Shown: positions 1 through 64,000 of the stretch, piece by piece
Position numbering within the stretch: position 1 is the first letter of the stretch
Layout: each line of letters opens with the position of its first letter
Origin: Rhodoferax sp.
GTDB lineage: Bacteria > Pseudomonadota > Gammaproteobacteria > Burkholderiales > Burkholderiaceae_C
Reading direction: 5' to 3'
DNA: 64,000 bases
Assembly (NCBI GenBank): GCA_031291305.1
Contig: JARLJH010000023.1
Span: 149,839-213,838, forward strand
The notes under the pieces: model-generated
What the model was told of the DNA's origin: nothing
Database searches by the model: none
Seen by the model: the letters and a program-made list of their open reading frames with translations, nothing else
Translations under genes and position numbers: made by a program

Positions 1-275
1 ACCACACCGATAAGCAGAACGCCCGCACCCATGGCGATGATGCGATCCGTGGCATGCAGATCGAAACTTCCCACACAGGCGATGAGCAGGTAGGCGAGGA
101 CGAAGTTTGCGAATCCCCAGAGGACATTCACGGTCGAGGAGGAAAGGCCCTGACCAGATGGCTTGGCGAACGGGCTCTGAAAGGGGCGCCCCATCATGCC
201 GCTGACGAAATGCGGAACGGCGTTCGCAAGAAAAGCGCCGCCGAAAAAGTAGGATACATCGACAAGCCAATCCAT
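1..275 (-). CDS. Small integral membrane protein, cut by the left edge
   Basis: The first 91 codons are visible and the gene runs off the window. It starts at an ATG (275-273) one base after the stop of the isochorismatase-fold gene, so the two are almost certainly co-transcribed. The N-terminus reads MDWLVDVSYFFGGAFLANAV, followed by a polar stretch with a GMMGRPFQSPFAKPSG motif and two hydrophobic segments near residues 48-62 and 76-91, which suggests a small multi-pass inner-membrane protein. I do not recognise a function. The tight coupling suggests it belongs to the same MarR-controlled unit. Confidence 0.6.
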   Translation of the reverse strand, partial: MDWLVDVSYFFGGAFLANAVPHFVSGMMGRPFQSPFAKPSGQGLSSSTVNVLWGFANFVLAYLLIACVGSFDLHATDRIIAMGAGVLLIGV

Positions 276-276
276 C

Positions 277-837
277 TCAGACGCTCCGTTCCAGGAGATC
301 AATGACCTCCTGAGTCGTGCCAGTCTCGCCAATTCTGGGAAATATCCGGGTGACGCTGTTGTGGTGGGCTTCGGCATCCCGATCGGTCATTGCGTCAGTA
401 GCGAAGGTGATGTTGAAGCCCAACTCATAAGCTTGGCGCGCCGTGGCCTCGACACCATTGCTGGTGGCGACTCCAACAATCACAACCTGTGTGACGCCGC
501 TGGCCCTGAGATACGCATCAAGCCCCGTGTTTGTGAAGGCGCCGGGGGTGCGCTTGGTCACCAGATGGTCTTGCGGCTGCTGGTTCAGTTCGGGGATGAG
601 ATCAGCCCAGCCGGGCGCAAATTCGCGATGGGCCCTCGGCTGCTCTGACCGACCCGGTGCACCGCCGGCAACATTGACCAGAACGACCGGTAAGCCATGG
701 CGGCGAAATGCTTCCGTCAGCTCTCTGACGTGCTTCACCACGGCGCCCATTGGATGCACACTTGGAATTGAAACGATGCCCAATTGAAGATCGATGGTAA
801 TAAGTGCGGACTTAGGGTCAAGAGTGGTCACAGTCAT
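277..837 (-). CDS. Isochorismatase-family (cysteine hydrolase fold) protein without the usual Cys
   Basis: 186 residues, the usual length for this alpha/beta hydrolase family, which includes isochorismatases, nicotinamidases and N-carbamoyl amidohydrolases. The catalytic Asp (D16, in LITIDLQ) and Lys (K95, in LVTKRTPG) are present. The position normally holding the nucleophilic Cys is Gly128, in the run GVATSNGVEATAR. EntB-type isochorismatases also lack the Cys, so the protein may act on an enol ether or another small acid rather than an amide; the substrate cannot be told. It lies 79 bp downstream of the marR-type gene and one base before the membrane-protein gene, on the same strand. Confidence 0.85.
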   Translation of the reverse strand: MTVTTLDPKSALITIDLQLGIVSIPSVHPMGAVVKHVRELTEAFRRHGLPVVLVNVAGGAPGRSEQPRAHREFAPGWADLIPELNQQPQDHLVTKRTPGAFTNTGLDAYLRASGVTQVVIVGVATSNGVEATARQAYELGFNITFATDAMTDRDAEAHHNSVTRIFPRIGETGTTQEVIDLLERSV

Positions 838-886
838 GGTGTTTTCCTATTGATGGTCGAAATAGCGGCAAACCGTGTGCGGCATC

Positions 887-901
887 TCATTCGTCGAATG
901 A
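887..901. promoter_or_regulatory. Short palindrome between the MarR gene and the isochorismatase gene
   Basis: TCATTCG-T-CGAATGA is a perfect 7-bp inverted repeat around one central base. It lies in the 79-bp gap upstream of the hydrolase start at 837. It could be a secondary operator or part of an internal promoter; position and symmetry are the only evidence. Confidence 0.3.
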
Positions 902-916
902 ACTTAAGACTTGGCT

Positions 917-1363
917 CTATTCGGCTTCGCCGAGGCGCTTGATCAGGGCTGCCGCAGTCAGCAGCGTTTGGCGTTCGTCGGGATCGAGATTGGCCATTGC
1001 GGCGAGCAGCCACTTCTGCTTCGCGGCGCTACGCTTGCGCCTGGCCTCAACGCCTTCGTCCGTCAATGTGAACAAGACCTGCCTTCCATCCGTGGGATGA
1101 GGGTTACGCGTGACCAGGCCCTCTCGCTCCAACTCAGCCAGCGTTGCGCCCATGGACTGCGGCTTCACCGACTCTGCCCGCGCGAGATCCGCCGTCGTCA
1201 TCGGACCCATCTTTTCCAGCCTTGACAACGCCACAGTCTGCGACCAGCTCAGCCCATCTGGATTCGATTCCGCGCGTAAACGCCGCAAAAGCTGACCAAT
1301 TGCCAAAGAAAGCTCGGAAACGGTCATTTCAAGGGATATCGACGGGTCAGCAAGAGTATTCAT
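917..1363 (-). CDS. MarR-family transcriptional regulator
   Basis: A winged-helix repressor of about 148 residues. The DNA-binding core is visible: helix-turn-helix around MTTADLARAESVKPQSMGAT, then the wing with RNPHPTDGRQVLFTLTDEG, typical of MarR proteins. A TTG at 1369 would extend the frame by two codons; I chose the ATG at 1363. Another ATG lies at 1327, and neither has a clear Shine-Dalgarno. The start is only 8 bp from a 50-bp palindrome (1371-1420) that should be its own operator. Downstream on the same strand are the isochorismatase-fold hydrolase and the membrane protein, the likely regulon. The ligand is probably a phenolic or other lipophilic acid, by family analogy only. Confidence 0.88.
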   Translation of the reverse strand: MNTLADPSISLEMTVSELSLAIGQLLRRLRAESNPDGLSWSQTVALSRLEKMGPMTTADLARAESVKPQSMGATLAELEREGLVTRNPHPTDGRQVLFTLTDEGVEARRKRSAAKQKWLLAAMANLDPDERQTLLTAAALIKRLGEAE

Positions 1364-1370
1364 ACACAAA

Positions 1371-1420
1371 GCATATATCTAAACAGGAAAACTTGCAAGT
1401 CTTCCTGTTAGTTTATATGC
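1371..1420. promoter_or_regulatory. Large palindrome, probable MarR operator and promoter
   Basis: The core (1382-1409) is AACAGGAA-A-ACTTGCAAGT-C-TTCCTGTT, symmetric except for one pair. The outer arms GCATATA (1371-1377) and TATATGC (1414-1420) are also complementary. On the minus strand TTGCAA followed 17 bp later by TATGCT could be the -35 and -10 elements, so repressor bound to the palindrome would cover the promoter. It abuts the MarR gene start, as expected for autoregulation. Nothing else recognisable lies between 1421 and the leuA ribosome binding site except AT-rich DNA. Confidence 0.75.
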
Positions 1421-1626
1421 GAACGATCCGAGCATTGGCCGGGCCACCAGCAGTTCATCATTCAAGCAATCGCAATGAATTTTTTTGAAAATTGCCAAAA
1501 TATAAGAATTACAGCAATAGTCAGCCTTAAAACAAGAAATATAAAGCAAAAACGCAATCATTCACCCCACAACCCAGCCTACGATAGCCATCACTGTCCG
1601 TTATCGTTTTCTAAGGAATCTTCACC

Positions 1627-3354
1627 GTGTTGTCCAACCCCACCACCAAATACCGCGCCTTTCCGACCATCGACTTGCCCAACCGCCAATGGCCCTCGCG
1701 CAGCATCACTCATGCGCCGATCTGGATGAGCTCTGACCTGCGCGATGGCAACCAGTCGCTGTTTGAGCCGATGAACGTGGAGCGCAAGATGCGCATGTTC
1801 CGCACCTTGAGCCAGGTGGGATTCAAAGAGATTGAGGTCGCTTTCCCCAGCGCCTCGCAAACCGAGTTTGACTTGGTGCGCACCCTGATCGAAGGTGGCC
1901 ACATCCCTGAGGACGTGACCATCGAGGTGCTGACCCAGTCGCGTGAACACCTGATTCGCCGCACCATCGAATCACTCAAGGGCGCGCGCCGAGCCATCGT
2001 GCACGTCTACAACGCCACCTCACCAGCGTTTCGCGAGATTGTGTTTGGCATGAGCAAGGATGAAATCAAGGCATTGGCCGTTTCTTCCGTGCGGCTCATC
2101 AAAGACCTGTGCGCGCAGCAACCCGAGACCGAGTGGGTCTTGCAATACAGCCCCGAGGTATTCACCAGCACCGAGCTGGACTTTGCCTGCGAGGTGTGCG
2201 ACGCGGTGACCGCCGAGTGGGGTGCCACGCCAACCAACAAAATCATCCTGAACTTGCCCGCCACCATCGAAGTGGCCACGCCCAATGTGTACGCCGACCA
2301 GATCGAATGGATGCACACCCACTTGGCGAAACGCGACAGTGTGCTCATCAGCGTGCACCCACACAACGACCGCGGCTGCGCCGTGGCGGCGGCTGAACTG
2401 GGCTTGATGGCTGGCGCGGATCGGGTCGAAGGCTGCTTGTTTGGCAACGGTGAGCGCACCGGTAATGTGGACATCGTCACGCTGGCACTCAACATGTACA
2501 CCCAGGGCATTGCACCGGGGCTGGACTTTTCGGACATCAACGCCGTGGCCCGTACGGTGGAGCATTGCAACCAGTTGCCCATCCACCCGCGCCACCCGTA
2601 TGTGGGCGATTTGGTGTTCACCGCCTTCAGCGGCTCCCACCAGGATGCCATCAAAAAAGGGCTGGAGGTGCAAAGCAAGGATGGCATGTGGAACGTGCCC
2701 TACCTGCCGATTGACCCGGCCGACTTGGGGCGCAACTACGACTCGGTGATCCGCGTCAACAGCCAGAGCGGCAAGGGCGGCGTGGCGTATTTGATGGAGG
2801 CCGAGTTCGGCGTGGTCATGCCGCGTCGCTTGCAGGTGGAGTTCTCTGGCGAGGTGCAAACCTACACCGACAGCCACGGTGGCGAGATGAGTGCGCAAGA
2901 CATCTGGAACCTGTTTGATGCCACCTACTTGCAGGCGCCAGTGGATGCCATGCGCTATGTGGAGCACCACCTGTTTGATCATTCCACACCGGGCAGCAAA
3001 ACCCGAGTTCAGGGTATCCGCATCGGCGTAGAAGTGAACGGCGAGCCGATGCTGCTCACCGGCATGGGCAACGGCCCGATTGACGCGGCAGTGCATGCGC
3101 TGCAAGCGGTGGGCATTGAGGTGCAGGTGCGCAGTTATGAAGAGCGCTCCACCCGCGCCAGTATCAACGCGGGTGATGCTCAGGCCTGCGCGTTTCTGGA
3201 GCTGGTGTCCGCCGCCGGTGGCCCGGAGCGCTTTGGCGTGGGCATGGACACCAACATCGTCACCGCCTCGGTCAAAGCGTTGCTCAGTGGCGTGAACCGG
3301 CTGGGCTTGGCTGAGGCGGTGGTGGAGAGCCAAGCCGCCTGTGCGGTTGATTGA
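1627..3354 (+). CDS. leuA: 2-isopropylmalate synthase
   Basis: Condenses acetyl-CoA with 2-oxoisovalerate, the first committed step of leucine synthesis. 575 residues, the long form of the family. The TIM-barrel part carries RDGNQ (39-43) and VHPHNDRG with the metal-binding histidines and NGERTGNVD. The C-terminal third is the leucine-binding regulatory domain (for example [27 protein letters not shown], split as seen). The start is a GTG at 1627 with AAGGAA about 10 bp upstream. The gene stands alone, not in an ilv-leu cluster, and I see no leader peptide or attenuator ahead of it. Confidence 0.95.
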
Positions 3355-3370
3355 ATTCACCTACAGATTC

Positions 3371-3430
3371 AATGCTAAATCGGCCTTTAGCCCAGGTAGA
3401 ACCTCCGCAAGTAGCCATAAATTTGATACC
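3371..3430 (+). repeat. Family A dispersed repeat, long-spacer variant
   Basis: Downstream of leuA. Begins with the family start AAATCGGCCTTTAGCCC, then the spacer AGGTAGAACCTCCGCAAG, then a decayed TAGCCATAAATTTGATAC end. The spacer is nearly the same as in the copy at 28466-28520, so these two form a sub-type. The rest of 3355-3615 shows no gene. Confidence 0.6.
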
Positions 3431-3615
3431 AGTGTCACCTGAGTGTGCAGCGTTGCCATAACGCTGCCTGCTGCCGCCATCTGTTGTCGACATTCGACGG
3501 CCAGTTAGCCGAGTTCGGCGGAGGTTTGGACTACCTTGCCGGTAGATGTTGAAAAGCGACAATTCGGTCATTTTGCTGCGCCGATGGCAGACTGAAAGAC
3601 TGATTTCAGTGCTTA

Positions 3616-4017
3616 TCAAGCCGACAGTAATTGGGCCCCATCCACCTTCGATGCGGCCCGATCAAAAGTCCACATGGGTGTCATTCCTGCAGCGTGACAT
3701 AAGGCAACGTGAACGCAATCCGAGAAATCAGCCTTGTTTTGCCGGAATAGCTCTACGGCCACATCCACTGCAGTTTCAGACTCGAACGACAGTTCGGCAG
3801 CCGCCAGCAGGTTTGAGAGTGTCAGAATGATTTGGGCTTTGTCGAAGCCAAAATTCGACCGAAGAACCCACTCCAATTCCAGCATCACCGTCACGGGGAC
3901 AAACAGTGGCTCACCCTTTGCCAAGATTGAGCGAATCAGCTCGCGGGCGAGCAAACCCTGTTTGGCATCATCCTGAACCAGGAAACGAACGAGAACATTG
4001 GTATCAAGCGCCGCCAT
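3616..4017 (-). CDS. vapC: PIN-domain ribonuclease toxin, VapC type
   Basis: 133 residues, the usual PIN-toxin length. The acidic residues that bind Mg2+ in this family are in place: Asp5 (MAALDTNVLVRFL), Glu47/Glu49 (MLELEWVLR), Asp in ADFSDCVH and Asp in TFDRAAS. VapC toxins are endoribonucleases held inactive by VapB. The gene begins 10 bp after the upstream AbrB-type antitoxin gene on the same strand, the standard antitoxin-first order. No truncation is visible. The RNA target cannot be predicted. Confidence 0.88.
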   Translation of the reverse strand: MAALDTNVLVRFLVQDDAKQGLLARELIRSILAKGEPLFVPVTVMLELEWVLRSNFGFDKAQIILTLSNLLAAAELSFESETAVDVAVELFRQNKADFSDCVHVALCHAAGMTPMWTFDRAASKVDGAQLLSA

Positions 4018-4027
4018 GTTGAGACCT

Positions 4028-4249
4028 CTATCGCCAAGGGTTCATATCTTCGACGCTCACTTTTTTCCCAGGCGGGGCCTTGAGCATGCCCGCCAATTCG
4101 AGGACAGACTTGGTCTTGGCGCGAACGATGGCTGTCCCATCGGGCATCAGATTCCAAGTCAAGCGACTTCCAGGTTGTGTGTGCATGGCATCGCGTATTG
4201 GCTGTGGTACCGTGGTTTGACCTTTGGCGGTGATGGTGGATTCAGACAT
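4028..4249 (-). CDS. vapB: AbrB/MazE-type antitoxin, VapB
   Basis: 73 residues with a swapped-hairpin AbrB/SpoVT DNA-binding domain at the N-terminus (ITAKGQTTVPQPIRDAM). A short C-terminal tail (ELAGMLKAPPGKKVSVEDM) would bind and block the PIN toxin. The start ATG at 4249 is preceded by AAGGAGT, which lies inside the inverted repeat at 4257-4281; the VapBC complex would therefore block both transcription and the ribosome site. It is the first gene of a two-gene unit with vapC. Confidence 0.88.
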   Translation of the reverse strand: MSESTITAKGQTTVPQPIRDAMHTQPGSRLTWNLMPDGTAIVRAKTKSVLELAGMLKAPPGKKVSVEDMNPWR

Positions 4250-4256
4250 GGCAACT

Positions 4257-4281
4257 CCTTACATGGAAGATGTTTGTAAGG
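4257..4281. promoter_or_regulatory. VapBC operator, inverted repeat over the ribosome binding site
   Basis: CCTTACA (4257-4263) and TGTAAGG (4275-4281) are perfect 7-bp arms around an 11-bp spacer, directly upstream of vapB. The left arm contains the complement of the AAGGAG Shine-Dalgarno. Toxin-antitoxin operators of this kind are normally bound by the antitoxin or the complex. Confidence 0.65.
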
Positions 4282-4652
4282 ATAGCTGGTTTTGATGGGT
4301 TTGGCGATGATGGGTTCTTTGCTTGAGTTTGCGCGGTGTCATGGTTGGCGTTGATTGGTTTTGAAGTACTTCAGAATTGATAGCCTCTAACGAAGAAGAT
4401 ACATGGGTCTGAGCCCGATTCTTCAAGGACTCCAGCTATTGCGCTCAGAAAGCGTCTGAGGTGCTTTCTAGCCCCGAAAGGTACCATCGGATCGCCACCA
4501 CGTGTTGCAATAGACGAGTCGATCAACTGCACCTAGCCGCAAAAATGACTCGTGCCTAATTTGAGGGCGAAAAAACAGACGCTCGTGAATCTGACGAACT
4601 CGAAAGCAGCATAGAAAAACCCGACTGGTTCGTAGCGAAGCGCCTGCTGCCC
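4282..4652. other. Non-coding stretch between vapB and the mutarotase gene
   Basis: About 370 bp with no convincing reading frame on either strand. It holds TTGATAGCC-like fragments that could be a decayed family A repeat, but no complete copy. The minus-strand frame that crosses it reads into the mutarotase gene out of frame and looks accidental. Confidence 0.5.
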
Positions 4653-5546
4653 TCACTCCACCGAAATCCGCGCCACCAGAGAACGTGTCTCGCCTGCAGC
4701 CACCGTGACCGCATCCGGCCCGGCGTTGCAGGTTTCCACACACAGCATCTGCTGGTATTCGCCAGCAGCCATGTCGACCATGCCTTTTTCTTTTTCGGCC
4801 CAGGGGTTCCAGACCACCGTTGTTTCGCTGCCCTGCTTGGCGATGCGGATGGTGCGGCCACCGGCGGCGTCGTTGATCAGGCTGTCGGCGGCGGTCTCGG
4901 TGTAGATGCGGTCGGTTTCACCGGTAAAGCGCACATCGCCGCTTTGCTGGCAGACAGCAAAGTTCTGAACCTTGTCGAGGTAGCTGTCGCCGTTGAGCCC
5001 CTGCACGACGGTTTGTGTGATGTCACCCGTGCAAAAGTAGGTGTGCAGCGCCTGGGTGATGGTCATCGGCACGTCGCCGGTATTGCGGGTGATGAGCGCC
5101 ATGGTCAGTGTGGTGCCGACGGTGACCACCATTTCCAGGTCGAACGCACGGTCCCAGAGGGCGCGGGTTGCAGCATCGTCTCGGATTCCCAGGCGCAGCA
5201 CGACTTGGCCTGCTGCATCGATGTCGGTGCCGCGCACCTGCCACATCATGGTCCGCACAAAGCCATGCATAGGTTTGCCCGGCACCGCCCCAAACCACGG
5301 CCAGCACACCGGCACGCCACCGCGCACAGGCTTGCCCGCCTCAAAAATGGCCGCCTTGGACACCCAGAGCACCGGTTTTTGCCCGGCGGGTTGCCAGCTC
5401 AACACATGACCACCGTGCAAGGCGACACGGGCGCTGGCCAGCGGGGTATGGATCTCCGCCACAGGCAGGCCGGGATTGGCCTCGGAAAAGTGCAGGGCGT
5501 TGGCAATGGCGAAGGACGTGTTCAGGGTGTCAAGGGTGGATGTCAT
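4653..5546 (-). CDS. D-hexose-6-phosphate mutarotase (YeaD-like)
   Basis: 297 residues, the usual size of the aldose-1-epimerase-like glucose-6-phosphate 1-epimerases. Visible signatures are GGHVLSWQPAG near residue 45, RGGVPVCWPWFG near 75-86, the His in MHGFVRT, and LHTYF near 168, which together form the sugar-phosphate pocket and catalytic His/Glu positions of the family. It would interconvert the anomers of glucose-6-phosphate and related hexose phosphates in the cytoplasm. It stands alone. The trehalose-6-phosphate genes about 4 kb away use the same sugar phosphate, though there is no operon link. Confidence 0.88.
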   Translation of the reverse strand: MTSTLDTLNTSFAIANALHFSEANPGLPVAEIHTPLASARVALHGGHVLSWQPAGQKPVLWVSKAAIFEAGKPVRGGVPVCWPWFGAVPGKPMHGFVRTMMWQVRGTDIDAAGQVVLRLGIRDDAATRALWDRAFDLEMVVTVGTTLTMALITRNTGDVPMTITQALHTYFCTGDITQTVVQGLNGDSYLDKVQNFAVCQQSGDVRFTGETDRIYTETAADSLINDAAGGRTIRIAKQGSETTVVWNPWAEKEKGMVDMAAGEYQQMLCVETCNAGPDAVTVAAGETRSLVARISVE

Positions 5547-5633
5547 GGTGGTTGGCCTCGGTGGTTATCGGGATGGGTGAAGTTGGCAATGGTACTCAAG
5601 CAGGGCTATCAATCAAATAACAGATTACTGAAT

Positions 5634-5678
5634 TAATAGCTACATACCCTTTAAACATAAGGGCTACAGCCTGATTTC
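5634..5678 (-). repeat. Family A dispersed repeat
   Basis: Read on the minus strand it gives AAATCAGGCTGTAGCCC, then TTATGTTTAAAGGGT, then ATGTAGCTATTA: the full family pattern with the AGCCCTTAT / AAGGG stem and the TAGCTAT end. It abuts the stop codon of the LysR gene at 5679. Confidence 0.75.
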
Positions 5679-6593
5679 TTATACAACTCCTGGCTGCAAC
5701 CCGGCTACCACAAAGTCGATCCAAACCCGCAGTTTGGCGGGCAGATGGCGGTTTGGCGGGTACAGCAGCCAGACGGTGCCAGCGTAGTCGGTGAGGTGCG
5801 TCCAGTCAACCAGCACGCGCACCAGATCGCCACGGGCCAGTGACTGGCGCGCCGTGAACTCGGGCAGGCTCGCAATGCCCAGATGGTTCAACGCACCGTC
5901 CAGACGCACCTCGCTGTGGTTGGCCACGTAACGCCCGCTGACCCGCACGGTGACTTCATCGCCGTCTTTTCGGAAGCGCCAGTGCCGATCCCGTTCATCC
6001 TCGCCCAGATACAGGCAACTGTGCGCGGCAAGATCACGTGGGTGCGTCGGTGTGCCGCGTTCGGCCAGGTAGCGCGGGCTGGCGCAGATCAGGTGGGCCA
6101 CCGACATCAGCGGCCGACCTGCCAGACCGGGCGGCGGCGCGTCGGTGATGCGGATGGCCAGGTCGATGGCTTCTTCAAACACATCCACCGTGCGGTCGGT
6201 GATGATGAGCTGCACGTCCACCTCCGGGTAGCGCGCCAGAAAGGCGGACATCAACGGGTGCACCACCTGGCGGGCAAACGCCTTGGGCATGCTCACACGC
6301 ACCAATCCGCTTGGCGTGGCGCCTTGCGTGTCGGTGAGCGCCATCACCTCGCGCGCGGCGACCACCAGCGTCTGGCAGCGGGTGTGCGCGGCACTACCGG
6401 CATCGGTCAGGCGCAATTTGCGCGTGCTGCGCTCCAACAGGCGCACATGCAAAGCCGCCTCCAGCCGAGCCACCTGACGGCTCACCGCGGACGGCGTCAA
6501 CCCAAGCTGCCGGGCGGCGGCAGAAAAACTGCCGGCATCAACCACGCGCGCAAACACGGCCATGTCGGCAAGGTTTTCAAGCGGGTGATTCAT
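5679..6593 (-). CDS. LysR-family transcriptional regulator
   Basis: About 304 residues. The N-terminal winged helix-turn-helix is clear (FARVVDAGSFSAAARQLGL then TPSAVSRQVARLE), followed by a periplasmic-binding-like effector domain. A TTG five codons upstream (6608) would also be in frame; I chose the ATG at 6593 (MNHPLENL). It is divergent from a DMT-family exporter gene with about 100 bp between the starts. That gap has GTGAT (6609-6613) and ATCAC (6632-6636) in inverted orientation, a plausible weak LysR site. The exporter is the likely target; the inducer is unknown. Confidence 0.9.
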   Translation of the reverse strand: MNHPLENLADMAVFARVVDAGSFSAAARQLGLTPSAVSRQVARLEAALHVRLLERSTRKLRLTDAGSAAHTRCQTLVVAAREVMALTDTQGATPSGLVRVSMPKAFARQVVHPLMSAFLARYPEVDVQLIITDRTVDVFEEAIDLAIRITDAPPPGLAGRPLMSVAHLICASPRYLAERGTPTHPRDLAAHSCLYLGEDERDRHWRFRKDGDEVTVRVSGRYVANHSEVRLDGALNHLGIASLPEFTARQSLARGDLVRVLVDWTHLTDYAGTVWLLYPPNRHLPAKLRVWIDFVVAGLQPGVV

Positions 6594-6693
6594 GCGTTTG
6601 AGGAACAAGTGATGTTCTGAATGACGGGATTATCACAAGTGCAAGCGCAATCTAGCATCAGCCATTCTTTTTAAACCGCTGCATGCCTCACCC

Positions 6694-7584
6694 ATGACCA
6701 CCCTTGCCTTGAAACAGCCCAGCCATTTGATACGCCTGTCTGACCTGACCCTGCTGGCTGTGGCCATGGTCTGGGGCACCAGCTATGGTGTGGCCAAAGG
6801 GGCCTTGGCGTTCTACCCGGTGCTGGGGTTTCTGGCGGTGCGCTTCGGGTTGACTTTTGTACTTCTGCTGCCCACGCTGTGGCGCGCAGACCGGCAGCAA
6901 CAGCGCGATGCGCTGCGCACCGGCCTGCCTTTGGGTGGCCTGCTGCTAGCGATCTTTGTCTGTGAAACCTTTGGCGTGGCGCACACGCAGGCGAGCCACG
7001 CGGCGTTTTTGATCAGCCTGTGTGTGGTGTTGACCCCGTTTGCGCAGTGGTGGCTGCTGGGCCAGCGTCCGGCGCAAGCCATGTTTATGTTTGCCGGTAT
7101 CTCGCTGCTGGGTGCGGCGCTGCTCAGTGGTGGACTGTCCGGCGGGCTGAGCTGGGGCGATGGGCTGATGCTGGCGGCTGCGGTGTTTCGCGCCATTACC
7201 GTCTGCAAAACCAGCCAGCTCACGCGCCACAGCCGTGCCTCGGCGCTGCAGTTGACGGCGGTACAAGCCGGTGTGATCGCCAGCGGCTGCGTGTTGCTGG
7301 CGTTGTTGGCACCCGGTGGGCTGCCCGCCTTGCCTAGGTCTGCGGCGTTTTGGCAGGCGACAACCTACCTGGTGCTGGGCTGCACGGTGTTTGCCTTTTT
7401 TGCGCAGAACTGGGCGCTCAAACACAGCTCGCCCAGCCGGGTGGCTTTGCTGACCAGCAGTGAACCCGCCTTTGGTGCGCTGTTTGCCGTGCTGTGGCTG
7501 GGCGAGTCGCTGAATGTGACAGACTGGTTGGGCGGCACGTTGATCATGCTGGCCGCCTTGTGGACCACGTTGCGGCGGGGGTGA
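6694..7584 (+). CDS. EamA/DMT-superfamily transporter
   Basis: 296 residues with about ten hydrophobic segments, in the two five-helix halves of the drug/metabolite transporter family. The first EamA unit opens with LTLLAVAMVWGTSYGVAKGAL and the second ends with the typical FALLTSSEPAFGA-like motif, here VALLTSSEPAFGALFAVLWL, just before the last helix pair. Such proteins export amino acids, metabolites or drugs; the substrate is not evident. The divergent LysR gene probably controls it. It converges with the GH15 gene, with only four bases between the stop codons. Confidence 0.88.
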   Translation: MTTLALKQPSHLIRLSDLTLLAVAMVWGTSYGVAKGALAFYPVLGFLAVRFGLTFVLLLPTLWRADRQQQRDALRTGLPLGGLLLAIFVCETFGVAHTQASHAAFLISLCVVLTPFAQWWLLGQRPAQAMFMFAGISLLGAALLSGGLSGGLSWGDGLMLAAAVFRAITVCKTSQLTRHSRASALQLTAVQAGVIASGCVLLALLAPGGLPALPRSAAFWQATTYLVLGCTVFAFFAQNWALKHSSPSRVALLTSSEPAFGALFAVLWLGESLNVTDWLGGTLIMLAALWTTLRRG

Positions 7585-7588
7585 CACC

Positions 7589-9391
7589 CTAGACCAGACT
7601 GTCCCAGGGTTTGGACAGACGCATCGCGCAGTTGATGATGCCCACCATCGAGTAGGTCTGCGGGAAATTACCCCACAGTTCGCCGGTGGCGGGCGACAGG
7701 TCTTCGGACAGCAGCCCGACATGGTTGCGCCGCGCCAGCATGGCCTCAAAAATGGCGCGCGCTTCGTCTTCGCGCCCGATGCGGGCCAGCGCGTCAATGC
7801 GCCAGAAGGTGCAGACGTTGAAGGCGGTTTCCGGGGGGCCAAAATCGTCTGGCGCCTCGTAACGCCGCATGAACGGCCCGTCACACAGGCTGCGTTCCAT
7901 CGCCTCGACGGTGCTGACAAAACGTGGATCATGGGGGTCGATGAAACCGATCTCGCACATCAGCAGGACACTGGCATCCAGATCCTGGCCGCCGAAACTT
8001 TCGGTGAAAGCGCCGCGCTGTTCGTTCCAGGACAGCCGCAGGATCTTCTCGCGAATGGTGTCGGCGCGCTGCGCCCAAAGCTCCTGGCGTTCAGTCAGCC
8101 CCAAGGCGCGGGCAATTTTCATCAGCCGGTCGCAGGCGGCCCAGCACATCAGCGACGACGACGTGTGCACACGGGCGCGGGTGCGCAACTCCCACATGCC
8201 GGCATCGGGCTGTTCATGCAACTGCCAGGCCTGCTCACCAATGTGCTCCAGCCGATGAAAATCGTCGGCGTCGCCGCGACGCAGCAGACGGTGATCATGA
8301 AACGCCTGCGCCGCGCCGAGCACGATGTTGCCGTACACATCGTGCTGGAAGTGTTCAAACGCCTGATTACCCACCCGCACCGGCCCCATGCCACGGTAAC
8401 CGGCCGGCACACTGACCAGGCGTTCGGGCAAGGATGCCTCCAGGCCGACGCCATAGAGCGGCTGCACGTGGCCCGGGTTGCTGCGAATGACGTCCTGCAG
8501 CCAGCGCAGGTAGTCTTCCATGGTGCCGATTTCCGACAGGCTGTTGAGGGCTCGCACGACAAAAAAGGCGTCGCGCAGCCAGCAATAGCGATAGTCCCAG
8601 TTGCGCTGCGAGTTCGGTGCCTCGGGAATGCTGGTGGTGACGGCGGCGATGATGGCGCCGGTCTCCTCAAACTGGCACAGCTTGAGCGTGATGGCCGCGC
8701 GGATCACCGCGTCCTGCCACTCCAGCGGCAGGGCCAGCCGCGAGGTCCAGTGGCGCCAGTGGCTTTGGGTTTCCTCCTCGAACAAGCGCGCGGTTTCTTC
8801 AATGCCGCCATCGAGCGATTCGTCGGGACCGAGCAACAGGCTCACCGGTTCATGCAGCGTGAACCAGGTTTCTTCCATCAGATAGCTCAGCGGCGCATTG
8901 GTGTTGAGCCGCAGGGTCCAGCCAGCGGTGACAAAACGCAGGTGGTTGCTGCCACGCGTCTGCGTTGGCGTGGTGGCGCCCCAGTCGGCCCGTGGCCGGA
9001 TGACGAAACGCACACGCGGGTGGCCCGCCAGTGGCCGCACCCGCCGCACCAGTTGGGCCGGGCGAAACATGCGGCCCCGATTGATGTAACGCGGTGCAAA
9101 GTCGGTAACCTCGATGCCCGCACCCTGGGCATCGAACATGCGGGTGTGCACAATGGCCGTGCCCGCCTCGTACGCTTGGGAGCATTGCGTCATGCCGTCG
9201 AGTTCCACCGACATCGTGCCGTCCGGGCCCATACCGTTGGCCGAGTCGAGCAGCGCGTGAAACATCGGGTCGGCATCGGGCCGCGGCATGCAGCACCAGA
9301 CGATGCGCGCTTGGGCATCCACCAGGGCGTTGACGGCACAGTTGCCGATCAGGGCGAGCGCCAGGCTGGCGTTGCGGACAACACTTGTCAT
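7589..9391 (-). CDS. Glycoside hydrolase family 15 protein (glucoamylase/trehalase type)
   Basis: 600 residues. An N-terminal beta-sandwich (about 1-220) precedes an (alpha/alpha)6 barrel with the hallmark RNWDYRYCWLRDAF near 265. The two GH15 glutamates are the ones in AGMWELRTRARVHTSS (general acid) and GLLSEDLSPATGELWG (general base). GH15 members of this bacterial type hydrolyse alpha-glucosidic bonds, and some are trehalases. The position, divergent from a trehalose-6-phosphate synthase with 121 bp between the starts, makes trehalose or a related glucoside the best guess. No signal peptide, so probably cytoplasmic. Confidence 0.87.
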   Translation of the reverse strand: MTSVVRNASLALALIGNCAVNALVDAQARIVWCCMPRPDADPMFHALLDSANGMGPDGTMSVELDGMTQCSQAYEAGTAIVHTRMFDAQGAGIEVTDFAPRYINRGRMFRPAQLVRRVRPLAGHPRVRFVIRPRADWGATTPTQTRGSNHLRFVTAGWTLRLNTNAPLSYLMEETWFTLHEPVSLLLGPDESLDGGIEETARLFEEETQSHWRHWTSRLALPLEWQDAVIRAAITLKLCQFEETGAIIAAVTTSIPEAPNSQRNWDYRYCWLRDAFFVVRALNSLSEIGTMEDYLRWLQDVIRSNPGHVQPLYGVGLEASLPERLVSVPAGYRGMGPVRVGNQAFEHFQHDVYGNIVLGAAQAFHDHRLLRRGDADDFHRLEHIGEQAWQLHEQPDAGMWELRTRARVHTSSSLMCWAACDRLMKIARALGLTERQELWAQRADTIREKILRLSWNEQRGAFTESFGGQDLDASVLLMCEIGFIDPHDPRFVSTVEAMERSLCDGPFMRRYEAPDDFGPPETAFNVCTFWRIDALARIGREDEARAIFEAMLARRNHVGLLSEDLSPATGELWGNFPQTYSMVGIINCAMRLSKPWDSLV

Positions 9392-9512
9392 CTAGGGACT
9401 CCGGTTGAATCGAATCCGGTGGGCCAGACGGCCAACCATTGCATGTATATTCGCCAAAAAATCATTCTGACAGCATTCGCTGTTACCCGTACTTGACTGG
9501 AGCGATGCCACC

Positions 9513-11753
9513 ATGTTCAACACGTTACGGTTGCAAATCCGCTTTCTGGTGCCGCTCATTTTGACGCTGACGGCCGCCGCTTATCTGGCGCAACCCCTGC
9601 TTGACAGCCTGACACTGCGTTGGTTCTCACGCGATCTGACCATGCGAGGCGCCTTGGTAACCTCGGCGATGTCCGATTCTCTGGCGGCAGCCCTGGAGTC
9701 GGGCGGCAAGGCCCGCATCCAAGTGTTGTTCGCGCATGCGGTGCAGGACGAACGCTTGCTGTCGCTGGGTCTGTGCAGCTTGCAGGGGGTGCTGTTGCAG
9801 CGCAGCGCAGCCTATCCGGCAAATGTGAGTTGTGCCCAGGCGCAACTGATCGCCGCTCGGGACGTGCCCAGCCTGGATCTGGAAAGCGGCAGGGTCCATG
9901 TCAGCGTGCATCCGGTGCTCCAGGATGGAGCGCACCCGGCCGATCTGGTGCTGATGCAGGACTTCAGCTTTGTCGATCGGCGCAGTCAGGACACCCGGAA
10001 ATACCTGATTGCCTTCATGGCTGCGTTGGGTGTGGTGATTGCGCTGATCACCGTGATCGTGGCGCAACTAAGCTGGCGCGGCTGGGTCTCCGGTGCCCGT
10101 GCGCTGTTGCGTGGCGAAGGGCTGATCACACCCTTGATTGGCAACCAGCGCGAACTGGCGCCGCTGGCGGCGGATTTTCGGGACCGGCTGCGCGATCTGG
10201 AAGATACCTACCGGCGCTCACTGGACCGTGACGACCACTGGGACCCGGATCGCTTGCGGGCGCTGTTGCGCTCGCAGTTGCGTGGCGACGAACTCATCGT
10301 TGTCTCCAACCGCGAGCCCTATATCCACGAAAACTCCGATGCTGGCGTGGTCTGTCATCGGCCCGCCAGTGGCCTGGTGACGGCGGTCGAGCCGGTGATG
10401 CGCGCCTGTTCCGGTACCTGGATTGCCCACGGCGGCGGCGACGCAGATAAAAGTGTGGTGGACGGGCATGATCGGGTGATGGTGCCGCCTGGCCGCGACG
10501 AGTACACCTTGCGGCGCATCTGGCTGACGCCACAGGAAGAAAAAGGTTACTACTACGGGTTTGCCAACGAGGGGTTGTGGCCGTTGTGCCATGTGGCACA
10601 TGTGCGACCGGTTTTTCGCGAGGCGGATTGGGAGATGTACCGCCGCATCAACGAACGTTTTGCCGAGGCGGTGGTGACCGAGGCGCGCAGTGACGACCCG
10701 GTGGTGCTGGTGCAGGATTACCATTTCGCCCTGTTGCCGGCGTTGATCCGCAAACGCCTGCCGCGCGCCACCATCATCACCTTCTGGCACATTCCCTGGC
10801 CCAACCCGGAGTCGTTCAGCATCTGCCCATGGCGGGCTGAACTGCTGGAGGGCCTGCTGGGCAGCACCATCGTCGGCTTTCACACGCGTTACCACTGCAA
10901 GAATTTCCTCGAAACCGTGGATCGCAATCTGGAGGCACGCATCGAGCATGAACACTCCACCATCACGGTCAACAAACAGACGACGCTGGTAGAAAGCTAC
11001 CCCATCTCGATCGCCTGGCCGGACGATGCCGAGCGCGCGACCTGGCCCAGCGTCAGCGACTGCCGTCACGCCGTGCGCGCGCGCCTGGGCCTGCCCGATG
11101 GGCACAAACTGGCGGTGGGTGTGGACCGTTTCGACTACACCAAGGGTATTCTCGAGCGCATTCATGCCTTGGAACGCTTGCTGGAAAAGCAGCCGCAGTG
11201 GATCGGTCAGTTGAGCTTGTTGCAGGTGGCCGCACCCTCACGCAGTGAACTCGAAGAGTACAAGGCCTTTCAGCTTCGCATTCACCAGCTCACCGACCGG
11301 GTCAACTCGCGCTTTGACCAACCGGACTATCAGGCGGTATACCTGCTGGACAGGCATCATGACAGTGACGCGGTTAACGAGCTGTACCGCGCTGCGGATG
11401 TGTGCGTCGTGACCAGCCTGCATGACGGCATGAATCTGGTCAGCAAAGAATTCATTGCCGCGCGCGACGACGAGCAGGGGGTAATGATCCTGAGCCGTTT
11501 TGCCGGAGCCGCCGCTGAGCTGAAGGAAGCCCTGATCGTCAACCCCTACCATGTGGAGGAAGGGGCCGACGCCTTGCAGCGGGCGCTCACCATGCCAGTC
11601 GCCGAGCAGAGCGAACGCATGAGCAACCTGCGCGCCACGGTGCGCGATGACAATGTGTACCGCTGGGCCGGACGCATGCTGGCTGATGCCGCTCGCTGGC
11701 GCCTGCGTGAGCGTATCGACGCGCGCATGCAAACGCCTTCGGACAAGTCATGA
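9513..11753 (+). CDS. otsA: Trehalose-6-phosphate synthase with an N-terminal membrane domain
   Basis: 746 residues, about 270 longer than E. coli OtsA. Residues 1-257 are an added module: a helix at 11-30, a region of about 130 residues likely in the periplasm, a second helix at 164-186 and a HAMP-like linker to about 240. The GT20 catalytic domain follows from about 260 (VVSNREPY), with [18 protein letters not shown] (the Arg and Lys that hold the donor phosphates) and [13 protein letters not shown] (Asp and Glu for the nucleotide sugar). It would join glucose from UDP- or ADP-glucose to glucose-6-phosphate at the membrane. Its last four bases overlap the otsB start. Confidence 0.92.
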
Positions 11754-12526
11754 AAGCCCTGTTCAGCCAGGCCGGTGAGCTGGCCATTCGCCGGCTGATG
11801 CGTCGGCGCGTGTTGCTGGCCTTTGACTTTGATGGCACGCTGGCGCCCATTGTGGCGCGACCCGAGGACGCCCAAATCCCCGCTGCCATCGCCCGACGGC
11901 TGGCCGATCTGGTGCGCCGATTACCGGTGGCGGTGGTGACCGGGCGCAGCGTGACGGATGTGCGTCAACGCTTGGGTTTTGAGGCCAGCTATGTGGTGGG
12001 CAACCACGGCGCCGAGGGGCTGGGTTGGGTGGCGCACGGTTCGGGCTTGAGCGGGCTGCGTCAGCGTTTGCAGGCCCAGATGGCAGCGCTCGGCCAGGCC
12101 GGTGTACAGGTTGAGGACAAGGGCTTGTCACTGGCGCTGCATTACCGGCTGGCCGATGACGCCGAGGCCGCCCAGCGGGCCATCGCGTCCTGCCTGGCTG
12201 ATTTGCCGCCCGATCTGGCCATGGTTGGTGGCAAATGTGTGGTGAATGTGGTGATCCGGCATGCGCCGGACAAGGGTGATGCCACCCTGGCCTTGTTGAA
12301 GGCCAGTGGCTGCGAAACACTGCTGTTCGTCGGTGATGACGTGAACGACGAAGCCGTGTTTGAGCGTGCCCAACGGGATTGGCTGACGGTTCGGGTCGGT
12401 CGTCCTGCCGGGCACAGCCGCGCCATGTACTTTCTGGAAACCCACGACCAAATGGAGTCCTTGCTGGCCCTCATAGAACACACGCTGGCGCAGGATGATG
12501 ATGGGCGTGGCATGATCAACGCTTGA
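11750..12526 (+). CDS. otsB: Trehalose-6-phosphate phosphatase
   Basis: 258 residues of the HAD superfamily. The nucleophile motif is LLAFDFDGTLAPI at about residues 22-34, and the Mg2+ site motif FVGDDVNDEAVF lies near 195-206. It dephosphorylates trehalose-6-phosphate to trehalose, finishing the pathway begun by the upstream gene. The start overlaps the otsA stop by four bases (ATGA), so translation is probably coupled. The M20 peptidase gene follows 22 bp later and may share the transcript. Confidence 0.94.
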   Translation: MKALFSQAGELAIRRLMRRRVLLAFDFDGTLAPIVARPEDAQIPAAIARRLADLVRRLPVAVVTGRSVTDVRQRLGFEASYVVGNHGAEGLGWVAHGSGLSGLRQRLQAQMAALGQAGVQVEDKGLSLALHYRLADDAEAAQRAIASCLADLPPDLAMVGGKCVVNVVIRHAPDKGDATLALLKASGCETLLFVGDDVNDEAVFERAQRDWLTVRVGRPAGHSRAMYFLETHDQMESLLALIEHTLAQDDDGRGMINA

Positions 12527-12548
12527 CGTTTCGTTGAAGGAGTTTTTT

Positions 12549-14057
12549 ATGAACGCACCAGTGTCAACCTCTATTCTCAATGCCCCGCAAATCCTCAGCC
12601 AGGTCAGTAGTGCCTGGGACGACGACATCGTCGGGCAGCTTGAGCGCTACATCGCCATTCCCGCCAAATCACCGATGTTTGACCCCGACTGGGCGCAGCA
12701 CGGCTATATCGACACCGTGGTGCGCAACGCCTGTGAATGGGTGCAGGCGCAGAAGGTGGCGGGTTTGAGCATCGAGATCATTCGCCTGCCCGGGCGCACG
12801 CCGGTGCTGTTTTTTGAAGTCGCGGCCTCACAGGGTGATACGGAAAATATAGCTACTAGCCCAGGTAATACGGGGGCTGTCGGCCAAACTGTCATGATGT
12901 ATGGGCACTTGGACAAGCAACCCGAATTCACCGGCTGGCGCGCCGACCTGGGCCCGTGGACGCCCAAATACCTTGAAGGCAAGCTGTATGGCCGCGGTGG
13001 CGCGGATGACGGTTACGCCATCTACGCGGCCATTGCCGCCATTCAGGCACTGAAAACCCAAAAGGCTGCGCACCCGCGCGTCGTCGGCCTGATCGAGACC
13101 TGCGAGGAAAGCGGCTCCTACGACCTGCTGCCCTACATCGATGCGCTCAAAACCCGACTGGGTGACGTCGGTCTGGTGATCTGCCTGGACTCGGGTGCGG
13201 GCAATTACGACCAGCTCTGGCTGACCAACAGCCTGCGCGGCATGGCCAGCGGGGTGCTCAAGGTTGAGGTGTTGACCGAGGGCGTGCACTCGGGCGACGC
13301 CAGTGGACTCGTGCCGTCGAGTTTTCGCATCCTGCGCCATCTGCTGGACCGTTTGGAAGACAGCGCCAGCGGCCGCCTGCTGCCCGCGCAGTTTCATTGT
13401 GAGGTGCCGCCTGACCGCTGGGCGCAGGCCAAAGCCACGGCGACCATTTTGGGCGACGAGATCTACAAGCGTTTCCCCTGGGCGCATGCGGACTGCGGCG
13501 GCTCCTCGCAAAGTATGTTGCCCACCACCACCGACCCGCTGCAAGCGCTGCTGAACCGCACCTGGCTGCCGACCTTGAGCGTCACCGGCGTGGAAGGTCT
13601 GCCTGATTTGCAGAACGCCGGTAACGTGCTTCGGCCCTACACCGCCTTCAAACTCAGCCTGCGCCTGCCCCCGCTGGTGGACTCCGCCCAGGCCGTGGCC
13701 GACCTGAAAACCTTGCTCGAAGACAACGCGCCGTATCAGGCCAAAGTCACCTTTGACCACGCCGCCAGTGCCACTGGCTGGAATGCACCCAGCACCGCGC
13801 CGTGGTTTGAGCAGGCTTTGAGTGCCGCCTCGCAAAGCTGCTTTGGCGCGCCTTGCGGCTACATCGGCCAGGGCGGCACCATCCCGCTCATGAACATGTT
13901 GTCCATGGGATTCCCGAATGCGCAGATGATGGTGTGTGGCGTGCTCGGCCCCAAGAGCAATGCCCATGGCCCCAACGAGTTTTTGCACGTGCCTTACGCC
14001 AAGAAACTCACGGCAGCGGTGGCACAGGTGATGGCGGCTGCGGCCAAGGCGCCGTGA
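12549..14057 (+). CDS. M20-family metallopeptidase (dipeptidase-like)
   Basis: 502 residues. The di-zinc ligands are recognisable: His120 and Asp122 in MMYGHLDKQPEF, Asp in GRGGADDGYAIY, Glu-Glu in ETCEESGS, Asp in CLDSGAGNY, and the late His in NAHGPNEFLHVPY. It would hydrolyse dipeptides or other C-terminal amides in the cytoplasm. A TTG 15 bases upstream is in frame, but AAGGAG lies just before the ATG at 12549. Residues 99-114, just before the first zinc ligand, are encoded by a family A repeat (12845-12888), an apparent in-frame insertion. The gene may be co-transcribed with otsAB; a functional link is not obvious. Confidence 0.9.
   Translation: MNAPVSTSILNAPQILSQVSSAWDDDIVGQLERYIAIPAKSPMFDPDWAQHGYIDTVVRNACEWVQAQKVAGLSIEIIRLPGRTPVLFFEVAASQGDTENIATSPGNTGAVGQTVMMYGHLDKQPEFTGWRADLGPWTPKYLEGKLYGRGGADDGYAIYAAIAAIQALKTQKAAHPRVVGLIETCEESGSYDLLPYIDALKTRLGDVGLVICLDSGAGNYDQLWLTNSLRGMASGVLKVEVLTEGVHSGDASGLVPSSFRILRHLLDRLEDSASGRLLPAQFHCEVPPDRWAQAKATATILGDEIYKRFPWAHADCGGSSQSMLPTTTDPLQALLNRTWLPTLSVTGVEGLPDLQNAGNVLRPYTAFKLSLRLPPLVDSAQAVADLKTLLEDNAPYQAKVTFDHAASATGWNAPSTAPWFEQALSAASQSCFGAPCGYIGQGGTIPLMNMLSMGFPNAQMMVCGVLGPKSNAHGPNEFLHVPYAKKLTAAVAQVMAAAAKAP
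12845..12888 (-). repeat. Family A repeat inside the M20 peptidase gene
   Basis: Read on the minus strand: TTTGGCCGACAGCCC, CCGTATTACCTGGG, CTAGTAGCTATAT. The GGCC start, the AGCCC / GGGCT stem and the TAGCTATAT end match intergenic copies. It keeps the reading frame of the host gene, adding about 15 residues (NIATSPGNTGAVG) in front of the metal-binding GHLD motif. Confidence 0.7.
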
Positions 14058-14113
14058 GCGTCACGAGGTAGGATCGTGGGGAAATGCGGGTCGCTCAGAA
14101 ACCACCCGTGTTT

Positions 14114-14158
14114 TATGCCTCAAGCCCTTTTAGATAAATGGCTGATAGCTATCAAATC
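14114..14158 (+). repeat. Family A dispersed repeat
   Basis: TATGCCTCAAGCCC, TTTTAGATAAATGGCTG, ATAGCTATCAAAT. It fills the gap between the convergent M20 peptidase and diguanylate cyclase genes. Confidence 0.75.
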
Positions 14159-14191
14159 CGCACTAACCCATGAACCCGGGCCGTGTGCGGC

Positions 14192-15286
14192 TCAGGCAAT
14201 TTCAACGCGATTGCGCCCAGCGCCTTTGGCGCGGTACAGAGCCTGGTCTGCGGCTTGAATCAGACTGTCGAACGTCACACCGTGGTCCGCAAACGTGGAC
14301 ACGCCGATGGACAGCGTCCCCATGACGGGGCTGCTGCCCGATGTCAGGGGGCTTGACGCGTAGCACTTGCGCAATTCTTCAGCAAGTTCCTGCGCAGTGA
14401 GGGTGTCGCCTGACATGAGCAGCAAAAACTCCTCGCCCCCATAGCGAAAAAGCATGTCGCTGGCGCGCGTGCGCTCGCCCAGCAACCGGGCTGTTTCGCG
14501 CAACACCTCATCGCCGACTTGATGCCCGAGGGTGTCGTTGATGCGTTTGAAGTGGTCGATGTCAATCATCAGCAGGCTCAAGGGCTGCCCATCGCGGGCA
14601 CAACGCGCCAACTCGTGGTCCATGATGTCGCTCAGTTGGCGCCGGTTGAACAGGCCGGTGAGGGCGTCCCGACGGGCCTGGTCATGCAATTCGGCCTGCA
14701 GACTCTGAATCTCGGTCAACTGCTCCTGCAAGGCCAGCTCATTGGCTCGAAGCGTCCGTCGCGTGTCATGCAAACGCATTGACCTGCTATAACTATCCAG
14801 AGCAACAGCAATTAGATACAACGATATGGCGACGATGGCCAGCGTGGTCACCAACGGGTCAGTTTGCAACTCCAATCTCCAACCGATGGCAACCCCCGCC
14901 AGCAGACAGCCGACTATCAACAACATCAATGCCTGCACCAAGCCACGCGCGCCACGAAAGTTTGTCAGGTTCTGCGCGCTGCTGGTAAAGAGAACAAAGC
15001 CGATCCACAACGGGAAGTGCAGCACAGCCACCCAGGCGCCAAAACACAGAGCGTCCAACTGCATGTGGCGAATTTCGGCTTCAAACGGGTCTGCGGCACG
15101 CCTGGCCAGCCAAAATGCCAGCTGCGGATAAACCAGAAATTGCACCACCAGTGCCAGCCAGACAACGATGCTGTGGTCCTTGTGCGCCATGTGCAAACCC
15201 AGAATCAAACACAGCATGGCAAAGCCACCTGTTCGGTTGCGGTGGTTCATGCGCACTGCCCAGTGCGTCTTCATCCTGGGGGTCAT
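14192..15286 (-). CDS. Diguanylate cyclase with MASE2 membrane sensor
   Basis: 364 residues. Residues 1-175 form a membrane module of about five hydrophobic segments whose beginning (WAVRMNHRNRTGGFAM) resembles MASE2. A short coiled-coil (RANELALQEQLTEIQSLQAEL) leads into a GGDEF domain with DALTGLFNRR, IDIDHFKRINDTLGH and the active-site signature RYGGEEF, all intact. It should make cyclic di-GMP from GTP at the inner membrane. No allosteric RxxD is evident just before the active site. It is transcribed alone on the minus strand. Confidence 0.9.
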   Translation of the reverse strand: MTPRMKTHWAVRMNHRNRTGGFAMLCLILGLHMAHKDHSIVVWLALVVQFLVYPQLAFWLARRAADPFEAEIRHMQLDALCFGAWVAVLHFPLWIGFVLFTSSAQNLTNFRGARGLVQALMLLIVGCLLAGVAIGWRLELQTDPLVTTLAIVAISLYLIAVALDSYSRSMRLHDTRRTLRANELALQEQLTEIQSLQAELHDQARRDALTGLFNRRQLSDIMDHELARCARDGQPLSLLMIDIDHFKRINDTLGHQVGDEVLRETARLLGERTRASDMLFRYGGEEFLLLMSGDTLTAQELAEELRKCYASSPLTSGSSPVMGTLSIGVSTFADHGVTFDSLIQAADQALYRAKGAGRNRVEIA

Positions 15287-15537
15287 GCTCGTGGCCTGGC
15301 GATGTGAAAACGCATGTAGAGGCTCATGTTTGTGCTGAAAGTTCGTCCATCATACCGACCCACCGCCGTTGACATGGCGGGTACCGTGAGCCGCGCTGTC
15401 GTCAATGAATGTCGAACCATTCTTTGTAAACACACATGCAGATCAGGCCCTATCTGGCAGGGCAGATTCGCATGAGATCAAGGAAAAACCGCCGGTCCAT
15501 AAAAAAGGCGATGTCAGTAGCGACCCTTTACCCCGCG
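15287..15537. other. Gap between the diguanylate cyclase and ABC permease genes
   Basis: About 250 bp with no gene, repeat or clear terminator that I can recognise. The upstream region of the diguanylate cyclase gene lies in its left part. Confidence 0.4.
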
Positions 15538-16365
15538 CTAGAGTTTCTCGGTCTCACCCGTCTTGGGCTGCCACTTCATCAGGCGGTGCTCAATACGACC
15601 CACGACGCTGTCCAGCGCCAGCGCAAACACGGTTAACACCACAATGCCGGCCATCACCGTGTTGATGTCAAAGCTGCCTTCGGCCTGCAGGATCAGATAG
15701 CCCACACCCGAGGCCGAGCCCAGATATTCCCCCACCACGGCGCCGACAAACGCCAGTCCCACGCTGGTGTGCAGCGAGCTGAACACCCAGCTGGTGGCGC
15801 TGGGCAGGTAAACGTGGCGCAGCAGCTGACGTTGGTCCGCTCCGAGCATACGGGCGTTGGCCAGCACCACCGGACTGACTTCTTTCACACCCTGATAGAC
15901 GTTGAAAAACACGATGAAAAACACCAGGGTCACGCCCAAAGCCACCTTGGAGCCCATGCCCAGCCCGAACCAGACCGAGAAAATCGGTGCCAGGATGATG
16001 CGCGGCATGGCGTTCATGGCCTTGATGTAGGGCTCAAGAATGGCCGACGCCATCGGTGCCAGCGCCAGCCACAGACCACCCGCCAGGCCCAGCCCCGAGC
16101 CCACGGCAAACGCCATCAGGGTCTCAGTCAGCGTGATACCCAGATGTTTGTAAATGTCGGCATCGGTGACAAACCAGGCCCAGATGCGGTCGAACATCTT
16201 GAGCGGCTCACCAAAGAAGAAGGCGGCCTGGCTGGCGTTGTCGAACATGAAGGGCGGGATCAGCCCCGGCACCGTCATCACATGCCAGAACACAAACAGC
16301 AGCGCCAGCAGGGCCAGCTGCCAGACAAAGAGGTTACCGCTACGCGGCTTGATGAGTTTCCACAT
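15538..16365 (-). CDS. ABC transporter permease, SsuC/TauC type
   Basis: 275 residues with about six membrane segments and the inner-membrane EAA-like loop (VVLANARMLGADQRQLLRHVYLP, seen around residues 172-194) that contacts the ATPase. The family carries nitrate, sulfonates, taurine, thiamine precursors or aromatic acids. It is the third gene of a tight minus-strand unit: binding protein, ATPase (1 bp gap), permease (4 bp gap). The cargo cannot be read from the sequence. Confidence 0.9.
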   Translation of the reverse strand: MWKLIKPRSGNLFVWQLALLALLFVFWHVMTVPGLIPPFMFDNASQAAFFFGEPLKMFDRIWAWFVTDADIYKHLGITLTETLMAFAVGSGLGLAGGLWLALAPMASAILEPYIKAMNAMPRIILAPIFSVWFGLGMGSKVALGVTLVFFIVFFNVYQGVKEVSPVVLANARMLGADQRQLLRHVYLPSATSWVFSSLHTSVGLAFVGAVVGEYLGSASGVGYLILQAEGSFDINTVMAGIVVLTVFALALDSVVGRIEHRLMKWQPKTGETEKL

Positions 16366-16369
16366 TGTT

Positions 16370-17179
16370 TTACGCCACCTGCAGTTGTTGTGCGTAGCCC
16401 TTGAGCACTTCCTCGCGCAGCACCGCCCAAATGGCCTGATGCAGGTCGATGAAGCGCGGTGTCATCTTGACTTCGGCCACGTCGCGTGGGCGGTCAATGT
16501 CAATCGCAAAGTCGCCAATCGGGTGGCTGCCCGGCCCGGCGCTCAGCACGACCACGCGGTCGCTCATGGCAATGGCTTCGTCCAGGTCGTGGGTGATAAA
16601 CAGCACTGCCTTCTTCTTCGCCTGCCATAGCGCGAGCAGCTCGTTTTCCATCAGTTGGCGGGTTTGGATGTCCAGCGCCGAAAACGGCTCGTCCATCAGG
16701 ATGATGTCGGGGTCCAAGACCAGCGTTTGCGCCAGGCTCACACGCTTGCGCATGCCACCGCTCATCTGGTGCGGAAAACGGTCACCAAAGCCGCCCAGGC
16801 CGACCCGGCGCAGCCAGTCTTCACTTTGCGCGCGCGCCTGATCGCTTGGCATGCCATGAAACTCCAGACCCGCCATCACATTGGCCAACGCGGTGCGCCA
16901 GGGCATCAGGCTTTCGGCCTGAAACATGTACCCAGCGCGCTTGTTGATGCCTGTCAAAGGCTGGCCGAAGACTTTCACCAGCCCTGTGCTTGGCGTCAGC
17001 AACCCGGCAGCCACATTGAGCAGGGTGCTTTTGCCGCAGCCGGTGGGGCCGACCACGCTGACAAACTCGCCAGCGCCCACGGTCAGGGTCACGTCCTTGA
17101 CTGCGGTGTAGCGCTGACCGGGCTTGTGCTTGTCGGTAAACGTGCAGGCCACGCCCTGCAACTCAAGCGCTGCCGTCAT
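16370..17179 (-). CDS. ABC transporter ATP-binding protein, SsuB/TauB type
   Basis: 269 residues with all nucleotide-binding motifs: Walker [11 protein letters not shown] near 45-54, Q-loop in [12 protein letters not shown], signature [13 protein letters not shown], Walker [13 protein letters not shown] and switch His in FITHDLDEA. It energises the permease encoded immediately downstream. It sits between the binding-protein gene and the permease gene with almost no spacing, so the three are one transcript. Confidence 0.93.
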
Positions 17180-17180
17180 A

Positions 17181-18206
17181 TCAGCCTTTGGGGTACTTGA
17201 TGTTGGCCTTTTTCGCGAATTCGTTGGTGTAAATCGCTTTCAGGTCGATCTTGGCTGCGGCGAGTTTGGCGTCCACGCTGGACAAGGCCCTGAAGGCGGT
17301 TTGTGCACCTTTTTCTGGGAACATGCCGTCTGGAGACAAGGCCTTTTTGGCGGCCAGAAAGGCATCAATGTATACCGCGCGGTCACCCAGCAGATAGCCC
17401 TCGGGCACGGCCTTGATGATGTCGGTCGCGCCAGCGTTCTGGATCCACTTGTCGGCACGCACCATGGCGTTGGTCAGCGCCTGTACCGTGGCCGGGTTCT
17501 TGTCCAGGAACGCTTGCGGCGCATACAGGCAACCAGCAGGCATGGGGCCGCCAAATACCTTCTCGGACTCGCTCATGGTACGGGTGTCAGAGATGATTTT
17601 TAAGTCGCCTGCGCGTTGCAGCAAAGTGATCACCGGGTCCAGATTGCTCATTGCGTCGATCTGGCCCGAGTGCATGGCGGCAACCGCGCCGCTACCCGTG
17701 CCCACGCCAATGAAGCTGACATCGGTTGGTTTGAGACCGACCTTGGCGAGTACGAAGTTGGCCATCACGTTGGTGGAACTGCCGGGAGCTGACACGCCGA
17801 TCTTCTTGCCCTTGAGGTCGGCCACGCCCTTGTAATTGGGCATGGTCTTGGGGTTGATGCCCAGCACAATCTGCGGCGCGGCACCCTGCAACACAAAGGC
17901 ACGCATGAACTGGCCCTTGAACTGCATGTTGATGGTGTGCTCGAACGCGCCCGACACCACATCGGCACTGCCGCCCACCACCGCCTGCAAGGCCTTGGAG
18001 CCCCCGGCAAAGTCGACGATGCTCACGTCAAGTCCTTCGTCTTTGAAGTAGCCCAACTGCTCCGCAATGGTCAGTGGCAGGTAGTACAGCAGGTTCTTGC
18101 CGCCGACCGCGAGCGTGACTTTGGTTTTCTCGAGGGTTTGCGCGGAAGTCCACAATGGCAGGGTGGCTGCGGCAAGGCCGCTGGCCAGAAGATGGCGTCT
18201 CAGCAT
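17181..18206 (-). CDS. ABC transporter substrate-binding protein (NMT1/TauA-like)
   Basis: 341 residues. The N-terminus MLRRHLLASGLAAATLPLWT followed by SAQ is an export signal with a twin arginine; there is no lipobox Cys, so a soluble periplasmic protein. The mature part has the two-lobed fold of the nitrate/sulfonate/taurine family (LYYLPLTIAEQLGYFKDEGL, then VDFAGGSKALQAVVGGSADV). It captures the ligand for the ATPase and permease encoded next. The MFS gene ends 49 bp upstream on the same strand and may belong to the same unit. Confidence 0.9.
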   Translation of the reverse strand: MLRRHLLASGLAAATLPLWTSAQTLEKTKVTLAVGGKNLLYYLPLTIAEQLGYFKDEGLDVSIVDFAGGSKALQAVVGGSADVVSGAFEHTINMQFKGQFMRAFVLQGAAPQIVLGINPKTMPNYKGVADLKGKKIGVSAPGSSTNVMANFVLAKVGLKPTDVSFIGVGTGSGAVAAMHSGQIDAMSNLDPVITLLQRAGDLKIISDTRTMSESEKVFGGPMPAGCLYAPQAFLDKNPATVQALTNAMVRADKWIQNAGATDIIKAVPEGYLLGDRAVYIDAFLAAKKALSPDGMFPEKGAQTAFRALSSVDAKLAAAKIDLKAIYTNEFAKKANIKYPKG

Positions 18207-18255
18207 GGTGTTGTCTCCAGTAGTTTTTTGATGGTCAGACGGTGTCAGTGACCCG

Positions 18256-19431
18256 TCAGACCTTGATCATACTGCCGTGTTTTTGTCGTCTGACCAGCCA
18301 GATGAGCGCAGCGCCGGTGATAGCCACGGGAATCAGCGATCCGGTATTGAGCAGCTGCCAACCTTGCGTGGTCACCAACACGCCTGAGGCAAACGAGGTG
18401 ACCGCTGTGGTGGCAAAGACAAAGAAGTTCAATGCACCCTGGGCGCGGTCCTTTTCCGCTGGCGTGTAGGTCTGTAGCGACAGCGTGGTACTGCCGGTAA
18501 ACAGGAAATTCCAGCCCACGCCCAGCAGGATCAGAGCCACCAGAAACTGGTTCAAATCCACACCCGACAGGGCCACGAGGATGCACAGCAGGTTGAGCAC
18601 CACACCGATGCCCATGATTGGCATCACACCAAAACGCTTGATCAGGTGCCCGGTGACAAAGCCGGGCGCAAACATACCGATCACATGCCATTCCAGCACC
18701 AACGCGGCATCACTGAACGGCAGATGGCACTGCTGCATGGCCAGCGGGGTGGCCGCCATCAGCAAATTCATCACGCCAAAGCCCAAAGCGCCCGTCAGTG
18801 CGGCCACGATGAACGTCGGCTGGCGCATGATGTCTCGTAACGGGCGACCCTCGACAGTCACTTTCTTGGCAGGCAAAGGCGGAAAGCGGATGAAAGCCAG
18901 CACCGCCATCGACAGCAGCGCCACGCCAGCCAGCGCCAGATACGCCCCCATGAATGGCACCGCCGTCAGGCTGCGTGTCTGCGCGGCCAGATTGGGCCCA
19001 GCCACCGCACCGATGAGTCCGCCAGCCATGACCAGCGACACGGCTTTTTCGCGAAAGCCGCTGCCCGCCAGCTCGGCCGCGGCAAAGCGGTATAGGTTGC
19101 CGTTGGCGTTGTAGTAGCCCGCCACCAGCGTTGAGGTGCACAGCAGCCAGAAGTTGTGGCTGGCCGCTGCATAGGCACACAGCAAGGCGCTGGCCAGCGC
19201 TACCCCCAGCCCGATCTGGAATGATGCCTTCCGGCCAAAGCGGTGCTGCGTCCTGGCCACCAGCCCGGTGGAAAAGGCACCACCCACCACATAGCCCATC
19301 ACCGGTAGCGTGGCCATCCAGCCCAGAGGCGCAAGACTGAAGCCCACCAGCCCGTTGATGGCAATAAAGGTCACGTTGTTGGTCAGGAACAAGCCCTGGC
19401 AGATGGCCAGCAGCCAGAGGTTTCGGTTCAT
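18256..19431 (-). CDS. MFS-family transporter
   Basis: About 391 residues with twelve predicted membrane segments and the loop motif TQHRFGRKASFQ after helix 2. The open frame extends 38 codons further upstream, but that part is not hydrophobic and overlaps a family A repeat; MNRNLWLLAICQGLFL at 19431 is a normal MFS start. The substrate is unknown. The same-strand ABC transporter genes begin 49 bp downstream. Confidence 0.87.
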   Translation of the reverse strand: MNRNLWLLAICQGLFLTNNVTFIAINGLVGFSLAPLGWMATLPVMGYVVGGAFSTGLVARTQHRFGRKASFQIGLGVALASALLCAYAAASHNFWLLCTSTLVAGYYNANGNLYRFAAAELAGSGFREKAVSLVMAGGLIGAVAGPNLAAQTRSLTAVPFMGAYLALAGVALLSMAVLAFIRFPPLPAKKVTVEGRPLRDIMRQPTFIVAALTGALGFGVMNLLMAATPLAMQQCHLPFSDAALVLEWHVIGMFAPGFVTGHLIKRFGVMPIMGIGVVLNLLCILVALSGVDLNQFLVALILLGVGWNFLFTGSTTLSLQTYTPAEKDRAQGALNFFVFATTAVTSFASGVLVTTQGWQLLNTGSLIPVAITGAALIWLVRRQKHGSMIKV

Positions 19432-19500
19432 GGAGGTGCGGGTAGATGCTGTGGTAGAGACATTGTCACGGCACCCGAAAGTCAATAAAAAATAAGGGCC

Positions 19501-19549
19501 ATTTTGGCATGTAGCCCTTATACATAAAGGGCATACAGCTATCAAAAAC
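19501..19549 (+). repeat. Family A dispersed repeat
   Basis: A near-complete copy: ATTTTGGCATGTAGCCC, TTATACATAAAGGGC, ATACAGCTATCAAAAACG. It lies between the cupin gene and the MFS gene. AGCCCTTAT and ATAAAGGGC can pair as a hairpin. Confidence 0.8.
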
Positions 19550-19590
19550 GTAACTTTTGCTGCTGTTGCGGCCAGACCGCCAGCCCGGCG

Positions 19591-20094
19591 TCAGCGTGTG
19601 AGGTCGGTGATAGTCTGCCGGTGCTGCGGAAAGGCTGCCAGCAACGCAGCCCGGTCGGCCATCGAAAAATCCGCAAAATCAAATCCGGGCGCCACGGTGC
19701 AACCCACCAGCGAGAAAGCGCCATTGCCAGCCACGCGCGCGGCAAACCAGGTGTCGGCGGGCACCACGTGTTGAAAAACCTCGCCGTGCAACAGGTCCGG
19801 CCCCAGGCGGGTGCAGCGCATTTGACCGTTTTCAGCAAGTTCCAGCACCTCCAAGGCATGGCCTGCGTAAAAGTGCCACATTTCGTCGGAACGAATCTTG
19901 TGAAACGCCGAAAAGTTGCCTTGCTCCAGCAAGAAGTAAATCCCGGTGCTGATGTTCCTTGAAGCCAGCTCAGCGCTGCCTGGGCGGGCGACATCCATCA
20001 CCTGTGCGCTGCGATAGGTTTCCTTGAAATAGCCGCCCTCGGGATGCGGCTGCATCTGCAGGGTCTGAACATAGCTTTGCGCTGTCGGTACCAT
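19591..20094 (-). CDS. Cupin-domain protein, DUF985/Cupin_5 family
   Basis: 167 residues. It opens with SYVQTLQMQPHPEGGYFKET, the conserved beginning of this family, followed by STGIYFLLEQGNFSAFHKI, DEMWHFYAGHALEVL and CTVAPGFDFADF, which form the double-stranded beta-helix and its metal/ligand pocket. The start is the ATG at 20094; the frame continues upstream only as arginine-rich non-conserved sequence. The biochemical role of the family is not settled. It sits 13 bp downstream of the flavin oxidoreductase gene, so the two probably share a transcript. Confidence 0.85.
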   Translation of the reverse strand: MVPTAQSYVQTLQMQPHPEGGYFKETYRSAQVMDVARPGSAELASRNISTGIYFLLEQGNFSAFHKIRSDEMWHFYAGHALEVLELAENGQMRCTRLGPDLLHGEVFQHVVPADTWFAARVAGNGAFSLVGCTVAPGFDFADFSMADRAALLAAFPQHRQTITDLTR

Positions 20095-20107
20095 CGGGAA
20101 AGCCGTC

Positions 20108-21124
20108 CTACGCCACGACGGGTGCAGTGCCACAGGCCGCCGCCGCCATGTCGAGCGAGCGTAGGCGCAGCGCCGGGTCAAACACGTCGCACACCAGCAT
20201 CAATTCATCGGCCTGGGTGGCCTGCACAAACGCTTGCAGACCCGCGTGCACCTTTTCTGGCCCGCCAATCACCGCAGCCGCCAGAAAGTCGCCAATGGCG
20301 GCACGTTCTTGCGGGTGCAGCGTCCCCATGAACTGTTCGACGGGTGGTTTCAGCCGTTGCCGGTCTCCGGTCAAGATGCCCAGAACGCGCTGGTAAGTGC
20401 TGCTGGCTAGAAACTCGGCTTCTTCGTCGGAGGGCGCTGCAATCAGCGGCAAACCAACCATCACATAGGGCTGGCTCAGTGTCTTTGAGGGCCGAAACAG
20501 CGCGCGGTACAGGTCCAGCGCCTGATACAACAGGCGTGGTGCGAAGTGCGCTGCAAACGCATAGGGCAACCCGCGCTCGGCAGCGAGTTGGGCCGAAAAC
20601 AGGCTGGAACCCAGCAGCCAAATGGGTACGTTGGTGCCCGCGCCGGGCATCGCCACAATCCCCTGGCCGGGCTGCTCCGGCCCCAACAGGCGCTGCAACT
20701 CGGCCACATCGCGCGGGAAGTCCTGCTCGGTCTCTGGGCGGTCACGCCGCAGGGCGCGCATGGTGGCCCGGTCGGTGCCGGGAGCCCGCCCCAGCCCCAG
20801 ATCAATACGACCTGGATACAACTCGGCCAACGTGCCAAAGGCTTCGGCCACCACCAGTGGCGCATGGTTGGGCAGCATGATGCCGCCGGAGCCGACGCGA
20901 ATGCGCTGTGTACCACCCGCAATATGGCCAACCAGTACCGCCGTGGCAGAGCTGGCAATGCCCGCCATGTTGTGGTGCTCCGCCAGCCAGTAACGGGCAA
21001 AGCCCTGTGACTCGGCGTGCTGCGCTGTCTGCAAGGCTATGGCCAAGGCTTGCGCCACGGTGCCGCCTTCGCGCACAGTCACCAAGTCGAGCATGGAAAG
21101 TTTGATCGAGAGAGGAGTTGTCAT
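20108..21124 (-). CDS. LLM-class (luciferase-like) flavin-dependent oxidoreductase
   Basis: 338 residues of the bacterial-luciferase-like TIM-barrel family, of the subgroup related to YhbW. Visible features are [36 protein letters not shown] and [17 protein letters not shown] near the N-terminus, and [19 protein letters not shown] in the middle. These enzymes use FMNH2 or F420-like cofactors to oxidise small molecules; the substrate is not predictable. The frame extends to 21358, but that part is antisense to a tRNA, so I start at the ATG at 21124. Confidence 0.88.
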
Positions 21125-21243
21125 ATCGGGTGTTGCATCCTGATTCAGGTGTTGTCCCATGGAGTATGTCGCTTCCCGAGAACAAGCGCTGACCCCAATG
21201 AAAAAGCCTTTGTAAATCATCCATTTACAAAGGCTTTCCATGG

Positions 21244-21319
21244 TGGTGGAGAGGATGAGGATCGAACTCACGACCTCTACATTGCGAACGTAGCGCTCTC
21301 CCAACTGAGCTACCCCCCC
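21244..21319 (-). tRNA. tRNA-Ala (anticodon CGC)
   Basis: A 76-nt cloverleaf on the minus strand with an encoded CCA end. Acceptor stem GGGGGGG / CCTCTCC places a G-U pair at 3-70, the identity element of alanine tRNAs. The D arm is TAGCTCAGTTGGGAGAGC, the anticodon arm CTACG-TTCGCAA-TGTAG, and the T arm GTGAG-TTCGATC-CTCAT. Anticodon CGC reads GCG codons. Confidence 0.96.
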
Positions 21320-21426
21320 AAACAGGCTGCAGTCTATCAATTTCCGGCGAAATTTCAAGCCAGCCAGTGCGTTGGCCTGACACGCACGCTGCGTTGTATG
21401 GCGATGCCGACCTATTTGACGCTTGC

Positions 21427-21440
21427 TTGACCTACATCAT
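21427..21440 (+). promoter_or_regulatory. FNR/ANR-type box upstream of ubiU
   Basis: TTGAC-CTAC-ATCAT matches the consensus TTGAT-N4-ATCAA at eight of ten positions. It lies upstream of the ubiUVT genes, whose products work without oxygen, so activation by an FNR-type regulator makes sense. The centre is about 142 bp before the chosen ubiU start, leaving room for a leader. Confidence 0.55.
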
Positions 21441-21575
21441 TAGCCGAACTTGGGCACGTGGTTACCCTCGGCGGTCGACCAAATGGGCGTTACTACCAGC
21501 GCCAAACCCGAGCCTATGAATGCCGCTATTGACCCTTCTTTGACGCTTGCGCCCGAGGCCAGAACCCTGGATGCG

Positions 21576-22574
21576 ATGGAACTGGTGTGTCCTGCCGGGA
21601 GCCTGCCCGCGCTCAAAGCCGCCGTGGACAACGGTGCTGATTGCGTTTATCTGGGCTTTCGCGACGCCACCAACGCACGCAACTTCGCTGGCCTGAACTT
21701 TGACGCAGCCGCCATCGCCACCGGTATCCGCTATGCGCATGACCGGGGCCGCAAAGTGTTTGTCGCACTCAATACCTACCCGCAAGCCGCCAAGGCCGAT
21801 GTCTGGCGCAGCGCGGTTGACAAGGCTGCTGACAGCGGGGTCGATGCCATCATCCTGGCCGACCCAGGGCTGATGGCCTATGCCGTCAAACACCAGCCGC
21901 AACTGCGTCTGCATTTGTCGGTGCAGGGTTCAGCCACCAATTACGAGGCACTGGATTTTTATTACCAGCACTTTTGTATCTCCCGCGCGGTGCTGCCACG
22001 CGTGTTGTCCATGACACAGGTTGAACAGGTGCTGGAGAAAACCCCCATCGAGATTGAGGTGTTTGGCTTCGGCAGCCTGTGCGTGATGGTGGAAGGGCGC
22101 TGCGCACTGTCCAGCTATGTCACCGGAGAAGCCCCCAACAGCAACGGTGTGTGTTCGCCCCCCAAGGCCGTGCGCTGGGTCGAAACGCCGCAAGGCCGCG
22201 AGTCGCGCCTGAATGGTGTGCTGATCGACCGCTACGCGCCGGGCGAAAACGCCGGTTACCCGACGCTGTGCAAAGGCCGTTTTGACGTCGAAGACGACCA
22301 CAATTACTATGCCATCGAAGAACCCACCAGCCTCAACACTCTGAGCTTGTTGCCGCAATTGATGAAGATCGGCGTGCGCGCCATCAAGATCGAAGGCCGC
22401 CAGCGCAGCCCGGCTTACGTGGCACAGGTCACCAAAGTCTGGCGCCAAGCCATTGACAGCTGCCGCGAGAACCCGCACCGCTACACCGCCAAACCGGCCT
22501 GGGTCAGCGATTTGGACAAGGTGGCCGAAGGCCAGCAGCACACGCTGGGCGCCTACCACCGGCCCTGGAAGTGA
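21576..22574 (+). CDS. ubiU: Ubiquinone biosynthesis protein UbiU (U32 peptidase family)
   Basis: Partner of UbiV in the oxygen-independent hydroxylation steps of ubiquinone synthesis. 332 residues. Starting at MELVCPAGSLPALKAAV, the cysteines fall at 169 (GSLC), 176 (EGRC), 193 (NGVC) and 232 (TLCKG), the same positions I recall for the [4Fe-4S] ligands of E. coli UbiU; that is why I chose this start, although the frame is open back to 21450. IKIEGRQRS near 275 is the U32 motif. It leads a plus-strand cluster with ubiV, ubiT, ubiX and ubiD. Confidence 0.93.
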   Translation: MELVCPAGSLPALKAAVDNGADCVYLGFRDATNARNFAGLNFDAAAIATGIRYAHDRGRKVFVALNTYPQAAKADVWRSAVDKAADSGVDAIILADPGLMAYAVKHQPQLRLHLSVQGSATNYEALDFYYQHFCISRAVLPRVLSMTQVEQVLEKTPIEIEVFGFGSLCVMVEGRCALSSYVTGEAPNSNGVCSPPKAVRWVETPQGRESRLNGVLIDRYAPGENAGYPTLCKGRFDVEDDHNYYAIEEPTSLNTLSLLPQLMKIGVRAIKIEGRQRSPAYVAQVTKVWRQAIDSCRENPHRYTAKPAWVSDLDKVAEGQQHTLGAYHRPWK

Positions 22575-22593
22575 TGGACGCCCGAAAACCCGC

Positions 22594-22658
22594 CCTGGCG
22601 TCGTTGCGCCGCCTTGTCGTACAAGCGCGTACTGCCTGCGGCGGCGCGCCTAGCCAGG
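22594..22658 (+). repeat. Long GC-rich stem-loop between ubiU and ubiV (class B-like)
   Basis: CCTGGC (22594-22599) plus GCGCCGCC (22606-22613) pair with GGCGGCGC (22640-22647) plus GCCAGG (22653-22658), 14 base pairs with a small internal loop. The apical part contains CTTGTCG and GCGCGTACTGC, also found in the hairpin inside amgK (33349-33395). No T-run follows, so it is not a simple terminator. The ubiV start 40 bp downstream lacks an evident Shine-Dalgarno. Confidence 0.65.
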
Positions 22659-22698
22659 ACGGCTTTGCGCGCGTCCGCAACTCTTTGGTATTTTTCCT

Positions 22699-23604
22699 AT
22701 GAAGCTCTCCTTAGGTCCTCTTCTTTATTACTGGTCACGCGAGCAAGTACTAGCCTTTTACGAATCAGTCGCCACCAGCCCGGTGGACATCGTTTACCTG
22801 GGCGAGGCCGTGTGTTCACGGCGCCATGAATTGCGACTGGCTGACTGGCTGGATATCGCCAGGAAGCTGCGCGATGCGGGCAAAGAGGTGGTGCTGTCCA
22901 CCCAGGTGCTGATCGAATCCGGCGCCGATGTCACCGTGCTGCACAAGATCGCCGAGAACGGCGAATTTATGGTCGAAGCCAACGACATGGGCGCGGTTCA
23001 CTGCGTTGCGGGTAAGGTGCCGTTTGTCGGCGGGCCGCATCTCAACATCTACAACCTACCCACGCTGCAATGGATGGCCCCACTGGGCATGCACCGCTGG
23101 GTGCTGCCGCTGGAGTTGGGTCGTGATGATCTGGCTCTGATGCAACAGAGCCGCCCCGCGGGCCTGCAAACCGAGGTGTTTGCTTTTGGCCGCATGCCAC
23201 TGGCGTTCTCGGCCCGCTGCTTCACGGCCCGCCATGCCAACTTACCCAAGGACGATTGCCAGTTCAAGTGCATGGATCACCCCGACGGCTTGCTGATGCG
23301 CACGCAGGAGAGCGAAGCGTTTCTGGTGCTCAACGGCATCCAGACCCAGTCCGCGCGCGTCCATAACCTGCTGCCCGAGGTGGACGCCCTACGCGCCTTG
23401 GGTGTCGATGTGCTGCGCATCAGCCCGCAATCAACGCACACGCTACGCATCGTCGAGCTGTTCCACGGTGTGATGCGCGGGCAACTGGCCGCGCCCCAGG
23501 CTAAGGCCGAACTGCAAACCCTGATGCCCGAGAAATCCTGCAACGGCTATTGGTATGGAAAACCCGGTCTGGAGCAGGTGGCACCCGAGTTAACCAGCGC
23601 CTGA
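22699..23604 (+). CDS. ubiV: Ubiquinone biosynthesis protein UbiV (U32 peptidase family)
   Basis: 301 residues. It begins [20 protein letters not shown]. Cysteines at 39 ([10 protein letters not shown]), 174 (SARCFTARH), 187 and 191 ([11 protein letters not shown]) reproduce the one-plus-three pattern and 13/4 spacing of the E. coli UbiV iron-sulfur ligands. UbiU-UbiV is a heterodimer that carries out the ring hydroxylations of ubiquinone synthesis with prephenate rather than O2 as the oxygen source. It is the second gene of the cluster, 124 bp after ubiU; that gap holds a strong stem-loop. Confidence 0.93.
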
Positions 23605-23632
23605 CCCCATTTGACATTTTTGAGGACGCATC

Positions 23633-24127
23633 ATGCAAGCATCACCTTTCGTTCTGCCCAAACCGGTTGGCAAGCTGCTCGGCCGTCTGCCGCCGCTCCC
23701 GGGCTCGATGCTGTTTGTCACCGGCCTGAACGTGGCGCTGGCCAAACAGCTGGCCCCCGATGTGACCGAGATGCTGGTCGGCAAGAAGCTGCGCCTGTGC
23801 GTTACTGATGCACAGTGGGCGTTTGACTTTGAGTGGAAGCATGGACGCTTTATGGCCAGCAAGAACCCCGGCACCGCCGACCTGACCATCAGCGCCAGCG
23901 CCTATGACTTTGTGCTGCTGGCACGCCGTCAGGAGGACCCGGACACGCTGTTCTTCAGCCGCCGTCTGGCCATGGAGGGCGACACCGAGCTCGGCCTGCT
24001 GGTCAAAAACACCATCGACGCCATCGAACTGCCGGTGTTCAACGTGGCGCAACTGCACCCGCGCCACGTGATGGCGCAGGCGCGTGAGCATTTGATGTCG
24101 CGTTTGGCCAGCCTGCGGCCGCGCTGA
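23633..24127 (+). CDS. ubiT: Ubiquinone biosynthesis accessory protein UbiT (SCP2 domain)
   Basis: 164 residues, mostly one SCP2 sterol-carrier-like lipid-binding domain (DVTEMLVGKKLRLCVTDAQ, then FSRRLAMEGDTELGLLVKNT). UbiT is thought to bind the isoprenoid tail of the intermediates and replaces UbiJ under anaerobic conditions. The start ATG at 23633 has GAGGA upstream. It follows ubiV by 28 bp and precedes ubiX by 6 bp, so the five genes read as one unit. Confidence 0.9.
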   Translation: MQASPFVLPKPVGKLLGRLPPLPGSMLFVTGLNVALAKQLAPDVTEMLVGKKLRLCVTDAQWAFDFEWKHGRFMASKNPGTADLTISASAYDFVLLARRQEDPDTLFFSRRLAMEGDTELGLLVKNTIDAIELPVFNVAQLHPRHVMAQAREHLMSRLASLRPR

Positions 24128-24133
24128 GAATCC

Positions 24134-24727
24134 ATGACCGAATTAGCACCCCTGGGGGCGACGCCCAAGCGCATCGTTGTGGCCATCTCGGGCGCCAGCG
24201 GTGCGGTGTACGGCGTGCGCCTGCTGCAAGTGCTGCGCGAGATGCCCGGTGTGCAAACCCACTTGACCGTGTCCGAGGCCGGTTGGCTCAACGTGCGGCA
24301 AGAACTGGACATGCCCCGCAGCGCCGTCGAAGCGCTGGCTGACCAGGTGTACCCGGTGCATGACATTGGCGCAGCGTTGGCCAGCGGCTCGTTCCAATGC
24401 GACGGCATGGTCATCGCGCCGTGCTCCATGCGCACGCTGGCGGCGGTGGCGCACGGTCTGTCTGACAACCTGATCACCCGCGCCGCCGACGTGATGCTCA
24501 AAGAGCGCCGCCGCCTGATCCTGATGGTGCGCGAAACGCCTTTGAACCTGGCGCACCTGCGCAACATGACCAGCGTGACCGAGATGGGCGGCATCATCTT
24601 CCCGCCAGTGCCCGCGTTCTATCAAAAGCCGCAAAGCATCGCCGAGATGGTTGACCACACGGTTAGCCGCGTGGTCGATCTGCTGGGCCTGTCGCAAGCC
24701 CCTAGCCCACGCTGGACCGGGCTGTAG
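24134..24727 (+). CDS. ubiX: Flavin prenyltransferase UbiX
   Basis: Makes the prenylated FMN cofactor that UbiD needs. 197 residues with the FMN-binding GASGAVYG loop at about 19-26, APCSM near 95-99, and MVRETPLNLAHLRNM near 134-148, all conserved. It starts 6 bp after ubiT and is followed by ubiD after 76 bp, so cofactor and apo-enzyme genes are together. Confidence 0.94.
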   Translation: MTELAPLGATPKRIVVAISGASGAVYGVRLLQVLREMPGVQTHLTVSEAGWLNVRQELDMPRSAVEALADQVYPVHDIGAALASGSFQCDGMVIAPCSMRTLAAVAHGLSDNLITRAADVMLKERRRLILMVRETPLNLAHLRNMTSVTEMGGIIFPPVPAFYQKPQSIAEMVDHTVSRVVDLLGLSQAPSPRWTGL

Positions 24728-24803
24728 AGCGGGCACTGTCACCCGCTTGTCATCGCGGGCCTGACCTGCTACTCACGCCACTTTACGAACCCACGCAATC
24801 ACC

Positions 24804-26288
24804 ATGGCCTATCACGACCTCCGAGACTTCATCACACAGCTCGAACAGATGGGCGAGCTCAAACGCGTCAGCGTGCCAGTGTCGCCGCACCTGGAGATGA
24901 CCGCCCTGTGCGACCGCACCCTGCAAGCGGGCGGCCCAGCGCTGCTGTTCGAGAAACCCACCGGCCACAACATCCCGGTATTGGGCAACCTGTTTGGCAC
25001 CACCCGTCGCGTCGCCCTGGGCATGGGCGTCAACGATGTGTCTGAGCTGCGCCAGTTTGGCCATGTGTTGGCGACCCTGAAGGAACCGGAAGCACCCAAA
25101 GGCTTCAAAGAGCTGATCGGCATGGGCAGCCTCGTCAAGACCTTGTGGAGCATGGCGCCCAAGGAGCAGCGCAGCGCCCCGTGCCAGGACGTGGTGTGGG
25201 AAGGCCAGGACGTGGACCTGGCCAAGCTGCCCATCCAGCACTGCTGGCCCGGCGATGTGGCACCGCTGATCACCTGGGGCCTGGTCATCACCCGTGGACC
25301 CCTCAAAACCCGACAAAACCTGGGCATCTACCGCCAGCAGGTGCTGGCCCGCAACAAGGTCATCATGCGCTGGCTGACGCATCGCGGCGGCGCGCTGGAC
25401 TTTCGTGACCACGCCAAACAAAACCCCGGCCAGCCTTACCCGGTGTGTGTGGCGCTGGGCGCTGACCCGGCCACCATCCTCGGCGCGGTGACACCAGTGC
25501 CCGATTCTTTAAGCGAATACCAGTTTGCCGGGCTGCTGCGCGGCAGCCGCACCGAACTGGTCAAGGCGCTGGGCAGCGAGCTTCGCGTGCCAGCCTCAGC
25601 CGAGATCGTGCTGGAGGGTCACATCTACCCCGACGCCACGCACAAGAGCGGCTTCGAGCACGCGCTGGAAGGCCCGTTTGGCGACCACACCGGTTACTAC
25701 AACGAGCAGGACTGGTTCCCGGTCTTCACCATCGACCGCATCACGCTGCGCCGCGACCCGATTTACCACTCCACCTACACCGGCAAACCGCCCGATGAAC
25801 CCGCCATGCTGGCGCTGGCCTTGAACGAGCTGTTCGTGCCGCTGCTGCAGCGTCAGTACCCCGAGATCACCGACTTCTACTTGCCTGCTGAGGGTTGCAG
25901 CTACCGCATGGCCGTGGTCAGCATCAAAAAAGCCTACCCCGGTCACGCCCGGCGCATCATGTTTGGTATCTGGAGCTTTTTGCGCCAGTTCATGTACACC
26001 AAATTCATCGTGGTGGTGGATGACGACGTCAACCCTCGCGACTGGAAAGAAGTCATCTGGGCCATCACCACCCGCGTGGACCCGACGCGCGACACCATGC
26101 TGGTGGACAACACACCCATCGACTACCTCGACTTTGCCTCACCCGTGAGCGGCCTGGGCAGCAAGATGGGCATCGACGCCACCAACAAATGGCCCGGCGA
26201 AACCCAGCGTGAATGGGGCCAACCCCTGACTATGAGCCCGGAGGTCACAGCCAAGGTTGACCAGATTTGGCAGACGCTGGGCTTGTAA
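24804..26288 (+). CDS. ubiD: 4-hydroxy-3-polyprenylbenzoate decarboxylase UbiD
   Basis: 494 residues, full length. It decarboxylates 4-hydroxy-3-polyprenylbenzoate in ubiquinone synthesis with prenyl-FMN. Recognisable blocks are [20 protein letters not shown] at the start, [20 protein letters not shown] in the cofactor region, and [20 protein letters not shown] with the catalytic Glu. The cluster ubiU-V-T-X-D therefore combines oxygen-independent hydroxylation with the decarboxylation step. A family A repeat follows two bases after the stop. Confidence 0.95.
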
Positions 26289-26289
26289 G

Positions 26290-26340
26290 GAAAATTGGCC
26301 TCTAGCCCTTATTCAATAAGGGTAAATAGCTATTAAATAC
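26290..26340 (+). repeat. Family A dispersed repeat
   Basis: The cleanest copy: AAAATTGGCCTCTAGCCC, TTATTCAATAAGGG, TAAATAGCTATTAAATAC. It lies directly after the ubiD stop. The CCCTTATT / AATAAGGG hairpin could help to end transcription, although the T-run is poor. Confidence 0.8.
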
Positions 26341-26423
26341 ATACTGAACGATTGAGGCCAGCCACGCCACCAAGCTGCGGAAAGCAAACCACTCAGCAGA
26401 CCAAGGCCTGCCGAGTCGGCAGC

Positions 26424-27434
26424 TCAAGCAAACCTCAGCACCACCTTGCCAAACGGCCCACGCGCCAGATGATCCAGAGCTGTCGGCAATTCTGCGGCTG
26501 GGTATTCGGCGGCAATCACCGGTTGTAGTGCGTTGGCATCCACAGCGCGCACCAGTTGCTCCAGCGCCTGCCGGTGGCCCACACTCACACCCTGCACCAC
26601 CGCACGGCGGCGGATCAGATCGAACCCGGACGCACTGAGTTCACCGCCGTCCAGCACGCCAATGAAGGCCACATGCCCACCCACGGCCAGGGCTTGCAGC
26701 GAGCGCCCCAGATTGGCACCACCCACGGTCTCCAACACCAGATCGGCACCACGGCCCTGGGTCAGGGACATGACCGTAGCGGGCCAGTCGCTGCTGCGCT
26801 CCAGCACATGGCTGGCACCCAACGCCAAGGCTCGCGCCCGTTTGTCGGCATCACCCGAAACCACAATCACTTGAGCACCGTGCAACAGCGCCAGCTGCAA
26901 CCCGAACAAGGCGACGCCGCCGGTGCCATGGATCAGCACCGTCTGACCAGCGCGCAGCTTGCCGTTTTCTACCAGCCCGACCCAGGCGGTCAGCGCCGCG
27001 CAGGGCAAGGTGCTAGCAGCAGCAGCGTTGAGGGTGTCCGGTGCGGCGGCCAGCCACTGTGCGTCCAGCACCACATGCGATGCCAGCATGCCCGGCCCGG
27101 GTCCACCCAGCGCCACCGCATCTGCTGGTGCAGCACCGTCCAGCCAGCCCGCCACAAAGGTGCTGATCACTCGCTCACCACCGCGCCAGCGTGTGACCGC
27201 GGCACCCACGTCGAGCACAGTGCCTGCCATGTCAGAACCCGGTGTGAACGGCAGCGTGGGGCTTATGCCGTAACGGTTTTCCACCAGCATCAGATCGCGG
27301 TAGTTGAGTGACACCGCCTCGACTTGCACCAGCACCTGATGGGGTGCAAGGGGCGACAACGGGGTTTCGACGTAGCGCAGGTTTCCCGGCCCGAAGGTGT
27401 TGAGTTGCCATTGATGGGATACAGGAGTGCTCAT
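26424..27434 (-). CDS. Zinc-independent MDR-family alcohol dehydrogenase / quinone oxidoreductase
   Basis: 336 residues. The N-terminal GroES-like part contains SLNYRDLMLVENRYG and FTPGSDMAGTVLDVG. The Rossmann part has AALTAWVGL, TVLIHGTGGVALFGLQLA and GADLVLETVGG. Catalytic zinc cysteines are absent, which places it with NADPH:quinone reductase and enoyl-reductase-like members. The physiological substrate is unknown. It is divergent from a LysR gene with about 100 bp between the starts, so that regulator probably controls it. Confidence 0.88.
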   Translation of the reverse strand: MSTPVSHQWQLNTFGPGNLRYVETPLSPLAPHQVLVQVEAVSLNYRDLMLVENRYGISPTLPFTPGSDMAGTVLDVGAAVTRWRGGERVISTFVAGWLDGAAPADAVALGGPGPGMLASHVVLDAQWLAAAPDTLNAAAASTLPCAALTAWVGLVENGKLRAGQTVLIHGTGGVALFGLQLALLHGAQVIVVSGDADKRARALALGASHVLERSSDWPATVMSLTQGRGADLVLETVGGANLGRSLQALAVGGHVAFIGVLDGGELSASGFDLIRRRAVVQGVSVGHRQALEQLVRAVDANALQPVIAAEYPAAELPTALDHLARGPFGKVVLRFA

Positions 27435-27535
27435 GAGAAATCCTTGATGGAAAGTGGATGAAGCGTTATCCTAATGTCGCTAACTTATCCCGTGTGGCAT
27501 CATTTATTCCCATTAATGTAGATATAAAGTTGCCA

Positions 27536-28459
27536 ATGAGTGAACGTTTACAAGGCATTGCCACCTTTGTGGCCACCGTTGAGGCGGGCAGCTTTGCCGC
27601 TGCGGGTGCGCGCCTGCAGCTCAGCCGCTCAGCGGTGGGCAAGACCATCGCACGGCTGGAGGCGCGCCTTGGCGTGCGCCTGTTCCACCGCACCACACGC
27701 AGCCAGCGCCTGACCGAAGAAGGCCAGCTCTATTACGAGCGCTGCCGCCGCGCGCTGGCCGAACTCGATGAAGCCGGTAGCGCGCTGGAGGCGGGGCGCA
27801 ACGCACCCGTTGGCAAACTGCGCTTGTCGATGCCGGAGCTGCTGGGACGCCGCTGTGTAACTCCGCTGCTGCTGGCGCTGGGCGGCGAACACCCCGGCTT
27901 GGCGTTCGAGATTGCATTCACCGACCGCCGAATCGACCTGCTCGAAGAACGCATTGACTTGGCCTTGCGCAGTGGCCCGCTGGACGACAGCGCCTTGCTG
28001 GCGGCGCGACCGCTGTGCCACCAATGGATGGGGGTCTATGCCGCGCCAGCCTATCTGGCAAGCCATCCGCGTCCTGCCAATCTTGATCAATTGCTGGCGC
28101 AGCGAGACCAACACAGCTATGTGGCCTATGCACGCGACGGCAGCGGCATCAAACCCTGGCTGTTCCACGATGCGGATGGGCGTGTTGTTTCGTTTGATAT
28201 ACGTAGCCGTTTTGCCTGTGGCAGCCTGGAGGTGGTGGCCGATGCTGGCGTGGCCGGACTGGGTCTGGTGCGCATCCCCACCTGGCTGGCCGCCCCGTTG
28301 TTGCGTAGCGGCTTGTTGGTGCGGGTGTTTGACGAACCACAAGCTTTTGGCTACCAGCTCACCGCCATCTGGCCGCAGGCACGGGTCATACCGCTGCGCC
28401 TGCGGGTGACGATTGACCGTCTGCTGGAACAGCTACCGGCTTTGCTGGAAGCAACTTGA
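27536..28459 (+). CDS. LysR-family transcriptional regulator
   Basis: 307 residues, starting at MSERLQGIATFVATVEAGSF. The frame is open to 27458, but the added residues are not conserved-looking. The helix-turn-helix is AAAGARLQLSRSAVGKTIAR, and the effector domain is of the CrgA-like type that often controls an adjacent oxidoreductase. It is divergent from the MDR dehydrogenase gene; the intergenic stretch contains GTTATCC and CTTATCC repeats that could be contact sites. Confidence 0.9.
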   Translation: MSERLQGIATFVATVEAGSFAAAGARLQLSRSAVGKTIARLEARLGVRLFHRTTRSQRLTEEGQLYYERCRRALAELDEAGSALEAGRNAPVGKLRLSMPELLGRRCVTPLLLALGGEHPGLAFEIAFTDRRIDLLEERIDLALRSGPLDDSALLAARPLCHQWMGVYAAPAYLASHPRPANLDQLLAQRDQHSYVAYARDGSGIKPWLFHDADGRVVSFDIRSRFACGSLEVVADAGVAGLGLVRIPTWLAAPLLRSGLLVRVFDEPQAFGYQLTAIWPQARVIPLRLRVTIDRLLEQLPALLEAT

Positions 28460-28465
28460 GAACTC

Positions 28466-28520
28466 GAGAAAATTAGCCTCCAGCCCAGGTGGAACCTGCG
28501 CAAGCCGATACAAATAACAG
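28466..28520 (+). repeat. Family A dispersed repeat, long-spacer variant
   Basis: AAAATTAGCCTCCAGCCC, AGGTGGAACCTGCGCAAG, CCGATACAAATAAC. It shares the AGGTnGAACCTnCGCAAG spacer with the copy at 3371-3430, and its TAGCTAT end has decayed. It follows the LysR stop. Confidence 0.6.
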
Positions 28521-28960
28521 AGCAAACATGTGAGCGTCATTGCGTCAGATGGGTTCGCGTGCCAAAGCATCACAGTAAAACCCGCTGAGCAAGGCTAACC
28601 GCCGCTGACAGGCATCTCGGACATGTCCCCTAGGCAGCTCTGGCTGGTCTTGACACTTTGTAGTCGTTTGCAACGCCAAACTGCTTTGGCGCGGCATCCC
28701 GACGTGTCGGTCACACCTGGCACCACAATCAGGTGGCCTGGCAGCTGGTCTGAAAACTTGAAGATTTGTAAATGAGTGTTCACGGGTAAAGCACTGCACC
28801 TGAAAAAGACAGGTGGCAGATTGCAGACCAATGCAAGGGGGCATGGTGCGTCAGACTGTGCGCTGCACCACGCAAGCTGTGCATCCCGTTACAACACTTG
28901 CAAAACCAGTGGCGACTTCTGGGGCAAGCGGCTTTAAGCTGGAGTTTTAAAGGAAGCTAC
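28521..28960. other. Non-coding stretch upstream of the bactofilin gene
   Basis: About 440 bp without a convincing gene. Frames of 78-99 codons on the minus strand have no recognisable domain and are probably accidental. AAAGGA just before 28961 serves the bactofilin gene. Confidence 0.5.
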
Positions 28961-29575
28961 ATGGCTATATCACCTCACTTTTTCAACAAACGCGACAACG
29001 AAACTCCCAACGCCCGGCATGTTGTGCCTTTGCCGCAATCTGGGGGCCTGGGCACCTCGATCAACACGCTGGCAACTCAGGAATCCAGCAGAACCAACTC
29101 CACAACAGTGCCCTCCGCCACCCACGTCAATAACAGCTCGGTCAACCCCAGTGCACCAGAGTCCAATGCCACGCCAGTTAGCGCGGGAAGCACTGGCAGT
29201 ACCGGCAGCAAGCTCATTGTGGGCCCCAACATCAAGCTCAAGGGTGTGGAAATCACCGACTGCGACACGCTGTTTGTCGAAGGTCTGGTAGAAGCCACCA
29301 TGGATGCGCGCCTGATGGAAATTGCCGAGCCCGGTGCTTTCAACGGCTCGGCCGAGATCGATCTGGCTGAGATTCGTGGTCATTTTGACGGCGACCTGAC
29401 GGTGCGCGACAAGCTGGTGATCTACGCCACTGGCCGCGTGACCGGCAAGATTCGCTACGGCAAACTGGTGATCGAAGAAGGTGGCCAACTCAGCGGTGAC
29501 ATCCAGTTTGGTGCCTTGCACAACACCAAATCGACGAGTGCAGACAAGCGGGTACAGGTTGCTGCTTGCGCCTGA
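28961..29575 (+). CDS. Bactofilin-family cytoskeletal protein
   Basis: 204 residues. A low-complexity Ser/Thr/Asn-rich head (about 1-83) is followed by the bactofilin (DUF583) beta-helix with its repeats: LIVGPNIKLKGVEITDCDTL, GLVEATMDARLMEIAEPGAF, AEIDLAEIRGHFDGDLTV and ATGRVTGKIRYGKLVIEEGG. Bactofilins polymerise without nucleotide at the membrane and help in cell shape or the placement of peptidoglycan enzymes. The start at 28961 has AAAGGA 8 bp upstream. No peptidase partner is adjacent. Confidence 0.9.
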   Translation: MAISPHFFNKRDNETPNARHVVPLPQSGGLGTSINTLATQESSRTNSTTVPSATHVNNSSVNPSAPESNATPVSAGSTGSTGSKLIVGPNIKLKGVEITDCDTLFVEGLVEATMDARLMEIAEPGAFNGSAEIDLAEIRGHFDGDLTVRDKLVIYATGRVTGKIRYGKLVIEEGGQLSGDIQFGALHNTKSTSADKRVQVAACA

Positions 29576-29662
29576 TACGGCACCAATTCGGTAGACCGTC
29601 TTTTCACCAAAGATCTTTCCGTAAGGCCTAGGGTAAACCCGGTCTTTAAAACGTCCGGTTCC

Positions 29663-29668
29663 TATAAT
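29663..29668 (+). promoter_or_regulatory. Probable -10 element for the TRAP binding-protein gene
   Basis: A perfect TATAAT 82 bp before the start at 29751. The region about 17 bp upstream (GGTCTT) is a poor -35, so the promoter may need an activator. AGGAG lies about 8 bp before the start codon. Confidence 0.45.
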
Positions 29669-29750
29669 GACTTGTTGTTTGTGAGGCTGGCAGTCACACC
29701 TACTGATTCGCCCCAGCCATCTTTGATCAAGTCATCAGGAGTAAATACCC

Positions 29751-30836
29751 ATGGATCGTCGTTCTGTTATTAAGCATGCGGGTTTGGCTGGCGTGTTGGC
29801 TGCCAGTGCTGCCCCGGCCGTACATGCCCAGGGCGTCAATGTGCGCTGGCGCATGGCTTCTAGCTTTCCAAAATCACTGGACACCATTTTTGGCAGTGCC
29901 GAAATGTTTGCCAAGACCGTCAAAGACTTGTCGGGTGGCAAATTTGAGGTGTCAGTGCACGCTGGCGGTGAATTGATGCCTGCTTTTGGTGTGGTGGACG
30001 GCATCCAGAATGGTACGGTTGAGATGGCACAGACCGCGTCCTACTATTTCACCGGCAAAGACCCCATTTTTGCGTTTGGCTGCGCGGTTCCTTTTGGACT
30101 GACAGCGCGCCAGATGGATGCCTGGATGGACCATGGCAATGGCCGCAAGCTGATGGATGAGTTCTATGCCAAGTACAACATCAAGAGCCGCAGTGCAGGC
30201 AACACCGGCACCCAGATGGGAGGCTGGTACCGCAAGGAAATCAAGACCGTGAATGACCTGAAAGGTCTGAAAATGCGCATGGGCGGTGGTTTGCTTGGTG
30301 AGGCGATGCAAAAACTCGGTGTCGTGTCGCAGAACATGCCCGCTGGTGATGTCTATCAAGCACTTGAGAAAGGTTCGCTGGACGCCACCGAGTTCGTTGG
30401 CCCTTACGATGACCAGAAACTGGGCTTCAACAAGGTGGCACCGTTCTACTATTTCCCCGGCTGGTGGGAGGGCGGCGCGGAGCTTGAGTTTTACATCAAC
30501 ACCAAAGCCTATGCAGCCCTGTCGCCCCAATACCAGGCCATCGTTGACGCGGCAACCGTGGTAGCGGCCCGGGACATGACAGCCAAGTACGATGCGTTTA
30601 ACCCCGGTGCTTTGAAGAAGCTGGTGGCAGACAAGACAAAACTTAGGGCGTTCCCCAAAGATGTCATGGATGCCGGCTTCAAGGCATCGATGGAAGTGTT
30701 TGCTGAGCATGAGGCCAAATCGCCCGAGTTCAAGAAGATTCACCAGGACATGCGCGCCTTCCAGCGTGACCAGATCCTGTGGGGACGGTACTCGGAGCTT
30801 TGGTTTAGCAATTACATGGCCACGGCCAAAATTTGA
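29751..30836 (+). CDS. TRAP transporter substrate-binding protein, DctP family
   Basis: 361 residues. The N-terminus MDRRSVIKHAGLAGVLAASA with AHA-type cleavage shortly after is a twin-arginine signal, so the protein is exported folded. The mature part has the DctP fold (MASSFPKSLDTIFGSAEMFA, GGKFEVSVHAGGELMPAF, KGLKMRMGGGLLGEAMQKLG) and resembles the alpha-keto-acid binding type (TakP) in length and in the WEGGAELEFYIN segment. No DctQ or DctM membrane gene lies beside it, so it must work with a permease encoded elsewhere. Confidence 0.88.
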   Translation: MDRRSVIKHAGLAGVLAASAAPAVHAQGVNVRWRMASSFPKSLDTIFGSAEMFAKTVKDLSGGKFEVSVHAGGELMPAFGVVDGIQNGTVEMAQTASYYFTGKDPIFAFGCAVPFGLTARQMDAWMDHGNGRKLMDEFYAKYNIKSRSAGNTGTQMGGWYRKEIKTVNDLKGLKMRMGGGLLGEAMQKLGVVSQNMPAGDVYQALEKGSLDATEFVGPYDDQKLGFNKVAPFYYFPGWWEGGAELEFYINTKAYAALSPQYQAIVDAATVVAARDMTAKYDAFNPGALKKLVADKTKLRAFPKDVMDAGFKASMEVFAEHEAKSPEFKKIHQDMRAFQRDQILWGRYSELWFSNYMATAKI

Positions 30837-30862
30837 AGCAACACTGTCACAGTGTCTGATTC

Positions 30863-31345
30863 ATGGCTCGCATTCAAATCCGCCTACCCAGTCAATTCGC
30901 CTTTTCCACCAACATCACGCTGTACCAAAGCCACCTGAACTATGGTGGCCATTTGGACAACGCACTGCTTCTCACGCTGGTGTCCGAGGCACGGGTCAGG
31001 TTTTTCAAATCCTTGAGCTACACCGAGCTTGATGTTGAAGGGGTTGGCATCGTGGTGTCGGATGCGGCACTGCAGTACCGCTCTGAGGCGTTTCACGGGG
31101 AAGTGATGGTCATTCGCCTGGGGGCGACCGATCTGGGCCGCAAAGGCTTTGATATGGTGTGGTCCATGAACGAGCAATCCACCCAGCGTGAAGTGGCGCG
31201 CGGCAAGACTGGCATTGTGTTTTTCGACTATGCCACCCACAAGGTGGCGCCGATGCCTGAAGCCTTTCGGGAAAAGCTCGCCAAGTTCAACGCGCCCGGT
31301 GCTGTCGAGGTTGGCATGTCTGAAGCCGAGAGCGCCCTGGTTTAG
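30863..31345 (+). CDS. Acyl-CoA thioesterase, hotdog fold (4HBT type)
   Basis: 160 residues. YQSHLNYGGHLDNALLLTLV is the hotdog-fold active-site helix region with Asn/Gly/His/Asp, followed by a long central helix and strands (VVSDAALQYRSEAFHGEVMV). Such proteins hydrolyse acyl-CoA or hydroxybenzoyl-CoA thioesters. It starts 26 bp after the TRAP gene on the same strand and may be co-transcribed. The substrate is unknown. Confidence 0.78.
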   Translation: MARIQIRLPSQFAFSTNITLYQSHLNYGGHLDNALLLTLVSEARVRFFKSLSYTELDVEGVGIVVSDAALQYRSEAFHGEVMVIRLGATDLGRKGFDMVWSMNEQSTQREVARGKTGIVFFDYATHKVAPMPEAFREKLAKFNAPGAVEVGMSEAESALV

Positions 31346-31366
31346 GTAACCGATCCTGACAAAAGG

Positions 31367-31888
31367 TCAGTCAAATGCCGCCTTGGGCTCGCGTGATTTC
31401 ACGTGAAGTCTGATGATGGTGTAGCTGTTTGTAATGGCGATGACCACTTCCAGTGCCGTGCCACCGATGGAACCTGACAGAACGTTGTTGGCAATCCATA
31501 AAGAGGTGCCAACCAGCATAGCCATGCGCATCTGAATTCCGTCGAGCAAAAACAGGGCCAGCGTGCCGACGCAAGAGGCGATCAGCGGCAGCCAATTCCA
31601 CCAGACGGTGGCCAAGCGCAGCCCCAGTGCCATATTGATGGCAACAAAGAAAAAGGCAATCCACAGCGATTTTGAGTAGATCGACACCAAGGATCGTGTC
31701 ATGGACACCAGCGAACTCGCGCCTGCCGCAGGATTACCCAACAGGGTGAAGTGCACGACATAGGCGATGCATTCGGCGGACATGTACAACTTGAAGCGGA
31801 CATCATTTTTTTGCAAGAAAGATGTCACGCCCAAAACAAATGCGGTGTAGCCAAACCATTGAGCGGTATCCAGCCAGTGGTCAAACAC
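31367..31888 (-). CDS. YgjV-like inner-membrane protein
   Basis: 173 residues with five or six hydrophobic segments. The beginning (WFGYTAFVLGVTSFLQKNDV) and the paired segments SLWIAFFFVAINMALGLRLA and MAMLVGTSLWIANNVLSGSI resemble the E. coli YgjV family, whose function I do not know. It converges with the thioesterase gene with 21 bp between the stops. The gap on its other side (1889 onward to 32095) shows no gene. Confidence 0.7.
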   Translation of the reverse strand: MFDHWLDTAQWFGYTAFVLGVTSFLQKNDVRFKLYMSAECIAYVVHFTLLGNPAAGASSLVSMTRSLVSIYSKSLWIAFFFVAINMALGLRLATVWWNWLPLIASCVGTLALFLLDGIQMRMAMLVGTSLWIANNVLSGSIGGTALEVVIAITNSYTIIRLHVKSREPKAAFD

Positions 31889-32095
31889 GACAAGCCTTTC
31901 TTCGGACGCCCTTTGTCATTGGGACCCGCACCATACGCAGCAAGGCAGTCGCAGCATTCAAGGCTTAACCTTCATCGGTAGCCTTTTTATACCGAGATCG
32001 ATAGCTCATAAATATGCAGCGCAACGGCTATATCGACGAGGGGCAATACCAGCATGGGGAATGTCCAGGAGTCTCGGCGCGATTCCAAAACAGGC

Positions 32096-32866
32096 TTACA
32101 CCAGCAAGGCGGTCAATGCGGCCAGCGCAGCGGTTTCGGCGCGCAGCACGCGCGGACCCAGCGTGACCGGCGTCAGGCCCGCCGCCAGCGCGGCGTCTTC
32201 TTCCGCAGGGCTTAAGCCACCTTCCGGGCCGGATACAAAAATGACCTCCGGGACACTTGCACGGGGATCGGTCTGAGCCCCAGTCGCCCCATGCGTCAGA
32301 TGGGCAACAGCTTCACGAACGCCAATCGCCTCAGCGCGTAAAGACAGCAACAGCGCCGTCGGCCCAACCACATCGGGGTCTGAATGCGTCTTAAGCCACT
32401 GAGCCAGCGGCATCACCGGATGAATCAGCGGCACCTGATTGCCGCCACATTGTTCGCATGCCGCCGCGGCCACACTGAGCCAGTGGGCCACTTTTTTGTC
32501 GGCACGCTCACCAGAGAGGCGCAGCACGCTGCGTTCGGTCATCAGCGGCTGGACGCTGGCCACGCCCAGCTCAGTGGCTTTTTCTACCAGCCAGTCCATG
32601 CGCTCGTTAGCGGGCATGCCGACGGCCAGATGAACACGCAGTTTGGGTTCGCGCTGGGTGGGCACAAAGTCGCCGACCTGCACCTGCACGTTGCTACGAC
32701 CCATTTGAGTCACGGTGGCGGTGAATTCACCTGAAGTTTCACCATTGAACAGCGTGATGCCATCACCCGGCTGCAACCGCAGTACCTGCACGTGGCGTGC
32801 GGGACCCGCTGGCAAGTCCAACAGTACGCCAGTGCTTAGAGGCGAGGGACAGTAGAAACGCGGCAT
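32096..32866 (-). CDS. rsmE: 16S rRNA (uracil(1498)-N(3))-methyltransferase
   Basis: 256 residues, the normal RsmE length. It begins with the PUA-like MPRFYCPSPLSTGVLLDLP and RHVQVLRLQPGD. The SPOUT knot has MDWLVEKATELGVASVQPLM, FVSGPEGGLSPAEEDAA and VTLGPRVLRAETAALAA, the last two being the S-adenosylmethionine site. It methylates U1498 in the 30S decoding region. It lies downstream of amgK on the same strand, separated by a family A repeat. Confidence 0.95.
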   Translation of the reverse strand: MPRFYCPSPLSTGVLLDLPAGPARHVQVLRLQPGDGITLFNGETSGEFTATVTQMGRSNVQVQVGDFVPTQREPKLRVHLAVGMPANERMDWLVEKATELGVASVQPLMTERSVLRLSGERADKKVAHWLSVAAAACEQCGGNQVPLIHPVMPLAQWLKTHSDPDVVGPTALLLSLRAEAIGVREAVAHLTHGATGAQTDPRASVPEVIFVSGPEGGLSPAEEDAALAAGLTPVTLGPRVLRAETAALAALTALLV

Positions 32867-32887
32867 GTTGGAGATTGAAAACTATTT

Positions 32888-32936
32888 TTTATATAGCTAC
32901 TTGCCCTTTATATATAAGGGCTATAGCCAGTTTTTA
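32888..32936 (-). repeat. Family A dispersed repeat
   Basis: On the minus strand: AAAAACTGGCTATAGCCC, TTATATATAAAGGGC, AAGTAGCTATA. A full copy whose first bases include the amgK stop codon, so it forms the amgK-rsmE junction. AGCCCTTATATATAAAGGGC is an almost perfect hairpin. Confidence 0.8.
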
Positions 32937-34061
32937 TGCTTGTCTTCCGAAGCCAAAAATGTCCGGCTCGACAATGCCTTCTACCTTGTCCACCAACCGC
33001 AGTAAGGGTTTGAGTTCGCGGTAGCGCGCACAAGTAGCGCGGATGTAGGTGATGAAGCGCGGCGTGTCGGCCAGGTACTGCGGCTTGCCGTCGCGCAGCG
33101 TCAGGCGGGCAAAAATCCCCGCTACCTTCAGATGACGCTGCAGTCCCATCCATTCCACGCCACGGTAAAACTCACCAAAGTCCTCACCCACCGGCAGGCC
33201 GACTTTGCGGGCTTTTTCCCAGTAACGCACCGTGACATCGAGGCAGAAGTCCTCTTCCCAGCTCAGGAAGGCATCGCGCATCAGGCTGGCTATGTCGTAG
33301 GTGATCGGGCCATAGACGGCATCCTGAAAATCCAGCACGCCAAGACAAGCCCCCACGCTTGTCGCTGCGCGTACTGCGGCACCCCCCGTGGGGGCCATCA
33401 GATTTCTGGGCATGAAGTCCCGGTGCACGTAGACGCTGGGCTGCGCCAGATTGGCCGCGATGATCTGCTTGAACGTGTTGTCCAGCGTGAAGCGCATGTC
33501 CTTGTCGATCGTCAAGCCCTTGTGCTGAACCAGATACCAGTCGGGAAACAGTTCCAACTCGCGGCGCAGCAGGGCTTCGTCATAGGGCGGCAACACATCC
33601 GGCCTGGACGCCAATTGCCAGGCAATCAGCGCATCCACAGCCTGCAGGTAGAGCGGCAGGTTGGCCTGTGGGTTGGCCCTGTCGATCACCTGCATCATGG
33701 TTTGCCCGCCCAGATCAGTCAGCAGCATGAAGCCGTGCGGCTCGTCCCAAGCCAGGACTTCGGGCGCGTGCAGGCCCGCCGCGTGCATGAGTTGCGCCAC
33801 CTTCACAAATGGCTGGCAGTTTTCCCGCTCGGGCGGTGCATCCATGATGATGCAACTGCCCTGGTTGGCGTCGATGCGGAAATAGCGTCTGAAACTGGCG
33901 TCCGCGCTGGCCAGGCGCAAGCTTGCAACTTGCAGGCCATGCGTCTGGCTCGTTGCTTCCAGCCACTGTGCAAACTGCTGAGCTCTTTGTGGGTCAGTCC
34001 AGACGATGGGTGTACTGGGGTCAAGGGTGGGGGCAGGGATGGGTGGTGTGGCTTGGCTCAT
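32934..34061 (-). CDS. amgK: N-acetylmuramate/N-acetylglucosamine anomeric kinase (AmgK-like)
   Basis: 375 residues with an aminoglycoside-phosphotransferase fold: DASFRRYFRIDANQGSCIIM (nucleotide loop), VYVHRDFMPRNLM (catalytic loop with Asp) and GVLDFQDAVYGP (metal-binding Asp). AmgK phosphorylates the anomeric OH of MurNAc during peptidoglycan recycling and feeds MurU. The location, divergent from lptD, is the standard one for amgK. Residues about 222-237, between catalytic loop and metal Asp, are encoded by a GC-rich hairpin repeat and look like an in-frame insertion. MurU, usually the next gene, is instead at 49251-50132. Confidence 0.88.
   Translation of the reverse strand: MSQATPPIPAPTLDPSTPIVWTDPQRAQQFAQWLEATSQTHGLQVASLRLASADASFRRYFRIDANQGSCIIMDAPPERENCQPFVKVAQLMHAAGLHAPEVLAWDEPHGFMLLTDLGGQTMMQVIDRANPQANLPLYLQAVDALIAWQLASRPDVLPPYDEALLRRELELFPDWYLVQHKGLTIDKDMRFTLDNTFKQIIAANLAQPSVYVHRDFMPRNLMAPTGGAAVRAATSVGACLGVLDFQDAVYGPITYDIASLMRDAFLSWEEDFCLDVTVRYWEKARKVGLPVGEDFGEFYRGVEWMGLQRHLKVAGIFARLTLRDGKPQYLADTPRFITYIRATCARYRELKPLLRLVDKVEGIVEPDIFGFGRQA
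33349..33395 (-). repeat. GC-rich hairpin repeat inside amgK (class B)
   Basis: GCCCCCACG (33349-33357) and CGTGGGGGC (33387-33395) are perfect 9-bp arms around CTTGTCGCTGCGCGTACTGC and a short C-rich run. It keeps the reading frame and encodes TGGAAVRAATSVGA in AmgK. The loop shares CTTGTCG and GCGCGTACTGC with the stem-loop at 22594-22658. Confidence 0.7.
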
Positions 34062-34134
34062 GGATAATCCATTCTAATGACCGCCATGTGCCAGCCCCCA
34101 TTTACCGCCCCATGCCTTCTCGCGCTCTTGCTTC

Positions 34135-36576
34135 ATGTACTTATTGACACCTGACTCTGAATTGCGGGTGAACATTGGCCATTGGCGTGTTGTGAACGTC
34201 TGTGTGGCGAGTGGGCTGTTGGCTCCCGCGCTGGCGCTGGCACAGGACACTGCGCCAGCTGACCTGCTGCAACTGCGCAACAGCATGGCGCTGGAGTCGT
34301 CCATCAGCCCGCTCACCCGCAGTCTGTTGCCCACCTTTGTCTCGGGTGACACCATCACCGGCCGTACTGATCTGGAAACCATGGTGCAAGGCCATGCCAT
34401 GCTGCGCAAAGGCGACATGGTGATACGGGCCGACCGCCTGGAATACAACCAGCCTACCGACCTGGCGCGTGCCAACGGTAACGTGCATATCAACCGCGCC
34501 GGCAATGTCTATGAAGGCCCGTTGGTAGAGTTGCGAGTGGATGCATTTGAAGGCTTTTTCAACCAGCCAACCTACCACTTTCTCAAGAACGATGCCCACG
34601 GCCAGGCGGATCGGGTGGATTTTCTGGATGACCAGCGTGCGGTGATTCACAACGCCACCTTTACCACTTGCAAACGTCAGGGTGGTCCAGACTGGCTACC
34701 GGACTGGATCCTGAAGGCCACCCAGATCAGCATGGACAACGAAGAAGATGTCGGCACCGCAGAGGGTGCCTTGTTGAGCTTCAAAGGCGTACCACTGCTG
34801 CCGATTCCTTATCTGACGTTTCCGCTGAGTGACAAGCGCAAATCCGGCGTGCTGCCACCGACCATCGGCCTGGACAATGTCAACGGATTTGAGGTAGCTC
34901 TGCCCTACTACTGGAATATTGCACCCAATCGCGATGCCACATTCACGCCTACGCTGATGTCCAAGCGCGGGCTCGATATCGGCACGGAATTCCGATACCT
35001 GGAACCTGATTACTCTGGTGACGCAAAGGTTGACTGGATGCCCTCGGACCTGTTGCGCAACACCAGTCGTTGGAGCATAGAAGCCAGCCATCAGGCGCAA
35101 ATCGCCAGCGACTGGACCGACCATGGTTTCGCCTTGAACCTGAGCCTGAACCGCGTCAGCGACGACAACTACTGGCGTGATTTCACCCGTTCAGGCGGCA
35201 CATCCACCCAATTACTGTCGCCCACCGATGCGGCTCTGGTCGCGGCGAACAACCAACTCACTCAGCGCCTGCTGGCCAACGATGCCAAACTGTCTTGGAC
35301 CAATGGCTCTTTCAGCAGCTTTGTGCGCACTCTCAAGTGGCAAACACTGCAGAACCTGCAAGATTCGACGGCCACCATCGTGCCGCCCTATGACCGCCTG
35401 CCCGAACTGGCCACGCACTATGCCAGCAGCACCGCGACCGGCCTGAACCTAGCCATGGATGTGGACTACACCAGATTTCAATCCGATAGCAGTCTGACCA
35501 ATCAACCCAACGGTCAGCGCATGTTTTCGTTGATGCAGGTGAGCCGCACTTGGCAAGCACCGCAAGGCTATGTCACACCCAAAGTGCAGCTACACGCCAC
35601 CCAATACCAGTTTGATTCGCCTCTAAGTAATGGCGACAGTACGGCCAGTCGGGTTCTGCCAACCTTCAGCTTAGACAGTGGTCTGGTGTTTGAGCGCGAG
35701 GCTCAGTTTTTTGGCCGAAACCTTCTTCAGACACTGGAACCACGGGCGTTTTATGTTCGCACGCCGTATCGCGACCAGAGCCTGCTGCCCAATTACGACT
35801 CGGGCGCCAATGATTTCAATTTGTCAACGATCTACACCGAGAATGCTTTTGTCGGCAACGACCGCATCTCAGATGCCAACCAACTGACGCTGGGCGTAAC
35901 CAGCCGCTTGCTTGACCCAGACACGGGTGCCGAGTCGGCGCGTTTTGGTGTGGCGCAGCGCGTGCAGTTCAGCGACCAGCTCGTGACCTTGCCAGGCGGG
36001 GTACCGGTTACAGGCCGTTTAAGCGACTTGTTGCTAAGCACGTCGATCAACTGGGACCCGCACTGGGGCTTCAATGGCAACCTCCAGTACAACCCAGATA
36101 CAGAGCGCTCAATACGTTCCACCTTGGGGGCCAGTTACCACCCGAGCGACTATCACACCTTGTCGCTTGCGTACCGTTATCAGCGTGGTTCCAGCGAGCA
36201 GATTGATTTGGGCTGGCAGTGGCCTTTGAACGATCTGTGGGGTGATCGCGGTCAAGGCAGCGGCACAGGTCAAGGCGAAGGAGCGGGTCGCTGGTATAGC
36301 GTCGGGCGCCTGAACTACGGCATGGACGTAAAACAGATGGTCAACGCCATCGTCGGCTTTGAGTACGATGCGGGGTGCTGGCTGGGGCGCGTTGTGTTTT
36401 CGCGTCTGCAAACCAGCACGGCCAGTGCCACCCAAAGCATCATGTTCCAACTGGAGTTTGTCGGCTTCTCGCGCCTGGGCGTGAACCCGCTGCAGACTCT
36501 CAAGAGCAATATTCCCGGTTATCAGAACTTGCGTGCGCCAGCGGATGCACCAAGCCGTTTCAGCAATTACGATTGA
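34135..36576 (+). CDS. lptD: LPS-assembly outer-membrane protein LptD
   Basis: 813 residues. A signal peptide ends near ALALAQ (residue 37). Next comes the periplasmic OstA-type beta-jellyroll (VIRADRLEYNQPTDLARANG, DFLDDQRAVIHNATFTTC) and then the 26-strand barrel (LPIPYLTFPLSDKRKSGVLP opens it). With LptE it inserts lipopolysaccharide into the outer leaflet. Cys181 is on the N-domain side and a C-terminal Cys lies in DAGCWLGRVVFS; the usual Cys pairs are reduced. The gene heads lptD-surA-rsmA, divergent from amgK with 73 bp between the starts. Confidence 0.95.
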   Translation: MYLLTPDSELRVNIGHWRVVNVCVASGLLAPALALAQDTAPADLLQLRNSMALESSISPLTRSLLPTFVSGDTITGRTDLETMVQGHAMLRKGDMVIRADRLEYNQPTDLARANGNVHINRAGNVYEGPLVELRVDAFEGFFNQPTYHFLKNDAHGQADRVDFLDDQRAVIHNATFTTCKRQGGPDWLPDWILKATQISMDNEEDVGTAEGALLSFKGVPLLPIPYLTFPLSDKRKSGVLPPTIGLDNVNGFEVALPYYWNIAPNRDATFTPTLMSKRGLDIGTEFRYLEPDYSGDAKVDWMPSDLLRNTSRWSIEASHQAQIASDWTDHGFALNLSLNRVSDDNYWRDFTRSGGTSTQLLSPTDAALVAANNQLTQRLLANDAKLSWTNGSFSSFVRTLKWQTLQNLQDSTATIVPPYDRLPELATHYASSTATGLNLAMDVDYTRFQSDSSLTNQPNGQRMFSLMQVSRTWQAPQGYVTPKVQLHATQYQFDSPLSNGDSTASRVLPTFSLDSGLVFEREAQFFGRNLLQTLEPRAFYVRTPYRDQSLLPNYDSGANDFNLSTIYTENAFVGNDRISDANQLTLGVTSRLLDPDTGAESARFGVAQRVQFSDQLVTLPGGVPVTGRLSDLLLSTSINWDPHWGFNGNLQYNPDTERSIRSTLGASYHPSDYHTLSLAYRYQRGSSEQIDLGWQWPLNDLWGDRGQGSGTGQGEGAGRWYSVGRLNYGMDVKQMVNAIVGFEYDAGCWLGRVVFSRLQTSTASATQSIMFQLEFVGFSRLGVNPLQTLKSNIPGYQNLRAPADAPSRFSNYD

Positions 36577-36582
36577 ACCACC

Positions 36583-37941
36583 ATGACCTATCGACCCAAG
36601 ACCTTTTCCCTGGCTGCGCTGGCGCTCGTGGCATTGAGTCAGGCGCAAACGCAAGGCCTGCACATACCCGATGTTCACTCCCCGTCACCAGTCGCGACTA
36701 AGTTGTCCACAGCGCAGGCAGACTTCATCGTCGCGGTGGTGAATTCCGAACCCATCACCAATATTGAAGTGCAGCGTGAAACGCAACGTGAGTACCAACA
36801 ATTGGTGCAACAACACCGTGCGCCGCCAGATGCCAGGGTGTTGCTACCCGAGGTGCTGGAGGGGCTGATCAACCGCAAAGCCCAATTGCAGTTGGCGCGT
36901 GAAACGGGACTGCGTGTCGAAGAATCAGCCATTGACCAAGCGGAACAATCCATCGCTGCGCAAAACCAATTTGATGTGGCCGAACTGCACCAGCGCGTAC
37001 AGCAAGAAGGCCAGTCCATTAGCGAGTTTCGCAACCAGTTGTCGGACCAGATATTGCTGCAACGACTGCGTGAGCGTGACGTTGACGCCCACGTCAAAGT
37101 GAACGAGCAGGACATCGACCAGTTTCTGCAGGAGCAGAAAACAGTCATGGACTCGGGCGACGTCGAGATCAACCTGGCACAAATTCTGGTGGCGGTGCCA
37201 GAGTCAGCCTCGCCAACTCAGGTCGACGCCTTGAAATTGCGGGCGCAGAGGGCGCTGGATCGGGCGCGCAAGGGAGAAGACTTTGCGGCTCTGGTGAAAG
37301 AATTTTCTGATGCCTCCGATTTGGCGAACGGTGGCCAATTGGGTTTGCGAAGTACCAGCCGATACCCTGAGCTGTTTGTCAAGGCCACTCACACGCTGGG
37401 CGTGGGTGACGTGGCCGACTTGGTGCGATCACCAGCAGGATTTCATGTGTTGAAAGTGATCGAGAAAGTCAGGCCAGATTTGCCCACGATGGCGGTGACG
37501 CAAAGCCATGCACGGCATATCTTGCTGGTGCCTAGTGCCCACATGAGCGAGGCTGAAGCGGTGCGCAAGCTCGCCGACCTCAAGAAACAGATAGTGTCCA
37601 ATCAAGCCGACTTTGCCGCGCTGGCGCGCGAATATTCACAGGACGGCAGCGCGGCACAGGGTGGTGACCTGGGTTGGGCCAGCCCGGGTATGTTTGTGCC
37701 CGAGTTCGAGACCGCCATGAACCGCCTAGCTCCCGGCGAGGTAAGCGACCCACTGGTGTCGCGCTTCGGAGTGCACTTGATCCAATTGTTGGAGCGCCGC
37801 AAAGTCAGCTTGACGCAGGAGCAGCAGCGTGAAGCTGCGCGTGCTGTGCTGCGGGAAAAGAAGATTCAGGAGGCCTACCGCACCTGGGTGCAGGATATAC
37901 GCGCCCGAGCATATGTGGAAATGCGCGAGCCACCGCAGTAG
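36583..37941 (+). CDS. surA: Periplasmic chaperone and peptidyl-prolyl isomerase SurA
   Basis: 452 residues. A short hydrophobic N-terminus with an ALSQAQ-type end is the probable signal. Then come the SurA N-domain ([20 protein letters not shown]) and two parvulin domains: about 185-285 ([29 protein letters not shown]) and 300-400 ([39 protein letters not shown]). It escorts outer-membrane proteins such as LptD across the periplasm. It starts 6 bp after lptD and precedes rsmA by 34 bp; pdxA, often found between them, is absent. Confidence 0.95.
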
Positions 37942-37975
37942 TGCCGACTTTGCCGCATTAGCCCCCTCACCTTCC

Positions 37976-38746
37976 ATGAAGCACATTGCGCGCAAGCGTT
38001 TTGGACAGCATTTCCTGACGGATGGCGGCATCATTGACGCCATCGTGGATGCCATTGATCCCAAGCCTGCTCAGGCCATGGTTGAAATCGGACCTGGCTT
38101 GGCAGCGTTGACGCAGCCACTGGTGGAGCACCTCGGTGCCTTGACGGTGATAGAACTGGATCGCGATCTGGCCCAGCGGTTGCGTTCTCACAGTCAGCTG
38201 CGAGTGGTTGAATCTGATGTGCTTAAAGTTGATTTTTCGCTGATAGCACAGGAACTTGACGCTATCAAAATCAGAGTTGTCGGCAATCTACCCTATAACA
38301 TCTCGACACCGATTCTTTTCCACTTGCTGAAATATGTGGATGTGATCGAAGATCAGCACTTCATGCTGCAAAAGGAAGTGATTGACCGCATGGTGGCACG
38401 CCCGGCTACTGGGGCTTATGGCCGCCTGAGCGTCATGCTGCAGTGGCGCTATGCGATGGAAAACGTGCTGCTGGTGCCGCCTGAGAGCTTCGAACCACCA
38501 CCGCGTGTAGACAGCGCGGTAGTACGCATGGTGCCGCGTGACAAGCCGGCGGCAGTGAACGTGACGCTGCTCAGTGAAATGGTTCAGGTAGCTTTCAGCC
38601 AGCGCCGCAAACTGTTGCGCCATACGCTGGGGCAGTGGCTACAGGCCAGGCAATTTGCCGGTGGGTTTGATGTGCAACGCCGCGCGGAAGAAGTACCAGT
38701 GGACGACTACATCGCTCTGGCCTTGGCGGTAGCTGAGCAGATATAA
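37976..38746 (+). CDS. rsmA: 16S rRNA dimethyladenosine transferase RsmA (KsgA)
   Basis: 256 residues. It opens with [20 protein letters not shown] and carries the SAM site [14 protein letters not shown], the catalytic [10 protein letters not shown] and the C-terminal [12 protein letters not shown]. It dimethylates A1518 and A1519 of 16S rRNA. The frame is open back to 37829 but that part overlaps surA, so I start at 37976. Around residues 85-99 ([15 protein letters not shown]) the DNA carries TGATAGC and GCTATCA arms and may hold a family A remnant. A clear terminator follows. Confidence 0.95.
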
Positions 38747-38750
38747 AAAA

Positions 38751-38775
38751 AGCCTGAACAAGTCAGGCTCTTTTG
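38751..38775 (+). terminator. Intrinsic terminator after rsmA
   Basis: AGCCTGA (38751-38757), loop ACAAG, TCAGGCT (38763-38769), then CTTTT. The A-run just before the stem makes it partly bidirectional. It ends the lptD-surA-rsmA transcript. Confidence 0.8.
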
Positions 38776-38791
38776 TCCGCAGTCGCTGGAA

Positions 38792-39013
38792 TTAATTGGT
38801 TGTCCAATAACCCGCGTTGAAGGGGCTGCTCATGCGCAGCGCCAGCGGGGAAATATCTAACAACTTGTCAGTAGGCATTTTTTCGCCATTTTCCGCGTGA
38901 ACTTCGATCGCTTGCCCCCCTGGGAGTGTTGCGCCGTTGTTGGTGTTTGCCTCGTTAGCCCGGTCTGCTTGGCTGGTGTGTGCAGAACGGGCTACAGAAA
39001 AGAATAGAAACAC
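38792..39013 (-). CDS. Possible small protein downstream of barstar
   Basis: A 73-codon frame that would start at a GTG inside the barstar gene (overlap 22 bp) and end just after the rsmA terminator. The sequence is polar with no recognisable domain (ANEANTNNGATLPGGQAIEV), and only the first ten residues are hydrophobic. No good ribosome site is visible. It may be a real third gene of the barnase-barstar unit or chance; otherwise 38776-38991 is empty. Confidence 0.2.
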   Translation of the reverse strand: MFLFFSVARSAHTSQADRANEANTNNGATLPGGQAIEVHAENGEKMPTDKLLDISPLALRMSSPFNAGYWTTN

Positions 39014-39441
39014 CTGAAGGGTATTTTTCGGTCACCCCAATAATCTGCTGTGTCACGGAAGATGTCCAACAGTTGCTCGCGCGCTTCCTTGTCAAACTTC
39101 GCGTTGGCCGGGATATGCTCAAGCACAGCAATAAACCCAGGTTGTGGCCCGGATTTGTGCACCGGGTCAGTCATGCTGTCATACAGAGAGTCAAAGTTCT
39201 TGCCTACCTGTACGGTCAACATGAATTGCTGGCTAATCAGATCCAACACGTCTTGCTTGCTCTGGGCGTTAGCCAGGTTGGCGTACAGAAAATGATGGCC
39301 CAGACCCTGCGCCGCTGCCTGAAGGTCAGGCACACGAAAAGCCCGGATCGATTGAACAATATTGGGTCGCACACCGCGCAAGGGCTCGTCCGCCAGGGCG
39401 GTCGGCGACTTGAGGGTTGCCTGATCAAGTAACATATTCAT
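38992..39441 (-). CDS. Barstar-family ribonuclease inhibitor
   Basis: 149 residues. The stretch KQDVLDLISQQFMLTVQVGK followed by NFDSLYDSMTD matches the barstar helix that plugs the barnase active site, where the acidic Asp residues contact the RNase. The end (LLDIFRDTADYWGDRKIPFR) resembles the last strand region. It would protect the cell from the RNase encoded 34 bp upstream on the same strand. It is longer than the 90-residue classical barstar because of an N-terminal extension of about 50 residues. Confidence 0.82.
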   Translation of the reverse strand: MNMLLDQATLKSPTALADEPLRGVRPNIVQSIRAFRVPDLQAAAQGLGHHFLYANLANAQSKQDVLDLISQQFMLTVQVGKNFDSLYDSMTDPVHKSGPQPGFIAVLEHIPANAKFDKEAREQLLDIFRDTADYWGDRKIPFRCFYSFL

Positions 39442-39475
39442 CTTCTCTCTTCAGTTCAAAGTAACAATTCAAAAT

Positions 39476-39868
39476 TCAGGGCACGATCTTGCGAAAACTC
39501 GCATAGTGATCGGCGGTGTAGTAGCAAGCATCTGGCGTCTTCGGCATTCCGCCACAGACGATTCGTCGGGTTCCCCGGTGCCACAGGCCAGGGGTTGGTA
39601 CGGTGTACTCTCGGTAATAGCCACGTTTGAAGGGTGGCAGCAGCCTTTCCCGATTGCCAAAAATAACACCATCCTTCTCACTAGCAAACGGGCCACCCTG
39701 ATGAATCAGGGCATACATCTGCTCGCCTTGTTGGGGCAACTCGGCTACCCGGATAGTGGCAGAAATATCCGCTGACGTGTTCTGCCGGGACTGCGCCGGT
39801 CCCGGTGCCATCACTGCGATCAAACATAAGCCAGTGAGCACCAACTTGAATTTTTCAAATCGCGTCAT
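39476..39868 (-). CDS. Secreted guanyl-specific ribonuclease, barnase/RNase Sa type
   Basis: 130 residues. A hydrophobic N-terminus (FKLVLTGLCLIAVMAPGPAQ) is an export signal. The mature domain keeps the microbial RNase pattern: FGNRERLLP, YYREYTVPTPG with the general base Glu87, RGTRRIV with Arg102, and YYTADHYASF with the general acid His121. It would cut single-stranded RNA after guanine outside the cytoplasm. I chose ATG 39868, about 9 bp from TAAGGA; an ATG at 39877 is too close to it. The inhibitor gene follows on the same transcript. Confidence 0.87.
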   Translation of the reverse strand: MTRFEKFKLVLTGLCLIAVMAPGPAQSRQNTSADISATIRVAELPQQGEQMYALIHQGGPFASEKDGVIFGNRERLLPPFKRGYYREYTVPTPGLWHRGTRRIVCGGMPKTPDACYYTADHYASFRKIVP

Positions 39869-39936
39869 GGAGGGCATTCCTTACAACCACTTGGGGTAAA
39901 CCCGAATCACCAAGGGCGTAAGTGTCGGCGATTTGC

Positions 39937-39977
39937 AAAAAAAACGCAAGCCATTGCTCAAACAATAAGCAATGGCT
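39937..39977 (-). terminator. Intrinsic terminator after maeB
   Basis: On the minus strand: AGCCATTGCT, a 9-base loop, AGCAATGGCT, then TGCG and eight T residues. It lies about 55 bp after the maeB stop and before the RNase gene, separating the two transcripts. Confidence 0.8.
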
Positions 39978-39992
39978 GTGGGGGATTAGGTG

Positions 39993-40014
39993 GTCCGCTG
40001 CGCAGGCAGCGGAC
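39993..40014. terminator. Second hairpin after maeB
   Basis: GTCCGCTGC (39993-40001) and GCAGCGGAC (40006-40014) form a perfect 9-bp stem with a four-base loop, followed by TTTT on the plus strand. For the maeB transcript it precedes the T-rich terminator and may act as an RNA-stabilising stem. Confidence 0.55.
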
Positions 40015-40029
40015 TTTTGGCGTTACTTT

Positions 40030-42357
40030 TTAACGATCAGCGTTGGCGTCAGCCACCGTCAGCGCAGTCATGTTGACGATGCGTCGTACGGTGGTGCTGG
40101 CGGTCAGAATGTGCACTGGCTTGGCAGCACCCAGTAGCACCGGACCCACGGCGATGTTGCCGCCTGCGGTGACTTTGAGCAGGTTGTAGGCGATGTTCGC
40201 GGCGTCAATGTTGGGCAGCACCAGCAGATTAGCATCACCAGCGAGCATGTTGCGTGGCATCAGAGCATGGCGTGCTGCGCTGTCCAGAGCCAGATCAGCA
40301 TGCATTTCGCCTTCCACCTCCAGCCAGGGGGCTTGCAAGCGCAGCAATTCCAGGGTCTGACGCATCTTGATGGCGCTGGGCTGGTCACTGGAGCCAAAGT
40401 TGGAGTGACTCAGCAGTGCAGCGCGCGGGTGCAGGCCAAAGCGCTTCATTTCCTCAGCCGCCATCACGGTGATAGTGGCCAGTTCCTGAGCCGTAGGGTC
40501 GTAATTGACATGGGTGTCTACCAGGAAGATCTGTCGATCAGGCAGCATCAATCCGTTCATGCAAGCGTAGATTTCCACATCATGCGCGCTGTTGAGGTTG
40601 GCACGCGTTCGTTTGCCGATCACCTGGTCGATGTAATGCAAGTGTAGGTTGGTGGTTCCCCAAGTGCCGCAGATGATGCCATCGACGTAACCCTTGTGCA
40701 GCAGCATCGAGCCGATCAACGTCAGGCGACGGCGCATTTCGATCTTGGCAGCCTGCACAGTGACGCCCTTGCGCTCGGCCATGTGGTGATAGGTTTGCCA
40801 GAAATCGCGGTAACGCTCGTCCTGCTCGACGTTGACCACGTCGTAGTCCAGTTCTTCTTCCAGTCGCAAGCCAAATTTCTGGATGCGCTGCGCGATGACT
40901 GCCGGGCGACCAATCAAGGTTGGTCGTGCCAAGCCTTCGTCAACAACGATCTGGCAGGCGCGCAGCACGCGCTCTTCTTCGCCCTCGCAATAGGCCACAC
41001 GCTTGTGCAACGCTTTCTTGGCGGCGGTGAAGATGGGCTTCATCATCGTGCCCGAGGCGTAAACGAAACTTTGCAATTGCTCACGGTAAGCGGTGAAGTC
41101 AGTGATCGGGCGCGTGGCCACGCCGCTGTCGGCCGCAGCCTTGGCCACGGCAGGGGCAATCACGACCATCAGCCGCGGGTCAAACGGCTTCGGAATCAGG
41201 TATTCGGGGCCAAAAGCCAGTTGTTCGCCCGCATAGGCGGCGGCCACCACTTCACTCTGCTCGGCTCGTGCCAGTTCGGCAATGGCGTGCACCGCGGCAA
41301 TTTCCATCTCCAGCGTGATGGTGGAGGCGCCGGCATCCAACGCACCGCGGAAGATGTACGGGAAGCACAGAACGTTATTGACCTGATTCGGGTAGTCGGT
41401 GCGGCCGGTGGCGATGATGGCATCGTCACGCACCGCCTTGACTTCCTCGGGCAGGATTTCAGGCGTTGGGTTAGCCAGGGCGAACACCAGTGGGTTAGCA
41501 GCCATTTTGGCGACCATGTGACCCTTGAGTACGCCCCCCGCAGACAGACCCAAAAACACATCAGCGCCCTCAATCGCCTCGCTCAGGGTGCGCGCCGAGG
41601 TCTTTTGTGCAAAGAAGGCCTTATCGTCATCCATCAGCTCGGTGCGGCCTTCGTAGACCACACCGGCCAAGTCGGTGACGAAGATGTTTTCACGGGAAAT
41701 GCCCAGTTTGACGAGCAGACCCAGGCAAGCCAAAGCCGCCGCACCAGCGCCCGAGGTCACCAGTTTCACCTTGGCCGGGTCTTTGCCGACGACTTTCAAG
41801 CCGTTCAGAATAGCCGCTCCCACGACGATGGCCGTACCGTGTTGGTCATCATGGAAAACGGGAATCTTCATGCGCTCGCGCAGCTTGCGCTCGACGTAGA
41901 AGCAGTCCGGCGCCTTGATATCCTCCAAATTGATACCGCCAAAGGTGGGTTCGAGCGAGGCAATGATTTCCACCAGCTTGTCGAGGTCGTGTTTTTCGTT
42001 GATCTCGATGTCAAACACATCAATACCGGCGAATTTCTTGAACAACACGCCCTTGCCTTCCATCACTGGTTTGGCGGCCAGCGGTCCGATGTCTCCCAAG
42101 CCAAGCACGGCGGTGCCATTGGTGATAACGGCTACCAGGTTTCCACGGCTGGTGTATTTGAAGGCTGCGTTGGGGTCTCTGACAATTTCCTCACAGGGGG
42201 CGGCTACACCCGGCGAATAAGCCAGCGCCAGGTCGTGTTGGTTAGTCAGTTGCTTAGTAGCGGCAATGGCAATCTTGCCCGGTGTAGGAAACTGGTGGTA
42301 ATCCAAAGCGGCACGGCGCTGCTGGACACGCTTTTCTTCAGGGGTGTTGTAGGGCAT
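40030..42357 (-). CDS. maeB: NADP-dependent malic enzyme with phosphotransacetylase-like C-terminus
   Basis: 775 residues. The N-terminal malic-enzyme half (to about 430) has [36 protein letters not shown] and [16 protein letters not shown] (NADP fold). The C-terminal half (about 445-775) is a phosphate acetyl/butyryltransferase-like domain, usually regulatory, binding acetyl-CoA. It converts malate to pyruvate, CO2 and NADPH. The start at 42357 has AGGAG upstream; the frame extends further without homology. Transcribed alone and ended by the hairpins at 39937-40014. Confidence 0.94.
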
Positions 42358-42499
42358 GCAGGTCTCCTGTCGGCCACTGGCGCGATGCAACGTGTCGCGC
42401 CATAAATGTTTGAGGGGCGCGAATTGTAGGCCTGCGTGGGGCGGTCTGAAAATGTGGGATTCCAAGCCGCTTTCGCAGCTTCAGTCAACCGTCATAGGC

Positions 42500-43720
42500 T
42501 CAAGCGGTCATCCGTTTAGTCTGCTCCGACCGTCGACTGGTTTGTTGCCCGGTCAGAGCAAAGCCGAGCTGTTGGCCCACTGCATCCTCAAATTGCCAGA
42601 CGCCGGGTTCCGGCATGCGCCACTGACCAGGCGTTCCCGGTGCCGGTGCCGCCACCACGATGGGCAAGGCAGGCGTTTTGATGGCCACCGGCATCAGCGG
42701 AAAGACAACGGCAGTCGGGTTGCCAGCCAGCGTCGCCGCCAAGGCACGAGCGGCAGACATGATGGGCATCACAAATGGCAGGCTGTGGCCGTCACACACG
42801 GCCATGTCGGCTGCATCGGCCCACAGGCCCCGGGCGTATTGCGCGCCGTCACCCAGGGCGTAAACCCCTGGCGCGCTGGTTTGCAGCCGTTCATCGACCA
42901 GCACACCGCGTTCGCAGACCAAACCGGCTGCCTTTGCCAGTGCTGTATTTGCTCTTAATCCAATAGCGCTAAGCACTGTATCTACCTGGGCCATATGCCC
43001 ATTTTTCAGTTCAACTTGCAACGAAGCCTGTCCGGTATCAGCAGCGGCATCAGGGTGCCGGTGGACGCCGACCACGCTGGTGCCGAAATGCCAGATGACA
43101 CCCAGCGCAGTCAACGCATCGCGCAGTTGGGTGCTGGCCGCAACGGGCAACAGGGCGGCGATCGGACCGGTCGCCGGATCAGCCACACTGACCTGGTAAC
43201 CGGCGGAGACCAAGTCGTTGGCGAATTCGCACCCAATCAATCCGGCCCCCATGATCAGAACGTGCCTGCGCCTGGCACCCGTATGCGTGCCGACCGGGTG
43301 GAGGCGGGCGTGAAATTCGCTGAAGTCGTTCAACGAGTTGACGGATTGCACCTGGTCGGCCGCATCTCCAGCTAGCGGGACGCGAATGGCGTTGGCGCCG
43401 GTGGCCAAAACCAGTTGGCTATAGGGGTAGTCACCCGCGCTGGTGCTGACAGTCCTGGAAGCAGGGTCCAGTGCCGTAACCCATGTACGCGGCAGCAGGG
43501 TGACGCCCAGCGCCTTGGCCATGCTGGCTGCCGGTGTGGTGACCAATTGGGCCGGACCACGCTTTTGGGCGAAGGCGTTCGACAATGAGGGCTTGGCGTA
43601 AAAGTCGCCGTTGTCGGCGGTAATGAGCATCACCGGGGTGCTGGGGTCAAGCTTTCGAAACTCGCGTACCGTGGTCCAGCCAGCAAGACCGGAGCCGATG
43701 ATGATGATGGGATGTGCCAT
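42500..43720 (-). CDS. Rubredoxin-NAD(+) reductase, FAD-dependent
   Basis: 406 residues. FAD-binding IIIIGSGLAGWTTVREFRKL is at the very start. The NAD-binding loop HVLIMGAGLIGCEFANDLVS lies near 155-175, and GVYALGDGAQYA near 290 is the second FAD contact. This is the layout of rubredoxin and nitric-oxide reductases of the pyridine-nucleotide disulfide family without a redox disulfide. A rubredoxin gene lies 125 bp upstream and a rubrerythrin gene before that, so it should pass NADH electrons to rubredoxin. Start at ATG 43720. Confidence 0.87.
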   Translation of the reverse strand: MAHPIIIIGSGLAGWTTVREFRKLDPSTPVMLITADNGDFYAKPSLSNAFAQKRGPAQLVTTPAASMAKALGVTLLPRTWVTALDPASRTVSTSAGDYPYSQLVLATGANAIRVPLAGDAADQVQSVNSLNDFSEFHARLHPVGTHTGARRRHVLIMGAGLIGCEFANDLVSAGYQVSVADPATGPIAALLPVAASTQLRDALTALGVIWHFGTSVVGVHRHPDAAADTGQASLQVELKNGHMAQVDTVLSAIGLRANTALAKAAGLVCERGVLVDERLQTSAPGVYALGDGAQYARGLWADAADMAVCDGHSLPFVMPIMSAARALAATLAGNPTAVVFPLMPVAIKTPALPIVVAAPAPGTPGQWRMPEPGVWQFEDAVGQQLGFALTGQQTSRRSEQTKRMTA

Positions 43721-43845
43721 GGCTTTTCTTTGGGGGTGCGCTGATCCACCACGCATGTCACAACGGGTGTAACACGCGGCTTCAACAGAGATGATCGGGG
43801 TTGTGCGGCGGCAGATTCAATGCCTGTCACGCACAACGTCAGGCC

Positions 43846-44010
43846 TCAGATTTCGACCGCCTCAAAGTCGGCCTTGGCGACACCACAATCCGGGCAAGCC
43901 CAGGTGTCGGGTACATCGGCCCATGGCGTGCCCGGCGCGATGCCATCTTCAGGGCGGCCAGCCGCTTCGTCATACACAAAACCGCACACGATGCAGAGAT
44001 AGGTTTTCAT
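43846..44010 (-). CDS. Rubredoxin
   Basis: 54 residues, found by reading the minus strand between the reductase and rubrerythrin genes. The sequence starts [18 protein letters not shown], continues with [17 protein letters not shown] and ends [17 protein letters not shown]. The two CxxC(G) pairs (Cys6/Cys9 and Cys39/Cys42) that hold the single iron are exactly as in the family. It carries one electron at low potential from the reductase to rubrerythrin or another acceptor. An ATG three bases upstream (44013) is an equally possible start. Confidence 0.93.
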
Positions 44011-44035
44011 CATTCAATCCAATCAAAAATATATA

Positions 44036-44086
44036 AGAAAATGGCCTCAAGCCCTTATAAATACTTGGCAATTAGCTATGTAAAAC
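44036..44086 (+). repeat. Family A dispersed repeat
   Basis: AAAATGGCCTCAAGCCC, TTATAAATACTTGGCA, ATTAGCTATGTAAAAC. It separates the rubrerythrin stop from the rubredoxin start in what would otherwise be one operon. Confidence 0.75.
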
Positions 44087-44103
44087 AGAGTTTAATTCGG
44101 TGC

Positions 44104-44586
44104 TCAGGCGGCCACATTCGCCAGTTGGGCTTTGTAGTGGTTGGCGTGGCGCTCCTCGACTTTAGCCAGTGCGGCAAAACGCTTCTGTGCCTTTTCAAGG
44201 GTGGCCTTGAACTGCGCGGCGTGCACTTTGCTTTCTTCAATCTGTTCGCTCATCTCGGCCACTGCAGCGGCCTGACCTTCCGCCTCGGCCGTCTGGCGAA
44301 AGCCCGGGTACATCTCGCTGTATTCGTAGGTTTCACCGTCAATGGCGATTTGCAGGCATTTGGCCGGGGTCATCGTGGCCTTGGGGTAAAGCAGGTCCAG
44401 GTGACCAAAGGCATGCATGACTTCCTGGTCAGCAGTTTCTTCAAACGCGCGGGCGGTGGCTTCGTCGCCCATCTCGCGCGACAGCTTGGCAAAGTAGCGG
44501 TACTTGATGTGTGCCATGGATTCGCCAGCAAAGGCGGCTTCCAGATTGGCCAGGGTCTTGATTTCTGGGCGTTGGGGTGCAGTCAT
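44104..44586 (-). CDS. Rubrerythrin (ferritin-like di-iron domain only)
   Basis: 160 residues. The four-helix ferritin-like domain has the di-iron ligands in NLEAAFAGESMAHIKYRYFA, ARAFEETADQEVMHAFGH and later EERHANHY. The C-terminal rubredoxin domain of classical rubrerythrins is missing, which fits the separate rubredoxin gene just downstream. It reduces hydrogen peroxide to water. The start has AGGAG about 7 bp upstream. First gene of the set rubrerythrin, rubredoxin, reductase. Confidence 0.9.
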   Translation of the reverse strand: MTAPQRPEIKTLANLEAAFAGESMAHIKYRYFAKLSREMGDEATARAFEETADQEVMHAFGHLDLLYPKATMTPAKCLQIAIDGETYEYSEMYPGFRQTAEAEGQAAAVAEMSEQIEESKVHAAQFKATLEKAQKRFAALAKVEERHANHYKAQLANVAA

Positions 44587-44812
44587 GGGAATCTCCTAAA
44601 GGTGGTTAACGGGCTTTTGATAGCCAAATGGAATCAACATGGAATGTATCTTAGTACTTACCTATCAATCTGCCCAATTGGATTTGACTAAGTCGCCGAT
44701 AGCTGCTGTAACACTCGTGTTTCATTCTGTTTGATGAAGTCCACGACAATGGCGCATTCATTGATAAGCCAGCAGACCTCCGCCGGTTTCCATTATTTAT
44801 TGACTGTCTGAC

Positions 44813-45793
44813 GTGCGCGACAACAAGATTGACTCCTTCTCTGCCAGTGGTATCTACCCGCCAGTCAAACCCCATCGCAGTGGTTTGTTGCAGGTGGACG
44901 ACCTGCATACGCTGTATTGGGAAGAGAGTGGCAACCCGCAAGGCTTACCCGTGCTGTTCCTGCATGGTGGCCCTGGGGCAGGTACGGCGCCCAGTCACCG
45001 CCAGTTTTTTGACCCAGCGCGTTACCGCATCGTGCTGTTTGACCAGCGCGGGTCAGGTCGGTCCGTACCTCTGGGAGAAGCCCGCCAGAACACCACCCAA
45101 CTGCTGATTGACGACATTGAACGCCTGCGCGAAATGATGGCTATCAAAGAATGGCTCATTTTTGGTGGTTCCTGGGGCTCTACGCTGGCCCTGGCCTACG
45201 GACAGACCCATCCTGAGCGCTGCACCGGCTTCATCTTGCGCGGCATCTTCCTCGGAACACAGACCGAGATTGACTGGTTCCTGCAGGGCATGCCATTGTT
45301 TTTTCCGGACGAACACGCGCAATTTGTCGGCCACATACCAGAAGAAGAACGAGATGACCTGCTGGGCGCCTACATGAAGCGCCTGTTCAGTGACGACGCC
45401 ATCGAAAATCTGCGTGCCGCCCAGGCCTGGAGCCGCTACGAGGCCAATTGCCTGCATCTGGTGCCGCGCCCGGAAGTGGCCAGAATGTTCAGCGCCGCCA
45501 GCGTAGCGCTTGGTGTTGGGCGCCTTGGTGCACACTATTTTTGTAACAGGATGTTCTTGTCAAAAAACCAGTTGCTCGACAACATGAACCGCATCCAGCA
45601 CCTGCCAGCGGTCATCATCCAGGGCCGTTATGACATGATCTGCCCGCCACGCACCGCCTGGCAATTGCGCAAGGCTTGGCCGCGAGCCAGTTTCGAGATG
45701 ATCAATGACGCAGGTCATGCGGCCTCGGAGCCCGGCATTGCCAGCGCTTTGGTGGCTGCCACCGAGCGCTTCAAGCTCACCGGCACGCTGTAA
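44813..45793 (+). CDS. pip: Proline iminopeptidase
   Basis: 326 residues of the S33 alpha/beta-hydrolase family. Visible features are FLHGGPGAGTAPSHRQFFDP (oxyanion region), FDQRGSGRS, the nucleophile elbow GGSWGSTLALAY with the Ser, the late Asp in QGRYDMICPP and the His in NDAGHAASEPG. It removes N-terminal proline from peptides in the cytoplasm. The start is a GTG (44813); I see no ATG alternative that keeps the conserved beginning (GIYPPVKPHRSGLLQVDDLH). Confidence 0.93.
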   Translation: MRDNKIDSFSASGIYPPVKPHRSGLLQVDDLHTLYWEESGNPQGLPVLFLHGGPGAGTAPSHRQFFDPARYRIVLFDQRGSGRSVPLGEARQNTTQLLIDDIERLREMMAIKEWLIFGGSWGSTLALAYGQTHPERCTGFILRGIFLGTQTEIDWFLQGMPLFFPDEHAQFVGHIPEEERDDLLGAYMKRLFSDDAIENLRAAQAWSRYEANCLHLVPRPEVARMFSAASVALGVGRLGAHYFCNRMFLSKNQLLDNMNRIQHLPAVIIQGRYDMICPPRTAWQLRKAWPRASFEMINDAGHAASEPGIASALVAATERFKLTGTL

Positions 45794-45841
45794 CCCGTCG
45801 GCGCCGGTCAGGCCAATGGCTGATCGGTGTTGGGCAGTGGA

Positions 45842-46264
45842 TCAGTCGCCGCGGCGGTCATCCTTGCGACCATGGCCATGGTGCCCGTTGTCATGACGGC
45901 CATCCCGACGCTCGGCCTCACCGTAGTAGCGGGGCGCATAAACATCGCGGTACCACCGGTCTTGCACAAAGTAAACCGGCTGTCCACAGGCACCATAGTT
46001 TCGGCAATACTTGTCCCAGTGCTTTTCATGCCCAGGCGGCACGCGCAAGTAAATCGGCTCGCGCGCCACGGTCATGGGGCGTTGCTCAATGATCACAGGC
46101 TGCGGGTAAATCACGGCAGGTTGTGGTACTTGGCCAATGTCAATCCGGCCATAAAACCCAGGTTGGGAGACGTTGACCGAGACACCCACGTTGGCAGCCA
46201 ACGCGGCGCTGTGGAGGGATGTAGCGCACAAAAGTGCACCAATGGAGAGGACGAGTTTATTCAT
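45842..46264 (-). CDS. Hypothetical exported protein
   Basis: 140 residues. A clear signal peptide (MNKLVLSIGALLCATSLHSA, then ALA) is followed by a mature protein rich in Tyr, Pro and Arg (GRIDIGQVPQPAVIYPQPVI, REPIYLRVPPGHEKHWDKYC) and a His/Asp/Arg-rich tail that might bind metal. Two Cys in YCRNYGACGQ could form a disulfide. Similar small proteins are common in betaproteobacteria, but I know no function. It stands alone, converging with pip. Confidence 0.75.
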   Translation of the reverse strand: MNKLVLSIGALLCATSLHSAALAANVGVSVNVSQPGFYGRIDIGQVPQPAVIYPQPVIIEQRPMTVAREPIYLRVPPGHEKHWDKYCRNYGACGQPVYFVQDRWYRDVYAPRYYGEAERRDGRHDNGHHGHGRKDDRRGD

Positions 46265-46312
46265 GGGGCAATTTTAGAACCCCTGCCTCACTGCCATGTA
46301 AGCAAAAGTAAC

Positions 46313-47680
46313 TCAAACCTGCGGCAACAAGTAGCGCCGCTCCCAGGCGCTGATTTCGCTCAGGTAATGGTCGTATTCCAGAGCCTTGACAGCGCAATAA
46401 CCTGTTACAAAATTATCTCCAAACGCTTTCCTGGCAAGGGCACTGTGCTGCATTCTCTCTAGCGCCCCATCCATGCTGCGTGGCAGGCCGTGGGCTTCGT
46501 CGTAGCCGTTGCTGGCCAGCGGGTCAGACGCTTGCAACTGCTCCCGGATACCCGCCAGACCGGCCGCCAGTGTGGCGGCGATGGCCAGATACGGGTTGGC
46601 ATCGGCCCCGGCCACCCGGTTCTCCACGCGCCGAGCCACGGGAGGGCTGGTGGGCACACGCAGTCCGGTGGTGCGGTTGTCGTAGCCCCAGGCCATGTTG
46701 GTGGGGGCCTGGCTGCCAGCCACATAGCGGCGGTAGGAATTCACATGCGGTGCCAGCATCAGCATCAGCTCTGGACCATAGGTTTGCAGACCAGCGATGA
46801 ACTGGCCAAACAGCGGGCTGGCACTGCCATCGGGCGCGCTGAAGACATTCGCTCCCAAGGCATCCACCACGCTGGTATGCAGGTGCATCGAGCTGCCGGA
46901 ACTGCCCGCAATAGGTTTAGCCATGAAGACTGCGTTCAAACCGTGTTTAAGGGCAATTTCGCGCGCCGCATACTTGAACAGAAAGGCCTGATCGGCCACA
47001 GCCACTGCATCGCCATGCATCAGGTTGATCTCGTATTGCGTGGCGCCGACCTCGTGAATCCAGGTGTCGGCGTCGATCTGCAAGGTGACCAGGGCGGCGC
47101 GGAACTCGTCCCAGAACGGGGCCAACTCGTTGAGCATGTTCAGACTGAAGGCGCTTTGACCCACCTCGGCGCGGCCACCGCGCACGGCGGGCGGCACCAG
47201 TGGTTGGGCCGGGTCGGCATTGGCGGCCGTCAGGTAAAACTCGATCTCCGGGGCTACCACCGGCACCAACCCCAGCGTCGCGTAGTCGGCCAACACCCGC
47301 TTCAGCGTGCTGCGCGGAGCGAAGGTGCACAACTCGCCGTTGAGTTCCAGGCAGTCATGTACCGCCACCGCACGCGGCTGACTGGCCCAGGGTGCGAGAG
47401 TGAGCGTGCGGTAGTCGGGCAGCATACGCACATCGGGGTCACTGTCGGGAAACACTGGGTTGTAGGAATACTCGCCGGTGATCGCCTGCATGGGGATCGC
47501 CTGGCAGATGCGCAGCTCGGCCCCGGCGGCAAAGCGGCTGGCAGGCATCAGCTTGCCGCGCGGGTAGCCGGAGATGTCGGCAAAGATGCACTCCACATCA
47601 GCGACGCCGTGCTGGTTGAAAAAAGCGTTGATCTGTTCAGGAGTAGAGGCAACGGTGTTGTGGCTTGAGGACTGAGACAT
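46313..47680 (-). CDS. Glutamine synthetase-family protein (gamma-glutamylpolyamine synthetase-like)
   Basis: 455 residues of the glutamine synthetase fold. VPVVAPEIEFYL, YEINLMHGDAVAVADQAFLF, GSSGSSMHLHTSV and ENRVAGADANPYLAIAATLA correspond to the metal, ammonia and ATP regions. The N-terminus (ADISGYPRGKLMPASRFAAG) is that of the PuuA-like branch, which couples glutamate to amines, rather than GlnA; the adenylylation Tyr loop of GlnA is absent. The role may be amine catabolism, but the rest of a puu pathway is not nearby. Confidence 0.83.
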   Translation of the reverse strand: MSQSSSHNTVASTPEQINAFFNQHGVADVECIFADISGYPRGKLMPASRFAAGAELRICQAIPMQAITGEYSYNPVFPDSDPDVRMLPDYRTLTLAPWASQPRAVAVHDCLELNGELCTFAPRSTLKRVLADYATLGLVPVVAPEIEFYLTAANADPAQPLVPPAVRGGRAEVGQSAFSLNMLNELAPFWDEFRAALVTLQIDADTWIHEVGATQYEINLMHGDAVAVADQAFLFKYAAREIALKHGLNAVFMAKPIAGSSGSSMHLHTSVVDALGANVFSAPDGSASPLFGQFIAGLQTYGPELMLMLAPHVNSYRRYVAGSQAPTNMAWGYDNRTTGLRVPTSPPVARRVENRVAGADANPYLAIAATLAAGLAGIREQLQASDPLASNGYDEAHGLPRSMDGALERMQHSALARKAFGDNFVTGYCAVKALEYDHYLSEISAWERRYLLPQV

Positions 47681-47763
47681 GATGTGAGGTTGTTTTGAAC
47701 GAAAAAATCTAGGCAGGCGGGAAGTAGACAGAACTGCGGTGGAGCGCAGCGTCTGCCCAGGCG

Positions 47764-49152
47764 TTATCGCATCAGCGCCTCGATCTCGGCGACGCTGACC
47801 GGTACGTCACGCGAAATGAGTTCGCAGCCGGACTCGGTCACGATGGCGTCGTCCTCAATGCGAATACCGATGTTGTGAAACTGCTCGGGCACGCCGGCGG
47901 CTGGGCGCACATAAATGCCGGGCTCAATGGTGAGCACCATGCCTGGGCGCAGGATGCGTGCAGGACGGTCCTTGATGAGGTCGCCGGTGAGGGCGTCACA
48001 GCGCTCACTGACTTGGCCAATCTCGCTAGGTTCGGTGTAGGCGCCGCAGTCGTGCACATCCATGCCCAGCCAGTGACCGGTACGGTGCATGTAAAACGGA
48101 AAGTAGGCGCGTTTCTCGATCACGTCGTCCACGCCACCGACTTTGTTTTTGTCCAGCAAACCCACGTCCAGCATGCCTTGGGCCAGGACCTTGACGGTGG
48201 CATCGTGCGGATCGGTGAAGCGTGCGCCCGCTTTGGTAGCTGCAATGGCCGCTTCCTGCGAGGCCAGCACCAGCTCGTACAGCGTCTTTTGCGGGCCACT
48301 GAACACCCCGTTGGCCGGGAAGGTGCGGGTAATGTCGCTGGCATAGCCGTCCAGTTCGCAGCCCGCGTCGATCAGCACCAGTTCACCGTTCTGCACGCGG
48401 CCCGCATCGGCACGGTAGTGCAGCACGCAGGCATTGGCCCCAGCAGCGACGATGGAGCTATAGGCCGGATACTGGGAGCCATGCTGCCGGAATTCGTGCA
48501 GCAGTTCGGCGTCCAGGTGGTACTCACGCACCTCCTGCCCGGCGCGCAACATGGCCGCGCAGCGTTGCATGGTGCGCACATGGGCGCCAGCGCTGATGGC
48601 GCAGGCGCGCCGCATCACATCTTGCTCATGCGTGTCCTTGATCAGACGCATCTCGTCAAGCACGCTGCACAGGTCGCGCTGCTGATCGGGGCACAGCATG
48701 CCGTAGCGCACCTTGGCGCGCAAGCCGCTCAGCCAGCCGTCAATGCGCGACTCCAGTCTCGAATGGGTGGCAAAGGGGTACCAGACGGCGTCACGGCCAT
48801 CCAGCAAAGCTGGCATTCGCTGGTCAAGATCGGCCAGAGAAAAGGCCGCATCGATGCCCAGGGCTTCGGGCGCTGCATCTGGTCCGAGCCGGTAGCCATC
48901 CCAGATCTCGCGCTCCAGGTCTTTGGGCTGGCAAAACAGCGTCGTCTTGCCGTCGCCGGTGATCACCAGCCAAGCCTTGGGCTCGGTGAAGCCGCTGAGG
49001 TAATAGAAGTAACTGTCGTGGCGGAACAAAAAGTCGCTGTCACGGTTGCGCTGCTGTTCAGGCGCGGTGGGCAAAATGGCAATGCCGTTCGGACCGATAT
49101 GTCGGGCCAGCGCGGCGCGACGTTGGGCATAGAGGGTGTTGGCTGCATTCAT
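47764..49152 (-). CDS. pepP: Xaa-Pro aminopeptidase
   Basis: 462 residues. An AMP_N domain (about 1-165) is followed by the pita-bread metallopeptidase with the five Mn ligands: LIDAGCELDGYASDITRTF (two Asp), HRTGHWLGMDVHD (His), LTIEPGIYV (Glu) and IRIEDDAIVTESG (Glu). It releases the N-terminal residue before proline. The gene ends in front of the glutamine synthetase-like gene and follows murU on the same strand after 98 bp. Confidence 0.94.
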   Translation of the reverse strand: MNAANTLYAQRRAALARHIGPNGIAILPTAPEQQRNRDSDFLFRHDSYFYYLSGFTEPKAWLVITGDGKTTLFCQPKDLEREIWDGYRLGPDAAPEALGIDAAFSLADLDQRMPALLDGRDAVWYPFATHSRLESRIDGWLSGLRAKVRYGMLCPDQQRDLCSVLDEMRLIKDTHEQDVMRRACAISAGAHVRTMQRCAAMLRAGQEVREYHLDAELLHEFRQHGSQYPAYSSIVAAGANACVLHYRADAGRVQNGELVLIDAGCELDGYASDITRTFPANGVFSGPQKTLYELVLASQEAAIAATKAGARFTDPHDATVKVLAQGMLDVGLLDKNKVGGVDDVIEKRAYFPFYMHRTGHWLGMDVHDCGAYTEPSEIGQVSERCDALTGDLIKDRPARILRPGMVLTIEPGIYVRPAAGVPEQFHNIGIRIEDDAIVTESGCELISRDVPVSVAEIEALMR

Positions 49153-49250
49153 GATCGGTGCGGATATTTCTGTCGTGTGGGCTGGTCAGCCAGCCCGGGA
49201 ACCGTCATTGTGAACCAGGAAGAAAGGGCCCGTGCGGGCAAGGCTGCCGT

Positions 49251-50132
49251 TCAAGCCAGCGGCATCTGCCCATTGAGCTGCGCCAGCCGCTCCGGCGTGC
49301 CGACATCGGTCCACGGCCCCGCATACAGTTCGGCAGCCACCAAGCCCTGACCCATGGCGGCGCGCAGCAACGGCGCCAGTGCGGCTTTCACGCCAATCGG
49401 GTTGCCAGCGGGGATGTCACACCACGGTGGCGCAAACAGGGCGCGGTGGTAGAGCCCGATGGTGGAGTAGGTATAGCGCGGCTGCGGGTCATCTTTGGGC
49501 AGGTTCTGGGCCAGGCCGGTGGATGCGTCCAGACCAAAATCACCGCGCGGGTTGTGCGCGGGGTTGGGCACCAGCCAGATGTGCGCCAGCTTGCCGCTGG
49601 CGGTAAAGCGCTGCACGGCCTGTTGGGTGAAGGCAAAGCCGGGCGTGAACACGTCAGCAGCGAGGACCCAGAACACCTCGCCAGCATCCATCAAGTCATT
49701 GGGAAATAGCAGGGGGAGTGCTCGGCAAATGCCACCTGCCGTCTCCAGCGCGCCACCAAATTCGCGCCCTTCCATTGAGTAATGCAGCGTCAAATACTCT
49801 GCATTCAATAGCTTACTGTCCTTTGCATATAAGGGCTCGAAGCCAAAATGATCATTAAACTTCTGAACAATCACCTGCTCCAGCCAAGCGGTGTTGACCA
49901 CCACACGCTGGCAGCCGCCTCGCAGCAGGGCCTCCAGATGCCACTGCATCAGCGGCTTGCCCTGCACGCTCAGCATCGGCTTGGGGCAGTTGTCGGTCAA
50001 CGGGCGCATGCGCTCACCGCGGCCTGCGGCCAGCAGCATGACAGGTGCAGCGTTGAAGGTAGCGGGAAGAGATAAATCGGCTAGAGGCGGCACAAAGAGG
50101 CTTGGGTCATTCAGTTTGGTGCCCCGAAGCAT
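49251..50132 (-). CDS. murU: N-acetylmuramate-1-phosphate uridylyltransferase (MurU-like)
   Basis: About 293 residues. The nucleotidyltransferase signature VMLLAAGRGERMRPLTDNCP KPML lies near 31-54, LETAGGICRALPLLF near 129-143 and the metal Asp in VLAADVF near 160. MurU makes UDP-MurNAc from the product of AmgK. I start at ATG 50132, overlapping the DUF2189 gene by 26 bp; ATG 50039 is an alternative that keeps the signature. Residues about 93-109 (NDHFGFEPLYAKDSKLL) are encoded by a family A repeat, an in-frame insertion between the substrate loop and ETAGG. Confidence 0.85.
   Translation of the reverse strand: MLRGTKLNDPSLFVPPLADLSLPATFNAAPVMLLAAGRGERMRPLTDNCPKPMLSVQGKPLMQWHLEALLRGGCQRVVVNTAWLEQVIVQKFNDHFGFEPLYAKDSKLLNAEYLTLHYSMEGREFGGALETAGGICRALPLLFPNDLMDAGEVFWVLAADVFTPGFAFTQQAVQRFTASGKLAHIWLVPNPAHNPRGDFGLDASTGLAQNLPKDDPQPRYTYSTIGLYHRALFAPPWCDIPAGNPIGVKAALAPLLRAAMGQGLVAAELYAGPWTDVGTPERLAQLNGQMPLA
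49804..49853 (-). repeat. Family A repeat inside murU
   Basis: Read with the gene: ATTTTGGCTTCGAGCCC, TTATATGCAAAGGAC, AGTAAGCTATTGAA. All family landmarks are present (TTGGC, AGCCCTTAT, AAGG, AGCTATT). The frame stays open and the encoded peptide lies in a loop region of the predicted fold. Confidence 0.75.
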
Positions 50133-50952
50133 AGCCCAGCTCCGCGTCCTGCAGCCAGCGTACCGACGCCCGGTAGGCATGCCAGGTGGCATGCCCAAGG
50201 AGAGGGCCGACCACCACCAGCCCCAGCGCCCAGGGCAACATCAGCGCCGCCGAGGTGAGTACGACAATCAGCGCGCCCCACAACAGCATCACGCCAGTGT
50301 TGGTCAGTACCACGGCAATGCTGGCGATGCAGGCGGTGATGGCGTCGGTATCGCGGTCCAGAATCATCGGGATTGACACCGCCGAGGTGGCATACACCAG
50401 CATGGCGAACACACTGCCCACCAGTAGATAGGCAATGACAAACTCCCAGTTTTGCGGATTGAACACGGCCTGTAGCACTCCCACGGAAGACGGCATACCG
50501 GTGTTGAAAAATACCGCAATGATCACCAGCGAGGCGCGTCCCCACAGCAGTTCCAGCACGATCAGCACGCCCACCAGCAGCCCCATACTGCGCAGGTGGC
50601 GCTTCCAGCACGTCGTGGAGGCTGTGAAGCTGGGTTTCAGATTCAACTCACAGCGTCGACTCGCGTCATACAGGCCCATGGCCAGAAAGGGGCCGACCAG
50701 CAGGCAGCCCGAGATGATGGTCATGGTGAACTCCGGCCGGTCACGGAACACCGCCCCCAGAATCACCGCCATGCCCCAGAAGGTCAAACCATAAAACAGG
50801 CTGATGCCGGGGCACACCCTCAGATCCCGCCAGCCCAGCCCCAACCAGCGCATCGGGGCAGTCCAGGGCTGGGCCACGATTTCATTGGCAGGCGCCTCAG
50901 AAGGCGGCGGCACATATGGGGCAGGTGCTACTTCATCGTTGTCATTGCTCAT
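50107..50952 (-). CDS. DUF2189-family integral membrane protein
   Basis: 281 residues. A proline-rich cytoplasmic head (1-33) precedes about six membrane segments, starting at WLGLGWRDLRVCPGISLFYG and ending with LPWALGLVVVGPLLGHATWH. The WxDL...P beginning and the AYR(A)S(V) ending are typical of DUF2189, which has no assigned function. Its stop overlaps the chosen murU start by 26 bp, so the two could be translationally coupled. Confidence 0.82.
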   Translation of the reverse strand: MSNDNDEVAPAPYVPPPSEAPANEIVAQPWTAPMRWLGLGWRDLRVCPGISLFYGLTFWGMAVILGAVFRDRPEFTMTIISGCLLVGPFLAMGLYDASRRCELNLKPSFTASTTCWKRHLRSMGLLVGVLIVLELLWGRASLVIIAVFFNTGMPSSVGVLQAVFNPQNWEFVIAYLLVGSVFAMLVYATSAVSIPMILDRDTDAITACIASIAVVLTNTGVMLLWGALIVVLTSAALMLPWALGLVVVGPLLGHATWHAYRASVRWLQDAELGYASGHQTE

Positions 50953-51096
50953 GGCGAAAGCCTAGCGCCACGAGTCCGCTTTGACTAGTGCGGAAAACAC
51001 GGGTAGGTATGGCCTCTGGGAGGAGGTAGCAGACGATGGTTGCCCACCACATCCTGGCGCTGGCGGCAGGGTGCAGCAGTGGCGGTGGTGGACCTG

Positions 51097-54000
51097 TCAG
51101 CGTCGCAGCGCATCCTCATAAGCACGAAACGCCAGACGGACAGTTTCACGCACCTCGTTGTCGTTCCAGGGTTTGGTGAGGAATTTGTAGATGGCCCCTT
51201 CGTTGATCGCCTGGGTCACCGTGTTGAGATCGGTGTAACCTGACAGCACCATACGCATGCTTTGTGGATGCAGTTGCTTGACCCGCGAGAGGAACTCGGT
51301 GCCACTCATCTCCGGCATGCGCTGGTCCGAGATAATCACCTGAACCGCATGGGTGGCCAGCAGATCCAGCCCCTCGCGCGCACTGGTGGTGGTCAGTATC
51401 CGGTAACCATCGCGCCGCAGCAGGCGATTGAGCGAAGACAGCACATTCGGTTCATCATCTACCAGCAGCAGGGTTCGCGTGGCCTCGCCTTCTTCGGGCG
51501 GCGGCTTTACCAGATGACGCTGCTCACGCAACAAGGCTTCGTACTGCGCCGCTGGCAAAGGACGGCTGAAGTAGTAACCCTGAATCTCGTCACAAGCATG
51601 CTGACGTAGGTAGCTTAGCTCGGCGAGTGTTTCAACGCCTTCGGCGATCACACTCAGGCCGAGGTTGTGTGCCATAACAATGATCGTACTGGTGATCGCG
51701 GCCCGGTGAGGGTCTACCGCGACATCATGCACAAAGCTGCGGTCAATCTTCAGGGTCTTGACTGCGAAACGCTGCAGATAACTCAGTGAAGAATGCCCTG
51801 TGCCGAAATCGTCCAGTGAAATCCGTACACCCAGGCGGGTGAGTTCGTTCAGCATTTCGATGGCACTTTCGACATCCTGCATCGCCATGCTTTCAGTGAC
51901 CTCCAGGTCAAGCAAGGTGGCTGGCAGACCAGTATCTGCCAGCACACGCCTGACCAATGGCAGCAAACTGGCGTCGCTGAACTGCCGCGGCGAGAGGTTG
52001 ACAGCGATTCGACCCGCCGACAAACCTGCATCCAGCCAAGCACGGTGCTGACGACAGGCCTCGACCAGAACCCATTCACCCAGCGGCACGATGAGCCCAG
52101 TTTCCTCGGCCAAGGTGATGAATTCCACTGGCGGCACCAAGCCGCGTTCAGGGTGGTTCCAGCGCACCAGCGCCTCGGCAGCGATGACGGAGCCGCTCAC
52201 CAAGTCAACCTGCGGCTGGTAATGCAGCAGAAATTCACCCTTGTCGAGCGCCTTGCGTAACTGGCTCTCCATGGTCAGTCGCTCGTGTACCCGCTGGTTG
52301 ATCTCGGCGGTGAAAAACTGAATGCCATTACGCCCCTGCTCCTTGGCCCGGTACATGGCTGCCTCTGCCTGTCGTAGCAGGCCCGGTGCATCACCCGCGT
52401 CACGCGGGAAGAGACTGACACCTATGCTGACGGACAGCGTCAAGCGTTGTTCCTGTGTCTCAAAGGGTGCCTCCAAGACCGACTGAACGCGTCCGCAGCC
52501 CAGTTGCGCGGCGCGGGCCGCCTCAAGAGCTGGCATGATCAGGACAAATTCGTCGCCACTTAGCCGCGCCAGGGTATCCACATCACGAATACAGCTTTTC
52601 AGTCTGGCGGCAACCTGTCTGAGCAAAGTGTCACCCATGGCATGCCCCAGACCTTCATTGATGGCCTTGAAGCGATCCATATCTATCACGGCCACGGCCA
52701 CCTCGTCGCCGTCACGCGTAGCACGGACCAGTGCCTGATCAAGGCGGTCGGCCAACAAATTGCGATTGGGCAATCCGGTGAGTTGATCGTGGTTGGACTG
52801 GTATTCCAGCGCTGCCTCGTAGCTTTTGCTCTCGGTGATGTCGGTCAGCACCGACACAAAGTGTGTGACCGGGCCGTCATTACGGCGAACCGGAGACACT
52901 GACAGCTCGGTCCAGAACAGACTGCCGTCTTTGCGGTAGTTGCGCAGGACAGCATGACCCTCGCGACCTTCGCGCAGGGCCAGACGGATGCCATCGAGTT
53001 CCGGCTGCTCCATGTCAGCACCCAGCAGGAAGCGCCCATTGCGGCCAACGGCTTCGGCGGCACCATAGCCGGTGATGCGTTCAAAAGCCGGGTTGACGTA
53101 GGTAAACGGGTGGTCGGCACCGAGCACCGAGGAAATCATGATGCCGTTGCTCGAAGCCTCAATCGCCTGCTCACGCAGGTGCAAGGTGTCTTCGCGACGG
53201 CGGGCCGCAATGCCGTAGGCGAGGTCATCAGCGAGTTCCTGCAGCAGTGCCAGCTCTTCGTTGCCGAACGTTTCCTGGCCATCCGTGTGCAACACCAGGA
53301 CACCAAAATGCGTCTGACCAGACACCAGTGGTAACGCGGCACCTGCTTCGCAACTGCAGCGGCGAACGGCATCGTTAGCCGCCGCGTAATAGGCATCGTC
53401 AGCAAAAGACGTGCAGATGGTCGGGCGATCTTGGCCCATTGCTACACCAACGAAACCAGGCCAGTGGATGTTGCTTCCACGATCATGCGTCAGCAGCGCT
53501 GCCTCCACACGGCCTGCGGGGACCATCATGACAGGTCGTAACACGGCCTCGTTACCCGGCTCGGGCATGCCCACCCAGACCAGGCAATACCCGCCGACTT
53601 CGACCAGGATGCGTCCAAGTTCGGTCAGCAGGGTGGTCTCGTCACCGGTGCGCACCAGCGCATTGTTTCCTGCACTGAGCACGCGCAAGGTGCGGTTCAA
53701 TCGCTCTAGCGCAGCTCGGGCCAATCGCCGCTCGGTGATATCTTCTTTGACGGCGATGAAGTGTGCAATCTCTCCTGCATCGTCGCGCATGGGCGCGATC
53801 ACCTCAAACTCCCAGAACAGCTCGCCGTTTTTCTTGCGATTGCACACTTCGCCGCGCCATTCGTGGCCAGCCAGTAGCGTTCGCCACATCTCAACATAAA
53901 CCTCATTGAGGGTCAGACCGGACTTGATCAGCCGTGGTGTCTGGCCCAATGTTTCTGCGGCGGTGTAGCCGGTGAGTTCGGTGAATTTCGGGTTGACGTA

Positions 54001-55185
54001 TTCGATGTGTCCCTGGCGATCAGTGATCATGACCGTCACCGGGCTTTGCTCCACGGCCTGGTTCAGATTGCCAAGGCGCTGGTTGACTGCGGCAAGTTCC
54101 TGGGTGCGCAACTCAACCTGACGTCGCAACAATTGTGGTTGACGCAACAAGACATACGATAGATAAGCCAGCAATGAGCTGGCCAACAGGGCCAACAAAA
54201 ATTCAACCAGCAACGACGGGTAGGAATGCCAGCCAGTGTTGGGTACAACACTCAGTACCCACGGGCTGTTGGATATCTGAATGTCGTACTCCACCGGATC
54301 ATCCAGTACATCGAGGGTGGACTGCGCTAGGACAGACGCACGGGCACTGGCGTCGCTGCGAACCAAACGGTATCGGTAGCCAGCCTCGGTCATCTGCTGC
54401 AGGTTACCGATGTGCATCAGCTCATCCATCCTGACAACAGCCGTCACGAAGCCCCAGAAATGCGCCGACTCGCCGTTGCCAAGAAACACCGCCAGCCGCC
54501 CAAGCAGGCCATCACTGCCGTCGCGCAGCTTCAGGGGGCCTTCGAGCTTGACTGTCCGGCTGTCCAGCGCCTTGCGTGCCGTCGGATATCGCAAGGGATT
54601 GCTTAGAAAGTCGGTGCCGACGGCAAGTCCGTTGTCTGCAGGAGGAACAATCTCCGCCACCACCCCACCAGGGGCCAGCGCCAGTTCGCTGACCCCTGGG
54701 TAGAGTGGCAACATCTGGGTCGTCAAGCTCGCAAAGTTCTCAACGCGGCCCTGTCCCTGCCGCACCATGGCTGCCAGTGCATAGGTTGCCGACATGGCGC
54801 GATCAATCTGCATCTGCAGTGCGTGCGCATGGCCTGTTGCCCGATCCAGTGCAATAGCCCGGCGCTGCTGCACCCGGACGCTTTCAATCCCGGTGATAAC
54901 CCCAATTCCCAAAGCCAGGGAAACAAGGAAAACGCCAGCACAAGCCCATCGCACACGCGTGTCGGTCAACAGCTTCACCGTTGCTGGCTCGCCAGCGTTA
55001 CGTCCGGCCAACCAGTAAACAAGCCCCCCGTTGATCAGGATAAAGGTGAGGCCCTTGAACGACTGCCAATCGGTGAGCACGCCCGAATCGCCCATCAGCG
55101 CAGCAAGCCATTGATCGGACAGGTAGATCCAGGTTGCCGCCAGGACCAGATACAAAATCGTCGTGCGAAGACGGAAAGAGGGCAT
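51097..55185 (-). CDS. Membrane CHASE-PAS-GAF-PAS-GGDEF-EAL protein with C-terminal receiver
   Basis: 1362 residues. In order: membrane segments near 8-24, 42-60 and 80-100; a CHASE-like periplasmic domain (about 110-300); another segment at 323-347; PAS (378-485); GAF (505-660); PAS (670-790); GGDEF (795-955); EAL (975-1220); receiver (1237-1360). The cyclase signature is SGDEF (876-880), altered in its first Gly. The EAL domain keeps AAEALVRW, LDLEVTES, DDFGTG, LKIDRSF and AEGVET, so phosphodiesterase activity is likely. The receiver has DDE (1243-1245), phospho-acceptor D1287 and K1338 and resembles RpfG/HupR receivers. Start at 55185; the frame continues upstream over the divergent SPFH gene. 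Confidence 0.9.
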   Translation of the reverse strand: MPSFRLRTTILYLVLAATWIYLSDQWLAALMGDSGVLTDWQSFKGLTFILINGGLVYWLAGRNAGEPATVKLLTDTRVRWACAGVFLVSLALGIGVITGIESVRVQQRRAIALDRATGHAHALQMQIDRAMSATYALAAMVRQGQGRVENFASLTTQMLPLYPGVSELALAPGGVVAEIVPPADNGLAVGTDFLSNPLRYPTARKALDSRTVKLEGPLKLRDGSDGLLGRLAVFLGNGESAHFWGFVTAVVRMDELMHIGNLQQMTEAGYRYRLVRSDASARASVLAQSTLDVLDDPVEYDIQISNSPWVLSVVPNTGWHSYPSLLVEFLLALLASSLLAYLSYVLLRQPQLLRRQVELRTQELAAVNQRLGNLNQAVEQSPVTVMITDRQGHIEYVNPKFTELTGYTAAETLGQTPRLIKSGLTLNEVYVEMWRTLLAGHEWRGEVCNRKKNGELFWEFEVIAPMRDDAGEIAHFIAVKEDITERRLARAALERLNRTLRVLSAGNNALVRTGDETTLLTELGRILVEVGGYCLVWVGMPEPGNEAVLRPVMMVPAGRVEAALLTHDRGSNIHWPGFVGVAMGQDRPTICTSFADDAYYAAANDAVRRCSCEAGAALPLVSGQTHFGVLVLHTDGQETFGNEELALLQELADDLAYGIAARRREDTLHLREQAIEASSNGIMISSVLGADHPFTYVNPAFERITGYGAAEAVGRNGRFLLGADMEQPELDGIRLALREGREGHAVLRNYRKDGSLFWTELSVSPVRRNDGPVTHFVSVLTDITESKSYEAALEYQSNHDQLTGLPNRNLLADRLDQALVRATRDGDEVAVAVIDMDRFKAINEGLGHAMGDTLLRQVAARLKSCIRDVDTLARLSGDEFVLIMPALEAARAAQLGCGRVQSVLEAPFETQEQRLTLSVSIGVSLFPRDAGDAPGLLRQAEAAMYRAKEQGRNGIQFFTAEINQRVHERLTMESQLRKALDKGEFLLHYQPQVDLVSGSVIAAEALVRWNHPERGLVPPVEFITLAEETGLIVPLGEWVLVEACRQHRAWLDAGLSAGRIAVNLSPRQFSDASLLPLVRRVLADTGLPATLLDLEVTESMAMQDVESAIEMLNELTRLGVRISLDDFGTGHSSLSYLQRFAVKTLKIDRSFVHDVAVDPHRAAITSTIIVMAHNLGLSVIAEGVETLAELSYLRQHACDEIQGYYFSRPLPAAQYEALLREQRHLVKPPPEEGEATRTLLLVDDEPNVLSSLNRLLRRDGYRILTTTSAREGLDLLATHAVQVIISDQRMPEMSGTEFLSRVKQLHPQSMRMVLSGYTDLNTVTQAINEGAIYKFLTKPWNDNEVRETVRLAFRAYEDALRR

Positions 55186-55392
55186 CGTCGGTGGCTCCAG
55201 GAAGATGGATTCCTTTGACTGTGGAATTCTGCGCTGATTCATTCTATGCCGCATGTTCAGCAACTCGCTACCTACCGGACATCCAGCCGTGCATACGCAA
55301 GCGCGCGAGCCTTTTGATGTACCAACTTGGACGGCATGGTGCATTCTTGCCCTGTGTATCATGCCGATTCCACATTGGCACAGGAGCAGCAC

Positions 55393-56427
55393 ATGGCACT
55401 CATGGACTTCATCAGAAAACAGTTCATCGACATCATCCAGTGGACCGAAGACGCGGACGGCACGCTGGCCTGGCGCTTTCCGATGGCTGATATGGAAATC
55501 CAGAATGGCGCGCAGTTGGTGGTGCGCGAATCGCAGATGGCGCTGTTTGTCAACGAGGGCAAGGCCGCCGACGTATTTGGCCCCGGCACCTACAAGCTCA
55601 CCACGCAAACCCTGCCGGTACTGACCTACCTGAAGAACTGGGACAAGCTGTTCGAGTCACCGTTCAAGAGCGACGTGTATTTCTTCAGCACGCGCCAGCA
55701 AGTGGACCAGAAGTGGGGCACACCGCAACCCATCACCATTCGCGACGCCGACTTTGGCGCCGTGCGCCTGCGCGCCTTTGGCAACTACAGCTTTCGCGTG
55801 GCCGACCCCAAACTGTTCCAGACCGAAATTTCTGGCACGCGTGAACGCTATGAAACGGTGGACATCGACGGCCAGTTGCGTGGTCTGGTGCTGCAAAACA
55901 TCAGCAATGCGGTGGCGGGCAGCGGCATTGCGTTTCTGGACCTGGCCGCCAACCAGCTCAGCTTTGCCCAGGCCCTGACGCGCCAGCTCGGCCCCGAATT
56001 CGAAAAAATCGGCCTCCAGCTCGAAGGCATGACGGTACAAAACGTCTCGCTGCCCGAAGAACTGCAAAAGATCATGGACCAGAAGATCGGCATGGGCATG
56101 GTCGGTAACGACATGGGCAAATTCATGCAATACCAGACGGCGCAGGCGATTCCCAAATTTGCCGAAGGCGCGGGTTCCGGCGGTGGTGGCAGCGGCATTG
56201 CCGGCGATGCCATGGGTCTGGGGGCTGGCGTGGCATTGGGTCAAGTGTTGGCGCAGAACCTCTCAAGCGGGTTGCAGGGCCATGCAGCGCCTGCCGCTGC
56301 GGTGGGTGTGAAGGCTGAGGATGTGATGGCTACCTTGGAGAAGCTCGGTGAACTCAAGACCAAGGGCATCCTGACGCAGGAAGAGTTTGATGCGAAGAAG
56401 GCGGAGTTGTTGAAGAAGTTGGTCTGA
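55393..56427 (+). CDS. SPFH/Band-7 'virion core'-like protein with C-terminal SHOCT domain
   Basis: 344 residues. It begins MALMDFIRKQFIDIIQWTED and RESQMALFVNEGKAADVFGP, typical of the YdjI-like SPFH proteins. The SPFH core runs to about 240 (LPEELQKIMDQKIGMGMVGN), then a Gly-rich linker with the sequence AEGAGSGGGGSGIAGDAMG and a SHOCT module at about 310-344 (LGELKTKGILTQEEFDAKKA). SPFH proteins make membrane-associated oligomers. GGAG lies 7 bp before the start. First of a plus-strand group with DUF4178, DUF350 and a membrane aminopropyltransferase. Confidence 0.88.
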   Translation: MALMDFIRKQFIDIIQWTEDADGTLAWRFPMADMEIQNGAQLVVRESQMALFVNEGKAADVFGPGTYKLTTQTLPVLTYLKNWDKLFESPFKSDVYFFSTRQQVDQKWGTPQPITIRDADFGAVRLRAFGNYSFRVADPKLFQTEISGTRERYETVDIDGQLRGLVLQNISNAVAGSGIAFLDLAANQLSFAQALTRQLGPEFEKIGLQLEGMTVQNVSLPEELQKIMDQKIGMGMVGNDMGKFMQYQTAQAIPKFAEGAGSGGGGSGIAGDAMGLGAGVALGQVLAQNLSSGLQGHAAPAAAVGVKAEDVMATLEKLGELKTKGILTQEEFDAKKAELLKKLV

Positions 56428-56469
56428 CTTTTTTGCCCCGACAGCAAGCCACCGCATTCATTTTTAAGT

Positions 56470-56790
56470 GATTTTCTCCCCCCCTATCCCCCCCGCCCCT
56501 TCCCACCCCCACCGGGGCGGGAAGGGGAGCCAACAGCCGTATTTGGCCGTCGCTCTTTTTGGAAGAAGTACATCTCGAACGGTCTGTGGCGGGATGGGTG
56601 AAATACCTGCGTTGCTGGCAGAAACGGGCCACGGCACCAAGCCAAACCCACCGTCATTGGGCATCACGGCCACCGGCCAAGCGATTTGTACGTCCTCTCA
56701 AAGAAGACATGGCCAAATATGGCTGTTAGCTCCCCTTTTCGCCCCGGCGGGGGTGAAAAGGGGCGGGGGGGATAAGGGGGGATCAGCGTC
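56470..56790. repeat. Large imperfect inverted repeat (class C)
   Basis: Left arm about 56478-56597, right arm about 56662-56784, in opposite orientation. Shared blocks include CCCCTATCCCCCC / its complement, CCCCGCCCCTT, AAGGGGAGC, AACAGCC-TATTTGGCC and GAAGtACaTC-like sequence. Each arm also contains its own hairpin (CCCCTTCCC with GGGAAGGGG on the left, CCCCTTTTC with GAAAAGGGG on the right). It fills most of the 425-bp gap between the SPFH and DUF4178 genes and contains no credible gene, although a 131-codon frame runs through it. Confidence 0.75.
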
Positions 56791-56852
56791 AGCCCCGCAG
56801 GGCAACGTCGCCAGCGCAGAACGCAGTTCAAACCGAGGCCGAGCCGTTCCCC

Positions 56853-58490
56853 ATGGCGACTGACCAACCGCAACGGTCCTACCGCACCCTGTGTCCCGGC
56901 TGTGGTGCGCCGCTGAACTTCAGCAGCGCCCAGTCCAGCCATGCTGTCTGCGGCTACTGCCAGAGCACGGTGGTGCGCAACGGCGAGGTGTTGCAGCGTC
57001 TGGGCAAGATGGCCGAACTGTTTGACGACCACAGCCCGTTGCAGTTGCAAGCCCGCGGCACCTGGCGTGGGCAAGCGTTCACGCTGGTCGGGCGCTTGCA
57101 ATACAAATACGCCGAAGGCACCTGGAGCGAGTGGTTTGCCGTGCTGGCCGACGGCAGCAGCGCTTACCTGAGCGAAGACAACGGCGCCTATGTCTGGGCT
57201 GTGGCGCAAACACAATCGCGCGAGTTGCCGCCCGCTGAGCGTTTTCGCGTCGGCGCCACCACGGCCATCAATGGCCAGAGCTACAGCGTCGCCTCCAACC
57301 AGCAGGTGATGCTGCTGGCCGCGCAGGGCGAGTTGCCGCACTTGCCCGCGCTGGGGCAGCCGTTTGCGATGGTCGAGTTACGCAGTCAGAGCGCGGCTGC
57401 AACGCCTGAACAGAATGGCAACGGCAGCGCGGCGACCGACGGCACCAGCATGATTGGCCGCAACTTGCGCAGCACGGCGGCAGACACGGCGGGCCATGCC
57501 CCTGCGTCGTCTGGCGGTGGCAGTGTGCTCAGCATCGACTACAGCAGCCAGCCGCCCAGCATCACAGTCGGCCAGTCGGTGCGACTGGAAGACCTCCAGC
57601 TGACGGGTCTGCGCGATGAGTCCGTCAAAGATGAGAAGGGCCGCCAGTTCAACTGCCCGAACTGTGGCGCACCGGTGACGGTGACTCTGGCCGCCAGCCA
57701 GAGCATCACCTGCCCGAGCTGCAACAGCCTGATCGATGTGTCGCAAGGCATTGGTGGTGAACTCAAGCACGCCCTGCAAGACGAGCCGGTGCGCCCGCTC
57801 ATCGCGTTGGGCAGCGTTGGCCAATTGCAGGGCGCGCCCTGGCAGGTGGTGGGTTTTCAGCACCGCCTGGGCGTGGACCCCAGCGACCCGGATGAGCACT
57901 TCGGCTGGGAAGAGTATTTGCTGTACAACCAGCAACGCGGCTTTATCTTTCTGGTGGATTCGACCGAGGGCTGGAGCGTGGTCAAGCCCTGCACCGGTGC
58001 GCCGGTGATGACCGCCAATGGCCAAAGCGCCACGTATCTGGGCACGCGCTATACGCTCAAAGAAAGTTACAACGCGCAAACCACTTACGCGCTCGGCGAG
58101 TTTTACTGGCAGGTGTCGCGAGGGCAGCGCACCAGCAACCGCGACTTTGCCAGCGGTGCCAACCTGCTGTCGATGGAGCAGTCGCCTAACGAGCTGGTCT
58201 GGTCGGTGGGCAGCCAGATCGACAGCGCCAAGGTGGCCGCCGCGTTCAAGTTGCAAGCGCAACAAAACCTGCTGCAGCGCAGCGATGTCGGCCCGGTCAG
58301 CTTTGGCTCAGCCATGAGCGTGCGAACGCTGATCGTGATCTTTGTGCTGTTGCTGCTGTTTTCTACACTGATCAGCCGTTGTTCGAGTTGCGACCCGGCG
58401 GTGCAGAACTGCTCGTCGGGCTACGTCGGCGGCGCGCGCAGTTCAGGTGGCTCGTTTGGTGGTTTTTCCAGTGGTGGCGGGCACAAATGA
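56853..58490 (+). CDS. DUF4178 protein with two zinc ribbons and a C-terminal membrane anchor
   Basis: 545 residues. A first zinc ribbon (Cys14, Cys17, Cys33, Cys36 in LCPGCGAP...HAVCGYC) precedes one DUF4178 copy (about 50-170). A second ribbon (NCPNCGAPVTV...ITCPSC, near 268-290) precedes a second DUF4178 copy (about 315-460). A membrane helix (LIVIFVLLLLFSTLI, near 492-506) and a Cys- then Gly/Ser-rich tail (GGSFGGFSSGGGHK) close the protein. Its function is not known. It is followed by DUF350 and aminopropyltransferase genes, a combination I believe recurs in proteobacteria. Confidence 0.85.
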   Translation: MATDQPQRSYRTLCPGCGAPLNFSSAQSSHAVCGYCQSTVVRNGEVLQRLGKMAELFDDHSPLQLQARGTWRGQAFTLVGRLQYKYAEGTWSEWFAVLADGSSAYLSEDNGAYVWAVAQTQSRELPPAERFRVGATTAINGQSYSVASNQQVMLLAAQGELPHLPALGQPFAMVELRSQSAAATPEQNGNGSAATDGTSMIGRNLRSTAADTAGHAPASSGGGSVLSIDYSSQPPSITVGQSVRLEDLQLTGLRDESVKDEKGRQFNCPNCGAPVTVTLAASQSITCPSCNSLIDVSQGIGGELKHALQDEPVRPLIALGSVGQLQGAPWQVVGFQHRLGVDPSDPDEHFGWEEYLLYNQQRGFIFLVDSTEGWSVVKPCTGAPVMTANGQSATYLGTRYTLKESYNAQTTYALGEFYWQVSRGQRTSNRDFASGANLLSMEQSPNELVWSVGSQIDSAKVAAAFKLQAQQNLLQRSDVGPVSFGSAMSVRTLIVIFVLLLLFSTLISRCSSCDPAVQNCSSGYVGGARSSGGSFGGFSSGGGHK

Positions 58491-58524
58491 CGCGCCCTCA
58501 CACTTATTTTTGAAGGAGATCAGC

Positions 58525-58746
58525 ATGGGATTTGAAGCGTTGAAACCGGGGCTGTTGTTGGGCTCAGTCGTGTACGCGCTGCTGGGCGTGATCATCTTCT
58601 GGCTGTGTTTCATCATCATCGACAAGCTCACGCCCTACAACCTGTGGGAAGAAATTGTCGAGAAGCAGAACCGCGCACTGGGCATGGTGGTGGCAGCCAT
58701 GTCGCTGGGCATCTGCATCATCGTCGCCGCCGCCATTCATGGGTAA
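58525..58746 (+). CDS. DUF350-family small membrane protein (YjfL-like)
   Basis: 73 residues with two hydrophobic segments: LLGSVVYALLGVIIFWLCFI and ALGMVVAAMSLGICIIVAAA. Between them is the amphipathic DKLTPYNLWEEIVEKQN typical of DUF350. Longer YjfL proteins have two to four such units; this is a single unit. The start at 58525 is preceded by AAGGAG with good spacing; the open frame upstream overlaps the DUF4178 gene end. Function unknown. Confidence 0.85.
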   Translation: MGFEALKPGLLLGSVVYALLGVIIFWLCFIIIDKLTPYNLWEEIVEKQNRALGMVVAAMSLGICIIVAAAIHG

Positions 58747-58833
58747 GGCGGCGCACGCCATGCGTCGTTGCACTGGCATTCGGGTGCTGACTGGGGCGTG
58801 TGGACACCGTGATGCCTCGTCACAAGACTTATA

Positions 58834-58887
58834 CGCCAAAATGCCTTCTAGCCCAATAAACACCTTGGCATATAGCTATCAATTTTT
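58834..58887 (+). repeat. Family A dispersed repeat
   Basis: AAAATGCCTTCTAGCCC, AATAAACACCTTGGCA, TATAGCTATCAATTTTT. It lies between DUF350 and the aminopropyltransferase gene, ending 10 bp before the GTG start, so it occupies the ribosome-site region. Confidence 0.75.
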
Positions 58888-58896
58888 AATATTGCC

Positions 58897-60480
58897 GTGA
58901 GTGTGTCGAATTTGAATTCAACTCCGGTGGCCAGCGCCGCCAACCCGCGCCCGCTCGAAGTGGCGCTGCTGGCGTCCGTTTTCATCGTCTCGGCCTGCGG
59001 GCTGGTGTACGAACTCGCCGCCGGGGCGCTGGCATCCTATCTGCTGGGCGACTCGGTGCTGCAATTCTCGACGGTCATCGGCACGTATCTGTTTGCCATG
59101 GGCGTGGGCTCGTACTTGTCGCGCTTCTTCGAGCGCCAGCTTCCCGCCCATTTCTTACGGATAGAACTGCTTGTAGCCCTTATCGGCGGATCGTTACCAG
59201 CTCTACTATTTATAGCAAATGCAGCACTCCCAGGGGCTTTTCGACCGCTGCTGTACGGCCTGGTGCTGGCGGTCGGCACCCTGGTCGGGCTGGAAATCCC
59301 GCTGGTCATGCGCATCCTCAAGCGCAACGTAGCTTTGCGCGACCTGGTGTCGCAGGTGCTGACTTTCGACTACCTGGGCGCTCTGGCGGTGTCGCTGGCG
59401 TTTCCGCTGGTGCTGGTGCCGCATCTGGGGCTGGTGCGCACCGGCTTGCTGTTCGGCCTGATGAACACGGGCGTGGCGGTGTGGGCGCTGTGGCTGTTTC
59501 GCCATGAACTGCGTCAGTGGCCAGCTCACGCCATGGCGTGTGCGCTGACACTGGCCGCGCTGGGCCTGGGCATGGCGGGTGCCGATGCGGCCACCAGCTG
59601 GGCCGAAGACAAGCTGTACCAGGACCATGTGGTGATCGCCCAAACCACGCCTTACCAGCGCATTGTGGTCACCCACGCGCCGGGTGAGGGGCGCCCCGGT
59701 TACCGGCTGTTTTTGAACGGCAACCTGCAGTTTGCCGAGCGCGACGAGTACCGCTACCACGAGGCCTTGGTGCATCCCATCATGTCGGCCTATGCGTCTG
59801 CTGGCGCGGCACCCAGAAAAGTGGCCGTGCTGGGCGGTGGCGACGGCATGGCGGTGCGTGAGATTCTCAAATATCCCGGTGTGCAAAGCGTCACGCTCGT
59901 GGAGCTGGACCCGGCCATGACGCAGCTGTTCAGCACCCAGCCAGCGCTGGTGCAGCTCAACCACGCCTCGCTGACCTCGCCCAAGGTCAAAGTCGTCAAC
60001 GCCGATGCCTTCACCTGGCTGGAAGGCCATTCGGACATGTTTGACGTGATCGTGGTGGATTTCCCCGACCCGACCAACTTCAACATCGGCAAGCTCTACA
60101 CCAACTCGTTCTACGCCCTGCTGGACAAGCACTTGGCGGCCAGTGGCTACGCGGTGATCCAGACCACCTCGCCACTGGTGGCGCGGCAAAGTTTCTGGAC
60201 CGTGGTCGCCACCATCGAGTCGGTCGGCCTGACGGCCACGCCGTACCACGCCAACGTGCCGAGTTTTGGCGAGTGGGGTTACATCATTGCCAGCCGCAGG
60301 CCGTATCGTCTGCCAACCACATTGCCAGCGGGCTTACGCTTTCTGGATGTGGCCAGCCTACCCCCGTTGTTTGACTTTCCGCTGGACATGGCACGGGTAC
60401 CTGCCGAGGTCAATCGGCTGTCGAATCAGGTGCTGGTGACCACCTATGAGCGCGAGTGGGGGCGGGTGATGGCGCACTGA
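58897..60480 (+). CDS. Membrane-bound polyamine aminopropyltransferase (spermidine synthase-like)
   Basis: 527 residues. Residues 1-225 hold about seven membrane segments (VALLASVFIVSACGLVYELA, STVIGTYLFAMGVGSYLSRF, LYGLVLAVGTLVGLEIPLVM). The rest is a spermidine-synthase fold with YQRIVVT, LFLNGNLQFAERDEYRYHEA, the AdoMet-type GGGDGMAVREILK, VELDPAM and the DFPDPTNFNIGKLYTNSFY active-site loop. Such proteins transfer aminopropyl groups, but the true substrate of the membrane-fused type is unsettled. The start is GTG 58897. Last gene of the SPFH-DUF4178-DUF350 group. No AdoMet decarboxylase gene is nearby. Confidence 0.88.
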   Translation: MSVSNLNSTPVASAANPRPLEVALLASVFIVSACGLVYELAAGALASYLLGDSVLQFSTVIGTYLFAMGVGSYLSRFFERQLPAHFLRIELLVALIGGSLPALLFIANAALPGAFRPLLYGLVLAVGTLVGLEIPLVMRILKRNVALRDLVSQVLTFDYLGALAVSLAFPLVLVPHLGLVRTGLLFGLMNTGVAVWALWLFRHELRQWPAHAMACALTLAALGLGMAGADAATSWAEDKLYQDHVVIAQTTPYQRIVVTHAPGEGRPGYRLFLNGNLQFAERDEYRYHEALVHPIMSAYASAGAAPRKVAVLGGGDGMAVREILKYPGVQSVTLVELDPAMTQLFSTQPALVQLNHASLTSPKVKVVNADAFTWLEGHSDMFDVIVVDFPDPTNFNIGKLYTNSFYALLDKHLAASGYAVIQTTSPLVARQSFWTVVATIESVGLTATPYHANVPSFGEWGYIIASRRPYRLPTTLPAGLRFLDVASLPPLFDFPLDMARVPAEVNRLSNQVLVTTYEREWGRVMAH

Positions 60481-60585
60481 AGCGTTAGGGCCGCGCGATC
60501 AGCGCTGTTTGAGAGGGTGGCCGCTTCCTGGCACGGCATGGAGTATGTCGGCTCTGGCGTCATCTGTTTGACACCAAGCTGTTTT

Positions 60586-60632
60586 AAATTGGGCATATTC
60601 GTGACTCCAGTGAGCCCTTTCATGCCCAATTT
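60586..60632. promoter_or_regulatory. 11-bp inverted repeat ahead of the glycosyltransferase gene
   Basis: AAATTGGGCAT (60586-60596) and ATGCCCAATTT (60622-60632) are perfect inverted arms around 25 bp. It could be an operator or an RNA hairpin in the leader. No T-run follows. Confidence 0.4.
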
Positions 60633-60715
60633 CAATTGTGTGCAGCCCTGTGACAGCCTCGGCTTTCAGGGGATCAAAGTCGTTCCCAATCTGGTCCGTT
60701 TTAGGCACTAGGACC

Positions 60716-61885
60716 ATGGCGCGGCTTTGTGTTGACGGTGGTGAGGTGTCCTTGGGCATGGCGCCTGGGCAGGCCATCAAACGGATGGACTTGATTTACT
60801 TCAAGGCCGGCGGTGGGCACCTCGCGGCTGCCAGGGCACTGGAGCAAGTCATGCAAGGCGGACCCTGGCAGGTGCGCCTGGTTAACCTGTTTGAGATCCT
60901 TGACCCCAATGGCGTGTTTTTCAACACCCTGGGGGTTCAGCCGGAAGATTTTTACAACAAGCTTCTAGCCCGCGGCATGACCCTGGGCATGTCGCAAGAG
61001 TTGAAGCTGCTGCAAAAAGCCATCCGGCTCAGCCACAAGGCGATGGTGCGCAAGATGCACCAGCATTGGTTGGACAAGCAGCCGGACATGGTGGTTTCCG
61101 TCATTCCCAATTTCAACCGCGCCCTGTGTGAAAGCCTGAAGATGGCGCGGCCCCAAACGCCCTACGTCACCGTGATCACCGACATGGCGGATTACCCGCC
61201 GAATTTCTGGATCGAGCCCGACCAGCCGCAGCACGTGGTGTGCGGTACGGCCCATGCCGTGCAGCAGGCTTTACTGGCAGGGTGCGCACCAGAGCGCGTC
61301 CACCAGTCTTCCGGCATGATCCTGTCGCCTCGGTTTTATGACATCGCCCCCATCGACCGTGTGGCGGAACGCCGCCAGCATGGGTTCGATGAGCATCAAG
61401 CCGTCGGGCTGGTGATGTTTGGCGGCTACGGTGCCGGGGTGATGAAGCGCATTGCGGCGGCGCTGAGTGATACCCCACTGATTCTCATCTGCGGCAAAAA
61501 CGCGGTGCTGGCCGAGACGCTGCGTGCCATGCCCAGCCGGGCGGTGCATGTGGTGGTTGAATTCACCAATGACATGGCCTACTGGATGCAGCTGGCGGAT
61601 TTTTTCATCGGTAAGCCCGGCCCGGCCAGCCTGAGCGAAGCGGTGCACATGGGTTTGCCGGTCATCATCACCCGCAGTGTCTGGACCATGCCGCAAGAGC
61701 GCTGGAACACCGAGTGGGTACGCAAGCATGGCTTGGGTGTGGTGCATCGCAGCTTTCGCAGCGTACGCTTGGCGGTGCAGGAAATCGTCAGCCAGTTACC
61801 GGCATGGCAGAGTAATGTGCGGCAAATCCGAAATCGAGCGATTTTTGAAGTGCCACAGATTCTGGCCAACATTGATCAATCCTGA
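60716..61885 (+). CDS. MGDG-synthase-like glycosyltransferase (GT28 type)
   Basis: About 389 residues. The N-terminal half resembles the MGDG_synth domain: IYFKAGGGHLAAARALEQVM (acceptor/lipid side), then VVSVIPNFNRALCESLKMAR and VTVITDMADYPPNFW. The C-terminal half has GLVMFGGYGAGVMKRIAAAL and FIGKPGPASLSEAVHMGLPV, the nucleotide-sugar grip of GT28 enzymes. It probably adds a sugar to diacylglycerol or another lipid at the inner membrane. The start is uncertain: ATGs at 60638, 60716, 60758 and 60785 are in frame. Its end overlaps the convergent EAL gene by 10 bp. Confidence 0.8.
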   Translation: MARLCVDGGEVSLGMAPGQAIKRMDLIYFKAGGGHLAAARALEQVMQGGPWQVRLVNLFEILDPNGVFFNTLGVQPEDFYNKLLARGMTLGMSQELKLLQKAIRLSHKAMVRKMHQHWLDKQPDMVVSVIPNFNRALCESLKMARPQTPYVTVITDMADYPPNFWIEPDQPQHVVCGTAHAVQQALLAGCAPERVHQSSGMILSPRFYDIAPIDRVAERRQHGFDEHQAVGLVMFGGYGAGVMKRIAAALSDTPLILICGKNAVLAETLRAMPSRAVHVVVEFTNDMAYWMQLADFFIGKPGPASLSEAVHMGLPVIITRSVWTMPQERWNTEWVRKHGLGVVHRSFRSVRLAVQEIVSQLPAWQSNVRQIRNRAIFEVPQILANIDQS

Positions 61886-63771
61886 AACTCCGAGGCCAGC
61901 CGCACCGCCAAACCACTTTCGCAGGACTTTGCCTCGTGCTTGGCACGCGCGGCGATGGAGGCCACCTGCTCGGCGTTGCTGAATTTCTGATGGTCAATCT
62001 TGACGGCACCAATCGAGAGTGTTGTCAACGGGAAAAACCGGGGTACACCGTAGCGGTCTTCTGCTTGTATCCCGCCAGCAATGCGGGCAGCTTCGTCAAA
62101 TAGACCGAGCGCTTGTGTGGCGAATTCGGAAATGATGGACTCGCACTGGGTTTGCCAGTTGTCGCTTTGGTACAGCACGATGAAATCGTCACCGCCTACA
62201 TGACCCAGGAAGTCGCTGCGTGGGTCGCAATGCGCCTGGCACAGTTTGGCCAGCAGGCGGATCATCTCGTCGCCGCGCCAGTAGCCATACTGGTCGTTGA
62301 AGGGTTTGAAGTTGTTCAGGTCGGCATAGCAGGCCACAAATTCAACCCCTCTGGCCAGCAGTCGCTCAATGTGCTGGCTGATCGGGATGTTGCCCGGCAA
62401 GTAGGTCAAAGGGTTGGCGTGGCGTGCAGCCTCGATGCGGGTTTCGGTCACGGAGCGTACCAACTGGTCTCCGGTGCCCAGGCCTTCGTAACGGCCGTTG
62501 TTGGTGACAATGAAACCATCGACCAGATAGCGCTGGTCTTCCGAGGTGAGAATACCCACCAGTTCATCGACATTGTGGTTGCGCTCGATGATGCGGGCGT
62601 CCTGGTTGGCGTGCACCAAGCAGGATTTGTGCCCCCATATCTCGCGGTAATACAACTTGCTGTATTCGTTCATGAAGGCAGCGCGGTTGATGATGGCCAC
62701 GGGTCGGGTGCCATCGACCACGGCCAGCGCGTGGAGTTTGGGCTGCTCAAAAAATACCCTTGCCAACTCATCATTGGTTGTCGACGGACCGACCGTCGGG
62801 GCCTTGATCACCGCCAGGCGACTGATGGAACCAGTGTTTGCGGCCCGGCGCAATTCCGGAAACACGGCAACCGTGCGATCCCGAACAACAACACGGGCTT
62901 TGGGTTCGATCTGGGTGCGCGGTGCACGACCTGGCCGCCCCAGCAGGTAGCCCTGGCCGTACGGCAGGCCCATATCGCGCAAAACCCGCATATCGTCTTC
63001 GGTTTCAATACCCTCGGCAATCAACGAGGTGTCGAAGATGGCCGCAATTTGCTGCAGGGCCTGAATGGTTTTGAGCTTGTCAGCGTGTTGACTGATGGCT
63101 TTGGTGAAGTACTTGTCGATCTTCACAAACTCTGGCTTGAGCTGCGACCACAACCTCAGGCTGGAGCGCCCGTCGCCAAAATCGTCCAGCGCAAGAGACA
63201 CACCGGCTGAGCGAATTTCCTGCACGGCACCTGCCAGCGAGTCCATGTCCGACACACGCTCGTACTCAGTGATCTCCAGCACCAGCATGCGCGGCGACAC
63301 GCCATAAGCCTGCGCCAGCCGGATCAGACTGTCGCAGCCAGATTGCTTGAGGACTTGCTGCAACACATCGGCACTGATGTTGAGAAAAAGGCGACCCGGC
63401 TCGCCCAAATGTCCCCAGCGCTCCATGGCCAGCAAGACGCATTGATTTTCAAACTCGTAGTTCAGATTCTCGTGTGCGGCGGCCTGCAGCAACGCATCGG
63501 GGGTGTGAAATGAGGTCTGGTCGGGACCTCTGATCAAGGCCTCATGCGCATAAATCTCCCCGTCGCTCAGCGACGCAATAGGCTGAAACAGCGGATAAAG
63601 CTTGTTGTGTCGCAACAGCGAGGCCAGGGGACCACGACCGCGCTTCACACCGTGAGAACCCGTGATGAATGGTTTCAGCTGTAGGTGCGGCTTGACCTCT
63701 GGCTCGGCCAGCTCCGGGTAGTACCCGATAAAAGGAAGCGCAGACGATCCTGCCAGTTGGATATTGTTCAT
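61876..63771 (-). CDS. EAL-CBS-GGDEF cyclic-di-GMP protein
   Basis: About 631 residues, with the EAL domain first (about 55-300): YPLFQPIASL, HEALIRG, LFLNISAD, LEITEYE, LALDDFGDGRSSL and AEGIETEDD are intact. A CBS-pair-like region follows (about 310-445), then GGDEF (about 460-610) with HVGGDDF as the signature. No membrane segment is visible, so cytoplasmic. The frame opens at ATG 63837, but that lies inside a PhoB-like box, and MNNIQLAGSSALPF at 63771 is preferred. It converges with the glycosyltransferase gene. Confidence 0.88.
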   Translation of the reverse strand: MNNIQLAGSSALPFIGYYPELAEPEVKPHLQLKPFITGSHGVKRGRGPLASLLRHNKLYPLFQPIASLSDGEIYAHEALIRGPDQTSFHTPDALLQAAAHENLNYEFENQCVLLAMERWGHLGEPGRLFLNISADVLQQVLKQSGCDSLIRLAQAYGVSPRMLVLEITEYERVSDMDSLAGAVQEIRSAGVSLALDDFGDGRSSLRLWSQLKPEFVKIDKYFTKAISQHADKLKTIQALQQIAAIFDTSLIAEGIETEDDMRVLRDMGLPYGQGYLLGRPGRAPRTQIEPKARVVVRDRTVAVFPELRRAANTGSISRLAVIKAPTVGPSTTNDELARVFFEQPKLHALAVVDGTRPVAIINRAAFMNEYSKLYYREIWGHKSCLVHANQDARIIERNHNVDELVGILTSEDQRYLVDGFIVTNNGRYEGLGTGDQLVRSVTETRIEAARHANPLTYLPGNIPISQHIERLLARGVEFVACYADLNNFKPFNDQYGYWRGDEMIRLLAKLCQAHCDPRSDFLGHVGGDDFIVLYQSDNWQTQCESIISEFATQALGLFDEAARIAGGIQAEDRYGVPRFFPLTTLSIGAVKIDHQKFSNAEQVASIAARAKHEAKSCESGLAVRLASEFQD

Positions 63772-63815
63772 TGAACGCCATGAATCTGTCGGGAGAGCAG
63801 AACAGTTTATGAAAA

Positions 63816-63837
63816 GTAAATGACATTCATGTGACAT
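63816..63837 (-). promoter_or_regulatory. PhoB-like direct repeat
   Basis: On the minus strand ATGTCACATGA is followed at once by ATGTCATTTAC: two TGTCA cores exactly 11 bp apart, as in the Pho box (CTGTCAT-N4-CTGTCAT). It lies 45-66 bp upstream of the chosen start of the EAL-CBS-GGDEF gene. It suggests induction under phosphate limitation. Confidence 0.45.
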
Positions 63838-64000
63838 TCATGGGCGCGTTCGAATTGAACAGTATTTTCCAATCCAGGTATGAGCCTGAAGGCGGAGGAA
63901 GTTGAGAACTTCTGACTGGTGGCTTGACCGGGTTAAAGCTGGAAGTTTACGGTGCCCGGTTTTTGGGCTTGGTTTCTCTTGGCTTCTTTTTCTATCAGGC
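63838..64000. other. Right edge without a recognisable gene
   Basis: About 160 bp with no convincing frame. GCCCGG-TTTTTGGGC near 63954 could be part of a hairpin. The next gene must lie beyond the window. Confidence 0.4.

What the first reader, a model, noticed from the sequence alone, without database searches (positions are those of the whole stretch)
55393..60480. SPFH/SHOCT - DUF4178 zinc-ribbon - DUF350 - membrane aminopropyltransferase group
Seen: four plus-strand genes in a row encode an SPFH protein with SHOCT tail, a double DUF4178 protein with two four-Cys ribbons and a membrane anchor, a single-unit DUF350 protein and a seven-helix protein fused to a spermidine-synthase fold. Known: SPFH proteins build membrane scaffolds, spermidine synthases use decarboxylated AdoMet, and DUF350/YjfL-type genes occur near PspA-like genes in E. 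coli. Inference: a membrane-stress or lipid/protein-modifying system in which the aminopropyltransferase acts on something other than free putrescine. The PspA-like and AdoMet-decarboxylase genes I would expect in related clusters are absent here.
Basis: partly seen in the sequence, partly recalled or inferred. Interest (0 to 1): 0.75.

Follow-up and report, generated by a model that had tools for sequence, protein, structure and literature searches.

The report
Membrane aminopropyltransferase with lysine-tail partner protein
Four neighbouring bacterial genes belong to a known but unexplained membrane system, and nearly every relative examined also encodes a membrane-anchored protein whose floppy tail ends in the same amino acid, lysine, which makes that lysine a testable candidate for what the enzyme modifies.

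Summary
The four genes are as described. The module (7TM-SpeE + DUF350 + DUF4178, with PspA or an SPFH protein) is real, conserved and already in print (PMC11237479, which cites a 2019 study of AdoMet decarboxylase); so is the idea of a non-putrescine substrate.

New here:
(1) "Missing" partners exist, unlinked: speD on one contig, an FAD amine oxidase with a Tat-type signal on another. In 120 same-family genomes the oxidase set equals the 7TM-SpeE set (70 of 70 against 0 of 50).
(2) 30 of 30 diverse full-length 7TM-SpeE systems, and 76 of 80 close relatives, encode a membrane-anchored tail ending in lysine. Here it is the end of the DUF4178 protein (...GGGHK); elsewhere a separate tiny protein (Novosphingobium ...PSHK) or, in PspA-type loci, other lipoproteins or small proteins (...RGGK). 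Strict-criterion background: 0-0.2% of ORFs.
(3) Loop charges in 110 of 110 homologues, and near absence of cysteine, suggest the SpeE domain lies outside the cytoplasm, with the tails and the oxidase.

Best reading: a membrane-tethered aminopropyltransferase that caps a C-terminal lysine, giving a spermidine-like end. Acceptor and dcAdoMet export are inferred, not shown. E. coli YjfM/YgiB, beside peptide-spermidine ligases, end in Gly-Gly (46 of 49 homologues).

The parts
55393..56427 (+). SPFH (Band_7_1) protein with C-terminal SHOCT domain, 344 aa, no cysteine
   Evidence: no PspA hit in the window; the SPFH gene is missing in some relatives, e.g. L071, L079, L086, L088
56853..58490 (+). 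Double zinc-ribbon/DUF4178 protein with one C-terminal membrane helix and Lys-ended tail, 545 aa
58320..58379 (+). Membrane helix of the DUF4178 protein (residues 490-509)
   Evidence: helix H490-509 in the model; hydrophobic stretch read from the sequence
58437..58487 (+). Conserved C-terminal tail RSSGGSFGGFSSGGGHK (residues 529-545); last two residues His-Lys
   Evidence: HK in 76 of 76 complete homologous ORFs of L002-L081; the only one of 494 window ORFs of 45 aa or more that is Gly/Ser-rich and ends in Lys
58525..58746 (+). Single-unit DUF350 membrane protein, 73 aa
   Evidence: found in 24 of 24 genomes with 7TM-SpeE
58897..60480 (+). 7TM-SpeE fusion (NF002956), 527 aa
   Evidence: the only Spermine_synth domain found in this genome
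58951..59577 (+). Seven-helix membrane part of SpeE (residues 19-227)
   Evidence: model m95b210513935; hydropathy; loop charges
59617..60477 (+). Aminopropyltransferase domain (residues 241-527); D316, D388, D391, Y287, H288 invariant in 110 sequences
   Evidence: no cysteine

Best explanation
The four genes are the core of a membrane-bound protein-aminopropylation module. SpeD, encoded elsewhere in this genome, makes decarboxylated AdoMet (dcAdoMet) in the cytoplasm. The seven-helix SpeE protein holds its aminopropyltransferase domain on the outer (periplasmic) face of the inner membrane and transfers the aminopropyl group to the side chain of the invariant C-terminal lysine of a Gly/Ser-rich tail, here the tail of the DUF4178 protein. 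A lysine side chain ends in the same four-carbon amine as putrescine, so the product would carry the spermidine skeleton at the tip of a flexible membrane-anchored tail. In this branch an exported FAD amine oxidase then oxidises or removes the modification. SPFH (or PspA) and the zinc-ribbon DUF4178 domains are the cytoplasmic scaffold or sensor; DUF350 and/or the seven-helix part would bring dcAdoMet across the membrane. Supported by computation: gene association, intact catalytic residues, lysine tails, charge bias, cysteine depletion, Tat-type signals on the oxidase. Inferred: lysine as acceptor, dcAdoMet export, action of the oxidase, scaffold roles, a role in membrane stress.
For: Association. 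Oxidase (E <= 1e-20) in exactly the 70 of 120 same-family genomes that have 7TM-SpeE over its cut-off and in none of the 50 others; downstream on the same strand with less than 1 kb between the matches in 56 of 70; speD in 69 of the 70. Only one Spermine_synth domain found in this 99.99%-complete genome. Lysine-ended tail in 30 of 30 diverse full-length 7TM-SpeE systems (24 genomes including this one, 6 plasmids), 26 by a strict criterion and 4 by a looser look; in some loci fused to DUF4178, in others separate, in PspA-type loci on proteins of other clusters. In the 80 close loci the tail is seen in 76. Background of the strict criterion: 4 of 3,556 other ORFs in the diverse stretches, 18 of 10,561 in L002-L081, 0 of 349 in 20 canonical speE loci, 0 of 723 in 30 speD loci, 1 of 930 in 50 DUF1190 loci. 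Topology: even loops richer in K/R than odd loops in 110 of 110; cysteine 5 in 31,233 residues of the SpeE domain against 47 in 5,182 of 20 canonical SpeE. Catalytic residues invariant. The oxidase of this genome begins MARLRSDRRHFLTAGIGTALPLAGC, a twin-arginine motif plus lipobox (motifs recalled).
Against: No experiment. Export of dcAdoMet is unknown and no transporter is identified. Cysteine absence is not proof: the SPFH protein, which shows no export signal, also lacks cysteine in 71 of 71 close homologues. The SpeE model is of moderate quality (pLDDT 73.6), and helices 2 and 7 have borderline hydropathy in some sequences. Charges flanking the helix of the small tail proteins do not all favour tail-out. 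Two of 24 genomes (G037, G057) show no speD of either class. In 4 of 80 close loci no tail was seen; L048 and L064 are cut short, but L009 and L032 have 8-9 kb upstream without a DUF4178 gene. Some tails end in IK or VK rather than HK or GK. The oxidase is in only 11 of 31 diverse stretches; L093 has SPFH and an HK tail but no oxidase in its stretch. In the eight genomes that have both SpeE types, speD lies beside the canonical speE. Conserved C-termini alone are not special: the SPFH protein ends KKLV in 64 of 71. The tail lysine could be a binding or targeting signal.
Confidence: 0.4

Rival explanations
1. The membrane SpeE is an ordinary spermidine synthase tethered to the membrane, with SpeD as its partner; the neighbours are bystanders or regulators.
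For: All catalytic aspartates, Y287 and H288 are invariant; in this genome it is the only SpeE-like protein found and speD is present; the domain fold matches spermidine synthases.
Against: 8 of 70 same-family genomes with 7TM-SpeE also have a second, canonical-type SpeE beside their speD (G082, G202, G206, G211, G217, G254, G270, G303). Strict co-occurrence with a specific exported-type oxidase and with lysine tails. Predicted outward orientation. Recalled from the abstract of Li et al. 2019, not read here: fusion proteins of this kind did not complement an E. coli speE deletion and their hosts lacked spermidine.
Confidence: 0.15
2. The domain aminopropylates something else at the membrane (a lipid, a cell-wall component or an exported small amine), and the lysine tail only binds the enzyme or a membrane component.
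For: A membrane enzyme facing outward could use many acceptors; in this genome speD lies directly upstream of an OlsA-like acyltransferase gene and near an OlsB-like gene (both score below the curated cut-offs of those NCBIfam models).
Against: No Ols-like neighbour within 1.5 kb of speD in 29 of 29 other genomes of the family looked at. The tail ends in lysine although it sits on different proteins, which fits a reacting residue better than a loose binding patch.
Confidence: 0.25
3. The lysine tail is primarily the substrate of the FAD amine oxidase (lysyl-oxidase-like cross-linking), and SpeE makes a separate product.
For: The 11 diverse stretches with the oxidase all have a tail ending HK or, in L148, GK; the nearest solved relatives of the oxidase are putrescine oxidases (weak, FAD-binding stretch only).
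Against: Lys-ended tails occur without an oxidase in the stretch in the PspA-type loci and in L093, L094, L096, L151; those genomes were not searched for an unlinked copy.
Confidence: 0.08
4. The SpeE domain is cytoplasmic and modifies a cytoplasmic partner; the topology inference is wrong.
For: dcAdoMet is made in the cytoplasm; helix 7 is weak in some sequences; the SPFH protein, presumably cytoplasmic, is equally cysteine-free.
Against: Charge bias in 110 of 110 sequences and a 57-fold lower cysteine frequency than canonical SpeE; lipoprotein tails and the Tat-signal oxidase should be outside.
Confidence: 0.2

Closest known systems
PSP 'second major group' operons: CesT/Tir-PspA dyad + 7TM-spermidine-synthase fusion + DUF350 + DUF4178 + lipoprotein (PMC11237479, passages read; also noted in a passage of PMC10948618)
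   Same: 7TM-SpeE, DUF350 and DUF4178 in one operon
   Different: No PspA, DUF2170 or such a lipoprotein hit in the window; SPFH-SHOCT instead; FAD oxidase and speD unlinked in this genome. The passages read do not mention Lys-ended tails or an outward SpeE domain.
MFS-type membrane protein/SpdSyn fusions with AdoMetDC and DUF350 (Li et al. 2019, Biochem J 476:2579; not held, abstract recalled)
   Same: Same fusion, same partners, same idea of a non-putrescine acceptor
   Different: No acceptor named, as far as recalled; this report proposes one
E. coli yjfIJKLMC and ygiBC (DUF350 YjfL, DUF1190 YjfM/YgiB, peptide--spermidine ligase YjfC/YgiC as annotated in RefSeq)
   Same: DUF350 (in yjf) plus a protein with Gly/Ser-rich low-complexity tail plus a polyamine enzyme
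   Different: Tail ends Gly-Gly (46 of 49) and the enzyme is a ligase, not an aminopropyltransferase; no such ligase hit in 31 stretches of relatives
Soluble spermidine synthase (e.g. 1uir, 1inl, 2o06)
   Same: Fold and catalytic residues of the C-terminal domain
   Different: Seven membrane helices, nearly cysteine-free domain, invariant P455/F457/G458/W460/G461 (PSFGEWG), a run not seen whole in the five aligned solved relatives

Membership tests
NF002956 membrane-type polyamine aminopropyltransferase | Full-length match over the curated cut-off | tested here: met
   671.4 bits, cut-off 472, positions 11-520 of 522
NF002956 membrane-type polyamine aminopropyltransferase | N-terminal multi-helix membrane part plus intact catalytic residues | tested here: met
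   seven helices; D316, D370, D388, D391, Y287, H288, Q278 invariant in 110
Membrane SpdSyn fusion with AdoMetDC (Li et al. 2019) | AdoMet decarboxylase in the same genome | tested here: met
   G000:C17:7415-7807, PF02675 E 4e-23
Membrane SpdSyn fusion with AdoMetDC (Li et al. 2019) | Does not act as spermidine synthase | not testable with these tools
   needs assay; prior result recalled from an abstract not held here
PSP group-2 operon (PMC11237479) | 7TM-SpeE, DUF350 and DUF4178 together | tested here: met
PSP group-2 operon (PMC11237479) | PspA and CesT/Tir (DUF2170) genes in the operon | tested here: not met
   no hit in the window with two PspA profiles and one DUF2170 profile at E 0.01, nor by tblastn at 1e-3
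PSP group-2 operon (PMC11237479) | Novel lipoprotein gene in the operon | tested here: not met
   no hit with a five-sequence profile of the lipoproteins seen in relatives; a Lys-ended tail is instead on the DUF4178 protein
Ordinary spermidine synthase | Uses putrescine as acceptor | not testable with these tools
   sequence does not settle it
YjfC/YgiC peptide-spermidine ligase system | ATP-grasp ligase next to a DUF1190 protein with Gly-Gly end | tested here: not met
   no YjfC/YgiC hit in the window; no DUF1190 match in own genome
SPFH/flotillin family | Band 7 domain | tested here: met
   PF13421 262 bits, PF01145 63.5 bits

The most novel reading that the evidence does not exclude
Bacteria cap the flexible tails of membrane-anchored proteins with polyamine groups by two unrelated chemistries: aminopropylation of a C-terminal lysine by membrane SpeE outside the cytoplasm (this system) and amide ligation of spermidine to a C-terminal glycine (YjfC/YgiC with YjfM/YgiB). 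The last residues of the tail match the enzyme (Lys with SpeE, Gly-Gly with the ligase), and DUF350 serves both. This would be a new post-translational modification and, as far as I know, the first extracytoplasmic use of decarboxylated AdoMet.
Probability: 0.26. Interest if true: 0.93.

Novelty: new variant of a known kind. Interest (0 to 1): 0.75.

Why it matters
The acceptor of the membrane-bound spermidine-synthase fusions is, as far as I know, an open question. A named peptide (the last residues of the DUF4178 protein or of its tail-bearing stand-ins) makes it answerable with one mass-spectrometry experiment. If right, it adds a new protein modification, gives AdoMet decarboxylase a job in bacteria without another aminopropyltransferase, and ties the PspA/SPFH membrane operons and the E. 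coli yjf/ygi operons to one chemical theme.

Tried and rejected
Ornithine-lipid substrate: this genome's speD lies 87 bp upstream of an OlsA-like gene, which converges with an OlsB-like gene (scores below the curated cut-offs); neither is within 1.5 kb of speD in 29 of 29 other family genomes looked at. Rejected as conserved context.

Genes between DUF350 and SpeE in some relatives as hidden partners: in L008, L019, L030, L031, L044, L053 and L055 they look like arginine-deiminase, restriction-modification, TonB-receptor, transporter and transposase-type genes (by reading translations, no family search); L069 showed nothing clear; no speD recognised. Rejected.

Downstream glycosyltransferase as a fifth member: 0 of 80 loci carry a relative at E 1e-10. 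Rejected.

Cysteine depletion as proof of outward topology: weakened by the SPFH control; kept as support only.

Fold of DUF4178: no PDB match with E <= 0.001 (best 0.015 at probability 0.08; the highest probability among the 50 listed is 0.69 for Cap15 7n35 at E 0.11; sequence search). Foldseek on the SpeE model: the 50 matches listed of 1,191 are soluble aminopropyltransferases, so the seven-helix part stays unassigned. Home-made gene calls put some genes on the wrong strand in GC-rich loci; tails were re-derived from all stop-bounded frames.

Full report
OBSERVATION. The four genes are present on the plus strand as described. SPFH 55393-56427 (Band_7_1, SHOCT); DUF4178 56853-58490 (two domains, two four-Cys ribbons, one C-terminal helix); DUF350 58525-58746 (73 aa, half of the 133-position profile); 7TM-SpeE 58897-60480 (NF002956, 671 bits against a cut-off of 472). 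Nearest relatives are Rhodoferax and other Comamonadaceae.

ASSOCIATION. Of 80 loci found with the SpeE protein, 71 carry all four genes, all on one strand. Of the nine others, L004, L048, L058, L064 and L074 are cut by contig ends; L071 and L079 lack SPFH, L032 lacks SPFH and DUF4178, and L009 shows SpeE only, although there is room. In some loci unrelated genes of up to about 6 kb sit between DUF350 and SpeE. In 199 genomes of the phylum, 24 have 7TM-SpeE over the cut-off. DUF4178 at E <= 0.001 occurs in 18 of these 24 (17 over the cut-off) and in 0 of 175 others; DUF350 in 24 of 24 and 41 of 175; Fisher P 8e-21 and 7e-14 (genomes are related, so these are not strict probabilities). The six without a DUF4178 match are G040, G052, G057, G109, G138, G169. 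AdoMet_dc is in 20 of the 24, class-2 decarboxylase in two more (G138, G169), none found in G037 and G057.

UNLINKED PARTNERS IN THIS GENOME. One Spermine_synth domain was found, the window's, one DUF350, and one speD on contig 17 (L107 7415-7807, minus strand). Relatives show an FAD amine oxidase downstream of SpeE or beside speD. In 120 genomes of the same family the oxidase (E <= 1e-20) occurs in 70, exactly the 70 with 7TM-SpeE over its cut-off; 50 have neither. Match to match, it is downstream on the same strand within 1 kb in 56, within 10 kb in 9, further in 1, and on another contig in 4, this genome among them (L140). speD is in 69 of the 70 (not G245) and in 8 genomes without 7TM-SpeE. 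Of eight oxidase N-termini read, all show a double arginine near the start before a hydrophobic stretch, six with a lipobox-like Cys (L085, L086, L088, L089, L140, L149; not L090, L091; motifs recalled, starts partly chosen by me), so export is likely. Its nearest solved relatives are putrescine oxidases, by a weak match to the FAD-binding stretch only, so its substrate is open. Among 31 diverse stretches the oxidase is in 11: L084-L091, L148-L150. One annotated Novosphingobium operon shows the whole set in order: SPFH, DUF4178, DUF4178, a 48-aa protein, DUF350, SpeE, FAD oxidoreductase, speD.

LYSINE TAIL. The DUF4178 protein ends in a membrane helix and a Gly/Ser-rich tail. Its last residues are HK in 76 of 76 complete homologous ORFs of L002-L081 (GGGHK 58, GGSHK 18), and in L084, L086-L089 and L093 (L093 from another family). 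The other four of the 80 loci (L009, L032, L048, L064) show no DUF4178, and none shows a tail beside SpeE. Where the DUF4178 protein has an acidic or other end, a tiny one-helix protein encoded nearby carries the tail: L149 Novosphingobium ...GPSHK (annotated, 48 aa), L090 ...GPTHK, L091 ...IPTHK, L085 ...GGGHK, L094 and L096 ...GRIK. In PspA-type loci the tail is on proteins of other clusters: large ones, mostly with a lipobox (L092, L097, L098, L104, L153, L155, L156; L101 has none visible), or small one-helix proteins (L095, L100, L103, L105, L106), ending GK. L155 and L156 are the DUF350 stretches of G052 and G057, whose SpeE lies on another contig. Plasmids add L148 Gemmatirosa ...RHGK, L150 ...GSHK, L151 ...NRVK, L152 ...ESGK, L153 ...SSGK. 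Seven of 13 plasmid hits were fetched; the seventh, L154, has a truncated SpeE and no such tail near it. In all, 30 of 30 diverse full-length systems; 26 by the strict rule (Lys last, at least 7 Gly/Ser in the last 20, ORF of 45 aa or more), and L090, L091, L148, L149 by a looser look. Controls with the strict rule: 29 of 3,581 ORFs qualify in 31 diverse stretches, 25 of them the tail gene of their system; 94 of 10,637 in L002-L081, 76 of them the DUF4178 gene; 0 of 349 in 20 canonical speE loci; 0 of 723 in 30 speD loci; 1 of 930 in 50 DUF1190 loci; 1 of 494 in the window, the DUF4178 gene itself. A conserved C-terminus alone is not special within close relatives (SPFH ends KKLV in 64 of 71); the point is the recurrence on different proteins.

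TOPOLOGY. The model (pLDDT 73.6) has seven long helices before the enzyme domain. K and R concentrate in loops 2, 4 and 6; even loops exceed odd loops in 110 of 110 sequences (window, 80 close, 29 diverse). By the positive-inside rule the enzyme domain lies outside. The domain has 5 cysteines in 31,233 residues (110 sequences), the membrane part 255 in 27,123, and 20 canonical SpeE domains 47 in 5,182 (L211 and L219 contributed short pieces). Against: the SPFH protein is also cysteine-free, 0 in 71 of 71 close homologues; helices 2 and 7 are weakly hydrophobic in some sequences. Lipoprotein tails are outside by their lipobox; for the small tail proteins the charge evidence is mixed.

CHEMISTRY. 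Forty-two positions are invariant in 110 sequences, among them Q278, D283, E284, Y287, H288, D316, D338, D370, D388, D391 and the loop residues P455, F457, G458, W460, G461. The fold matches spermidine synthases. From recalled structures, D316, D388 and D391 correspond to the dcAdoMet- and amine-binding aspartates. So an active aminopropyltransferase is likely, and a lysine side chain presents the same four-carbon amine as putrescine. That lysine is the acceptor is my inference.

COMPARISON. E. coli YjfM and YgiB end ...HWGG and ...SMGG. DUF1190 was found in 71 of 397 genomes; of 50 stretches looked at (the 30 best-scoring and 20 more), a gene was identified in 49, and 46 end GG, 2 GS, 1 GT; 44 of 50 have a YjfC/YgiC-like ligase and 28 a YjfL-like DUF350 hit in the short stretch. 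RefSeq names YjfC and YgiC peptide--spermidine ligases; the paper behind that (Pederick et al. 2023) was seen only as a citation in PMC10948618. Tail end and enzyme thus go together: Gly-Gly with a ligase, Lys with an aminopropyltransferase.

LITERATURE. PMC11237479 (passages read) describes the CesT/Tir-PspA + 7TM-SpeE + DUF350 + DUF4178 + lipoprotein operon, a band-7/SHOCT variant with AdoMet decarboxylase and polyamine oxidase in a neighbouring group, and suggests sensing of polyamines or aminopropylation of other substrates, citing Li et al. 2019. That 2019 paper is not held; its abstract is recalled. A search for 'aminopropylation' with 'C-terminal lysine' found 0 papers; two broader searches listed nothing that names this system in title or abstract start. 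Within these searches I did not see the lysine tail or the outward topology in print; the 2019 paper and supplements could not be checked.

JUDGEMENT. The module and the non-putrescine idea are known. The exact coupling to a Tat-signal oxidase, the recurrent lysine tail and the likely outward enzyme domain are new leads that name a concrete acceptor. Confidence is about 0.9 that the module is a functional unit, 0.65 that the enzyme domain faces outward, and 0.40 for the whole mechanism.

Noticed in passing
window 56477-56590 and 56669-56782: Long inverted repeat (114-nt arms, 79% complementary, 78 nt apart) in the gap between the SPFH and DUF4178 genes; looks like an intergenic repeat element.
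   Followed up: no
L107 5689-7807: This genome's speD lies just upstream of an OlsA-like acyltransferase gene, which converges with an OlsB-like N-acyltransferase gene; not seen beside speD in 29 relatives.
   Followed up: yes
window 60638-61885: MGDG-synthase/diglucosyl-diacylglycerol-synthase-like glycosyltransferase just downstream on the same strand; 0 of 80 related loci have a relative.
   Followed up: partly
window 51097-55188 and 61876-63837: Minus-strand GGDEF/EAL proteins lie on both sides of the stretch, one with CHASE, PAS, GAF and response-regulator domains.
   Followed up: no
L058: A 3.1-kb contig labelled Akkermansia muciniphila carries DUF4178, DUF350 and a SpeE 75% identical to the window's; probably a misbinned contig.
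   Followed up: no
family genomes G272, G286, G292: These have a speD like this genome's but no 7TM-SpeE, no amine oxidase at E 1e-20 and no other SpeE hit at E 1e-10: orphan decarboxylases or incomplete assemblies.
   Followed up: no
L153 10449-11555: An Alteromonas plasmid operon of this kind has a gene annotated as toxic anion resistance protein and no gene annotated as PspA.
   Followed up: no
window 55393-56427: The SPFH protein has no cysteine in 71 of 71 close homologues, unexplained for a protein without an evident export signal.
   Followed up: no
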